Shown: piece by piece, positions 1 to 64,000 of the stretch
Layout of the letters: every line of letters starts with the position of its first letter
Numbering within the stretch: position 1 is the first letter of the stretch
Assembly: GCA_000697055.1 (NCBI GenBank)
Contig: JNDT01001554.1
Coordinates: forward strand, 1 to 64,000
DNA from: Saksenaea vasiformis B4078
Taxonomy: Eukaryota; Mucoromycota; Mucoromycetes; Mucorales; Saksenaeaceae
Direction of reading: 5' to 3'
Length of the DNA: 64,000 nt
Translations under genes and position numbers: made by a program
Notes under the pieces: generated by a model
Databases searched by the model: none
Seen by the model: only the letters and a program-made list of their open reading frames with translations
What the model was told of the DNA's origin: nothing

Positions 1-2
1 AC

Positions 3-1532
3 CATCGTCAGATTGAGCAGTCCGGTTCGAGCAACATCGCTCGTGAGAACTGTTTTCGCCCTGAATCATTTACATTTGTCCAACAACAGAAGGTTTTCTC
101 TTTGGTGCCACAGTACGGTTTCAAGCGTCAATATGCCAGTATCGATATCCAAACCCTTCGACAATTGCTTCGTCAAAGTGGCGTTCAGTTACTACATAGT
201 GGGGCTCGCCAACAGACACAAGAGCAACATAAGCAAGATACACGACAATTCGCAGCAGTCTTTGACTTCAACAAAATTCGATGCAGAAGGTAGTTAATAT
301 CTGGACCAAGATCATTTACTAATAAGCTCTTTAGTCTCTTAGAGGGCCTTGATTTGGATGAACCTCGAGAAATGTTCACAAACCTCGTAAGAACAGACGG
401 CTATGCAATCGACTTTGTATTTGCTCGCAGAACAACAGAGGAACAAGACTTACCAGACCTAGACGCCACAGACTTTGATGAATGGGAGCTTAATAACGTA
501 TTCGACTTATGGGGAGCTGACCCGGGGATGACGGAGATTTATGTAGCCAGTAATGGTCATAGAACAGAACCTCCTGAAATTCGAAAGATGTCCACAGCAG
601 AGTTTTATGTCATGGTCGGGTACAAGAAGACGAATGCGAATATCCTGCGAATGAAGCGCGAAACCGAAATGCTTGCAGTAGAACAGGAAATCACAACGCG
701 GAAGACAGCAAACCCAGAGACAATGGCAACGTACCTCGAATCACTATTGCCAAATCTGGAGCAGCTATTTGACTTCTATGATGAAAGGCTTGCAAGTCTC
801 CGATTCTTGAACTATATTAGCAAGCAGCGGGCTGAGGCTGAACTTATCAACATACTGCTTGATGGTGGCAAAAAATATAATCTACGCGGTCTGAAACAGA
901 AACGGAAGACCTGGAGAAAGAAGAAGCAACAAAAGTATGTGCCTTTCAAATTGTAATATGAGCTTGACTAACTTTTTTATTTTATCTTCACGTATAGGAA
1001 ACGGACAAGAGAGAAGAAGTATGGCAATTACACTTGTTGGCAGCGCTGTTAATTCTCTTTGGTTGATAGGCGTCCACGATCACAGAAACAGAAATGGCGA
1101 AAGGCACCACTACGGCCAATGCCAGACAGGATCCCTTTGGTTGCATTCGGGAATGCCACATTCCAAACGAACATGCGCGGCAAGATCTCTGGACTGGCTG
1201 ACCGCTGTCGAGTTCTCCTGAAAAAGGCAGAAAATGCCGGTTTACTTGTTATGGTCAATGTGGACGAGTACAACACGTCAAAAGGTAATATTGACAAACA
1301 CATGGAGACACTCCATATTAACGAGGATACTTAGGTGTGATCCAGATGTCAGCAGAAGAACATGGAAAACTTACGACTGAACGAAGAAGCGTACGGAACG
1401 CTGCATAGCGTGCTCGGTTGCCAAACCTGTGGCACGTTATGGCAACGCGATGTCAACGCCAGCAGAAACATACACAAGCTTGCAACATGCTCGGCACTTG
1501 GTCAAGGCCGACCATTGGTGTTTCAACGCTGA
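3..1532 (+). pseudogene. Fanzor (eukaryotic TnpB-like RNA-guided nuclease) relic
   Basis: The conceptual product matches the Fanzor/TnpB layout. A basic N-terminal part (3-293) is followed by a RuvC-I motif with D-P-G-M-T (Asp codon 519-521), a middle segment V-A-F-G-N-A-T-F around 1140-1160, V-D-E-Y-N-T-S-K before a zinc finger (about 1258-1280), a second C-x-x-C at 1419-1430 and the RuvC-III motif R-D-V-N-A-S-R-N-I with Asp at 1449-1451. Candidate introns are near 293-340, at about 949-997 (GTATGTG...TATAG), and at 1286-1334. The copy is broken: an in-frame TAA at 1050-1052, a TGA at 1338-1340 exactly where the first zinc-finger Cys is expected, and a splice frame at 1286/1334 that is one base off. 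The 5' end is outside the window. Known of the family: Fanzors cut DNA guided by an RNA encoded at their 3' end and ride on transposons. Inference: this copy is inactive. The family call rests on motif order and is fairly firm. Confidence 0.82.
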
Positions 1533-1870
1533 TCATATCTCGCTGTAACAAAAACAGTAGATGCTTACAGGTAAGCCTCTTTTTTATCGAGTATTTTATT
1601 GACAATTTTTTTGTCAGGTGATTGTACAATATACTCATACAATCGCATAGGAATCTTCGTTGCTATGGCATTTGTCTCTCAAGGAATGGCAAGGTTGATA
1701 GAACGAGGTTTATGAGCCAGATTATATAATAAAAGATTTTTTTTGACAGTTGTCTTCATACTTCTAATGAAACACTGCATCTTTTCTCTTTTCAGTTAGG
1801 CAACGCTATCTCCTACCAAGACAATGATGGGAGATATACTGCATAAGATAGTTTTTTTTATGATATTTGA
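1533..1870. other. Spacer between Fanzor relic and first transposase
   Basis: No gene is seen. The stretch is AT-rich with several T-runs and contains an inverted repeat TATCTCC (1807-1813) / GGAGATA (1830-1836) that could form a 7-bp hairpin. In the Fanzor family the guide RNA usually lies at or just beyond the 3' end of the coding region, so this is where a relic guide RNA would be sought. The sequence alone does not prove one. Confidence 0.4.
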
Positions 1871-3286
1871 TTAGACGCAGAGATTTCTTTCCTCATTCTT
1901 ACAACGATGAAAGAATGACGTTGCATGTCTGATCCAGGCTTGGCAGTCTGATCTTGCCACTTTATTCACTGAAGCACAGATTCGATCTGTAAGTCGATCG
2001 TCGGCTGTCAATGTGTTTCTCCTAATGCCTGCTTTTACCTTTGACCAAAACTCTTCAATGGGATTTAAAAATGGAGAATATGGAGGTAAGTATAGACACT
2101 TGTAGCCTCTGCTCTCGATCAGATTACGAACCGTGGTTGCAGTATGTATTGGAGCATTATCCATCACGATATATTGGCCTTTCATATCATGTTTATCCAG
2201 TACGTCCATCACGTTTGATATAGATAAGACAGAAAGTGTACCAATCCGACCATTAACTCTCGTTGCATCTTTTCCATTAAGCTTTCTCTTTTTAGCTACA
2301 GTTGCAGCCTGAGGCTTTCTCAAAGATAGATCTATCACTCTAGTCTCAGGTATAGCACCTAATATAGTGATTGTAACACCCTTCCCAGTTGGTACAATGC
2401 CTTTCGTGGGTGTCCCTTTCAAAGAACGCCCAAAATTTCGTTGAACATGCAAGTTGAAACCAGCTTCATCGATAGACACAATTCTTAGTGAAGTCCAAAT
2501 CTTGCATCTTTTCCCACTCCTCAACTTTCTCCTTTCGCAAGGCTATCACCCAGTCAGAATTCCTTGCTGCAGGAAGCTTTTCCAAATTTTTCAGAGTTAT
2601 ACGGCATTTATTGACTAAATGTCTATGCAATGCCGACTCCGAGATAGATAAACCTTCAAACGCCTCAGATAGGTATCTCTTTGTATCAACCAGAATAGAA
2701 GCCAGATTTTTATCAATGTAATCTACAAGAAACTGGGAGTGAGCTTCAGTCAGCTTACTGTAGCACCGAACAGGAGGCTTCCTTTGAACTTCAGGCAATA
2801 GTCTTTCTTCATCATGGTTATATGTCCAGATATAGTGTTGAGCAGTTCGGACATTTTTATACCTGTGATTAATGCTGCTTCTTTTGCTGTTCGTCCTTCT
2901 TCAATCACCAAATCAAACAGCCTTTCTATTTACTGTGAAGTATATTTTCTATATGAACCTCTTGTTCTACTTTTAGCCACCTGCTCATGGTCACGCTGCG
3001 CACATAGCCTGTTTGGAAAGTGGACAGAACCTGTTAAATTTTCATCTCTAGCGTCGTCAACAAATAATGCGGCATCTGTCAATGTACGCATGCGCACAAA
3101 GGCGCCATTTACATTACTACTTCCCTGCCATCCTTCGCCCAAAATAGCTGCATTTGAACGAGACAATTCTGCGCACTCATTCGGGTCATTATATTCAGAC
3201 ATGTCAACTTCAAATGAGGCATTATCATTCACATAGAATGAAGCATCTTCAACTTCCATGTAATCACACAAGTCATTCATTTTCAA
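1871..3286 (-). pseudogene. Tc1/mariner-superfamily transposase (element A), broken
   Basis: Read on the minus strand, this gives an acidic N-terminal segment, a helix-turn-helix region (RGSYRKYT...; IEEGRTAKEAALITGIK), a middle domain, and a DDE catalytic domain. The catalytic motifs are SIDEAGFN (first Asp), VMDNAPIHT (second Asp) and PPYSPFLNPIEEFW (Glu), giving DD34E spacing. A putative stop (codon 2930-2932) interrupts the HTH, a frameshift lies near 2869, and another near 2477 fits a 2-nt deletion just before the first catalytic Asp. I could not find convincing terminal inverted repeats for this element. Its left end may lie beyond the Fanzor relic and its right end may have been separated by the insertion of element B. 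It converges tail to tail with the Fanzor relic. The family call is secure from the catalytic motifs; the element is not functional as read. Confidence 0.88.
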
Positions 3287-3317
3287 AAGATGAGCTTCCT
3301 TAGACCAATCAATTATA

Positions 3318-3378
3318 TTTTTAGACGATTATAATTTTTTTTTTGGGACGAACTGATCTTCCTAATTTAGACGAATGT
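3318..3378 (+). repeat. Left terminal inverted repeat of element B
   Basis: It starts TTTTTAGACGATTATAA, has a 10-T run, then GGGACGAACTGATCTTCC and TTTAGACGAATGT. It matches the reverse complement of 4859-4917 with two mismatches and a 2-base difference in the T-run. Confidence 0.93.
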
Positions 3379-3423
3379 TATTTTTTTGTTGAGACTTGTT
3401 GCGCAAAGTTATTGAGAGATATC

Positions 3424-4770
3424 CTACTTCAAACCGATCTCTTTTTGCAGGCACCGATCCCAATAAGTCTCAGCATGTCTTATCCAACCTTGACAATCGG
3501 CTGTAGTGACAGTCTTGCACGCCTCAGCAATACGTGGTGTGAGCATATCAGCTTTGTCGAGCGGGTTTCTTCTAATATTCTTCTTGATCTTGGACCAGCA
3601 TTCTTCGATGGGATTTTTTAACGGTGAGTATGGCGGCATAAACAAAGGTTTATATCCACGCTTGTTGATGACATCCACGACAAAGCGAGAGTGATGGATT
3701 CTGCAATTATCCATCACAATAAACATATTCTTCATATTATGTTTATCCAGGATGTCCATCACCGTCTCCATAAACCGGACAATATGATAAGCTGTAGTAC
3801 CTTTCTTAAGTTTTACTGCTTTTGCATCGGTTTGAGCACTAATCTTTCTCTTCTTGGAAGCAGCCGGCTCAGGAAACTCCTCCTCGATCTTGGCTGCATC
3901 ACTCTTCTTTAACGGCTCCACCTTCGAGAAGCAGACCCTCCCAAAGGGGGAGATACAACCCACAATGCTGATATGTACGCCCTTCTGGGTGCGTACTTTC
4001 ACGATAGCAGGATCCCCAACCCTTGACCATGCACGGCCTCTCATCAACTGTGAATGGAAGCTTGCTTCATCAACAAACACACAATTCTTTTGAAAATTGA
4101 CACCGGCAGCTCTCCATTGACTGATGATGTCGAACCGGAGCTCAATAGTTCTTGGGGCATCGCAGGCCAAAGTGTACTTAGATGCTTGCTTCAACGAGAT
4201 CGAGCACTTCTCCCAAATATGCTTATAAAGGCCAGGAATGGATATTTCAAGGCCTTCAAAACGCTCACAGAGCTTCTGTTTTGCTTCCACAAGAACGATT
4301 GATGGATTATCATCAAATAGCTTAATCAAAAAAGCTGAATGTTCAGGAAACACGCTTTTTTGGCTCACGCTTAAGCTGCTTCTTTACGCTTCCAGGAAGA
4401 ACTGTTCCAGAACCTGCGTTGAACTCGTCTAGCAACTTGTAAGAAGTACTACGAGGTATACCACATTGCTCTGCTGCTTTCGGTACTGAGTCCTGTTTCT
4501 TGAACTAAACTAATGAAGCGCGCAATCTGCTCCTCGCCGTACTTCTTTTATTTTTTCCGTGTTGTAATGGCAACTTCCTTGAATTCCTCAATAAGGTCGT
4601 CTATTGCTTCGTCCATTGCAACCGGCTGTGTCTCAGGTTCAGGAACAGCGTCGAATTCGACGAGCATCTCAATTTGACCATACTCGATGGCGGAATCATC
4701 GAAGTCCATCTCATCTGAGCTCTCATCGTAGGCTAAGAGGGAATTCTCAACAGGTTGTAGTGAATGAAGT
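3424..4770 (-). pseudogene. Tc1/mariner transposase of element B: catalytic domain open, N-terminus broken
   Basis: The 314-residue open stretch (3424-4368) carries the complete DDE domain: FVDEASF (first Asp), VMDNCRIHH (second Asp) and PPYSPLKNPIEECW (Glu), with 34 residues between the second Asp and Glu (DD34E). Upstream the same strand encodes an acidic leader (DESSDEMDFDD) and the N-terminal helix-turn-helix (GEEQIARFISLVQETGLS; SVPKAAEQCGIPRSTSYK). That part is broken by a TAA near 4547, a frameshift near 4480 and a second frameshift near 4375. The DNA-binding domain is therefore not continuous with the catalytic domain. Introns could explain one break but I see no good splice sites for all of them. 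Inference: the copy cannot mobilise itself, although its ends look intact enough to be moved by a related transposase. Confidence 0.85.
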
Positions 4771-4858
4771 CCATTTAGTTTTAGATTTTAGACGAAAAAG
4801 ATCTCAATAATTGGCTTAACAAGTCTCAAGAAAAATAAAGCGCGTCTCGAAAAAGAGG

Positions 4859-4917
4859 ACATTCGTCTAAATTAGGAAGGTCAGTTCGTCCCAAAAAAAA
4901 TTATAATCGTCCAAAAA
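4859..4917 (-). repeat. Right terminal inverted repeat of element B
   Basis: The reverse complement begins TTTTTGGACGATTATAA and ends GACGAATGT. It is the partner of 3318-3378 and is followed by the TA target duplication at 4918-4919. Confidence 0.93.
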
Positions 4918-5203
4918 TAAAATGCAAAATCGTCTCAATTTCAGGTTAAAAAAACTGTAAAAAAAAAGGGAATATAAAAATCACATTTCCTGTTTTTTAG
5001 CGATATATATGTTTTTAGACAAGAGAGCAGTTAGGCATAGGTAACGGGATCAAAAGGCGTATTCGTCATCAGATTTCCTACTGAGCATACAGCAGCAATA
5101 AAACTGCCCGAGCTGTCACTATCATCACCACCGCTACAGATGGATACAATATTACGACGTCTAGAATAGGGCAGATGCCTGTGCTGGTTAAACATTTTAT
5201 ATG

Positions 5204-7381
5204 CTACAACTTCCGAGATTTTCTCTCTGTCTCAAAAATAAGTGCTCTCCATAACTTCATCACGAAAACAAGGGCTTCTTCGTCCAAGGTCTAATATTTG
5301 TTTCGTTAGTCATCACATGAACGATTGGCAGCCCGATCTACTTACAATTTCTAGCTCTTTAACGAGATCACTGGGAGCTACCTTTCGTCTCACGTTATCA
5401 AGAATAAAGTTGATCAGTTCATCTTCTTGCACACCCACTAACTCAACAATCTTCTTGGCAACAAATGGTTGCAATTTTGACGAAATGAGATCCTTAGAAC
5501 AGCAGTGAGTATGGATACGTTTAAATTCTATGCGCTTACCTCGTCAAGTTCATTCCATTTAACGTTCCAGCCCCATAGTTCCTGTTCTAAGCTTGGGATT
5601 GAATCGATCAATTCTTTTACCCTCTTTACACGCTCCTCGCGATCCAAAGTTGATCCATCCTCCAGAGCAAGATCATCACCATAATCGAGTGGAACGAGTA
5701 CACGACGTCTTTTGCCGTTACCTTCGTCCTCGTCGTCTTCATCTTCTGCACCTCCCATATTTGCCACACGTTTGATAGGCAGGTTGAAATTGAGCTTAGT
5801 AGGCTTCATCGCTATCTTTCCGACTTCTTCTGCCTGTTTTGCTACATTCAGGTTCTCTTGTTTCATACGCTCTTCTTCTTCCGCGCGTCGTTTGTTCTCC
5901 TCGATCTCAAATGCTTCCTGTCGTCGATCCTCTTCATCTCGCTCTTCTTCTCGTCTTCGTACACCTTCTCGAAGTTTTCTCCATCTCGACCTTGACGTCC
6001 AGCATATTAGCCACGCTGTATAGTGCTTTCCGTTACCCACCTATCGACATAGTATATATCTTCTCCTCTCTCCATTTCCACCTCGTCATCCCATTCTGCA
6101 AGTCTCTTCTCTAAGAACTCGCGATTCCTCTCTTCTCGTTCTTCGTCTTCTTTGGCATGTTGTAAATCCCGCTCATAATTTCGGAGTCGAGAGGCTTCGC
6201 GACTTTCGTATCGTTTTTCCCTCTGATCAACCATCCCGTGTGTCAGTCAAACGCAGAATTGAGAAGTGTGTACGTACCTGACGAAACGCAGCTTCCACAT
6301 CCCTTGCGTGCTTTTCTTGGCGTTTTCGTTCCAGTTCTTCATCATCCTCCTCTTCCTCTTCAATTTCTGGAACATGCTCCGATGGACCCCGTGTAAATTC
6401 CTGGCGAGGAGTATAACGGCCACCTCGCCTTTTGCTATCGTACTCGTCTGAACCTCGTCGGTTTTTCCATTGACGATCCTGATGCGGTCGTTCATTATCT
6501 CGCATTGCTGCCCGCTCGCGGAAAACTGATAATTCTTTGCTAATGATGTCTTCATCACGTTCTGCATTTTCAGTATCTTCTTTGTCCGCTTCGTCGGGAT
6601 CTCGCCCCTCATAAATAGCACTGACTATTGTCCTCACTGCTTGTTGTGCCTCTTTGTCTTTTTCCTCATCCTCCTAATATAGGATTAGCATACGTTCGAC
6701 TCCAATATCCGGCCCTCTTACGCTCGTTTTGGTCCGTGATTTTTGGTACTGATCAAGATAATTGCGTACGTTGTCATCAGCTTTGACGATCAACTTTTTT
6801 TCTGTCTCGCTTCCATCCATTGCCTTGAGCACAGTGCCTTTACCATCTTCAGTTTCGCTGCTCAGTACCAGCAAAGCACGCAAAACACTGTCTGGATCTT
6901 CGTATTCAGCAAAGCCAAATCCTTTTGGCTGACCTGACTGATCTTTGACGCGTTTCCAGTTTCGAAGCTTTCCAGTTGCCTGACAAGGGAGAACTAAGAG
7001 ACATTGGTGGAAATAACCATGTGCTTACCTTTAATAATTTCTCGATCCAAGCATCAGGAATTCCAGCCGGGATGGCACCGACAAACAATGTCGTTAATTT
7101 TTCTGCCGATGTATCAGCGGCACCGGTGGCAGGTGGAAGTCCACGAGCAGGAGGTCGTGAAACCATGTGTCCGTACATAGGCGATCCACCATGTGGCATG
7201 CCACCGTATGGTCGGACAGGTGGTCCTCCTGCTGCTGGTGGGTAAGCTGGCCGTGGCGATCCGTACGGGCGAACCGATGCGCCAGGAGGTGGACCATAAG
7301 CTATAATAAGAAGCGCTGGATGAGGATGTTTTAAGGCACTGAGGCGATCTTACCGTACGGATTAGGTCTATAAGGATCCAT
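5204..7381 (-). CDS. RBM25: RBM25/Snu71-type U1 snRNP-associated splicing factor
   Basis: This nuclear pre-mRNA splicing factor is linked to U1 snRNP and 5' splice-site choice. The multi-exon gene starts at ATG 7379-7381 (MDPYRPNPYG), and a Pro/Gly/Arg-rich N-terminus (GGPPVRPYGGMPHGG) leads into an RRM (TTLFVGAIPAGIPDAWIEKL). A linker (IVKADDNVRNYLDQYQ) follows. The centre is a long Arg/Glu/Asp-rich charged region (RE/RD-like). The last two exons encode a PWI domain (FVAKKIVELVGVQEDELINF) ending ALIFETERKSRKL with TAG at 5204-5206. The order RRM, RE/RD-rich, PWI is diagnostic of RBM25. Introns are about 45-60 nt; one is 48 nt (GTAAGAGG...TATTAG, around 6675-6722). The gene sits next to and in the same direction as the HEAT-repeat gene. 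The function is a confident family assignment; exon borders are by eye. Confidence 0.93.
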
Positions 7382-7572
7382 CGTCTCAAAATTAAACGGA
7401 AAGACAAGAGGTGGGAAACGCTCTTGTTCCAGTGACTTGGTATTGTGTGGTCCAGTCACTGCGCAAATGCAAGCTTAAGCAGAGCACTGAACAATAACGG
7501 CTACTCTATTTACGAGAAAGTACATGATCTATGATACCGAATTTCATATCTACAATGGTTTCATCTATAGAT

Positions 7573-9436
7573 CTATGCCTTTGTTTCCAGCGCTTGCCGC
7601 AGTGCAACTATCAGTGCTTCGTTTTCAGGTCCGCTAGCCTCTTGCAAGTCTTTTTTGTTCAACGATTCTAGTACACGATGCGTACTGTCTTCAGACAGCT
7701 CCCCATTCTTTACTACCTCGTAGAGGACGCTAAGAGTAGCATGTAATATCACGGATGTGGGCAGTTCTGCACCACTCACGGTAAGCACGGATGGCTTAAC
7801 AGATGGTAGCAAAACGTCCAGCCAGACATCGGAAGGAATCTTCAGGACGAGCACACCAATAACCTTGTCCAACTAATACACAGATTTCAATGTTATACAT
7901 AGCAATGGGGAATATTTCAATAAATATTACCGTGGGTTTAACTGCAGGCTGACAGGTACTATGAAGTTTCAAAATAGAATCCAATAACTTTTTCGCTGTC
8001 CTCACAATGTCGTTGACAGGTGCATAACTGAGGAACAGCGCCATTGACTGAAGGGCTGTTGTTTGCTTCGTGACAATAAAGTTGAATGTTTCGTGCGACA
8101 AGTGCTTTACGCAGCGATCGTAGCAATGATGCACAAGATGTTGTAATCCTAAACATGCTGTCAACAGGAAAGTACAGGGCAGATTTGGAAATGTACCTTT
8201 GCCTTCGACCATGTCTTCGCTCTCATTGATAATCCCAGAATCCACCATATCTTTGATACACACGGAATCAACCTCACCCAGCAGTTTATAACTCTTCTCA
8301 GACAGGAACTCATCTGTTGTTCCTGCCAGCAACACTGGAAGGATGACGTCTGCATGCGTGTATCGGTCGCGAGGTGACCAAGTAGTAAGGACAGCACCCA
8401 TTGTTGAAAGTAATTCTTCTCGCACAGCAGCAGAAGCATCGTATAGAAGTGTCTGAATCACAGGTAGCCGGTCGTTTGTTTCATCGTATTCGAAAAGAAG
8501 TGGCAATCCTTGAGAAGTAACGAGTAAAACCGTTTTGACAGCCTAAACAGGTTACTCAATGAATGGGATATTGCTCTTTTAAATCATTACTTTGATACCA
8601 AGTGTCCGAACAGCGGCGTGCTTGTGAACAAGCAAAGGAACAAGTATTTTGATAGCGCGTTCGCCTGCGTAGCTGACACATTGATGCTGCTTATTAGCAA
8701 GTACCATCATTAGTTGTGCACTTCCTTTCTGAACCTCGGGAAAGGGATCAACGGCGGCTAATTGAGAAATATCAAGACATATCTCTGCGTCGTTCACTGG
8801 CATGGACTCTTTTTCTGCCACAATACGAGCCAACACTAACCAAGATGCCCTAATTTCTTCTGTGGCTTCTTGCGACAATCGCTCTTTCGCCTTAGAAAGG
8901 GAAGATCCAAAATCCAAAGACTCCACACGGGCAGCAAATCTGGATAGACAAAGCCTTTAATAACTGTGATTTCTAATTTATTTGTACCTACCCTCGTAGT
9001 AAACACACAGCTTGTTCACGCACATTCTCGATTCCACTTTCGGTGCAACACAGCAAGGCGGGACAAAGTTCTGTAAAAAGAGCTGAAATATTTTCATTTG
9101 ACCATTCGACTGTTGCATCTAGCGCCTCTTTTTTCAGGTGTTCCATGGCCTTTTTTTTAAGGAATCGATCGCGAGTGGATCGATCCGAAAGTACGTTCAA
9201 TGAACTCTCTAACGACTTGAAGAAATGAGAAATTGTTGAACATATGACGCAGTTTCCACCGTACTTGTACAACAGCAACGTGATCTTGCTTGAGAACCAT
9301 GAGTATGGAGCGTTTCTGCTACCGAGTCCCTCAGGTTTTTGCAGATAATTTTGGCACGAAATTCACACTCAGCTTGAGACACGTTTTCCAAAAGTGAGCA
9401 TCGGTAGATCGTCGAGAGGCGCATTATCCGGAGCAA
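7573..9436 (-). CDS. HEAT-repeat protein, DNAAF5/HEATR2-like
   Basis: This is a predicted helical-repeat scaffold. Spliced exons give an almost continuous array of HEAT-type helices, for example GERAIKILVPLLVHKHAAVR, YDASAAVREELLSTMGAVL and RDRYTHADVILPVLLAGTTD, ending ALRQALETKA with a stop at 7573-7575. The HKHAAVR...RDRY...PVLL order resembles the C-terminal half of HEATR2 (DNAAF5), a cytoplasmic factor that assembles axonemal dynein. That would be notable because these fungi have no flagella. At least five introns are visible (GTAGGT, GTATTT and GTACGG donors). The N-terminal exons around 9270-9436 are uncertain: two short exons joined by small introns seem to be needed, so the start is approximate. 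It could also be another HEAT/ARM-family protein such as an importin- or TOG-like one. It is a real gene; the specific family is moderately supported. Confidence 0.7.
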
Positions 9437-10051
9437 TGTATGCCCAAACTTGGTTCACAGGATTCATCGCCATTAGCATTGTTATTTTCTTCTCAGATTA
9501 CAGTTTGCGGAATGCCTACTTGCAGTATATCTGCCCATTATCACGAACAAGTAGGTACGGAGGTTATAGCTGTCGACACCGCTGCTAAGCGTTGTTTGAC
9601 TCTCTTCAGACGTACAAAGCAGAGGTTACGTATTAAAATGTAAGCTTTTTTAAACCTCGTGTGGCATTTTCACTTGATAGATCCGCTTGTCTTTCCCTAC
9701 TGGGAGTTAAATGATTGTTTCAGAACGACAACTCAAAGAAAACAGTTCATAGATCATAGGCGGTAAATCGAGGTGTGACCACATGCTAGGGCACCGAATC
9801 TAATGACGATTAATTAGAGGCATAAAAGATGATAGTGCATATTTTAGGACTCCAATTTTTATGTAGGTCTCGTAAATATCGAACGTCTAAACATGGGAAA
9901 TGATCAGATCAGCAAATTGGTGACCAGCGCTCAATATGACATATTTCCAGCAGCTCCTCCTTTTGTCACTTGCTTTGGGAATACGTCGAATTGTATAGGA
10001 TAGATGAAAAGCTTAGAGAGATTGATATTTAGCAAGGCGAGTGGATGTGCG
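9437..10051. other. Intergenic, no feature recognised
   Basis: This lies between the divergent end of the HEAT-repeat gene and the 3' end of the first permease. Only short open stretches on the + strand around 9440-9643 are seen and they match nothing I recognise. It probably holds the promoter of the HEAT-repeat gene. Confidence 0.4.
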
Positions 10052-11708
10052 TTAGAGACGATAGAGGAAGTTACTGTCTTGTTGGTCAGTCAAGTCGTCT
10101 TCGACACTGGTGACCATCTCAGAGCCATATGCCAATCGTTGTTTGTTTACTAAGCCCATTCGCCACCTTGTGAACAATAGAAGGGACACACCAATTAGGT
10201 TGGCACAAATGTAAATGACAAAGCTTTTAGCATAGGTGGGTCTAAATTGCGTCGCCATGATGAAAGGTCCGAGAAAATTTCCAATCGTGTACGAAATCAT
10301 CATTCCACCGTTGTAGAAGACCTTCTTGGTGTAGCCTGAGACGTTGTTTGAAATGGAAGCAAGCATCAGCACATAGGCAGAGGCGTAAGAATAACAAATA
10401 TACTGGCCAATCAGTTTGTACTTTGGTTCAGGAATGATGACCATCAATAGCATGCCAAATGTTCCGGTACAAATCACGGCACATACGACGTACAAGGTCT
10501 GATTAACTTTGTAGGCAATGTAAACCCCTACCAGAGTGGAAATGATACCAAGAACCCCAGTAGGTATCATTAGCAGGAGACTTTGATCTTTCTACATGCA
10601 GCTTAGAACGACGTACCGAATCCATGGTTTTACCTTACACTGAACCCAAATGCATTGGCTATCTGAGTACTGTAGACGGAAATGCCACCATTGCTAAGAT
10701 TGAATACAAGGCTAGCCATGCAAAAAGCCCAAAGACGGGATTCTTGCAAGGCTTCGTAGATTTGTTTCTTTTTGACAGTCGTTGTTCTCACGACAGCATT
10801 GTCGCGTGTACGTTCCTCCACAAGCAACTCTTGCTCGGCATTGAGCCTTAAGTATTTAGATTTAGGGTCATCGATCAAGAAGAGGAAGGCCCCTAGTCCA
10901 AGTGTGCAAGTGATGCCACCGAGGACGAACATGAACCTAGTGCAATATATATATATAGCATAAATGTGCGAAAGCTTCTTTTATGAGACATTCCTTACCA
11001 CCGCCAACCTGCTATTCCTCCGTGATGGTCTAGCTGTTTGATGCTATGGCTTATAACGCTGCCAAGAATGGCCGCAAAGCTGTTGCACAGCCAGGCAATG
11101 CCTAAACGGGTTGCCTGCTCGACTCTTCGATAGAATGTAGATATCAAGAGGATCAGTGCTGGATAAACACCCCCTTCAAGTAGTCCTAACAGAAATCGCA
11201 TGGCAACCATTTGGGAAAAGTTTTTTCCAAAACCTGAACAGAACAAAACCGTGCCCCACAGAAAGACGATAACGCCGATGTACCTCCCTACAGGTGTGAC
11301 CTGTAATAGGTAATTGTTTGGAATCTACACATTACATCGGAGTTAGCCCTAACCAATCCTTTTTTCTTCAGATGTACCTGATCAAGCATATAGCCAAGAT
11401 AGAATATAGAAGCAATCACGTCATATTGATTGTCATCAATATGCAAGTCTTCCTTGAAATTAAACATGGCGGCGTAGTTGATTGCTGTCTTGTCAAGGAA
11501 CTAATTGACGATAATTTCATTTGACCTGCTGTCGTCGTACAAGACAAACCTGCATGAAGTTGATACTGCAGATAATTGGAAGTATTAAGAAGTCGATCTT
11601 TCGCAGTAACGCGCGCTCTCTTTCTACCGCCGTTTTATCATGCCTATGTGAGCAATCCTGGTTTCCTTCTACGCGAAAATTATTTTTTAATTCTTTAAAC
11701 GGAGTCAT
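10052..11708 (-). CDS. MFS transporter, allantoate permease (Dal5/ACS) family, copy 1
   Basis: A plasma-membrane major-facilitator carrier, predicted anion:cation symporter. The N-terminal exon has a hydrophilic tail and TM1 (FLILPIICSINFMQ). Following exons carry NYAAMFNFKEDLHID, FYLGYMLDQ, the signature region FLLGLLEGGVYPALILLIST with FYRR, then TMs through GGITCTLGLGAFLFLI. The second half has NVSGYTKKVFYNGGMMISYT and GNFLGPFIM, typical of the Dal5 family. About 12 TM segments fit the family and its usual ~500 residues. At least five introns are present. The start is ATG at 11706-11708. Substrates of the family include allantoate, ureidosuccinate, vitamins and dipeptides; the substrate here cannot be told. 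Its close paralogue follows at 13328-15018. Confidence 0.9.
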
Positions 11709-13327
11709 GCTAAATCAGAATGGTTTGAAGGCTGAGCGTAAGACAACGGGAATGAAAGAAAGGGAAGGGAAGAAGAAGTACATAGGGCTTTTTATCGCTT
11801 CATCCGCGGGTGGATCAAAGGGCGTGATGTGGATCATAGCGCACATATGCGAAAATAACGCACGATAACAGGACGGTGGGAATAATTCCTTCCATTCTCT
11901 TTTCCGTTATTACAATTGCTTTTCCCTATGGTTGTGAATCTTCAAAAGATGCATCACCGTCGATTATGTATTGACGCGTACGTCTTCTAACTTATACAGT
12001 CTTTGCATATAATATCGCTAAGAAACACAGTGACGCAACATTACGACGTTTGAATCCCCTGGTAAATAGCATCATAACACACCCAAATGCTTACCAAGAG
12101 CGATATTATTACGAAAGACTTCAGTTGGCAGCACGCTTTCCCTATAGTGCTAAACTGCTATCAATATCTATCACTTTATGCACCGCACATTTATGTGCCA
12201 AGGGCATCGTTTTCTTAGCTGCTTGGAAATTTTCAAGCAACTCGCGTTGCTTTTTTGTACTAGCAAACAGCGTATGCTTGCGTTACTTTCAGATGAGTTG
12301 TTCTGAATCAAACTTTTAGTTTTTTTACAGCACCTCTAAGTATTCTTCTGCACTCGTGTGATATGTGTCAATTAGATTACCAGCAAATATTTTAGGTAGC
12401 ATCTACAAAGATATTCAGAAATGGAGACAGAAAATGCATTATCATAGATTGTCAAGTAAAGCGCGGCTTAAAGTACTGTCGTTGTGAATTTGGTCTCATT
12501 TCGCTAGCCGTGTCGTCTATGGATTTTTTGATGCTTTACGATTCCTCGTCATCGATCCCTCGTCCTTATCCCTTTTTAGAAGAAACAATGGGTCACAGAT
12601 TTAGCCCTGTGGAAACCTGGAGCTATGGCTTTCCATTATAATATGTAGGAGATAATGCGGATTACAGGCCTTCCATGCAGTAAAAGGTGCTACCCACAGT
12701 TACGGCCAACCTAGCCAGCAGTGAGGATAGACATGTGGGAGACAATAACACGAATGCCAGAGTTCTGTCATTCTCTGTGAATTCCCACCCAATCATGCAC
12801 AGTAACAACTGCTTTACGCACCAAAATGTATTATCTCTAGAACGATTTGAAATCAATCGTCTGCTGCAAGATCACGCTTGCTTATTCGATCTTCAATCTT
12901 CTCATCTGCTATTCATTGCATAGCATTGATGTAGAAGGCACTAATAAAAGACAGGTTCATCTGACTCTACCTGTGCTTGGAATCTCTATTTGCATGTTCG
13001 TACTTTCCATATCAATATTCTAAAGTGCTTATCCATGAAAAATGACAGTGAATTAAGTGATATGTAGTAACCTTAGGCGATACATCTGATCCCACACAAA
13101 ATGGAAGAGCTTCAATATTTTAGATGATTGTTATAATCTTTAACGTCTTCATACGCAAAATGACCATATCTGCAAAGCAGCTGGTTAGCATTAGACATAG
13201 TCCGTTTCTTACAGCTTCCAGAGGTTTTTGATAGATTTCCGCGCGTCATGCTTTCCTTTAATGCGTTCTGGAACAAATCAAATTGTGTCGCGTCCCGTGA
13301 ACAGCTCAGAGCGTATGAACATCAATA
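11709..13327. other. Intergenic between the permease paralogues
   Basis: No coding or RNA gene is supported in this 1.6 kb. Short open stretches occur on both strands without recognisable motifs or splice context. It must contain the promoter of copy 1 and the terminator of copy 2. Confidence 0.45.
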
Positions 13328-15018
13328 TTAGAGACGATAGAGGAAGTTATTGTCTTGTTGGTCAGTCAAGTCGTCTTCGATATTGGTTATCATATCAGAT
13401 CCATGTGACAATCGTCGTTTGTTTACTAAGCTCATTCGCCACCGTGTGAACAATAGAAGGGACACGCCTATCAGGTTGGCACAAATATAAATGACAAAGC
13501 TTCCAACGTAAGTGGGCCTAAATTGCGGTGCCATGACGAATGTTCCAAGGAAATTTCCAATCGTGTAAGAAATCATCATTCCACCATTATAAAAGATCTT
13601 CTTGGTGTAGCCTGAGACGTTGTTTGAAATGGAAGCAAGCATCAGTACATAGGCAGAAGCGTACGAATAATAGATATACTGGCCGACCAGTTTGTACTTC
13701 GGTTCGGGAATCACAATCATCAACAGCATACCGAATGTTCCAGTGCAGATCACGGCACATGCCACGTATAACGTCTGGTTAAGTTTGTAGACAATATAAA
13801 CCTCGACTAAGATGAAAATTATGCTGAGAGCTCCGACAGGGATTGCCAATAGGATACTGTGATATTTCTGCTCTCATGTTAGAACCACGAGCGACCTCAA
13901 TATCTTTTCTTACACTGAACCCAAATGCGTTCGTGATCTGGGTACTGTAAACAGATATGCCACCATTGCTAAGGTTGAATGCGAGACCAGCTAAACAAAA
14001 AGCCCATAAACGTGACTCTTGTAAGGCTTCGTAGATTTGTTCCTTTTTGACAACCGTTGTTCTGACAACAGCATTGTCGTGTGCACGTTCCTCCACAAGC
14101 ATCTCTTGTTCGGCGTTAAGTCGCAAATATTTAGATTTAGGGTCATCAATTAAGAAGAGGAAAGCAGCAAGCCCAATTGTGCAAGTGATGCCACCGAGGA
14201 CGAACATGAACCTAGTACAACGTTTGCGGCATGAGTACGCACAGTTCCCTTCGAGATAATCTCTACCATCGCCAACCTGCTATCCCTCCTCGATAGTCCA
14301 GCTCTTTGATACCATGTGTGATTACACCACCCAGGATGACTGCGAAACCATTGCACAGCCAGACAATACCTAGACGGGTTGCTTGTTCCGCTCGTCGATA
14401 GAATGTAGATACCAAAAGAGTCAGTGCTGGGTAAATACCTCCCTCAAGCAACCCTAGCAGAAATCTCATGGCAACCAATTGGGGAAAGGTGTTTCCAAAG
14501 CCTTGACAAAACAGAATAGCGCCCCATAGGAAGACGATGATGCCAATATATCTTCCCACAGGGATTAACTGCAACAGATAATTATTAGGGATCTACACGG
14601 ATTCCTGGAGTCAGCCCCGCCGAAAATTTTTTTGTACAGAATATGGACCTGGTAAAGAAGGTACCCGAGGTAAAATATGGAAGCAATCACATTGTATTGA
14701 TTATCGTCAATATGTAAATCTTCTTTGAAATTGATCATGGCAGCATAGCTTATTGCTGTCTTGTCAAGGAACTAATTGAGAATAGTTTCCTTTCAGTTGT
14801 TACCATCGGATAAGAATAAGGCAAACCTGCATAAAGTTGATGCTACAGATGATTGGTAAGACCAAGAGATCGATTTTCCGCAATAATATGCGCTCTTCTG
14901 CTTCCATCGTTTTATCATCTTCATATGAACAATCCCCGTTTCCTTCCTCTTGAGGATCACTTTTCGATTCCTCGAACGGAATTACTGTTAAGCTCGCATT
15001 TTTTGAGTACGTGGGCAT
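13328..15018 (-). CDS. MFS transporter, allantoate permease (Dal5/ACS) family, copy 2
   Basis: This is the tandem paralogue of the gene at 10052-11708. It has the same exon pattern and a nearly identical second half (NVSGYTKKIFYNGGMMISYT; TDQQDNNFLYRL at the end versus TDQQDSNFLYRL in copy 1). TM1 is LLVLPIICSINFMQ, the family signature region reads FLLGLLEGGIYPALTLLVST, and FYRR follows. The start at ATG 15016-15018 gives a longer, more acidic N-terminal tail than copy 1 (MPTYSKNASLTVIPFEESK). All exons remain open and splice sites are in matching places, so both copies look functional. Divergence is concentrated in the cytosolic N-terminus and in some TM residues (GTFVMAPQF versus GPFIMATQF), which could mean altered substrate range. 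Predicted plasma-membrane symporter; substrate unknown. Confidence 0.9.
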
Positions 15019-18000
15019 AATGCAAAGAGAAGAAAGAACAAAGGAGAAGGAGCAAGCATGGAGAAAGCGCTTTATCAGCTGGCTTGAAGATCACACCGCA
15101 AGGTACAATGACATGTATTACCATCAATGTGCGTGGAGAGAGCACAGTGGCAGGATTTACTTTGCCGTGAGGATAGTTCCCTTCGTACAACACATTTCTG
15201 CTTATAAACAAATGCTAGACCGCTATTGGCCAATATATACCGATGTGCGCCCCGCTTTACTTTGCTAACGGTCTTTGCATATACATTAATGTCATTACGA
15301 ACAGCGTGACACAACATGCTCTACTGTTGCCCTTTAAGGTAAATTGTCGTGAACACTGCAACGCACATTGCTGCCAATCAGTTACCAAAGCGACAAGGCC
15401 TATGGATAGTCCGCGATACATATTACGATAGTGAAAGAAGATTTTAACGAGTTACCATCCCCCAAAAACAACGATCTCCGGAGAGTTTCAATGCCTAAAT
15501 GAGCTAGAATGGAACGTTCTATGAAGTTTTTTTAAAAAAGAATAACAGCAGAGCATGAGTTGCTACGGGTATCTTAAATTATGGCTTTCGATGTCAAAGA
15601 AGCTCGCATCTACCATTCGTTGTCCCCGTCATCACCAAAGACTGACACGAACAGCGGTTGTGCTTAAGCCGGCGTACGTAAAATGGTTAGTGGATGCATC
15701 TACAACCATAGATGTTCACGCAGATCCAGCAAGTTTCACGCTATTCGATGTCTAAATTCGCATGCATTGTATGAGGAGCTAACCAAACTTAATGTAGAAA
15801 CTTTAGTCGCTGGTCGACCAAAATGCGCTAGATTTTCTTTCATTGTATGGCACCAACAAATTGAACACGTATTGTATGGAGACAAAGGCAAAATGATAAG
15901 CAGATGTCGTATCTTCGTGTTCCGATGCTAGATGCTAAAATTGAGGTCCGACACAATGATCTATCTTTTCCTAAGGAACAAAGAAAAATTGGTATCTTTT
16001 TTAGTATATATCAATCTTTTTAGAATGATTTATTTGTGCCGATAGATATGGGACAGTAGGTTACAAGAAGTATACTAAGCAATGGAGAAGTGGGTTAACT
16101 ACGTGGTTTTTGTGATGGTGTAGCGGAGAAGGAGGTGGCTTTGGCAATGACTTGTAGAGAACGAAATGGTTTTTGGTCAAAATGGCAGATCAGCGGCAGC
16201 ACCATGTGGTGGTTGTGGTACACGTCAATCTGCTGTTTATTGAACGTATTTTTCCGCTAATCTGTGGTCATCAAGAGCATGCGTGTGTGAACACATAGTT
16301 TACGGATATGGTGGTGAAAGTCATCATCACAGCCAAGAACGTTCGGTACAAGGCCTTGCAGGCTAAATGACAGACCAAGTCAACATGAGCAATCCTGGAC
16401 GTGTATTTCATCAAGAGTACGTACCGGGATGTTTAAGAAAGGAAAACAGAGCCGAAGAGAAAAGAAGAACCCAAAGTGCACTTTAAGCTGACGCATAAAG
16501 ACCTACTTCTTCTCACACAAGTTTCAAGAGTATAGCAACCAAGCAATTTAACAGCAACGCAGACTTGTAGGATATCTGATACTCTTTGATTGACTAAATT
16601 TATGCTGAGCTATTACCTTATATGTCCAAACATAAGGAATACTGCAACTTCGCACTACCGGTATTCCTACGTTTTCTACATCGAATGTCATTTCATTCAT
16701 TCTGGTGCTCATAACATTCGTCAACTACTAAATAAAGCAGTACATGGTTGCACAGGTAGAAAGCATGTATGTAATGCTGTATCACACATGCTCTGATGTG
16801 GCAGCCTTTCTCCATCCGCAATAAAAATTCTAGGATGATTGGAGTATAGTCGTATCATTCGACACGAACGATACTGCCTTCTTAGCCACTTACTTATCCA
16901 GACGTTTATCAAGACTTACTTTGTTGGCTGCTACGTTTAAGGGCGTACTGCGTACCTTCGTTGACGTTGCCGATATGACATTTCATCCTGTCTACTCTGC
17001 TACGATTTTTTGTCCGCTGGATCCCCCCTACATGTCACTTTCGCAAAAATTCCCTTCCGTTGTCCATCATACTGTTCTACACAGTATCTATGTGATATTA
17101 TGACAACAAACACAGAAGGAACAGATAGGTCGCTCTATGTCATGTCGCTCTATGTCATGTGTATTTGTAAGTTGTATCATGGTACTGGTCACAATCTTTG
17201 CTTCTCTGAAAAATTAACGTCCGGCGCGCCGGCGTGTACACCATTACAATTGCAAAGTATATCCTGATCGAAAAATATTAACACTTTATGGGAGACATGA
17301 CAATTCCTGGAGTTCGGAGACTTTTGAATGAATGATTTTTGGCAAGCGGGCTGTTGTTGTCGTTCTTTCGGAGAGAGTTTTCGGGGGTTTTAAGATTACC
17401 ATTATCTGATAAGCGGGCTTGTCTATTTGCTAGGCTCTGAAAGCGATATAGACATGGGCTCTTGAAGCACTGGCTGTTCGAATTGATCGTCTTTTATTAT
17501 GGTCCTGGGAAAGCATCACCATAGGATGTTCCTAAAAACGTCTCAGAACGCTGCCGAAAAAAAAAAAAAAAAAATTGGACGCTCTGGAAACTTTTTTATC
17601 GGCACACAAGATTTAGGTTATTTGTGTTGCAATGAGAAAAGAAAAAGTGCCTCTGATGACTATGCGTACGGACTTTACGCACGATATAGGTGCCTTATCG
17701 AAGCTATTCCAAATGATAGCATGGCCCCGCTTCTTCTTTCTTTAGCTTCGCGCTTTTTATGGAGCAGTGACCCAGGAAAAAAAAATTGTTGAAAGCTGAT
17801 TGGACATAGGTTGGTCTCGCTAGACGTTCTGGGTTCTGTGGGTCACTGGAACACATTAAGAGGGAAAAGTGAGACCATGCATCAATTTCTTTTATGCCCC
17901 ACCACAATTTCATCGCTGTTAGGCCTTTCTTTCTGACAGACAATCAACTGTTGCTTGTTTATCTTTGCTGCTGGATAAACTGGGAGCGTCCGTAACTTAA

Positions 18001-18553
18001 GGCCGGAGTTCAATCTCGTCAAGGTTTGACAGATGCAGTAATGCGGTTCTCGTGGCTGCCCAGATAAGGGAACAAAATTTAGCAGAAACAGATCATATCA
18101 GAACAACCGCATCATCCGATAGAGACTGGAATTGAATGGTAGCTAAACGCATATAAACATTCAAATAGCGGTCTGTTCTACATTGACCCTGCGTTTGTGC
18201 ACACTCACATGGTTTAAACAAAAGGGCCCATGCACCCAAAATAAAACGCAGTTCACGAATTTCTTCCTTACCCGTTACTTCGGCTTGGTTGTTTTTTGGT
18301 AATTTTGACGGGGTCTCCCATGCAACGGGTCTGTACCGTTTAGGCACAGAGAAAAAAATTTTTTTTTTCTTTGAGCAACACAAGCTTCAATTACTAAGAT
18401 ATCTTTTTTATTCATGTCGTACTACCATCATCCTTCTATGTATTAGTTGTGGTTAACTTTAAAACTCCATTTGTGATAAAATTCGATTTGCGCTCGTTCT
18501 TTCTCGCTGTGTTCCTTCTCTGTTTTTTCCTATAAATTACCTTCTCTATCTCG
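15019..18553. other. 3.5-kb gene-poor region
   Basis: No gene can be supported. Open stretches at 15555-15755 and 15683-15931 (+) partly overlap and include a CPRHHQRLTRTAVVLKPAYV segment that looks like a coding remnant, but I do not recognise the family. A tandem direct repeat of GTCGCTCTATGTCAT occurs at about 17131-17160, and an A-run is at about 17558-17574. The part just upstream of 18554 must be the promoter of the methyltransferase gene. Confidence 0.4.
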
Positions 18554-19868
18554 ATGGGTACAAAGCTATCCAGGGCCAATCGGAAAAAGGAGAAACCACA
18601 ACAGCGATACGCGGCAATGCAAGAACAGACAGAATTAACCTCCACAAATGTCCCCAGTATGAGCCATGGATCGACGACGCTCGAACAAACCCAAACGTCG
18701 TTTCCATCACAACGCGATTTCCATGCAACGCAAACCGCCAGTTACTGGCTCCCAAAAGACGATGAAGAACAGGACAGATTGACAGGGGTACGTCCTAAAC
18801 CTCGCTGATCGCTCATTCTTATGGAATCATTGGCACGATAGCAACATTTCGCCTTGAAAGAACTATATGGAGGGTAATCATGAGAACTAGAAGAAGAGTG
18901 AAACATGAACACGCCACTTTTTTCTTTAGTAATGTTTTACCGGCAGCCGTCCCACATATTCCTTTAACGGACGGAGCGAAGATCCTCGATATCGGATGTG
19001 GTGCGGGTGTATGGATCATGGTACGTAGGAAAGTTAGATTACCCGTTTCTTTTTATCTCATGCACAGAAAAAAAAAAGGACATGGCAATGGAATATCCCA
19101 ATTGTGACTATGAAGGCATTGACATTGTCAACGTGGTGAAACCAGACATGTGGCCAAAACGTGCAAAGTTTGGCTGTGGAAACATTCTCGAACCATTGGA
19201 TTTCCCCGACAACACCTTCGATTTTGTCCATATGCGTCTGTTCGTCCTTGCACTCCGAGAAACTGAATGGCCAATGGCCCTAAAAGAGGCTTTGCGCGTT
19301 ATTAAACCAGGTGGCGTTATCCAGCTCACAGAAATCGACTACAGGGTACGAATCGGCTGAACGACAGTATATATGAATCAATCTTTTTTTTTTGTTCCTT
19401 GTAGTTGACAGGCGACGAAACTGTGCAACATCTTATGAAAAGCAGTACGTAGATTGAGAACCAGTTGGCGTCCTTTGCTTGACGAAAATCGATTTTTCTT
19501 TAGTTCATAAGGTGTGTGCTTCCCGTGGACAAAATCCTCACATTGCCGTTCGCTTGGACGAAATATTGCAGGACTGTGGGGCAAAGATACTGCAGAAAGA
19601 TGTCCGAGAGATTCCTCTTGGTAAGTAGTCGAAAGAAAATGGTACCGATGTGACATTTGTTCCTCTAGCTGGTCAAACGAGTGTTTCGAAAAAGTTCCTA
19701 TGGGACTGGAAACATGGAATCAAGAGCGGCCTTCCTGTGGTCGGTCCCACTATAGGTTTACATGACGAAGAATCACAGAGGAAATATTTGGAAAAAGTCA
19801 TTCACTCTATGATTGAATCTAATGCTTATACTTATTTTACGGCTATTGCTGCACAAAAATGCAAATAA
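18554..19868 (+). CDS. Class I SAM-dependent methyltransferase with N-myristoylation-like start
   Basis: The gene has about seven exons. It opens MGTKLSRANRKKEK, which fits an MGxxxS N-myristoylation signal followed by basic residues, so the protein may be membrane-anchored. A Ser/Thr/Gln-rich stretch follows, then SYWLPKDDEEQDRLTG and FALKELYGG. The Rossmann methyltransferase core comes next: motif I ILDIGCGAGVWIM, the acidic end of strand 2 YEGIDIV, GNILEPLDFPDNTFDFVHMR, and motif post-I LRVIKPGGVIQLTEIDY. The C-terminal exon ends ...FTAIAAQKCK with TAA at 19866-19868. This pattern (MGxxxS start, WLPKDDEEQDRL) is shared by an expanded methyltransferase family in Mucorales whose substrates are unknown. 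The LaeA/Tam-like fold is clear; function beyond methyl transfer is not. It is one of only two clear host genes on the plus strand. Confidence 0.88.
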
Positions 19869-20005
19869 CGAACGAATTTATCATGAAACAAAAAAAATCA
19901 AATAAAATTACACTTACAAATCATACAAAAGACGAAGGGAGGAGCGATGATGATTAGAAAAAAAAAAAAAAAAAAGAAAGAAAAAGATGTCTTAAATTCC
20001 CTTTA

Positions 20006-23000
20006 TCATGGGCCATGATAGGTTTCTGGTTTAATGAAAGGCTCACTCTTGCTGCTACCCGCGCTGTCACTAGGGCTTTTTGGCTCTCCATCTGTGGATA
20101 CTGGTTCATGACTTAATTGTTGTGGGATGTTGCTGCTGCTGCTTGTACGTCGTAATCCTACCATGGGACGTTCGTGTGGCCGCAGACGTTTGGCATAATC
20201 AAACGTATTATTAAATGTCTCAATAGAGAAGGGTCGATTGAATAACATAGGTGTATCACTTTGACTTGGCGTTGCATCTACTTGTTGTGATGCACTTTCA
20301 CCACCAAGTTCACTCATTTTAAATACAAGCGAATCATCATCATCCAATACACTGGCCCGACCACCATGGGCGCCGCTGCCATGGCCACCACTACTACTTC
20401 CCGCTCCCGTTGCTGATATCTCGTGAAGACTCTGCCGATGGCCGTCACCTGGTGAAGGTGAACGTGGGTATCCTGAAGTGATGGCAGGTGCCTTCGCCTC
20501 GATGCCGTGCTGTCTTTCCTCCTCGTCCTCCTCATGCGTCTCCTCAGGTGGACACAGCCGCCGCAAATCAACATGATGCCGATCCTGTGGATAACTAGAA
20601 AACGCCCCCATCTCAGGGCTGATATGGAAATCCGAACTGCGAGCCTCCTCCACGCCTCCCTGCTGCGAGGATCGATGGCGCCGATGATGGCGCGCCTCCG
20701 CTGCAACGGAGACAGGTTGTGCTTCCTGGGGAGGAATATAAACTGGCGCTGGATTTTGCTCGGCATGCAATGGGGATGGTACCACAGGTTGATAAGATCG
20801 CCCCGTGGACGATGAAGAAGAACCAGGTGAAACACCTATGGCAGAGGACGGCGTCTCGTTACGATCATGCGTTCCTGCGGCGATTAGACTAGAAGACATT
20901 GACTCTGAGAGAGAGGTATGTGTCTCACGTAGATTCTGGAAATGTGACAAAGCTTTCTGTACAACTTGACTATGAATCAAAAAGTCATATTACTAAAATA
21001 GACCTACCTTGGATCGATGAATCGATCCGCTTGCCAACGCACTACTTCCCATCATACTACTTGCTTCGGATGGCGTCGACAAGTTTGTACTTTCCGCCAA
21101 TGGGTTAATACCTGTTCGACTTTGAAATAGTTTAAGATCCTGGTTGGAACGGACAAAACGCATGAATTCCTCCAGGTCAGCATCTTCCGATTCCTAAGCT
21201 AAGGGTTAGCTACTGCTTTGCGGACAGACGTCTCTGTCTCTTACACTGAAGAAATGGATCGAACTATGATCGCTGGTCCGAGACCATCGTCGTGTCATGC
21301 TCGTGCCACCTGAATCCATACGACTCGGGCTTGGGCGGTCCTTATACTTGTCGAAACTTGACGAAAATTCTATCTTGCGTCCAAACGATCCGCTGTCTGG
21401 CCCAGCCGTTTTCGTCTTTTCACTTGGTGAAGGGTGTAGCCGACCGGACACTGCAAATGGTAAATCAATCCCACACTTTTATCCCCCGCTGTCAGTGCGC
21501 TTACGTATTGTATCTGCCTGCGGTGAGGATGAGAGGGAAGGCGACTTGAACGGAGAGACAATTGAGCCCGATGATCGGCGTGGGGTTACACCACTAGGCG
21601 CAGTGTCCCCACCGCCGCTACTACTTTGCCCTCGCGAGCCGAGACTTTCTCTATTAAAAGGCGAAATCGATAATGGCGACTGGCGCGAGACAATGCTCGA
21701 TTGGCGCTGACGTTGTTGCACAATTTCTCGAGGGTCTGAATAATCCACACTAAGTCGGCGCGTCTGTGCTAAATTTTCTTCCTCTTTCGCCGACGGCGTC
21801 TACCATAACAATAATCATCCTTGGATGAGCCCCTAACCTTTTACGGTGTTTTGTCCATACCGTTTCTCGTGTCATCTCCGTCTCGGATTCGTACATGGAA
21901 TAGGGCCGTCGTCGGCGCTGAAGTCGTGGCTCTTGTTCTTGATGATATTTTGCCATGGTGGGTGTGAAATACTGCTCATCCATATCGATAAATCTTGCAC
22001 TAAGGTCCCTTTCAGAATCCTCAATCTGGAAATTGCAGTTTCGTCGATATCGGACATGCAATTTAAACGTCCTAAAACATGGCATCTTAATAAACATGCT
22101 CCGTACTGACACTTTCTGTCCAGACAAAAGTTTGATAACCCTATGGCTTACCCCAATGGTGTAACAACGTCCGAAAACGCATAATTGTCTGTCGGGTTCC
22201 GAGCATCTCCGTCCATAATAGGGGTATCTTTATGGGAAGTCCGTCCCGGAATGAGTCATCCGTCTTACGAATCCAGAACCTTCTTTTTTCACTTACCTAT
22301 GGCGATTTCGTCTTCGTGTCGGACTACGCCGGACGCAAATCGATGCTCAATGGATAGCCCGTTCAAATCATTAAATTTCCTCAGACGTCTATAAAGGTTA
22401 TAGCAAGGCAACAATCGTACAAGCGAATGTAGAGCCCGAAAGAAGACAATCGAGCGTTTGTACAAATTGGGAAGATCGACCGGAAAATCTGGCAAAGGGT
22501 GACTGGGAGGAAAGAAGGTGAATTCCTGACCTGTAGCCTTCACACCTTACCAAAGAACTTACTTTAGTGTAAGCGTCCAAGTTTCAATGAGGATGCGCTC
22601 GACTCCACATGGCGGCCCACCCTCCTTGACATTCATCAGCTGAACGGGGTTGAGGCGCATGTTATCGTCTGCGACGACCAATGCATGATTCGGAGTCAGT
22701 TTTGACGTGTTGAGATAGATGTCAATCACCATCGGTGGTGGCTCCTCATCAATTGAATGGATTGCCAGTGAACGCCAGTACTTTAGGTCCTCCCGCAGCA
22801 AGTCCACATCCTCCGTAGCAATATTGAACTTGTAAAGCGGTTTCAGTTCCCTATCCACTACCTGAGAAAGGGCCCTTACCCATTTATTTAACTTTCGGTT
22901 TCCATAGCTATCCAAACCCGGCGCAACTCTGGCCTGAATAATGATCTGCGCAACTTTTGTGTAGAAATTCTATAGCCATACTCCCCATTTAGTACGCTGG

Positions 23001-23124
23001 GTGCCACCCGACCGCGTGCTCCTCCTACCTGTATAATATGCTCAAGTTTAGAATGACGGGTGCTATTGGACGCAGACTGGCCGACAGGTGTGGCAGGTGA
23101 CGACTGATAAGAACGCCGGTGCAT
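20006..23124 (-). CDS. ATG13: Autophagy-related protein 13 (Atg1 complex regulatory subunit)
   Basis: Atg13 links Atg1 kinase to Atg17/FIP200 and is a main TORC1 target in starvation-induced autophagy. Spliced exons from ATG 23122-23124 encode a short Ser-rich leader and a HORMA domain: HIIQ|NFYTKVAQIIIQARVAPG, WRSLAIHSIDEEPPPMVIDI, RILIETWTLTL, YKRSIVFFRALHSLVRLLPC, YNLYRRLRKF. A long disordered Ser/Pro/Arg-rich tail follows (about half the protein). It contains many Ser-Pro and Arg-Ser motifs, typical of the phosphorylated Atg1/Atg17-binding region (for example DDDDSLVFKMSEL). It ends KPETYHGP, stop at 20006-20008. Several short introns are present, one at about 22965-23013. The HORMA region is highly recognisable; the tail is family-typical but not conserved in sequence. 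Confidence 0.93.
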
Positions 23125-23803
23125 GTCTTTTTTTCTGTTTCTTTATTCTTTTCCTCTCTTTTTCTTAGTAAAAGGTTCTCAATGATGCTCGCCTTCAATG
23201 TCGCATAATACAAATGCCGCTCGTGTATGCAGTGTTAAAGAGATCACTGCCGCAGCACACGTAGGAAAAAGATGGAAGGATGTGGATGTTTGCGATGGGC
23301 GAATGATCGACAGAGTAGAATACGAATAAACCAAAACTCTGCTGACCAGGGTTGGCGGTTATAGGTAAACGAGGTCTGCGTAGAGTTTCTCTTTCCCTCT
23401 TCGATGTGTTAGAGAAGTGGGAAGATTCGAAGAAAAAAAAAGTTCAAGCAGCAAAGCTTCCAGAGAACGCTTAAAATGAAAAAGGCGTTTAGCTCCGCTC
23501 CACGATTTACAAGTAACTCGTGATTGGTCAATGATGTGCTCTAACCTCACGCATGTCATGCGCATTCTTGCGTGTGCACAACTTATCATTCTTTCTTTCT
23601 TTTTCTTTGTAAACAAACGTGGGTTTCGTACTTTATTCAAAAGTCTGGGCAGAAAAGAAAAAACAAACGCTATGCAGAGACGTGAATGGAAAAAGGGAAA
23701 TACGGATTACAGTGGGGTGAAGTTTGTGTTGGTTGAGTGTGTGTCTGTGAGTGTGTTGAGGGGAGAAGGAAACAGGTGACAACGTATGCAAAGTGTGGAT
23801 TTT
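23125..23803. other. Intergenic: ATG13 upstream / GFA1 downstream
   Basis: No gene is seen. A CT-rich tract at 23127-23165 lies just upstream of the ATG13 start, a common fungal promoter feature. Near 23581-23670 are homopolymer-rich stretches. Nothing else is supported. Confidence 0.4.
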
Positions 23804-26318
<2,515 letters not shown>

Positions 26319-27333
26319 GATGAAAGATGAGAAAGATGAAGAAGTAGCAAAGGTTGCGTGAGCAAGAAAGGGAGAAGAACTTTGCAGAAACGCCCGGGCG
26401 CGTTGTCTTTTATAGCCTTTTTTGATTTTTGATAGAGAGGGTAACCTTTTCGGACGTCACGTCAAATCATTCCGCGGTTTCCAATTTAGCGTGCCACCGG
26501 TTTCCGCGGTGGTGGGACGAGCCCTCCTTCCCCTCTGTCTCCTTCTCGCTCTCCTCACGCTTTTTGCTACAGCGGGGTTGCGGTGCTTTGTTCTATTTTC
26601 AGCGTTGGCTTTTTTTAGTCACGAAAGAAATTTTCAATACGGGCATCGTTACATGTGGCAATATCCACGTTCTATCACTTATCTGAAAATCGGTAGAGAT
26701 CTTTGTGAGACCTCGGTTAAGAAAACCTGGCATTAGCGTGTCGTTGTTGTTACAAAAAGTTGACACTCCTTCCGGTACATCTGTCAATGCTAGTAATCGG
26801 AATAAAAAAGTGCTTGCTTTTGCTGATGAATCATCACTATTGCCCAATTTTTTTAAAGCTCTCTCTCTCTCTCTCGAGCCACGTCTCTTTTTTTTTTTTG
26901 TCACACGTGTTGTTTAATTTTCCCGCCTATCCGTTTCGACCGGTAGAACCGATCCTATGCATTTACTTCCTTTTTTCTATCTATTGCCTATATGATATGT
27001 TTGGAAAAACGGAATTAAAAGGTTGGCAAACTTTTTTGGTAGGCTACTCAGCCTCAAATCCAATTCGATGACAACTGTCCCCCTTTCATAGATTAGTATT
27101 TCAATAGCGATATTGTTCCCGATGCACCAACATTAATTATCGTGAAACGTAATAAAACAAATGTCTATTGCCGAGTGGTTGGGTTTCTGTCGGTTTATAA
27201 AATAGAACAGATCAACACCAAGATTGACAATGCGGAAGTACAATTTTGCCTCACATGTAGTGCGTGGCAATGTGAGAAAAAGGAAATGAGTGATACATCA
27301 CGTTGTATATTATTTTTATTTTCTTTTTTATGA
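26319..27333. other. Intergenic: GFA1 promoter side and CDA 3' flank
   Basis: No gene is supported. The sequence just upstream of GFA1 contains CTTTTATAGCC (26408-26418), a possible TATA-like element on the relevant side. A CT repeat (about 26862-26876) and a T-run (about 26888-26899) occur. Open stretches here (for example 26422-26736) are low-complexity and unsupported. Confidence 0.4.
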
Positions 27334-28821
27334 TTATAACATGAATAGAGTAGATAGTGCGATCAAAGATGCTCCTGCAAAAGCCTTGCCAGTGATAGAT
27401 GTAGCGCTGTTGTTTGGCTTATCGCCTGCCGGTTGAACGCCCTGTTTCTCGGTTTCTTTATAGAGTTGGTTATAACTCATATTGGCACAGTGTCCCACAG
27501 TAGTAAGGTTATAAGCACCCTAACCGGGGCAAATCATCATTGAGTTACAAAAAACGTGAATACCCGGATCACGTCTTACCTTCAGAGTGGGGATAATGCT
27601 AATGGCCGCTGCCACTGTTTCCTTCTTCAAGTCGTGTTCTAAACTGATACCACCGACTGTGGCAGTACCGGCAGCCGCAGCCCTGCGAAAAATTGTGTAA
27701 GGTAAAAAGATGCTTGTATTTCCTTACCATTCTTTAGCCTTTGCTTCGATTGAAGCCTGATCAACACCTGGCGTTCCCAACTATAAAAACAAAATAGATG
27801 AATTCATCACAAAATCATTCCATTTTTCTTCTTTTTACCTTCCAGTCGAAGGTGTCGTAGTTCCAGATGGCAGCTATGTGTAGGTTGTGAGCATAACAGA
27901 AAGTTGGCTTGACGGTAACTTACGGATGAAGCCGAGTTGTTTGACGATGTCACGGACGCGGTTGTCCATATCACCATAAGCCTAGTGTTTCATCAGAAAA
28001 AGGAATATCCGAGGGCTGTGTTTAAACTTACGGGTCGCATCAGCTTTGGTGAAACGCCAATGACTTCCTTGACAGCCAACTCTGTCCACTTTAGTTCAGC
28101 CACGATCTGTTCTGTTGTCTGCGATGTAAGCATGCTGTGGGACCTGTTGATCTCAAAAGCATCAGCAAAAAATCATTCACGTTACATAGGCAGTAACATA
28201 CCAGGTATGAAGACCGATCTCGTGACCGGCCTTATGAATGCGCTGGAGCAGCTCCGGGTACTGAATGACTTGGCCACCAATCACAAAGAAGGTAGCTTTG
28301 ATGTTCATCTTATCCAAGTAATCGTACAATTCCGGACTGGCAGGCGTAGGGCCGTCATCGTAACTCTATTTGATGTATTTTTAAGAAAAAAAAATGTTTA
28401 TGTCTACCTGCATTACATACCAGACCCCAGTTGCCCTTTTGGCAGCTAAAGATATCCTCGGGACCACGACATTGGGAGAAGGACCAGGCACAGTAGGGGT
28501 CCTTTCCGGTAGTGTCGGCATTGATCAGTGTACCTAGAATGAAAGTGGTGTAGGCATCGGGTTTCTAGTCGATATGGACGAATTACCATCTGGGGCCTTC
28601 TGGACAACAGGTGCATTGGCGATCTTCGACTTATCCAACAACGCCAGCCACTCGGGTTTAGGCGCAGGGACAGATCGTGGTTGCGGGTAGGTGTTCTTCC
28701 AGGGGAAGTTGCTGGTTGGTGTATAATTTGCGGGGGCACCGGCTCCTAATGATTCCTGCGCAAGCGTCAACTGGAGACTGCAGGAAGCGATGGCTGCAAA
28801 AAGCAAACTTTTCGAAACCAT
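27334..28821 (-). CDS. Secreted chitin deacetylase (polysaccharide deacetylase, CE4), likely GPI-anchored
   Basis: It removes acetyl groups from nascent chitin to make chitosan, the major wall polymer of Mucorales. The start is at 28819-28821: a signal peptide (MVSKSLLFAAIASCSLQLTLA), then a Pro/Trp-rich linker (NFPWKNTYPQPRSVPAPKPE) and a NodB domain. Visible CE4 motifs are SYDDGPTP (motif 1), HEIGLHTWSHSM formed across an intron (motif 2, HxxxH metal ligands), RPAYGDMDNRV (motif 3) and the W-NYDTFDW region (motif 4). The C-terminus has an Asn/Ser-rich spacer followed by a hydrophobic tail (AFAGASLIALSTLFML), consistent with a GPI signal. TAA at 27334-27336. About seven introns. The family call is very secure; the GPI anchor is inferred from the tail. 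Confidence 0.95.
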
Positions 28822-29499
28822 GACGATGAATAAGAAAAAGAAAAAGGTTCACTGGGAAGACAAGAAAAAAAAGTTGTCGATCTCTTATTTATTTATTTTT
28901 CTGGACAGCAGCCTAAATATGGCACAATCTAATTCCCCTGTTGCCTGCGATTGGGGAAATAAGATAAACTATAACAAAATGTAGAAACCTTGGAAACAAG
29001 GGAAAGGCCTAGAACGGTTATTTATTTCTGGCCTGTATAGCTTTAAATGTTAGTCTAAAAAACTGAACTCATTTTACGCCAAAATAAATAGATAAAAGCC
29101 ACCTTTTCTGTCATTAGCTCCCTCTCGTATGCTTGCAACAAGTATGTATACAGAAATGTTTGTTCTTTTTACTGTTCTGTTGGAGCCAAGTATTACAACC
29201 AATCCCGATTTAGGATAGCTTCAATCCAACAAAACCATTCTCCGAAGCTCCAAAAATAGCCAAAAATGTAGAGGTTTGGTCGATCTGAACAACAATATCT
29301 CAGCGATCAAAGGGTTTTAACTGAAACGCTACTCAAGCTCTTTGCCAAAAATAGAGTTTAGCCCATAGATGGATCCTCTAGGAATTAGCTTGATTTAGGC
29401 TGACAGCAGCCCCATCTGCGCAGTGATTGTTTGTAGGACGAAAGAGGGCAACATGTATAATATTAGAAACGTAATATTTTATACACTCACAGAAAAATA
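28822..29499. other. Intergenic between CDA start and NPR2 3' end
   Basis: Nothing is supported in the 680 bp. It is moderately AT-rich and must hold the CDA promoter. No clear TATA or repeated operator-like motif was seen. Confidence 0.4.
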
Positions 29500-31110
29500 T
29501 CATCGATAAATAAATCTAACATACCACTGTGTTGTCTGATCGGCTTCATGTCGACTGTTTTTCTGGGACACTTCACTTCCATGTCCATAGTCCGTGCTAT
29601 GATCGGAAGAATCTGTTTCAAACGCATTCGCTTGAAACCCAAGCTGCTCGTCCAGTTCTTGAGGTGAACACTTGAGCTCTGTGCAGATAGCGTCATAATG
29701 GTGATGGCCATCCAGAAATGGAATGATGTCTGGGTGAATCGTTGTACCAGTATTTCTGTTGATCACCTTTCCATACTGCTTCTTAGAAGGTGTAGTTGGC
29801 TGGATTTCGCTGGCATTGGAAGAGGTTAGGACTGCGTACTTATGAACTCGATAGATTAACCCTTTGATTACGCCAAAGGAGATAAAACGTCTGTGTTCCA
29901 CTTAGCACATGCCTTAACTTGTTTCTTTCTCCTTACCGCACATCAATCGGCAGCGTTGTCACTTGATGCTCGGTGATCCAATCTTTAACAGTGGATCCGT
30001 ACTGCAAACCGCAATACAACGCAAAAACTCGTGAAAGTGGAGGAGGTGACTTGTCTACAAGAAAAGGAGTAAGGCCTATAGCAGTCTCGGTAGGATCCTA
30101 CTTGGTGGAACAATATAGCGCAGACACTCTTGTGCTAATCCAGATTTGTCGTCCAGTAACCGTGTAATCTCAGGTTTGACAGCATAAACGTTTGAAAATT
30201 GAAAAATGTCGGTCATAATAATACATCCATAATACCTAGATAAAAAGTGTAAGAACAAGAAGGCTGACGTTATGAAGTTACATCAAGTGCTCCATGCTTT
30301 GCCTTGCCCATTCCGGCTTGACGTTGGCTAGCTCTGCGATACGTTTGACATGGTTGATCCCATTCATATGTTTAGCAACCTTTGTATCATTTAATAATGC
30401 GGTCAACAGTGGGGTAAATTACCTTCTGCACAGTAATATCCCAATTTAATGTCATCATTTTCTTCAGATCTACAGTGCACACTGGCACCTGGTAATCGCT
30501 AACGGTAGGTGGATTTGGATATGTAGGAAACAGCTTTAGATTGATCGTGTTTGACGAGTCTAAAGATGAAACGAAATGCGTATTCAGTCTTCCCTTTCTG
30601 ATTCTTCGACGTACTGATCGGAATTTGGCATTCACAGTAGCTATTAAGATCTTCGAAAAGCTGTTCAATTACGTTTTGTACGGAACGCGATTCAGAACTA
30701 GCGTCCTGAGACAAAAAATCGCATTCGAGTTCCAGTCCTTCCAACACGCGCGATAACTTTCGCACGACGGCTTCGTAACTGCTCGTTTCGGCATCGCGTT
30801 CAAACACAAAGCAAACATTAAATCGGAACTCATTACGAAGGTGACGATATTTTTCATGATCGTGGAGGACGACGGGGCAACCCATCACTTTGTAATTGTT
30901 GATGCAGATGGTGACGAGACGTTTATACAGCTGTTTTTTGGGAATGATATACTCGCTGATCGCCTCAAAGTCGATAAGCGGCTTGCTGCTGGATGCATCC
31001 TGTAATGTGATACTTCCTTCGGGAACTTGGTGCTTTACAACAGTTCCTTTGATAATATCAAAAACAGAGTAGAAGATACTGTGAATACGCGGAAAGCCCT
31101 GGAACTCCAT
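29500..31110 (-). CDS. NPR2: Nitrogen permease regulator 2 (SEACIT/GATOR1 subunit)
   Basis: Npr2 forms GATOR1/SEACIT with Npr3 and Iml1 at the vacuole and inhibits TORC1 by acting on the Gtr GTPases when amino acids are low. ATG at 31108-31110 gives MEFQGFPRIHSIFYSVFD, and then VVKHQVPEGS, YIIPKKQLYKRLVTICINNY and GCPVVLHDHEKYRHLRNEFR, matching the longin-type N-terminal domain. An intron with GTACGT donor (around 30620) restores ISSNTINLKLFPTYPNPPTV and SDYQVPVCTVDLKKMM. C-terminal winged-helix exons include YYGCIIMTDIFQFSNVYA and FISFGVIKGLIYRVHKYA. The stop is at 29500-29502. About five introns. With ATG13 in the same window it covers two parts of nutrient signalling, though gene proximity is probably incidental. 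Confidence 0.93.
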
Positions 31111-33721
31111 TGGTTTAAAGACGAATCCGCCGGCATAACAGTTACTTTTGAACTGTGGTGACGGTGTCGGGATTTGTATTTTTTAGCTCATGAGCTCAGT
31201 CCGTCCGCCCATCCTCGTCCTCTGAAATTGCGGAAGTAACAAAAAGGCGCCTGTATCGTCTAAAGTGATATCGGTTCATCTGCTTTTGGTTGTAGTTGGA
31301 AACAAAGCTCAACAAAGGGATCCTCTGCGACTGCGCTCTTGTGGCCCACGTAGATTAGCTCCAGAAACACACCGGGTGTATATGCGAGTCGGCAGTATCC
31401 TGATACAATAATGAAATTCGATTTTCTTAGGAACCATAGATGTTACACAATCATGAACTATATGTAAACCGCAATTTTCCTTACGAGCTATGGTAGTATT
31501 CCAATTGTATGTATTACAACAATCGTTCTATCCAGGTGTTAATTGACGTGTCTTAGCAAAACTAAGTCTAGGATAAGGTTTAGGGTAGGTTCTAAGGTGA
31601 TCTGCTCTGTGCGACACCTATGGTCCCTAAGAGCTCTGGATAAAATTCTGAATCTAGCACCCGTGTAAACTTGATCCTGTGGGACACTGATTATATTTGA
31701 TTTGCAAGACTTCTCTTAGGGGCTTTTTTTTTGTAGCGAGACATGGCTTTGTATAGATGTTATACTCGTTGAACGGCGTAAAAAGAAGCCTCGTTATCAA
31801 GAAATCTGAATGAGTCCTCAGGCAGCTAGCTGGAGTAAAGCGCACTAAATTTTTCGAGAACAACGACGACGAATATAAAAAAGCACAGGCTTTATTACCT
31901 AATCATCTTCTCGGTCAAACGTTCAATACTGATATATTTGGCTTGCTCACGTCTGTAGACTGTGCACAGCTGTCATAGATTCCATGTGCACCGCCAGTTA
32001 CCGCAGCTTTTGTATAATAAGTGAATTTGGAAACTGACGGGTCTAATATAACTCGCTGGCGTATAATTGGTATTTCATTTCAATTACTGCAACAGAGGAC
32101 CAAAGATCGTTGCATGCCCCGAATTACGCTATTCCTGTAATTCCGATGATTACCCCGTTGGGCTTTGCCCAAATCCGTATTAGCCCTCGCCCTAATACCT
32201 GGTACTGGTGGCATACTATTAAAGGCAAGATATACCAACTGATTAGGGAAGCTTTCATTCCGGTTTCTTATCCAGTATAATAGACTAGTGAATGAATTTT
32301 ATTGCGAGAAATTCAGCCATAGCATAAGAATAAAAGATAGTGAATTCATGAATCGACATGTTGAGGAATGACAGACCGAATCATTTGAGAGGCTGCATTC
32401 GTCCTGTGGCTTGACGTGAATACCACGTCTTCAGCCTTTTACTTGAGATCCGTACTAACAAGATCCGGGAGTTAGGAGCCATACAGGATTTCGCGGCTCG
32501 AAGCCAATAAAGTTTATGGAAGTTTCGATGGATGCGCTGTTGTGCAAGGTATGTTTCCTAAGAATATGATGATCCCGTAATGTTCGAGTCTTTAAGCGTG
32601 CCAGGATTGGTGGACAAAAGTAGGTTTATTTATTACCTGTATATGTGGGATCAGCGAAATCGGCAGCTTCCATAAATTCTGCCCAGGTGTCGGTAAGATC
32701 GGTTCTTCGAGATCTTGTTTACTCTTCCCAAACAATGCAATAAGTATCGTGTAGTTAGCCAGATTTCCATGCGTTTGCTCACACTGTCCGGGACGTTTGC
32801 ATCACCGTCATCTTCGGCGGTCTTGCTTGGCGTATCAATGCTATTTAAAATGCTTAGAATGGATTTTGTTCATTTCTGCTAACGGGTGCGGCAGTGTCTA
32901 CTTGTCACCCAGACTTACCCTCCCTGGCACAATTGCTTCCTGCTTTTTTCTCCGACTCTTTACAACAGTATCTCCTTTTTCGCAACTAAGCCAGGCGCGC
33001 CAGCGGCCTTTAATCACAAATACGTACGTTCCCCTGATAATGTTCCCTTTTTAGAATTTCTACTACTTTCTCCAATGTACTGTTTATTGAATTGCCTTTT
33101 ACGCTACACTAAATAAACCTTGCGCCTCTGAAAACACAAGTTTGCGCTAAAGAAGAATCGAATATGCGGCCATCAGTACATCAATTTTACGTCAAAAGAG
33201 TAATCAACTTACATGAACCTGTTCTTCAGTGGACACAAAATTTATTCGGCAGCATAAAAAAAGGTCATGGTTCGTAAATGGAATAATACTTGGATACCTT
33301 TTCATTTGTCCCGAAGGGTATGGCTGTACGACTAACGGCGGCCCGCCCCGCACCTGAGGCGGTGGAAACGGCGAGAGAGAGGGCCCAACGGCGTTGGAGC
33401 GGCCATGTCTGAACGGTCTGTAGAGGACTTGAACCGATACAACGTCTGGTAATCTATTGCGGAAAATGAGCGACACTGAGTGTGTGACAACATCTGCTTA
33501 CTTGAGTGTAGGGCGAGAAGCACCAACGCGGCCAAGATGGTTCGGTACAGCGGTCATGCAGCCTAAACGGCATACATAAAAGCATGAGAGGTCCTGGATA
33601 TGTAATGAAAAGTTGACAACCATACCGGGGGATGTTTGTACCAACAGAGCCAAAGAAGAAGAAGAAGAAAAAAAAGGAAAAAGAAGTGCTCCCTTTAAAT
33701 ATGCATCATTTTCCGTTATCT
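31111..33721. other. Gene-poor region upstream of NPR2
   Basis: No gene is supported over 2.6 kb. Short open stretches (31654-31863 minus, 32797-33116 plus, 33204-33535 minus) show no recognisable domains. A cluster of three close palindromes lies at 32121-32198 and is listed separately. Confidence 0.4.
32121..32198. repeat. Cluster of three hairpin-forming palindromes
   Basis: Three perfect inverted repeats lie in 78 bp: GAATTAC (32121-32127)/GTAATTC (32137-32143); TTGGGC (32158-32163)/GCCCAA (32167-32172) with a 3-nt loop; GTATTAG (32177-32183)/CTAATAC (32192-32198). The spacing suggests a structured RNA or the end of a mobile element. No ORF is linked to it. Confidence 0.6.
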
Positions 33722-34036
33722 GAGACGCTCTTTTTGTGTGAGATAAAAGGAACCTATCTTCAACACACTTTTTGCATGAGACGACGGAATCCTGTTTCTG
33801 AGACACCGCTTCTATGAGTCAGAAGAACCCGAACACCGATTCATCCCTTTCCATGACACGATAGGACCTTACCACCCACCACACCTTTTGCGCGAGATAG
33901 CACACCTTTTGGTATGATGTAAAAATTCCGATCACTGGCATGTCTTCCGCGTGAGATAAAGAACCCTATCTTTAACATGTCCTTTGCACGAGACAATGAA
34001 ACCCTGTCTCTGCCTTAGATGATAGGAAGCTATCAA
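33722..34036. repeat. Degenerate ~38-bp tandem repeat (minisatellite)
   Basis: About eight diverged units of 37-39 bp (one shortened to 22) each begin GAGA(T/C)A or a variant, continue with AACC(C/T)TATCTTC and end around (T)TTTGCAT/GCAC. The best units start at about 33739, 33777, 33947 and 33988. Several units contain an internal inverted repeat, for example GAGACA...TGTCTC at about 33988-34012 and GATA...TATC in others. No open frame runs through it. The element is old: units differ at many positions. Confidence 0.7.
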
Positions 34037-34183
34037 TGGCTCAAACGTAATATGAAAGAGTATGATACGAAAATTACAGCATCCGATGAACTTAAAATAC
34101 GTGCTCCAAAACGCAGAGTGTATCTGGGAAGCAACATCAAAAATATCTTGGAATAGACGCAAAGTCATAGGAAAAATCCAATA

Positions 34184-34361
34184 TACAGTAGGTGCTCGTT
34201 ATAAGAATATTCGATATAAGAATAATCGCGATAAAAGAATACTTTTTTAGAGAAACAAATTTGGTGGACACTATGCTGCAACCTTCACTTGAAGAATATT
34301 CTCGATAAAGGAATAGATTTTCTGTCTACCGTGAGTATTCTTATATCGGGTATCTACTGTA
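34184..34361. mobile_element. pogo/Tigger-like MITE, 174 bp
   Basis: The ends form imperfect inverted repeats: CAGTAGGTGCTCGTTATAAG at 34186 and, reading the other strand from 34359, CAGTAGATACCCGATATAAG. The element runs 34186-34359 and is flanked on each side by TA (34184-34185 and 34360-34361). CAGT-type ends with TA duplication are the hallmark of the pogo branch of Tc1/mariner. Inside are further copies of a GATATAAGAATA-like motif. There is no coding capacity, so it is a non-autonomous element that would need a transposase from elsewhere. Confidence 0.85.
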
Positions 34362-34399
34362 GTTCGTCATATTCTCAGCCACGTTCAAGTTCCCACTCC

Positions 34400-35640
34400 C
34401 CGTATTAATATTATACAGATTGTATTGTCTTTTCCCAGTCGCTTCAACAGATGTATCCGATTCCTGCAAGGAAACATGTTTAGAAAAGCAGACATTAGGA
34501 GATAAGCGAACAAGACTAACTTACGTTTTTCTTCTTGAACGCTACTTTCAAAACTTTGACATGGGCATTGACCCGTTCTGGGGATATTCCCATCTGCAAT
34601 GATTGTGTTTAATGCATGCAAGTAAATTGCAAGCATTTTGTTAGACGCCACCGGTCGTGATTTTTCCTGTTTAACGGCTGTCAAGGACTGGTCGTAGCTC
34701 CATTGTCTCAAAGGATGTTAGCCAAAAAAAAAAACGTACATATCGATCGTCGCTTTCAGTGCAGTAATTAGAATCGCCACAATCCTCTATTGATGAAAAG
34801 TTCGCGTTTGGGAATACTCGATTTTGAATATACCTCTGTGTCACCTAAGTACTGCTTTCATTGACGCCAAATCAATTCTACTCTAAGAATCGCATAATGC
34901 GGCCTATTAATACATATATTGGTGATAAATTCATGCGTCACTTACATCAACTCTGCTCCTCGATGGACGTAGAATCTAAATCGAGTAGCACAAAGGATAA
35001 CCTACGCATTCGCAGGTGCCACAGCCCGCACCATTTCGGTGCGATGGGAGCTGCGGTTCATGGCTTCTAGCAGCAGTCGATTTCTTTTTCTAACGACCAA
35101 TGGTCTAAACAATCGGTCAGAAGACAGGAGATTCTGTGTGTATAGTCGATCACGATACGTGCCAGGCAGGTTTCCTGTGAAAAACGGAGCCTAAGAGGAA
35201 GAAAAGAAAAAGAAATTCATGCATTCCTTTAAATACTGTCACTTTGCGCGTTTCGATTGGTGCGTTAGAGACCTATTACGATAAACTGACGCAATACACG
35301 TCTGACACGATGTAAACGTATTTGCTTATCTGCGCGATGCTCGACACAAGATTAGCTTCACTTACATACATTAATTTGATTAATAAGCGCTAAGAGCGCA
35401 AATCAGGGTGGCACGCGTCTGCATTTAAATAGCATAGCATAAAGCAATTTACGAAGAAAGCATTTCCTCCGATCCTTACTTCTGTTGTTGTGGGATTTTG
35501 AGAAAAGACGGACGGAGTCGGAGCATCTTTCGAACTTGAAGGCTGTGCTAGGGCCGCGGCAATAACTTTCTCCATACCCTGCTGAAGTTGCGGTTGTAAA
35601 GTCGACTGTACCTTGCTGATTAGATCAGTATCATTTTTAC
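34400..35640 (-). pseudogene. Possible multi-exon gene or decayed gene of unknown function
   Basis: Exon-like blocks on the minus strand keep host-type composition and splice signals. One block (about 35485-35629) reads NDTDLISKVQSTLQPQLQQG and VIAAALAQPSSSKDAPTP with a GTAAGG donor. Another (about 34545-34711) reads QSLTAVKQEKSRPVASNKML and IYLHALNTIIADGNIPRTGQ with a GTAAGTT donor, followed by an exon near 34400-34465. I do not recognise a family and cannot connect the blocks into one clean frame, so it may be a degraded gene cut up by insertions (the MITE and a hAT relic lie next to it). It could also be a real unknown gene with small exons. Confidence 0.3.
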
Positions 35641-35931
35641 TATCTAAGTGTAACCAGCATGTAAAAATTGGTTCTTCTTATAGATCAAATGCTGTCCGAT
35701 ATGCTTATGACCTCCGGCTTTATAATCTGCTGCAGTGGCATGTGCTGAGAAGCTCAGATGTACTATGCAATGACGGGACATGTCGCCGGTATAGTTGGTT
35801 AGCACTATTAAGTGTTATGTAAATTTCATTTCGCAGAGATTAATAGTATTGTCTGTCTGTCGTATGAGCAATCCTTAATCCGCGTACCAAGCTCCCAATA
35901 CTACAGACGCCACGCTGGGTAAAATTCTGTC

Positions 35932-36369
35932 ATGGACGTACGGAAACAACCAGTTCGGCGTACAGCACGAAGAATACCGAAGACATCATGGAAAAACGCG
36001 CCAATGGCAGTCAATGAGGGAGATAAGGAGAGAAATAACGGCGACTTCCACGCGCATGTCTTCGGTACTACCACCAACTGCGATGTTGAACTTGCCGAAT
36101 ATCTAGAACAAGATATAACAAAGGAAACGGGACTTTTGCTTTGGCAGAAGGAAAGAACGACTGCATTCCTAATTTTATCACTTATGACACGCGACTTCTT
36201 AGCAATCCCAGGCACTTCAGCGATGAAACATCTGCTACATGATTGCCTTACGACCTTATTAATGATAGGCGCGAGTAACCATCCGAAAGATTTCTTTTTT
36301 TTTTCGAGACTGCAACTTTGTCTCGCAATGCACTGTGATCCAAAACGATCCAAGCTTGCATGTTGCTAG
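35932..36369 (+). pseudogene. hAT-family transposase C-terminal remnant
   Basis: The 145-residue open stretch carries VELAEYLEQD, ETGLLLWQKE and LILSLMTRDFLAIPGTSA, which matches the hAT C-terminal dimerisation domain (YL...WW...P.L...A.D.L.IP.TSA). The usual Trp-Trp is Leu-Trp here, and the ERxFS motif after TSA is replaced by MKHLL, so the domain is decayed. The DDE/RNase H part upstream is missing or unrecognisable. No terminal repeats were found. Confidence 0.65.
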
Positions 36370-38337
36370 TAAACTCAGCCCATGTATCGAGGAAGCTTGT
36401 GCCCCCGGTAACAGTGAAGGATTGTCATGGATAGATCAGGCACTGAGAATCCTAGGGGGATAGGTATCTTCTCCAGGAGACTGCTCTAGAATAAAACGAT
36501 AGCAGTCTAAACCACGCTTCCATATAATCCACATGGTGTCGCGTATTGTCCAAAATGGAAATCTGAAATCAGTCTCAATCTGTAGTACCGCGATAGTTGA
36601 GTATTTGGTTATAGGTGGTATATTCAAAATTACCTCTCCGACGCCTAATATGATTTAGTCGCGTTTTGAAAACCCAGGACAATTACATACACTCATTTAG
36701 ATGCAATACTTTGTTTTCTATTTGTCTGAGCAAAACGTAGTGTCGTAATCCCCTTTTGATAATTTACGTTCTCACCATTACCTACACCGGGAGTCGAAGA
36801 AATCCTGCAAAATGAAATTGGAGGAGGCAGCTGCTTTCTTTTTTACCTGTATTGAGATGGACGGGGGAACAAGATATCATTCTGAGACCAAAAAAAGAAA
36901 GTCAGGCGAGTAACGCAGGATTTGGATCGAGATCTACGAATTTACTCCCTCCGAACATGCAGCCATTATGAAGAAAAATAGAACACATGCAAAAAGGACA
37001 GTGTGCGTAACACGATTCTATTTATTATTTGCTTACGGTTGTGTATGTAGACACGGAGTACAAGAGTATCCCATGACCAAAAGAATTTGAGTTTTCTTTT
37101 CTTCTACAAGATAACACCCGGCGTTGTGTCAATTCTTCACTTTTGTCTAGATCAATGGATGCGTCCGTCTTTTCCATGCCGGCTGCGTGCACGGAGCGAT
37201 TTAATCAATATGGTCAAGTATAATTCGGACGGAGAAGCAGCCCACTCGCAACAAAATCCCGTTGTTCGGAGCTATCATTTACCATAACCCTTTTTTTTCT
37301 GTCATAGATTGAAAGGATATACTGAGATGATCAGGGTCTGTCTATTCTTAACAAAATGACCAATAATACCGTTGTTTGTGAATCATTCATTCTATTTTGA
37401 TACAAATGCACAGTGACTATGATGCAATGCAAAGAGATCAAACGTTTTAAGTCATTGAATAAAAGCCCATATGCATCACGGAAATAGGTACATCATCACG
37501 TCAGGTTTTTTTAGTAAGTGAATCGGAGCATAGTGCTAAATAGATTAACCGGAAACCGCGCACTAAAAAGAAAAAAGAAACAAAACAGAAAAGTCCAAGC
37601 ATTTGTGTCAGCCACACAACTATCCCTTTTTTTTCTCTCTTTTTTTCTTTTTCGTTGATGGGGTACATCTTTGTTTATTGTACATTGAGTTTTTTTTTTT
37701 TTTTCCATCGGTGACCCCTTTTTTTCTCAGGTTATACAACGTTGAGGAAATAGGCAACCGGGATTCTCAAAAAGGTACAACTCCGATAGGGGTGTGAATG
37801 TTGCCACACTACCGGGTTTGCAAATCATCAGATCAACAACAGCCGGGCGCGGATAAATCCTTATTTTGTGTAGCCTATGCACGGTAAGAAGTGAGTGATA
37901 AATGTTACAGGGTTGTACAGCATAACGTAAAGCGCACGACGACGTCATGTTGTGCATTGCTGCACATGGTTTCATTGCAAACAGTTCATTTCCGAGCAGA
38001 TACATAGTCCTTTTTCTTTCTTTTTTTATGAAGAAAATATAGAAAAAAAAATACATTGGTTATATAGGAGAAACACAAGATGGTCGCTTTTAGGAAAGGA
38101 AGACCTATATAAAAAATCGACATGAAAGAAAAAGGAAAGATAGAAAATGAGAGGTACGATAGAAAGATATAATGTTGTGTACAACTTTGATACGGAGAGG
38201 GAATATAGCACATTATAAAAACAAGGATACAAAAAAAAGCATACAAAAAGCAAAGAATGGGTAGGGTTGTTGGGGGCTTTTTCTTTTTTTTGGTTTTGGT
38301 TCTTTTTTCGGTATGTATAGTTGGGTAGAAGAACGCC
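36370..38337. other. Gene-poor region, no supported gene
   Basis: A minus-strand open stretch at 36436-36627 (DTMWIIWKRGLDCYRFILEQ) looks exon-like but matches nothing I know. The rest is AT-rich with T- and A-runs (for example 37619-37705) and unsupported short open frames. It includes the 3' flank of the next gene. Confidence 0.35.
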
Positions 38338-38673
38338 TTACTGCTTGTGAGTGAAATCGGTGCTGTTGATGCTGCTACTGCTGATAGTCGGAGAAGGCAT
38401 AACGGTTGTCCAGAGATATAAAGGATCGTCATGCCATGCTGCTTGATATACACCCATCGTTTTACGGACATATATCTTTAGACGTGTGTCAAATTCCCAG
38501 CATCGGGAACAATATTCGCCCGCACTCAAGAAACGATTACATGTAGGACATTTATAGTGACAATCTGAACAGAACCAGTCGGACGAAAGGACCTTGTCAC
38601 AAGAACCACAGATTACTTTGTCGTCATTGCGATCTTGAATGGGGGATGAAGGTGGTGACGGGAAAAAGTTCAT
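38338..38673 (-). CDS. Small cysteine-rich putative zinc-binding protein
   Basis: A 111-residue single-exon product. After a short Pro/Ser N-terminus (MNFFPSPPSSPIQDRNDDK) it has closely spaced Cys pairs: CGSC, CSDC, CPTC and CSRC (VICGSCDKVL; WFCSDCHYKCPTCNRF; EYCSRCWEFD), enough to bind two zinc ions in a ribbon-like fold. A basic segment (RLKIYVRKTMG) and a Ser/Thr-rich tail follow. I do not recognise a named family; similar CxxC ribbons occur in fungal proteins of unknown role. It lies downstream of RPAP1, same strand. Confidence 0.65.
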   Translation of the reverse strand: MNFFPSPPSSPIQDRNDDKVICGSCDKVLSSDWFCSDCHYKCPTCNRFLSAGEYCSRCWEFDTRLKIYVRKTMGVYQAAWHDDPLYLWTTVMPSPTISSSSINSTDFTHKQ

Positions 38674-38712
38674 AACTATGGTTACTGAGATGCAAGGAAA
38701 AAGGAAATTTTT

Positions 38713-39077
38713 TTATAAAAATAAAAAAATAAAAAATAAAAGAGGAGCAATGAAAGAGTTTGTATTTATATTTATACACAGGCATTCGATGCACGGACAT
38801 TTGAGTCGTAAAATAACCCTTAATGCATCAACAAAAGGAGATTCAAGCTGGTTGTGAAGTTGCCTCACCGATGAATCAGAAAGTAAGCCGATTTTGACGC
38901 CCCTTACTTTCGTTCCTGCTGCAGGCAATGTCACACGGGGTTTTCTTAGTCTTCCTTTATATCCTGGACCCATTCCCACGTGGATTAGAACTTCATACTT
39001 CTTGTCATTGTCATTAGAGCGGAGGATCAATCCGCCGGAAAAAAGTATAATCTACCTTTTTGATTTGGTTCATTTCG
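38713..39077 (-). CDS. Hypothetical small protein, possibly two exons
   Basis: A possible gene: MNQIKK from ATG near 39077, then an intron (GTAGATT...GACAAG) and an exon reading KYEVLIHVGMGPGYKGRLRK, PRVTLPAAGTKVRG and VKIGLLSDSSVRQLHNQLES. The exon has the composition of a real protein and is not low-complexity until its 3' part, which becomes hydrophobic and AT-rich. I do not recognise the family. It could be a true small gene or a fragment in the RPAP1 3' flank. Confidence 0.35.
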
Positions 39078-39280
39078 GTTCTCTCTCTCTCTCTCTTTCT
39101 CCTTTTTTCTCCTCTTTAATACTTCGGGCTTTTTGTTGCTGCTCTTCGCATAATGACGCCAGATGGGACTAAACAGTCCTTTTAAGAGGAAGAGAAATAG
39201 AGAAAAAGAGAACGCAATCATTGTTGTTATGCATGATGCAAAAAAAAAACTGATAGGAAGCTTCTTTATTATTATTATTA

Positions 39281-42200
39281 TTATTTTGTATAATAAGATT
39301 CCCAATCCATTTGAATCGTTCGGTCGGCATGGTGTATGCGATCCAAGATATCGCGACGTACCGTGTCCGATGTTATCTGCATGCTTTGGCTGAGTTGAGT
39401 CATTGCAAACTTGTACATCGCATTGCCTTGTTGTTCATCGTGTTCCAATTTATTTTCAAGGATCGCTCCCAGATAAGCACGTAGCATCGCCTCATTCTTT
39501 TCTTGTCGTGGGGGCATAACAAGTCCATCTGCACGGACCTTAAGGGTTGACAACACATCCCTGTAGTCATACCATAATAAATGGCGGTAATCAACCGGTT
39601 CCATTTGCATAGATACATAAGCTAGTAATCGTGCAAAGCCTCGATGACTAAAAGAGACAGCCGCATATTGAGCAACAAACGTTTGATAAAACTGGAAAAA
39701 AGGGACCTGGGCCTCTCGGATGTAGGCCGATGATCTCCGCCATGCATCTTCCAGCGAACAGACATGCGTCTGAAACAGCTGATTCATCCAATGCTCCATC
39801 CACTCTGAAATCTCATCATCCCAAAAGACTTCACGATCGCTTTCCAGACCAGGTGCTTGTCCTTCACGATCGCCAATCAAAAAGATTTTCATCAGTGTCA
39901 CCACCGCCATGGCGTGGTCCACATGCTGCCCTAGTAGTTGCTCGGCTGCTTTCAGGGTCGCCCTGACCACGCCCACAACATTTTCCTCACTTTTTTGGGC
40001 CTTCCGAGATTTGTCCATGTGGTATACTTCATCAATGGGTGAGAAAATCCATCTTGTGGCGTCGTCAACATCCGCTAAGGGGGTGGGATACATCAAACAT
40101 TCAATCCGTCTTCCGTCCGTTTCAAACAGTGCCTTGGAAATAGTCACGTCGTCATCGTTGTCGGGTGCGTAAAACATACCGAGTGTCGGTGCGCACACTT
40201 TCAACCCGTCAAGTACACTGAGCTGCACAAGCGCCTGCGCTAACCACGTTTCGGCTGCACCTGCATGCGTGCTACTCACCGCCGATTCGAGCTCAGCCTT
40301 ACGGTAATCCTCACCCCACACCTGCTGGCGAAGGGTTCGATCCTGAACCTGTGTTGTCCAGATCCACAAGGCATACCGACCCAACGTTCCCTGTGAATAG
40401 ACTTGTTTCAAAAGGCCCACCATCTCCGGAGAAATAAACATGGCTTCCGCTTCCTTTGTCATCGACAAGGCGGGTTGCACCGTAGCAAACGCACGAAAGA
40501 ATTGCATGTAGCGTAACACACGATTGTCCCCTGTTGCTTTGGGCGGCCATTGTGCCACCACTGCCTTCCACACGTCAACAACTGTCTCCTCCAGCGGCGG
40601 ATAACGATTCATGTACTGAGACCAGGTAGCGAGATAACCCAGCGCGGCATCCTGAAGCAAATCTCTTTTCCCGTTGCTTGATCGGAACACGGCAATCACA
40701 AGGGGTAAGAAGGCTGTGGGTTGATGCCAGTCAATCGCATGGGCTGGCACCGTCTTGTGTGGATCCGCAGCAGCGTGCAACAAGACTTCTAACAGGCCCA
40801 GAACGGTAGCAGCTCGCATCAAAATAAAAGCATCATCCGATGCCAGTGCAGCCCGGAGCCATGTCATGACATGCTCCTGCAGATCTTCCAACGTCGGCAG
40901 GATAAAACCATAACAGACAAGTACTCTTAACAGTTTCAGCGTCTCTATCTGTAAAGCACACGCACGTCGCCGCATCGACGGACACGCACTCTCCGGTGAC
41001 ACAACAAGAAATCGAAGCATAGGCACGGCATGCATCATCATCTTCTCTGCAAGCTTCTTGCTCCCCTGCGCAAGCACTGTCAATAACCGCACCGTTGCCA
41101 GACTTGGATAAGGTCGTTGCGAAGGTGCCGGCTCTGTCAACATCGGCCACTCCGTTTGCAGGATGCCCCACTCAAGCACGTGCTCCAGCAGGTCATGGCC
41201 TGCTATCGCGTCACAGATAGCTGGACCCCTCTGCGCTAGTTGTACAAGCACACGCACGAGGTACTCGATCGACGCTGGATCAGATGCACGTAACTCACTT
41301 TCAGGAGCTATCAGGTACCGAATACGGGCAAGTAAGTTCATCTTAAGTAACCCTTGAATCAAATCCCGTTCAGCCAACACAGCATCGTTCTCCTCGTCGT
41401 CGTCCTCTTCTTCTTCATCGCTTTTTACTTGAAGTAAGCGTTGGACAGTGTTAGAAAACTTGGCATCGAGTCCCTGCTTTGTTTTTGTTTTTGTAGGCGA
41501 TAACAGAGCTGGGCGTGCGACATGACCCATCCATTGATTGAAGAGGGTTGCGTCAAGTAACTCAGTTTCGAGATCGTCATGATCTAGTACTAAAGCAGCC
41601 ATTGCTTGTACTGCACTGATAAGCACGACCAAGTGGCGATCATCCAAGGCGGATCTCAAATAAACAGGCGCGGCAACATCGTGACGAGTGAAAACACGGA
41701 CCACCTCTGACCAGTTGACACTTGGATCTTTGTCCACACGTGCTTTGGCCCGCCATAAGACACGTGCAATGGTCTTGAGAACCATCGCCCGCTGAGATGG
41801 CACTTGACTTCGAACAAGATAAAACAATTCCGCCAATGTATAGCCTGCCTTTTCAGGTTCGTCTCCATGATGGTGTAATCCATGATGACGTGGAATATCC
41901 ATGTCAGGACGAACAGGAACACCTTGCAGATCAAATCGTAACGTACGATACAAATCTTCCTGTGGCTCTTCTTTCTGTTTCTGCTCCTCTTGTGGTAAAA
42001 ATCGATTATCCATCCATGCTAATTTTTCGGGTTCCAGAGGGACATCGGCAAAGTACTTGCTTTTCATCGCCATTAAATCGCTTTCCTCATCAAACTGGAC
42101 ACGTTTTTCTGTTTTCTTGACGGGCTTTGGTTTTCTGTTCATCAACATAGCAATGGATTCAGAACTCAATGCGCTAAGGATTTCTTCCCGCGCATCTTCG

Positions 42201-42832
42201 ATTTCTTGTTCTGACATGGAAGCAATACGTCGTGCATTTTCTTGTTGATAACCTTCAGTCGTGTCTGGTTCGACGGTCACCGCCTTTTCTTCCTTCTCCA
42301 CTTCTTTTTCTTGTTTTGCTTTTGCTAATCGTTGTTTAAATTGACTTCGGTGGACCGGTGCAGGAAAACCTTGTTCTTGACGTTGCCAAGGTTTTGCTGT
42401 TGTCTCCGTAGGCAGTGTAGGTGCTGTAACTTTATCAACAGTATGTTCTGTTACTTGCCCAAGCACATTGCCCAACATAGAGGTCAGATCTAGCATTTTC
42501 TTGCTGACTGGTTCGTGAGGTTCAGGAAAAGGATCGACCACCGGTACATGAGATTCGGTTGGCTGCTCCTGACGATCGATCGCAGGATTCTGGGGATCTT
42601 CTAAGGATGGCATGTCCATTTCTTTTGCCTTTTCCTTCTCTGCCGCATTTTGAGCTTCACGTCGTCTTTGAGCAAAGACACTAGGCTTTTTCTTAGGCAC
42701 AGCCCCGAATGAAGGAGGCGGTGCACGAGAGACAGAAGCAGAAGGCGTACCACCAGCTTCTAAAAATTCGCGTTGGAGCTGTTCGAGATCTTCTTCGTCA
42801 TTGTTGATCTTTGGTCGGATCGATGAGCGCAT
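39281..42832 (-). CDS. RPAP1: RNA polymerase II-associated protein 1 (RPAP1)
   Basis: RPAP1 helps assemble and import RNA polymerase II, working with GPN GTPases and R2TP-type chaperones between cytoplasm and nucleus. This is a single 1183-residue exon, unusual among its intron-rich neighbours. Domains: an acidic/basic leader, the RPAP1_N motif at about residues 200-233 (SEQEIEDAREEILSALSSES), the RPAP1_C domain at about 295-365 (TLRFDLQGVPVRP, HHGLHHHGDEPEKAGYTLAE), and then a long helical ARM/HEAT-like C-terminal region with Asp/Glu clusters (SDEEEEDDDEEND). The start at ATG 42830-42832 gives MRSSIRPKINND. The RPAP1_C signature (GLHHHG...AGYT) is diagnostic. Human and yeast (Rba50) homologues differ greatly in length; this one is intermediate. 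Confidence 0.95.
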   Translation of the reverse strand: MRSSIRPKINNDEEDLEQLQREFLEAGGTPSASVSRAPPPSFGAVPKKKPSVFAQRRREAQNAAEKEKAKEMDMPSLEDPQNPAIDRQEQPTESHVPVVDPFPEPHEPVSKKMLDLTSMLGNVLGQVTEHTVDKVTAPTLPTETTAKPWQRQEQGFPAPVHRSQFKQRLAKAKQEKEVEKEEKAVTVEPDTTEGYQQENARRIASMSEQEIEDAREEILSALSSESIAMLMNRKPKPVKKTEKRVQFDEESDLMAMKSKYFADVPLEPEKLAWMDNRFLPQEEQKQKEEPQEDLYRTLRFDLQGVPVRPDMDIPRHHGLHHHGDEPEKAGYTLAELFYLVRSQVPSQRAMVLKTIARVLWRAKARVDKDPSVNWSEVVRVFTRHDVAAPVYLRSALDDRHLVVLISAVQAMAALVLDHDDLETELLDATLFNQWMGHVARPALLSPTKTKTKQGLDAKFSNTVQRLLQVKSDEEEEDDDEENDAVLAERDLIQGLLKMNLLARIRYLIAPESELRASDPASIEYLVRVLVQLAQRGPAICDAIAGHDLLEHVLEWGILQTEWPMLTEPAPSQRPYPSLATVRLLTVLAQGSKKLAEKMMMHAVPMLRFLVVSPESACPSMRRRACALQIETLKLLRVLVCYGFILPTLEDLQEHVMTWLRAALASDDAFILMRAATVLGLLEVLLHAAADPHKTVPAHAIDWHQPTAFLPLVIAVFRSSNGKRDLLQDAALGYLATWSQYMNRYPPLEETVVDVWKAVVAQWPPKATGDNRVLRYMQFFRAFATVQPALSMTKEAEAMFISPEMVGLLKQVYSQGTLGRYALWIWTTQVQDRTLRQQVWGEDYRKAELESAVSSTHAGAAETWLAQALVQLSVLDGLKVCAPTLGMFYAPDNDDDVTISKALFETDGRRIECLMYPTPLADVDDATRWIFSPIDEVYHMDKSRKAQKSEENVVGVVRATLKAAEQLLGQHVDHAMAVVTLMKIFLIGDREGQAPGLESDREVFWDDEISEWMEHWMNQLFQTHVCSLEDAWRRSSAYIREAQVPFFQFYQTFVAQYAAVSFSHRGFARLLAYVSMQMEPVDYRHLLWYDYRDVLSTLKVRADGLVMPPRQEKNEAMLRAYLGAILENKLEHDEQQGNAMYKFAMTQLSQSMQITSDTVRRDILDRIHHADRTIQMDWESYYTK

Positions 42833-43910
42833 GTTTACAGGACTTTTGCGAGCAACTGTTGCCGGTAGCGCGAAAAGTCACTGAAATTCGTAAATTTTTG
42901 GCTGGGTCACGGCGGCGTCGTCTGTCAACCCCGTTTTCGGTGACCGAACGATATAGCCCCACTAAAAACACTACGCATATGGAAAAATAAATGTTTTTAC
43001 CGAAGTAAAAGAAGGAAGGATTGGTCTTGCCCTCTGTTGTTAATAAAACTTATCAGTATAACTTCCAAACGCGCAGACGCTCTTGTTTCCCTAATTGTCA
43101 GATATTTGTGGCACTGTCTTTGAGAGTTGTTCTCACGCGACAGCCACACCCTCTCCACAGCCGAACTCAACGAGACGTTTTCCTGATGGTATGGTCTCCA
43201 TTGGTATTAATAAAATATCATCAGACTATACTATACGTGCAAGCTCAACATTTGGGAATAATCTCAAGTCATATGTCAAACTATCGCCCAATGGGTCTGC
43301 TTCATACTCGGCAACGCTTGAGATCTAGCAGCCTGTAGACAGCTGACGAATCCAGTCATGAGTCTCCTCTGAAGACGAGATAGACATCTTCCTTCCCATG
43401 TTGTATTCGTCATGGATGGCTATTTAAGGAGAATATGGTTCTGTTTTCACAGCATCACATCCTATTTATCCATCCACATACATGTTTCTTTGCCTATTGT
43501 CCAGCCTGAATGATACTTTGTCCTGAACCATCTTAACTCAATGTCCGTTACTGAAGTAAAAAAAACACTGTCACATTCATACTTTTGCAATAGATACAGG
43601 ATCCCTTTCATCGGAGAAAAAAAAAGAAGATGAGAAAACAAGGGTGACAGACAACATTTAGAAAAGGAAAAAAAAAAAAAAAAAGGGGAAAAGAAAATCC
43701 GTATATTTTGAGCAAGATAACTCTACAAAGGGTCAATTTCTGGATTATGAACAAAAAAGAAAAAAAGAAAAGGAAAAGAAAAAGAAAAAAGAAAAGAAAA
43801 AAGAAAAATGTCATCAAAGGGGGGAAAGTTGTGTACATTAAGAAAATTGGGAGAAGGGAGAATTTGTACAGAAAAAGAAAAAAAAAAGGGATATGTAAAG
43901 AATAGTTCAG
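42833..43910. other. Intergenic upstream of RPAP1, low-complexity
   Basis: A plus-strand open stretch at 43095-43328 (RRFPDGMVSIGINKISSDYT) looks like a possible coding remnant but is not recognised. The part 43620-43900 is an A/AG-rich tract (long AAAAG runs). It must include the RPAP1 promoter just upstream of 42832. Confidence 0.4.
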
Positions 43911-44604
43911 TTAATGGACCAAACTAACAACTTTCTGATGATGATTGCGTGAATCACCGACACTAAAAGATCTGGGACGATGCTTGGCACGGGTATCGGA
44001 AACGTGCAAATTCGAAACAGCTTGATGAAGTGGAATAAAACTAGCATCGTGTGGCAATGGATTGTCTGTGCGTGTAATAACGTGCTCATCATATCTCGTA
44101 GGACGAACCGAAGTATATCTTGTTTGTGACGCCAATATTTCCTGTAATTCTTGGCACGCCTCATCTACCTCATCTTGCAACATACTGCCTTGATCCGTAT
44201 TCCAATGAACTGAAGAAGGCTTTTTAGGACAAGGTGCCACAATGTGCAATGGCATGACTAAAATGAATATATAAACAAGTAAAAAAGAAAAAGGGAAGAA
44301 AATATGTACAAAAAAAAAAAAGAAGAAGAAGAGGAGGAGGAGGAGGAGGACGATAATGTGATACGCGGGGTGGAAAAAGTGTTGAAGAAGAAGAAGAAAG
44401 AAAAAGCCTTTTTTTTAAAAAAAACAGAGATTTCCTTTTTTTTTTAAGAATTTCTTTCGGAGATTTAATCATTAGACCACGGAAAGGAAGGAACTTGTAC
44501 CAAAAAGGCAATTTTTCAGTCCAAAGTGTGTGATTGGCTGGGATGATGGTCACCTTACGGTAATCGAGATGTCTTGTATGAGAACTTTTATTGTGAGAAG
44601 ACAT
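43911..44604 (-). CDS. Hypothetical protein, unknown function
   Basis: There are two open blocks. One from 44604 (MSSHNKSSHTRHLDYRKVT, TLWTEKLPFWYKFLPFRGLM) and one at 43911-44255 (MPLHIVAPCPKKPSSVHWNT; DEACQELQEILASQTRY; KHRPRSFSVGDSRNH). They may be exons of one gene joined by an AT/CT-rich intron around 44256-44430, or two separate small genes. The second block has a helical acidic stretch (QDEVDEACQELQEILAS) and an RxxS site (RPRSFS) typical of kinase targets. No family recognised. Composition fits a host gene. Confidence 0.45.
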
Positions 44605-44847
44605 TTGCTTGTAGAAAGAAGCAATTTGTAGGAAAAAGTTCTTGGCAAAAGTCACTTGTTGGAAAATTCAGTACTGTACTATGTGGAGTGAAAGGAAGAG
44701 ATGTTATTACTTGTTCGCTTATGTAAGTACTTCTGGAGAAAACCCGCAAAACAATGATCTTTCGATGGATATTAGCTGGCGCACATCTTGTACCTTCCAT
44801 AGTGTGACGAAGTTCATCTGTTTGATTCTAATTTTTTACGGCTTCGT

Positions 44848-45895
44848 ATGCGAAGACGCCTGATAGTTACTTGGGATTCCCAGTCCAGAGACGTCGTCAC
44901 CACTAAGCATGATGGGGTGCATTCTCACGCTATCGTATCGCTGGAGGATGTGAAATATCTGTCGTTGTCAGATTCCCTGGCAGATGCCATCCTTAGTAGA
45001 CTTGAACAAGGCTATAGCCAGCGTGATATCTGCGTTGAGCTGCAAAGGAGATTCGCGCATTTCGCAGCTACAAAGGAAGATGAGAAACCATCTTTGATTC
45101 AGTACCAGGATTATGCTTTGCGCTCTGTGGATACATACAATATGTATAGAAAGGTGCAAGAAAAGCCAGAATGAGGTAGCATTGGTGAAGCTATGGCTAG
45201 CAAGTCTTGAGACAAAGGATACAGTGTATTCTCTACAATCAATCAGTATAGTTTTGATTTTTGTTCGTCATAGCAAAAAGCCGTTCTTGCTGAATCGACG
45301 TCCTTTCGCCTCGATGATACGCACAACACCACGACAATCATCGATGGTATTCTTTACACTTTCGTAGCTCGCCACAGAATAACAGGAAAGGGGTGCCCTG
45401 CCGCCTATTTCTTTGCCAGGGATCAATGGTTGACATTCCTCAAGGATCATTGTGGCCTTGTATCGCCCACGAAGATTACTATTGATTGCAGCATCGCCAA
45501 GTACACCGCCATGTCCGTCATATTCCCAAACGCCACCATTCAGCTGTGTTTGTTCCATGTGGCTCGTGCATGGATGGATCAGATCCGCAAACGAGTGAAG
45601 GTACGTACTGCGACCCGGAATCGAGAAGCGCACCAACAGATGATTGTGTCTTTGAAGTCATTAATGTGGGAAAAGAATCGTTTTGGGTGCCATGAAAAAA
45701 GAAAAAACTAAATTTATTGCAGACAACCAGCAGCATACATCATTCCTGCAGTACTTTGACGAGCAGCGACTAGTCAACGACAAAATCAAGAACTGGTGTG
45801 CCGCTTTCCAACCGCAGGTCTTAACCAATATGAAAACCAACAACTACATGGAACGCTGGCACAAGAAGCTCAAGAAAACCTACCTTGGAAGATAG
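44848..45895 (+). pseudogene. MULE (Mutator-like) transposase relic
   Basis: Reading across three frames gives the MULE transposase core: SLADAILSRLEQGYSQRDIC, DDTHNTTTIIDGILYTFVAR with the first catalytic Asp near 45314-45319, HRITGKGCPAAYFFARDQWL, TKITIDCSIAKYTAMSVIFP (second Asp), CLFHVARAWMDQI (conserved C..H), and TNNYMERWHKKLKKTYLG with the conserved Glu. Frames change after 45174, near 45300 and near 45690, so the gene is dead. The C-terminal SWIM zinc finger is not seen. Terminal inverted repeats were not found in the flanks. Ancient insertion, judging by the number of breaks. Confidence 0.8.
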
Positions 45896-46841
45896 CGGAA
45901 TAGAAGAATGGATCGATTGATCTATATCTTAACAAATGATGTGGAGTCCGAATTCCAAATGACCACGGTACGAGTAAGCGCAAATATCGGAAGGATGGGA
46001 GCCTACTGAAAGACAGAGACGAAAGAATAGACGAGTTTTCGCCCGTGGTCCGCATGATCAGATACATGTTTTTAGCATGAAAAGAATAGAGAGCGCATTT
46101 ACACTTCGTTTAACAGAATTCTAATCACATAGTCGAGATCCAACTGTGGCAATATCTACTTATGTTCCAAGCATTGCTACATTACACAGTCGCTTATTAT
46201 TATCTTGCTGCCCTTCTCTTTTAGCAATCATTTTTCCTATATGAATGCTAAGTTATTCCTCCTACATTTCTTTATTCTTTCTTGGATATCCACACATGAC
46301 CACGTGGAAATATGAGCATAAACTGCAGGTTGACATCCGAGTAGGAAGAATAGATTCCCCTTTTGCTTTTGCAACATCTACTGATCCTGATAATACACCC
46401 AGAGGGACCCTGCAAACGTAGTGTAATAATAATCATAGCAAGCAATCTGATAGGAGACTTCCACCGTCAATCAAGATACACGTGGTAAAAAGAAAAGATA
46501 ATTATTGTCTCCCTTTTTTTTTCTTTCTTTATAACATGTTAAATTTTGTTGTTGTCATCTTATGTGTGTTGATTTGTTTTGTTTTGGCATGAACTCCTTT
46601 TTCTAAACGAGGAGACTTCATAGAAAAACAACCGATCAAAATAATAATAATAATAATAATTCTCCATCTTTCAATTCCAACCTACTCTCACACTTATTAT
46701 AATTACCACACTCACTCTTTCTGCTCTTACTCTTACCTAAACTATAGAAAAGGAAAAAAAAAGGGTGTGCGTGTGTGTGCTTGTGCGTGTGCGTGTAAAG
46801 AAAGTCGGGCGTGAGTGAGTGTGTGACAACCCCTTCTCACT
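45896..46841. other. Intergenic between MULE relic and Reg1-like gene
   Basis: No gene is supported. It contains an (AAT)n tract at 46640-46661 and a GT-rich tract at 46765-46797 immediately upstream of the next gene. The CT-rich stretch at 46664-46745 probably belongs to the promoter of that gene. Confidence 0.4.
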
Positions 46842-47747
46842 ATGCCGACAAAACATCTTGCAAAGGATGACGATCAGTCTCAACAAAAGTTAAATGTACG
46901 ATCACCCGAAGTCTGCGTCGATTACTTGTCTTATCATTTTGATGAAATGGACTTGGCTGCGTCATGGCAACTTATCACAAAACAAAAAAACGACATTGTC
47001 AATGGCATCCGTTTGGAAAATGCATCATGGCGTACATGGGCAAAACAAAGGAACAATCTCAAGACAATCCATCCACAAACATTAAACTGGTAACGTGTTT
47101 TTGTATAAGAAAAACCGCACTCTCTCATCTCATTTGTGTTCATTAGGTTAAAAGAAAGCGATGTTACTTGGTTGTATGGACCACTTCATACAGTCATCAA
47201 ACAGATGGAGGAAGTTGAAACAGAAAAGCAGAAACCTAGGGCACCACAAGAAGCATTGGATTTAATCACTCCGTCTTTGAAACCCGTCCTTAAGAAATTG
47301 AGCGCTGCTGATATGTGGAAACGTACACCTTTTATTCATCAACAACTTCAAACGTTTTCTCCTTCTGTTCTTGCCACGCATCGTCAACCAAAATTATTAA
47401 GATTTAACCATCAGGTGGAACAGTGTATTGCATTATCAACAGAAGACAATGAGAACGAGACTCCGCCCTATAATACACCACGTCTTGTTATCAAGAAAAT
47501 AGCGCCTGCCCGATTGAAACGATCTCTCTCTGATGCAGACGAGCTTTCTTCTGTTTCATCCGACGCTTCCCCTAATTCATATCTATGGAATGAAGAAGAA
47601 GAGGAAGAAGAAGAAGAAAAGGAAATCCCCCCTCTTCCCCAGCCTGTCGATCGAGAAAATAACGAACAACTACTACAACATCCCACCATGTTAGGTCATG
47701 TTACACGCTGGTTCATTCGTCTTCACTCTCGTATTTTCTCTTTCTAA
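46842..47747 (+). CDS. Reg1-like protein phosphatase 1 regulatory subunit with AreA/DUF1752 N-terminal domain
   Basis: Two exons: MPTKHLAKDDDQSQQKLN..., then splicing NTLNW|LKESDVTWL to LYGPLHTVIKQMEEV. The DUF1752 (Nitrogen_AreA N-like) region is clear: DYLSYHFDEMDLAASWQLIT, NGIRLENASWRTWAKQRNNL. Downstream are LLRFNHQVEQCIAL, very like the Reg1/Reg2 segment that follows the PP1-binding site (RFN..VEQC), and Glu-rich and Ser-rich stretches. Reg1-type proteins guide the PP1 catalytic subunit in glucose repression and related signalling. About 285 residues, shorter than yeast Reg1. It is one of two plus-strand host genes. The combination is family-typical; the exact substrate pathway is inferred. 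Confidence 0.85.
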
Positions 47748-47906
47748 AGAACCTCTCTCTCTCTCTCTATGTGTGTGCCTATGCTCCGCTACGTAAAAAG
47801 AAAAAAAAAAGGCAAAAGAATGGAAATGAAAAACTAAGAGAACTTCTTTTTTTTTTTGTTTTGTTTCTATGTAAAAGTTTTGGATTCTTTTAATGCGACA
47901 CTATGT

Positions 47907-50900
47907 TTAGATTTTGGTTTCGACAAATTCACCCCAGCTCTTGACTTCACTAGGAATATCATGCGATTCACGCTGTGTGTCTACGCGTTTTTGAACACAG
48001 GCATCCACAAAGAGACGGGCCACCTTGGAATCATTGAGCAGAGGAATACCAAAATCAACTGCAGCACGTCGGCAGACATAACCTTCATCCTTCTGATCAG
48101 GTGCACGCACCTTGGCAAGATGAATCACAAAATCAATGTTGTTGTTCTTGAAGAGTTGGTTCAATTCACGCTTGTTTTCCATCTTGGCCGCAATGGGGAG
48201 AACGGTCGATGCAATGCCTTGCTTCTCCAAGAATTGTTTGTCTTGTTCTGTAGGCACAAAGATAGGATGGCCGAGCTCGTTTTGCAGTGTCTTGGCCACA
48301 TGCACGTAATCGTTTGCATCCGTCACTTCATCACCACCGATCAGCACACCGGCATGACGTTGAGGAATTCGGAAGTTCTGCGTCGATTGGATAGCCGCCC
48401 AGAACGCTTCGTACTTGTCCTTGCCAAAGCAAGCCACCTCGCCCGTCGACGCCATCTCAACACCAAGGAAGGGATCGGCTCCCTGAAGACGGGTCCAAGA
48501 GAACTGGGGCACCTTGACAGCCTGGTAGTCATAGTCCTTGCTCATCAAATCAACAGGCTCAGGTACTTCCTTGCCCGCCAATGCCTTGGTAGCCACATCA
48601 ATAAAGTTCACGCCGAGCACCTTGGAAACGAAGGGGAAGGAACGCGATGCACGCAAGTTGCACTCAATGACCTTGAGTTGCGATGTACCGTCGACATCCT
48701 GTTTGATCACTTGCATGTTGAAAGGTCCAGTGATCTCAAACGCCTTGGCCACCTTGTCAGCAATCTCCTTCAAACGACCCATCGTCGTCTTGTCCAGATC
48801 ACGAGGAGGAAGAATCAATGTCGCGTCTCCCGAATGAACGCCAGCGTTCTCCACATGCTCCGAAACAGCATGCACAAGTACCTCACCCTTGTGAGCAACC
48901 GCATCCACATCGATCTCCTGCGCACCCTGGATAAACTTGGTAATCACCACTGGATGGAGGGGCGACACATCGGCTGCCTTGGTAAGGTTATGCTTGAGCG
49001 CCTCAGGTGTGTAGGCCACATTCATGGCAGCACCCGACAAGACGTACGAAGGACGGACAAGGACAGGGTAACCAACGGATTCGGCAAACTTGTAGGCTTC
49101 GTTCACATTGGTCAGCTCCTTCCATGCAGGCTGATCCACGCCAATCTTGTCCAATGTCTTGGAGAATTGGAAACGATCTTCAGCAGCATCAATCATCTTG
49201 GGGGATGTTCCGAGAATATTGACCTTGTTCTCATGCAACTTGAGGGCGATGTTCTGGGGCAACTGACCACCGACACTGACAACAACACCCTTGGCCTTTT
49301 CCTTCTCTGCGATATCCATCACACGCTCGAAACTGAGCTCTTCAAAGTACAAGCGATCACACTCATCGAAATCGGTCGACACCGTTTCGGGATTGTAGTT
49401 CACCATCACGGTCTTCTCGCCTAGAGCACGCAGACCACGGATACAGGAGACACCACACCAATCAAACTCGACGGAGGACCCAATACGGTAGACACCCGAG
49501 CCAAGCACCATCGTACCCTTGTCCTCAAATGCGACATCATCCGTGGAAGCGTTGTAGGTCGTGTACAGATAGTTGGTATGCGCAGGGAATTCGGCTGCAA
49601 GTGTATCAATGCGCTTGACATAAGGTGTAATGCCTTTGGATTGACGCAAAGCACGGACAGCAAGCTCATTCGAACCAAGCAGCTCGGCCATCTTGACATC
49701 AGAGAAACCTGTCTGTTTGGCAGCCTTGATCAGATCCGTAGGCAACGACTCCAAAGCAACACCGTTCTTTTCAGCCAGCTGTTGATGGACATTGGCAATG
49801 TTCTGCAACTTGTGCAAGAACCACTTGTCGATCTTGGTCAGTTCATGCAGATGGTCCACAGTGTACTTCTTGCGGATAGCAGGATCAGGCGACAACATGA
49901 CTTGGCCAATAGCAAACAGACGGCGGTCGGTAGGGTCTGTCAAGACATCATCCACATCTTTGAAAGGTGCAGGCAATGCTTGGAAACCTTGCCAGCTGGG
50001 ATCGACTTGACGAATAGCCTTTTGCAAACTTTCTTCCCAGGTACGGCCTACTGCCATAACTTCACCAACAGACTTCATAGACGAACCGATGTGGCGGTCA
50101 ACATACTGGAACTTGCTGAGATCCCAACGAGGAATCTTGGTCACAATGTAATCCAAGGAAGGTTCGAAACAAGCGGTGGTAGACTTGGTCACAGCATTCT
50201 GAAGACTGGGAAGTGTATGTCCCAAGGCAATCTTGGCAGCAATGAAGGCCAAAGGATAACCTGTTGCTTTCGAAGCCAACGCACTAAAAAGGAGCAATGA
50301 AATGAGATAAAAGATAAGAGACCAATTTTTTTTTTTTTTTTTTTTTTTTTTTACCTGGAGCGACTGAGACGGGCGTTAACTTCGATGACTTTGTATTCCA
50401 GACTGTGGGGATTCAATGCGTACTGCACATTACATTCACCAACGACGCCCAAATGACGAATAATCTTGATGGCGGCTGTTCGGAGCATGTGATACTCTTC
50501 ATCACTCAAGGTTTGGGAGGGCGCGACGACAATCGATTCACCGGTGTGGATACCCAGAGGGTCAAAGTTTTCCATGTTACACACAGTGATACAGTTGTTG
50601 GCAGCATCACGAACCACTTCATATTCCACTTCCTTCCAACCCTTCATTGATTTCTCAACCAGGAGTTGCGGAGTCAACGAAAGGGATTTGGTAGCAAGCG
50701 AACGCAATTCGGCTTCATTGGCGGCAAAACCGGAACCAAGACCACCAAGCGAGAAGGCAGAACGCACAATGACAGGATAACCGATTTCTTCTGCAGCACT
50801 GAGTGCTTCATCGACACTTTCAACAGCCGTCGATTGGGCCACAGGGATATCGATTTCTGATTAAAAAAAAAAATCGAGATGAACCAGTCAGAAAGCACGA

Positions 50901-51697
50901 TCTTATCGTCATCGGTGTTTAAAATAACTCACCATTGAGTGCCTTGACAAAAAGATCTCTGTCCTCGGAAGTAACAAGTGTCTGGATGGGTGTACCGAGT
51001 ACCTTGATGCCGAGACGGTCAAGAATACCCATACGATCAAGTTGAATACCGCAGTTCAAGGCGGTTTGTCCACCAAATGTCAAGAGAATACCGTCAGGTC
51101 GCTCGTGTTCCAGAATATGAGCAAGGTACTCCGGAGTCACGGGCAAAAAGTAGACGGAATCAGCGAGTGAATGGGATGTCTGGATCGTGGCAATATTTGG
51201 GTTCACAAGTACTGTCTTGACGCCAGATTCACGCAACGCCTTAATAGCTTGGGAACCTATCATATTATTTTTTTTTGAGTTCTCTGTCTCTCCATGTCCT
51301 ATTTATCGTTGTTACCTGAATAATCAAATTCACCGGCTTGACCAATGCTCAGACCACCAGAGCCGACGACAAGGACTTTCTGGACATCGACCAAAGGGAC
51401 TTCGCCGAGGATTTCTTCCGAGACCTTGGCAGCGGCACCTTCACGATTGGCATGCGACACAGTAGCAGAGGAAAAAAGACGAAAAGAAAGGGGTTTGAGG
51501 GATTGGGATACATGAGTAAGTGCCCGACGAGCTGTCAAAGGAGCAGCTTGCGGTCGGAGTGTAGCCAAAGAGAGGGGTTTGGTAGAGAAACGAGTAGTAG
51601 TAGTAGTAGTAGAAGAGAATAAACGAGCACTAGGCAAGGTTGTGGAGGTAATACCACGGTTTACTTGAGAATAGAATCGGTTGTACATCATATTCAC
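47907..51697 (-). CDS. CPA2: Carbamoyl-phosphate synthase, arginine-specific large subunit, mitochondrial
   Basis: Makes carbamoyl phosphate from bicarbonate, ATP and ammonia (from the Cpa1 glutaminase subunit) for arginine synthesis. The N-terminus from about 51697 is Ser/Thr/Arg-rich and matches a mitochondrial targeting sequence ([40 protein letters not shown]). The first synthetase half has [44 protein letters not shown], and [20 protein letters not shown] spliced across an intron at 50282-50353. The second ATP-grasp half has [43 protein letters not shown] and [14 protein letters not shown]. The C-terminus ends GEFVETKI; stop at 47907-47909. Length about 1190 residues, matching Cpa2 plus leader. 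Three or more introns. A fused small subunit is absent, so the mitochondrial arginine type is favoured over the CAD/Ura2 type. Confidence 0.96.
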
Positions 51698-52542
51698 TTG
51701 ATAAGGATGTTGTCAATATAAGTTTTGTCGAACGCCAGAAGACCAGATGTGATCAAGTAAAAGGCACAGTTCATGTATAAGAAGAAAGGTAAAAAAGGAT
51801 AACAATCAATGGCTCAGTCTTCGCTTATTGTTGGTTAACAAAAAAAGCAAAGAAAAAAGAGCTTTGTCGATCCTCTTTCCATTTGACATAACCCCAGAAT
51901 TTAAAGCAATTTTCTGGCTCAGTGACTCGTTTCGGTGAGTCATGATTGATAAAGAGACTCTTTTCTCTATTGACTCACACAAAATCATGGTCCCGTCTGT
52001 CGGAAAACAAAAAATCCCTCAAATGAATTCATCCTTTGCCTTCATTTTACTCCTGGCTCCTATTTGTACCACCTATCCCATTTGTATACATAAACAAATG
52101 AAGAGAGAGAAAAACAGAGAGATATATACACACACTGCATAAAAAGGCAGTAGAATGATGCAAGCGATAAAAACCTTAACAATAAAGATGACCTTGAGAT
52201 TCTTTTTTCATCCTTACCAACGGCATTGATGATTTGTTCTAGATAGATAGATAATCAAAGAGTACATAACAAAACGTTGGCGTTTTAGATCACATTATGC
52301 CATTGGCCGATAAGTTGTACATAATGGCGACAGATTTAAGTTTTCTGGATCTTATCTTTTCCCTTTCACAACAGATCGGGTACGTGTAAATGATTTTATA
52401 GAGCATGAAAATGTAAGTAAATGCACTAAAAAAAAAAAAAAATAAAGACATAATTAAGCGTTTTTTTAAAACACAATGTGAGCAGAAACAATGCGTTGTA
52501 GTTCCTATCAAAATGATATGAGCCAAATTTCATCTTTTTGGT
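51698..52542. other. Intergenic: CPA2 promoter side, Bud14-like 3' flank
   Basis: No gene is supported. It holds short AT-rich runs, a GATA repeat near 52240-52253 and an A-run at 52427-52443. An open stretch at 51806-51988 is unsupported. Confidence 0.4.
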
Positions 52543-55500
52543 TCACTTTTTTTTTTTTACCTCATCGTCCAACGATTGTTTTGGATGTAATGTATCTTGT
52601 TTATCGTGCTGTTCTTGTTCTTGTTGTTCTTGTTGTTGTTGTTGTTGTTGTTCTAATACGAGCGGTTCAGGAGAGGAAGAGGATTCCACCTCAAAGGAGG
52701 GTGTCAACACAGGCAACGGTTTTCCTGGTGCATTGTGTGTCTCTTGTTCGGTTGGTTCCACAGCCGGTTTGTCTTGTTTTCTTTGATCGCGGTTCCAAGG
52801 ATGAAACTGGTATCCCCCTTCATCCTCCCATTTTGAACTTTCACGGCTCTCAAGAAAGTTCACACCTTGCGTAATCAACAATGCCAAATCTGCAAACCCA
52901 TCGGAATAATCATGGTTTTCCTGCGCACTTTTCTTTTTTTGACAACTATCTTCATGCGTCATGTCATCCTCCGTAGGGTCCGTACTGGAAAGCAGAATCT
53001 TTGTGGAACATTCATTGGGCGTCTGTTCCGATTCCGTGCCTGGTCTGTCCGTCCCACGATGGGTGTCATCACTTGCAGGATCCGTGGTAGCTACCGATGA
53101 AGAGGAAGAGGTGAACTGCGAAGAATCGGAAGAACTTTCGATTTCTTTCGGCTCTTCCGTCAAACATGCCGCTTCATTGGTACCCGTAGCAGTAGTAGTC
53201 GTAGTGATCACTGCAGGTTTGTCAGACAATGTACTTTCAGATACAATATGTGGCGCACTGTTATTTTTGATCATCTGTGGATGGAAGAAAGGTGTAGAAA
53301 GACTGATGTTTGATTGCATGTCCACAGCATGATGAAGAGAAGGATTTGAACTGCTGGAAGTAGAGCGATCCATAGGCTGTTCATAAAAGGATTCCGATGT
53401 GGATGCTGCTTTCTTTGATTTTCCCCACCCCACCAAACGCTTCAGTTGTTGCTTAAAAGAAGTATCCTTCTTGTTTTGCGCATCGTGTCGCGCGCTTGCT
53501 TCCCCATCAGAGAAGAGGCGATCGTCCAGAGAACATGTGGAATGGTTGTGCGATGACACCAGAACAACAGAAGACCGCTGGGATCCTGTAGTCGCAAGGT
53601 GTGATGAAGAAGCAAGCGGTGCGAGACGATTTTCATCCACAGCAGGGAGCGACTTCGTTGACGAAGGACGTCTATCGTTGGTTACACTCATGGGAAGACT
53701 CGGTCGACGGTCTTCTGTGCGAGGTGAATCCATCAAGATGTCAAGAATGCTGGGCCGTCTCTCCTGGATCGTCAAGGATGGCGTCAGCGAAGGGCGACGT
53801 GGTTCAGGCGCCACTTTGGATGCTGTTGAAATAGAAGGCGGCGAATGGAAGCTCGATCTTTTCGGTGCAGTGTCTGCTCGACGAATGATAAAGAGAAGTT
53901 CGCTCGTTACTGGCATCTGGGGTCCCCGTTGCTGTTGCTGTTGTTGTTGCTGAAGCACAGTAGCCATGAGTTCATAAGGCTGTAGATCCGTTTCTTTGAA
54001 AAGAAAAAAAGAAGATTTGAGCACACAACTAAGGGCTGCTGCATTCTATCGCTTACCCTTTCCTTCCGCATTGCGCACAGAGAGTCTATAAGGAATACGC
54101 GATCTTTCTGTTTGACTATCTTGACCATGATAATTGTCTGCCTCGGCATCGGGCACATGAAACTTTTGAAGCGCCGTGTTGACCACTGCACCCACCTGCC
54201 ATTCCTGTCGCACAGGGATGATCTTATCGATGCGATCAATCTCTGTTGTTGTTGTTGTAGTTGTTCGCGGTAACTTTTTCTTTTTACTGCGAATAAAGCT
54301 TGGGGTAAAAGGTGTCGTGTAAGCTGCTGTTGTTGTTGTTGTATTATCATTCGAAGATGTGCCACTGACAACTGCACTGTTGCTATTACTACTACTATTG
54401 TTGTTGTTGTTATTACTGCTATTGGTAGTAGCTGCAGCATCAGGGTACAGCATCACTTTTATGTAGACAAGTCCCTCCCGTTCATGAGCACGTTTGATCC
54501 TTCTGTGCAAGTAAAATCGTATCACCGAGTCCTCTTCGTAGGATGTCTTTTCATAACTACTGAAACTGCTGGACCTCGGTCGGCGGCCTGAAGTGGATAC
54601 ATTGGACGACGACGAAGAGGATGAAGAAGATTGTGGTGTTTGCGAACGCGGAATATGTGTGACGGAAGGCATGGGTGTCGTTAAAGGTGTCGTTAATGTT
54701 TTGAAGATGGACATGGGCTTATCCTGCGGAGCAAGTACACAGTCCTCTGAAACGACGGTTGTTAACGATAACGGCCTGTATTTCTCTTTCTCTCTCTCTT
54801 TCTCTCTCTCTCGCTCTCTCTCTCGCTTTCTTTCTCGTTTTAATTACCTCCATCTGAGCCATGAACGGCAAGATAGTACTCAATGGTTCCTTCTGTATCA
54901 TCGGTTGAGAAGTCTTGGATATCGAACCGGATAATAGCTTCACGGACAAGATCATCTGCTGTTGTGTGGGGAAAGATAATGAATGAATGGAAAAGTGGGC
55001 CTTTTCCAATGTTGCCCGCAAACACGCGCAGATCGAGCGATTTCCCGTGATTCTCGTTGCATGGGGAGGCAGATAATGTTTCACGCGTATCAAATGGATG
55101 TATATCTTTGATAGGTTGTTCTTCTTCCATATCGATGACCATGCCATCCTCTTCATCCTCCTCTTCCATGTACACTCCTCCATCCATCTCATCCCCACTC
55201 TCGTCTTCCGATTCGACCTCGTAATGATGCACGCATTCAAGGTCCGCATCACCGGCGATGGTTACAGTTCTCCTATTCTTCGGTTTGACAAATGTTTCTA
55301 TGGCAGTCGCAGAAGCAGGGGAGGTTATTTCAACGTTTCGATGTTTGTTCAAACGTGCAAGCCGTTCATAGGGTGTCTATAGGATTATATAGTGTATGAG
55401 TTCTTTTCTTTTCTTTTCTTTTTGTTACCTCTATATTCTCAGCCGGGATATAACCAATTTCACGGGTTTCAAGGACTTCGACGAGCCACCAGTATATATT

Positions 55501-55749
55501 GGTATCTTCCATCAAGATCAAAGCATCACCTTTAACGACAGATGCTTGACCATCTACAGTTGCACTGAAGGTATGAAGAGCATAGACCAGACTGAAATTA
55601 ATGTTTTCGTCGGGAATACTTGGAGAAGAGGATACAGAAGAAGAACCATCTTCTATCACCATGCCTTCTTCATCATCTTCATCATGCATAATATCGTCAA
55701 GATGATGTCGATCTTGAGATTGCCAAGAAGTAGATATACTTAAAGACAT
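52543..55749 (-). CDS. SH3 and Ras-association domain protein, Bud14/Tea4-like polarity factor
   Basis: The start at ATG 55747-55749 gives MSLSISTSWQSQD. The SH3 domain is FSLVYALHTFSATVDGQASV, LILMEDTNIYWWLVEVLE, IGYIPAENIE and then, after an intron, TPYERLARLNKHRN, a signature shared with Tea4/Bud14 (GYIPA..IETP.ERLAR.N..RN). An acidic region follows, then a Ras-association-like fold (LDLRVFAGNIGKG, FHSFIIFPHTTADDLVREAI, IRFDI). The C-terminal half is disordered with Ser-, Thr-, Gln- and Arg/Pro/Ser-rich repeats (RRPSL, RRPSI repeats) and ends KQSLDDEVKKKK, stop at 52543-52545. The family places PP1 and polarity/formin control at growing tips. Four or more introns. Many microsatellite-coded runs (CAG/CAA, AGC) sit in the disordered part. 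The domain call is firm; orthology to Bud14/Tea4 is likely but not certain. Confidence 0.85.
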
Positions 55750-56009
55750 GATAAATAAATAAAAAAGATAAACAGAAAAAAAAAAGATGGAAACAGCAGG
55801 CGATTTTCTTTAACCCCTTCACTCAAAACTGGTCCCTCTCCCCCGTATTCGTAGAGCAGGAGTCAATACGGAGTTCAGACGACAAAAAAAAAAAGGATTT
55901 CTCCTTTAACCTTTTTTTCTGTCTTACTTTTGGCCCTACTATACACCTATTATACACCTATTATACAGTACTACTACTGTCTATCGAAATACAAGTATTT
56001 ATTATATCT

Positions 56010-56618
56010 TTATCCTTCTATCAACTGGTTCAATGCAGCCAGCACATCACCCTTCGTGTCACGTAATCTCTTCTCGGCTTCAGCTTTGCTCACTTCCATC
56101 TTATTCATCTAAATACCATTCATTGTTTAAATAGTTCAGCCTCTTTGATTTTATTCCAATCCTTACCAAAAACTCAACGTCCTGCTTACTAACTGGTCCT
56201 GCATTGGCATTTTTGTTACTATTCATATAGATTAGTTAAATTGTCAGGGAAGAGCTCTCTCTCTGTGTGTCTCTGTCTCTGTCTCACTATTTGCGCAACT
56301 TACAGTATGCTGGCCTTGTGTGTCTTGGCTGCTTCCTGCAGAAAACTCAGGGACTAGAAAGAAAGAAAGAAAGAAAAAAAGAAGAAAAAAAGGCATTAGC
56401 TTCTCCCTTCTTTCTTCTACCTTTTTTCTTGCCTTGGCTAACTTGTCAACATCAACTTGTCGATTAGCGAGTTCTTCACTGAGATAGCTGGTCACATTCT
56501 TCATGTCTTTGTTGGCTTCTCCCTTTGCACCCGTCTCCACTGGTTCTTCATGTTCTCCTTCGGCATCTGTAGGTCGACCGTTCTGAGGATGTTCTTTTGC
56601 TTCTTTCTGTTTTGCCAT
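56010..56618 (-). CDS. HYPK: HYPK-like protein (NatA inhibitor, NAC-UBA domain)
   Basis: HYPK binds and modulates the NatA N-terminal acetyltransferase on ribosomes. The start at ATG 56616-56618 gives MAKQKEAKEHPQNGR; an acidic N-terminus is followed by KNVTSYLSEELANRQVDVDK and LAKARKKVEERREK (the NatA-contacting helix region), then an exon SLSFLQEAAKTHKAS, and a C-terminal UBA-like domain: VSKQDVEFLMNKMEVSKAEA and EKRLRDTKGDVLAALNQLIEG, stop TAA at 56010-56012. Several introns with CT-rich ends split it. An alternative upstream in-frame Met (56639) would add seven residues. The layout matches HYPK (VT.Y..E, VS..DLE.IM..ME.S...AE..LR). High confidence. Confidence 0.88.
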
Positions 56619-57936
56619 AACTGTGCGTGATTTCAACACGCGCTTCTGCTAGCTTGACTTCACCCGCTTAAGTGTGACTTTTTTGTTCCCCGAAAGGAAA
56701 CACCGACCACCCGCAACTGGTGTATTTCCTCACAGAGAGTGTATGTACTCACAGAGAGTATATCTCCAACAAATGTAGACTGAGTCAGGCTTTGGTGCAC
56801 ATTGCTAGACAGGTGTCTGAGAGAAGTAGTATCATTGACTACAGTAGTTGCCAGGCATACAACACAAGTGTACCTCCAATGAGGTATCCCCGCTGGTAAC
56901 TCCAAGGGGACTTCTTCCTTACATTAGCATGCTATCAGAAAGAATTGGAATGCAAGTTTGCGTAAATTTGTACGCAAAAGGGCCATGATAAAATGCTGTG
57001 CAAGATCAGTTGACAGCACAACAGAGAGATGTTGATCGGAGCGGAGGCACTTTGGCCATGCAATTATTCACCTCTGGAGAAGGCTCAGTTTAAGTAGAAA
57101 AGAAAAAGTTAAGCATCCCATTAGCAAATGACCCAAAAAATGGATCTCTATTTTTTGTAACCTTGATATGATCGTTTTACTTCCCCTTCAATGTCATTCA
57201 TACACAGCCAAAAAAAAATGTCATGTCACGAACAAAGAGGTTTTTTTTTTTCTTTTTTTGCAACATAGCATCATAGGAGCACTTGCTTGGTCATGAACGA
57301 AATGACTTGTGCTGATAGAATTGCTTTTTCCCAATATTCTTATCAGAACTAGCACTGCTTCTCCACTGCTTGATTCCAGTGTGAGTAACCGGTGTGCAGA
57401 TGAACCACAGCAATTATTCGGTTGTTTCTCTTATCCTGATTGCGTTTAACTTTGTTGAAGCAAAGGAACACAGCGCTGCATCCGTTTCTTTTTTTACAAC
57501 ATGAAAAGAAATCACAACAACAACACTCGGTCCTAGGTGAACGACTGCAAATTTTAAAAAAGACGTTGCCGCTCATAACCGACCATATAAGGAGCTCTAT
57601 CATGCATGCACAACTAGGGTTCAATTTTACCATTACCATTATCGACGATACTAGATATCTTATTATTTTTTTACACGTCTACAACGCATTTATTGACTGT
57701 CAAATTGAATTGACGTCTAAGTAAATGTATCGCAGATGCTAAAACGAGGTGTAGTGTGCTTTGGTACGACACCAAAGGATGTAATAGTAGAAGAGAGAGA
57801 CATGGTTATATGTGGATGCTGGTAGTTATTTATACGATTTGCTATGGATGGTGAGGATAACATGATGAATAAAGAAACGCGGGTAATGTTGGGTTAAGTG
57901 GATGCAAGACATGGACAAAATAGTAAGGAAAAGAAG
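56619..57936. other. Intergenic between HYPK and PTC7-like gene
   Basis: No gene is supported in 1.3 kb. A minus-strand open stretch at 56660-56905 (HWRYTCVVCLATTVV) and a plus-strand one at 57440-57724 are unsupported. A CTCACAGAGAGT direct repeat occurs at 56729 and 56748. A T-run lies at 57241-57257. This region holds the HYPK promoter. Confidence 0.4.
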
Positions 57937-59431
57937 CTACAGTCGACGGTCAGGAGAATCTTCCATATCCTTGACGACCGCAACAATAACACTGATATCA
58001 TCTGCCTTTCCTCCCTGCATTAAAAAAAATTAGTTAATTGCACACAAGGGATTCCCATAAGTTGATTTTTACCTGGTAATAGATTCCTTCATTCGTCGCC
58101 CTTGTCTGAAACGGGCTTTCTGCATAAAACTTATCCTCGCTTACAGATTTTGCCCTGCTAGCAAGCGCTTCTGATAATCGCTGAGGATCAAAGTTTAGTA
58201 GCCGTGGCGGTCGATCGTCCGTTCCGGGAACGATGTAGGTCGATACGTGGGATCTTACAATGCGCAAAATTTCTTTGTCGAATAAATTATCAAATAATCC
58301 ATCCGACCCTAAAATGATGATATCGCCCTTTTCCACTTTCACATTGAATGTCTATCGTTGTTATTACCCGATTGGTTAACTTGCTTGATTTGTATTTCCT
58401 TTTCTTACTTACTTGGGCATCCGAGGGTCTATCTGGTGAGCTTGTTCCCAGCTGATAGGGGAAATTGAACGAGTGTTGCTGTTCTTCACTCCGGAAGACA
58501 TAACTATTGCGCCGGATGATGGAGATACCACAATCGCCCAAGTTGGCAATTCTTAACTCATCGTGGCGCAGAATCGCAAGACACGCGGTTGTGGAGCCAA
58601 CGATGCCCTATAAACGAAAGGTCAGACAAAATAAATAAATAAATAAATTTTAACTTTTAAGAGTAAATTTTCTTTTTCTCACCTCTCGTTGGACCTCCTG
58701 CATACATTCTTCATAGCTACGCTGAAGAATATCGATTGGATCAGCATCATCGTACTGGTAAAAGTATGGATCATCCACGTTGTCGAATCGTTCCAGCTCA
58801 AGATACGCATGGTGCATAAGCTTTCTTGAGTACATACCAGGGTTGGCAGCTGGCGTTTCAACATATTAAAATCGATCGATATATAAGACCGAAAAAGATA
58901 AAAAAAAAAGGGGGGGAACAGAACCCGGCAAGTGGTAAACTTACCCAAATTATCGTGCCATCCTCCAACCCCATCTGCTACACCCAATGCGTCCAACCGA
59001 CGGAAATAGGCATCTTCACCGATCTGAACACTGAGATAATGACTGCTATCGTTTATCGCCGGTGGTTTCCGGCCTCGTTTAGGGTATCCCGACGCTGCAT
59101 GCGCAAATATGTAGGAAGGCTTGGGTTTAGCATTCGCTTTATCAAAAAAGTCAAAAAGAGGTAGCGTCTTTGGTTGTGTGGCATCGTCTAAAAGTGGGAG
59201 CGGGTGACATGCATACTGCGGGGTGTGTACAGGAAATGGGGTTGTCGTGGCGGCTACAAAGGACCGGAGGTGGTGAAATGGTGGTGATCGTTGTTTGGTG
59301 GGTGCCAGACGGGATTGGTTACAAAGCGTCACTGCTGGAGCAACTGATCGAACAGCTGCTGTTGTGTAGTTGTGGGTTATGGGTGGAGTAATAAGCTGCT
59401 TTGCAATGGTAAGCCTCGCTTTGGCATTCAT
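57937..59431 (-). CDS. PTC7: PP2C-type protein phosphatase, Ptc7/Azr1-like
   Basis: A Ser/Thr phosphatase of the PPM family; Ptc7 acts in mitochondria, for example on coenzyme Q biosynthesis. ATG 59429-59431 opens a basic, Ser/Thr-rich N-terminus (MNAKARLTIAKQLI; ITHNYTTAAVRSVAPAVT) that fits a mitochondrial presequence. Then YLSVQIGEDAYFRR, LGVADGVGGW (motif D-G-V-G-G-W with metal Asp), HAYLELERFDNV, GIVGSTTACLAIL, ELRIANLGDCGISIIRR, IIILGSDGLFDNLFDKEIL (conserved SDGLFDN) and GGKADDISVIVAVV (second metal Asp). It ends DSPDRRL, stop TAG at 57937-57939. Six or so introns. The spacing of catalytic motifs matches Ptc7/azr1 rather than the larger PP2C types. Confidence 0.92.
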
Positions 59432-60639
59432 GAATTGTGTAGATTAATAATGGGACACAGCGGGAAAGACAAGAGATCGCTGCATGACGGCAAGGGAAAA
59501 TGATTAGCTTCGTATTACAGCGCCGCCTTAAATCCAAAAAAGGCAAGCCAACGCTCCACAGCTGACACGTTGACAACAAAACGCCGAGAGCACCACTTGA
59601 CGCTACTCTGGAAAAAAAAAAAAAAAGGGCAAACACATTATTCCCTTTTTATTTTAGTTTGCCGGTTGTAAATCCTATTCCTTTTATCATGATTACCGGA
59701 CGAACGCGCAGAGAAGGTTAAAACAATCTTCTGAGAAATTGGTCTTTCCAGAGGATTACATCTAGAAGCGCTGGGTCTTCAGAGTAGTGGATACTGTTAC
59801 GGGAAATAAGGTAAAGGATTCCGGCACACAAGCTGCTGTAGAAGTTCTATTTCTACCTACTTGCCCAACAATTGAGCATGTTCACTGGCTGTACAGAAAG
59901 CCACAGCACAGCAAAGGCACATCATCACGTCACTTAACGGATGATCATGAAAAGAAATCAGTCGTTGGTGATGCATATAGTCTTACTGCCGAGATGAAAA
60001 TTTGTTCTTTAAGATTCGCTATACTCACTTGGAATGAACTGCACCCTTCTATACGAGTATCAAGATAGTGTGTGCGTTTTCGATGGCGTCAACTGACTTT
60101 CGGTTGCAATTAACGCGCTTTTTTAGAAGAAGTTCTCCAATTTACGCCGTGCAAATGCAGTATTACATCGTTGGCGTGATCAGCATCGCCATCCAGCAGG
60201 GTTACATAACACATAGATATCGATGACGAATAAACACATTTGCTCCTTGTGTAGAGGAGGTCCTTGTGATATGAGCAACTCGATCTGCTCTGGCACGATT
60301 ATCGTATAGTGAATCACATCCTTTGTACCATAATACTGGAGGAAGTGGTTGACAAGGAAATAAGGAACCGGGTCCAGGAAGTAGTAGTAGACAGTAGAAC
60401 AGGCATCCAATTCATTACATGAATGGCGTGATGATAACACAAAAGCCAGACGCCAAAACAGGTAACAGAATAAATTTATACGTATTATTGGCTCCCATGC
60501 AGGACTCGTCCCAGAATCCAAAATTGATTGGATTTGTTTTTTCCCATACCACCCCACGATGGGTCCACTGGTGGGTGGGGTGGGTTAAGGAGATCTCTTT
60601 TTTGTAACCTTTTTTTATTATTATTACTTTTTTTTTCTT
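59432..60639. other. Intergenic between PTC7-like gene and RPL19
   Basis: No gene is supported. Two single open stretches, 59787-60068 (+, EVLFLPTCPTIEHVHWLYRK) and 60180-60557 (-, DSGTSPAWEPIIRINLFCYL), have protein-like composition but no recognised domain and no clear splice or start context. They may be remnants. The region must contain the PTC7 promoter side and the RPL19 3' flank. Confidence 0.35.
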
Positions 60640-61395
60640 TTACTGTTCACCAGCAGTCTTCTTTTCTTCCAGACGCTGCTTGCGACGTTCGCGCATAGCC
60701 TTGTTCTTGGCACGGAGAGCATCGGCTTGCTCGTTGAGGGTCTTAAGTCTGAGCTTCTCAGCCTTAGCCTTGTGGATATATTCCATCAACACTCTCTTGT
60801 TCTTGAAGCCATTACCCTTAGACTTGAGGTAAAGGGTATGGTAAAGATGCTTGTCGATCTTGCCAGCCTCACGGTACTTGCGGAGAAGACGACGAAGAAC
60901 ACGCATACGGCGCATCCACAGAACTTGGCGAGACATACGGGCATCGGCAGTACCCTTTCGCTTACCGTGACCCATATGACGACCAAGACGCTTGGCCGCA
61001 TTGCGTTCACGGACACGGAAACGCGAATGGCTGATCTGGGGCTTGCGAATAATCAAACCATCCTTGACGAGCTTACGGATGTTGGCACCTAAAAAAACAG
61101 AAAGCAAAAAGTGTTACTAATAACAATATAAATAAAATAATAACTGCTACTACTTACGGGAGTTTGCGTTGGAAATTTCATTTGCTTCATTGGGGTCTAA
61201 CCAGACTTTGCGTTGACCACAGCCAAGGACATCAGCAGCAAGACGTTTTTGAATAGACAAATTCACCCTATATTCGAGTTGATATTTAGACTTCCTTGAT
61301 CATAAAAATGGGAAAAGAAAAAAAAAAGATTTTTTTCTTTTCCTGGCCTGCAGGTCCGGGCCGAGCCAATTCGGTCAATGAAAATAAACTTACAT
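60640..61395 (-). CDS. RPL19: Ribosomal protein eL19 (start codon split by an intron)
   Basis: Large cytosolic ribosomal subunit protein. Exons give [97 protein letters not shown] and so on to EEKKTAGEQ, stop TAA at 60640-60642; about 190 residues, as in other eukaryotes. The initiation codon appears to be interrupted: A and T at 61395 and 61394, then a GTAAGT donor (intron 61268-61393, ending TATAG), and the G at 61267, so the spliced mRNA reads ATGGTGAAT. A second intron (GTAAGT donor near 61156) lies after residue 37. Introns are rich and long for this locus, as is common in ribosomal protein genes. Confidence in the gene is very high; the split start is well supported by the splice signals. 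Confidence 0.95.
61268..61393 (-). other. Intron within the RPL19 start codon
   Basis: Donor GTAAGT at 61393-61388, acceptor TATAG ending at 61268. Splicing joins AT (61395-61394) to G (61267) to restore ATG. Without splicing the first frame would read ATGTAA. Confidence 0.85.
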
Positions 61396-61796
61396 TTTGC
61401 GAAAACTCGAAAAAGAGAAGGTTTGACTTGGGCCGGTCCAAATGACGTTTGTAAAAAGCTCGTCATGACAAGATTCAATCATTTCATTGGCCCATAGCCC
61501 ACAAAATCCGCAAGTTACAAACACCGCCACTGTTTTCATTAAGATAAATCGGATGCATCCATCCATCCATTTGATTGGCTCATCCACTTCTCGTGGACTG
61601 AGTGTGAGAATGAGAGTGTGTGTGTGTTTTTTTAAAAGAGGAAGGGGTTTGTACAGTTTGAAACGTAATAGGGGGAGAGGGGAATGTAAGATCAATGAAA
61701 CGTGTGTACGCGCATGTACGAAAGAATAGGCGAAGAAAAGAGTAGGGAACGGGTAAAGCAATGATGTGCAAGTCAAAAAAGAAAAGGGAAATAAGA
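61396..61796. other. Intergenic between RPL19 and the LRR gene
   Basis: Promoter of RPL19, which runs leftwards. A short TG run (about 61612-61628) occurs. No ORF with support. Confidence 0.4.
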
Positions 61797-63028
61797 CTAT
61801 GAGAAGAATGTATCACAACAGCGAAGGGAACAAAATCGATAAAGAACAGGGATATTACGAGTACCGAAAACTTCACACCATACGGTCTCCTCTACGCTGG
61901 GGACATAAAACACGCCGTAACAATGATAACACATATTCATTGGTGAGACTGCCCCTAGTCGTGCTCTGATGTCGCAAGGAATATCCGCAGACCTATGCGC
62001 GTGCAAAAGGCCATCCGCTGCCAACACCTGTCGACTCGAGAGCTCTACAAGACTAGGCACAGAACGGGAAACGTGCCGTGTGCGTGGAGGTAGTGATGAT
62101 GATGATGATGAAGAAGAAGAAGGAATAGGCAGGTAAGGATTAGGGCACAACGACAGGGTGGTCAACTTGGGCATACGCAGTAGCTCGGCAGGTAGAAATT
62201 TCTGTACCACATTAGAAGACGAAGTACCAAAAAATAAGGCCATTTTTTTTGCTTTACCAGTAAATTGTTCCCAAGCGATAGCTCCTCCAGATTCTGAAGC
62301 AATGCAATTTCCGGAGGAAGTGTCGTCAACTGATTATTCCCTAACGAGCCCAAAGGTTAAAAAAAGAAAACAGGACTACGGTCATAGGATGAGCTTACTT
62401 AGACTGAGCACGGTAAGGTTTTTCAGTTTAAACAAATGATGATTGAGACGAGTCAGAGCATTTGCGTAAAGAAATACTTCAAGAGACGCTGTTCGTATCG
62501 TATTCGTATCCTTCCGCAAAACTGTCATGTACTGCAGCTCACTTATCTCATCTGGTATTTCTGTAAGGCCTAGGTGACTGGCAAAAGAGCCGTTAAAAAA
62601 ATGTGTCGAACGAACCTTTACAGGTTGCTCTTTTCCTTTCCCTCTCCTTACCCAAGATCAACTCGCTCAGACCCATTGTCAATTACTTCGTCTATTGTTC
62701 GACGGGCCCGTTCAGCGGGGGTTTCTTCGTAGTCCACACGACGTCGTATTAGCTCTCGCGGATCGCTCCATGTCACGGAATCCATACGACTACGTTTTCG
62801 TTCATCCCCAGTATTCTTCCGAGTGGGTGATGGGAACCGCTGATGAAGATTTTGGGGAAGATAATCTTCGTCCTCCGATGTGTCTGTATCGAGCCATTCC
62901 ACATCATGTGTCTTGATGGTGGGTGAAGCAATGTCCTCTGTAGTCGTCGGCTTGGAAACAGTCTCGTCTGTGGCGTCCTGTGAAGACTGGGGGGTCAAAA
63001 GCCCGTACGTGGTATTTTCTGTACTCAT
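61797..63028 (-). CDS. Leucine-rich repeat protein with C-terminal Cys-rich motif
   Basis: Starts at ATG 63026-63028 (MSTENTTYGLLTPQSSQD), with a long acidic/Arg-rich N-terminal part (DVEWLDTDTSEDEDYLPQ; KRSRMDSVTWSDPRELIRRR). Spliced exons then give LRRs (LGLTEIPDEISELQYMTVL, HLFKLKNLTVLSLNHNQLTT, LPPEIALLQNLEELSLGNN, LLRMPKLTTLSLCPNPYLPI), a poly-Ser run, and a C-terminal Cys-rich patch (CYHCYGVFYV ... FCSLRCCDTF) that may bind zinc. Stop at 61797-61799. The LRRs are of the leucine-repeat scaffold type seen in cytosolic regulators. Function unknown; the Cys-rich tail is conserved in some fungal LRR proteins. Confidence 0.7.
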
Positions 63029-63652
63029 GGAAAGAGGGTATCTACACACAAAAGTTTCTCATGAAAAAAAGGTCGAGAAGCCCTGTGAAACTATCCTGGC
63101 GAATTAAAATCCCGACGTACAGGAGTGAGTGAGCGAGTATACAAATTCAGTCATGCAACACGAGAGAAACCATCTCCAAATTTCATCTTTTGAATCTGGC
63201 GTCGCCCTTGTTTAAAATCCTTGTCACTAAGTATGATAAAAAAAAAACATCCGATAGCTTCCGCCAAAAAAAAAAAAGGAAAGAAAAAACGACAGCGGCT
63301 TTTCCAACCCGCTTTGCAGTCTGCAGTATGTTCCTCAAAAAGCTGAGGGGAGCTGACTCAGTCATCGGCAAAAAATTTACTCCGCATTTGTAATGTCAAT
63401 TTTCGTGCTACTTTATGCGCATCGTTCCACCTTGAATCAATGTTGAAACTCTCTATCTTCCTTCAACAGCATACCGCGACACGCGCTCTGACACAAAGAA
63501 ATGTAGCGAAACAATCGCCGAGACATCTTTGATGTGTTGCTTACAAAGCATGTGAATAGCTTCACCTTGTCTTCTAGGGATATCAATTGTTGTTATACAG
63601 GTTACCTTCTTGTTTACAAAGTATCAACCCGTCCAGTTTTTATCATCTCGAT
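63029..63652. other. Intergenic upstream of the LRR gene
   Basis: No gene is supported in 620 bp. It holds A-runs (63237-63250) and short open frames on both strands. Contains the LRR gene promoter. Confidence 0.4.
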
Positions 63653-63990
63653 TTAGTCCAGTTGAAAAGAGGTTCGGAGGGTCGAATGAGAAAATGTTTC
63701 ACGCTCTCGAGACATTGATGTAGAGGAAAATGACATGCGAGGATATGTCTCGTTCGTATTTCTAAGGAAGTCCAGATCATGAAGTCTCCATTGCATGTCT
63801 CGTGCGTATGTTTTATTGATACGGTATGCTGTTCCAGGAATGGACGTAATGGACTGGTGCGTCAAAAGTTCCCTCTCATTAAGGGTAATCTCCTTACGCA
63901 ACCTCTCTTCCAATTTTGTAATCACCGAATTTATCCGTCATTTCGGAAGAGGCACGACCGACTCCTATCTTGTCCAATTGCCCATGAATT
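63653..63990 (-). CDS. 3' end of an unrecognised gene, cut by window edge
   Basis: A minus-strand open exon-like stretch begins near the window edge and ends STLRTSFQLD with a stop at 63653-63655. It reads KLEERLRKEITLNERELLTH, QSITSIPGTAYRINKTYARD and MQWRLHDLDFLRNTNETYPR. It is helical and charged and keeps codon use like the other host genes. The upstream exons lie outside the window and I do not recognise the family. A short intron may lie between 63926 and 63960. Confidence 0.5.
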
Positions 63991-64000
63991 TTTGGCATTG

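Follow-up and report, generated by a model that had tools for sequence, protein, structure and literature searches.

A decayed Fanzor1 gene with the right end of its Tc1/mariner-type element in the mould Saksenaea vasiformis, and a one-sided flank signature in its element family

In Spizellomyces punctatus, the bases CA lie upstream of the left repeat of the elements carrying the Fanzor SpuFz1, in Fanzor loci as well as in ghost loci, and the measured TAM of SpuFz1 is CATA (PMC10432273, in the portions available). The same portions state that the role of Fanzors for their transposons is a question that needs better host genetic tools to answer. A fingerprint of Fanzor proteins, namely a DPG motif and a glutamate six residues ahead of the zinc finger, is described in the available text of PMC10711439. 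Here we describe a related locus in a mould genome assembled as 666 contigs (38.7 Mb). The window analyzed is the first 64 kb (64,000 nucleotides) of contig 269, from base 1. Positions 1-1626 of the window hold the 3' portion of a Fanzor1 gene together with the right end of its transposon, and the left part of the gene is absent because the contig begins at base 1.

The gene is read on the plus strand as an open frame in split pieces across bases 3-1532, and its introns and lesions were determined by aligning the window with 13 other copies. The first exon piece (3-289), at which the contig start cuts off the gene's 5' part, is supported by its open frame, its similarity to the copies and the conserved junction of intron 1 (290-334), where GT..AG is conserved in all eight of the 13 aligned copies that cover it. 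The alignment also defines an exon with RuvC-I (335-934; aspartate of D-P-G at 519-521) and a short basic exon (998-1018), separated by intron 2 (935-997), with GT..AG in all 11 of the 13 copies covering it. Intron 3 (1019-1069) has GT..AG in 10 of the 11 covering copies among the 13, and L018 has AT for GT. The exon with RuvC-II (1070-1284; glutamate of V-D-E-Y at 1266-1268) is followed by intron 4 (1285-1334), again with GT..AG in all 11 of 13 copies covering it, and by the last exon (1335-1532), which holds the zinc finger, the RuvC-III aspartate (1449-1451) and the stop codon (1530-1532). The preliminary description had placed the feature at 3-1532, which holds for the coding part; the feature as a whole extends to 1626, where similarity to the other copies ends, and its 5' part is cut by the contig start.

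The alignment of copies also shows that the apparent stops near 291, 954, 1050 and 1332 fall inside the four introns. We therefore rejected the stops as a mark of heavy decay, the majority of them being intronic. Inactivation by two in-frame stops had been proposed earlier; the inactivation stands, and the lesions turn out to be one stop and one frameshift, since the TAG at 1332-1334 closes intron 4. Both lesions are found in the window only: a one-base insertion in the A run at 1280-1283, and a TGA at 1338-1340 in place of the first zinc-finger cysteine. At the latter position the codon is TGC in ten copies and TGT in one, and all 11 of the 13 copies covering the region are without either lesion. 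The missing first cysteine, which leaves the C4 zinc finger incomplete, marks decay of the window copy and not another family. The three catalytic residues are all present in the window. Because the TGA stands where the copies have cysteine, a selenocysteine codon was considered, and it was rejected: the 11 covering copies have a cysteine codon there, and the window frame is shifted just upstream.

We also considered that the window copy is in fact undecayed, its extra base and TGA having arisen through misassembly of a repeat at a contig end. The gene does lie at the very start of its contig, and several other copies likewise lie at contig ends; however, other copies have lesions of their own of the same kind, as expected of an ageing repeat family, and we regard assembly error as improbable. 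A piece of the same Fanzor family with a right end lies at the other end of contig 269 (L051; 79645-79982, minus strand), and with Fanzor pieces at both ends the contig seems to be broken in this repeat on either side. The majority of the other copies are broken in differing ways. The copy on contig 455 is naturally open across the whole aligned part, with in-frame deletions. A search for further genomic copies, as had been suggested, yielded many relatives, the close ones with a common 3' end, but none shown intact from start codon to stop codon. A candidate unbroken relative is found on contig 419 (minus strand, around 64464-64676), where a zinc-ribbon match falls within a single open frame of 772 codons.

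The original identification as a Fanzor was based on four motifs, D-P-G-M-T, V-D-E-Y-N-T-S-K, C-x-x-C and R-D-V-N-A-S-R-N-I, and all four are present in the order named. Pfam PF07282 (Cas12f1-like_TNB) matches 1341-1532 on its own at 2.7e-5 (24.7 bits, slightly below the cut-off of 26.3). The profile search that had been proposed as a check was run on the contig-455 product, which matches PF07282 at 1e-11, above the cut-off, and NCBIfam guided_TnpB at 2.1e-7 with 30.6 bits, well short of the family cut-off of 100. The RuvC-I aspartate lies in the DPG motif (519-527), the RuvC-II glutamate (Ealt) lies six residues before the zinc finger (V-D-E-Y-N-T-S-K-V-C in the copies, with its codon present in the window), and the RuvC-III aspartate lies in R-D-V-N-A-S-R-N. 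The spacing from DPG to the glutamate is 208, which exceeds the search pattern for TnpB-like proteins given in the available text of PMC10711439 and falls inside the D-X(125,275) range given in that of PMC3627910.

No Pfam family covers most of the protein, and the contig-455 product as a single sequence found nothing better than 0.25 among solved structures, as would be the case if the protein were unrelated to Fanzors and carried a zinc ribbon by chance. Against this, the motifs keep their order, the TNB domain scores above cut-off in the contig-455 copy, and profiles reach the Fanzor structures. With a profile of 14 relatives the best solved structure is SpuFz1 (1.4e-12), and GtFz1 is also matched (2.5e-6); when two canonical-looking Fanzors and one fragment are removed, leaving 11, SpuFz1 still ranks first (3.7e-6) and GtFz1 is lost. 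We give the chance-resemblance reading a negligible probability. The three named protein relatives belong to Radiomyces, Thamnidium and Benjaminiella, all of them Mucorales, consistent with a mucoralean-type mould. Its sequence identifies the region as a decayed member of the Fanzor1 group, which supports the initial proposal, and RNA-guided DNA cleavage by living members of the family would be expected by analogy.

We next examined the element that carries the gene. Similarity among copies ends at window position 1626, after ...TTTTTGTCAGGTGATTGTA, and the right terminal inverted repeat, its outer TA (1625-1626) included, occupies 1608-1626 on the minus strand, as indicated by repeat-pattern matches and the end of similarity. 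In the genome the repeat pattern is matched 51 times and the reversed pattern twice. Inverted repeats of the CAGTCAC(A/C)TGACAAAAA type are found at both ends of seven copies, which define elements of about 4.1-6.8 kb, and TA lies outside both ends in all seven, TA having been part of the search pattern. A search for an empty site with the joined flanks of one of the seven elements found only that element's own two flanks; for this reason, and because TA was in the pattern, the TA duplication is regarded as putative. L046 has kept a Tc1-type HTH domain (HTH_Tnp_Tc3_2 at 5.6e-19) with most of a Tc1-like transposase and has lost most of its Fanzor, and transposase remnants are also found in other copies; the downstream (DDE) piece of the L046 transposase has no Pfam transposase match. 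Both ends are kept, with most of the Fanzor absent, in L044 and L045. From its ends and the HTH domain, the element is of the Tc1/mariner type, with a putative TA duplication.

The family is abundant. The Fanzor exon query gave at least 155 genome matches (150 of 317 candidates scored), and because these are exon-level matches one locus can count twice among them; the zinc-ribbon family gave at least 137 (150 of 388 candidates scored). Several other stretches were observed in or near these elements. Two DDE_3 transposase pieces lie just past the Fanzor remnant in the window, at 1871-2542 and 3424-4383 on the minus strand (Pfam 4e-25 and 1.8e-23). The N-terminal part in L046 (4918-5277) contains a stretch resembling a ubiquitin-interacting motif, which we do not claim as such, its Pfam value of 0.019 being below the cut-off. 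The N-terminal part in L037 (2576-2902) has no Pfam match, and a knuckle-like C-x-x-C...H...C stretch can be read in the DNA of L043 and L037.

A script assigned the outer flanks of the repeat ends in the retrieved loci to 19 left ends, 37 right ends and five others; 13 further left-end candidates were left uncounted because the end is truncated or diverged. The results show that AG precedes the terminal TA at 18 of the 19 left ends, at four of the 37 right ends and at none of the five others. Position -2 is A at every one of the 19 left ends, and one left end (L062) has TT instead of TA. Against a background in which AG precedes 451 of the 7062 TA sites on both strands of the window, AG is enriched at left ends (binomial P = 5.6e-21) and the right ends give P = 0.21; left and right ends differ at 5.9e-10 (Fisher). 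The right ends carry a milder bias, with T at -2 in 22 of 37, and TGTA precedes the flank in 35 of 36 copies, the remaining one (L052) having AGTA. A second Fanzor family (L023, L025, L027 and L030), with a protein 40-45% identical to that of the window and with different, TATGGTGCA-like repeats, has CT before TA at six of the seven left ends that could be placed, and AT at one. These come from 11 left-end matches, nine of which were examined and two of those nine were too diverged to place. CT precedes TA at none of its eight right ends. We report the left-only AG, and the left-only CT of the second family, as new.

The left-only pairs mirror the CA upstream of the left end and the CATA TAM of SpuFz1, and by this analogy we predict the TAMs AGTA for the window's family and CTTA for the second family. 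Neither TAM was found in the article listings searched on Fanzors or in the portions of papers available. The relic might instead be that of a dead Fanzor whose left AG came from the transposase or the element, through an asymmetric target preference or as two bases of the left end itself. The two families differ in their inverted repeats as well as in the left pair, so the pair could follow the transposase; the empty-site search, tried on one element, found no such site, and the Fanzor-free Tc1 families L091-L098, intended as a control for the left-only pair, gave ends that did not resolve. On the other hand, AG is common to two subfamilies of family A with different left ends, being found at 13 of 13 left ends of the window's own family and at five of six L037-like ends, the sixth of which has AC. 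Moreover, Tc1/mariner ends are near-symmetric and their TA target is without polarity, so a one-sided pair would be unexpected from the transposase. SpuFz1 also has the same arrangement together with a measured TAM (PMC10432273, portions available). We consider an origin of AG in the transposase or element unlikely, though deserving of attention, and prefer the reading in which AG relates to the Fanzor TAM.

The region between the stop codon and the element end (1533-1626, plus strand) is a candidate omega-RNA region, given its position after the stop, its similarity among subfamilies and the covariation among the close ones. A hairpin, GCUGU-AACAAAA-ACAGU, follows the stop codon closely, at 1542-1558. 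Across ten distinct rows from close subfamilies, 90% of cells pair and two pairs change on both sides; the covariation score of 0.489 compares with a shuffle mean of 0.273 and was reached by none of 500 shuffles. Of the five hairpin measures, two (both-side changes and further pair types) are no higher than in the shuffles. Loops of the same kind stand on other stems in L014 (UACGU/ACGUA), the second family (AUCGU/ACGAU) and L099 (CUCAU/AUGAG). Such a stem with a 7-base loop is not unusual in shuffles of single sequences (for example 131 of 500 for L016, 121 of 500 for L014), folding energies are unremarkable (z from -1.60 to 0.40), and RNAalifold on the 23-row right-end alignment yields no more than a 3-pair stem lacking covariation. 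The right ends of L083, L084 and L086 lack the hairpin in that register. Among 20 more distant loci, L099 has the hairpin and L109 a short version, and the remaining ones have another hairpin, none, or an unrecognisable stop codon. Rfam has no match in the window. We regard the hairpin as a candidate omega RNA, and the host flank immediately beyond the element (1627-1647, plus strand), which is unrelated between copies, as the predicted guide stretch of the window copy, a role assigned from published Fanzors. A stretch like TTAC(A)GGTAAG recurs past the stop codon in several Fanzor subfamilies; possible readings of it are an RNA-binding core, a hairpin and a resemblance to a splice donor. The conserved CAGGTAAG of the right end was considered as a splice donor or U1 site and rejected, since its GT is lost in several loci, for example L010, L011, L052, L053 and L084.

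Taken as a whole, we consider it probable that the region combines the 3' portion of a dead Fanzor1 gene with a Tc1/mariner-type right end, in a family that would be retained by Fanzor guidance with the TAM AGTA. The transposase would move the element between TA sites, and the Fanzor would be guided by an RNA transcribed from the right end and on into the adjoining host sequence. The Fanzor would recognise an unoccupied site by its TAM and then the guide and cut it, and repair of the cut from the occupied copy would restore the element. The AG before TA at left ends only may be a trace of the TAM AGTA, and occupied sites would mostly be spared from cutting, their right ends almost always presenting TGTA before the flank. 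A broader proposal, which we advance tentatively and with the balance tilted slightly against it, is that the Fanzor and not the transposase decides which TA insertions persist: insertions would survive only with two Fanzor-specific bases before TA, TAMs would take the form NN plus TA (CA-TA in SpuFz1, AG-TA and CT-TA in the present families), and the pair found at left ends only would preserve, across a eukaryotic genome, a fossil trace of Fanzor activity. The classical excision scar of Tc1 is TA-CAG-TA. AGTA equals the end of this scar, and scars could therefore be re-cut by the Fanzor; the CTTA of the second family does not fit this idea. With more than 100 Fanzor remnants, some with both element ends, insertion sites serve as evidence on the role of Fanzors, and a one-sided bias that differs in two families yields TAM predictions testable in vitro. 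Left-end flanks are suggested as a way to read the TAMs of other Fanzor families, and of the present findings the one-sided flank signature most merits further work.

Finally, we compared the locus with known systems, as described in the available portions of the respective articles. Bao and Jurka (PMC3627910) report Fanzor1 in the related moulds Mucor, Rhizopus and Phycomyces, with 10, 4 and 3 families, and Fanzor1 inside Mariner elements flanked by TA, as here; the mould Fanzor1 of that work are assigned to MuDr or left unclassified, unlike the Tc1/mariner-type element here, and no flank signature for the mould families was found in the available text. PpFz1 of Parasitella parasitica (PMC11423790) is likewise a Fanzor1 from a mould, linked there with Mucorales, and differs from the locus here in its TAM, ATN, and in a cyclophilin-binding insertion in RuvC; it is absent from the chains matched by the two profiles and is likened by description only. 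The Spu-1 elements of SpuFz1 (PMC10432273, PMC3627910) have CA where AG or CT is found here, measure about 2.1 kb compared to about 4.1-6.8 kb in the two-ended copies, and carry one open frame and no transposase, in contrast to a gene with introns and, in one copy, a Tc1-type transposase remnant; their RNA and TAM have been measured, and both are predicted here. As in our elements, the Fanzor1 of Spu-1 sits in a small element bounded by inverted repeats and putative TA duplications; Spu-1 also has two additional conserved bases upstream at the left end alone, has an RNA region between the stop codon and the right end (a candidate only here), and includes shortened copies that retain both ends.
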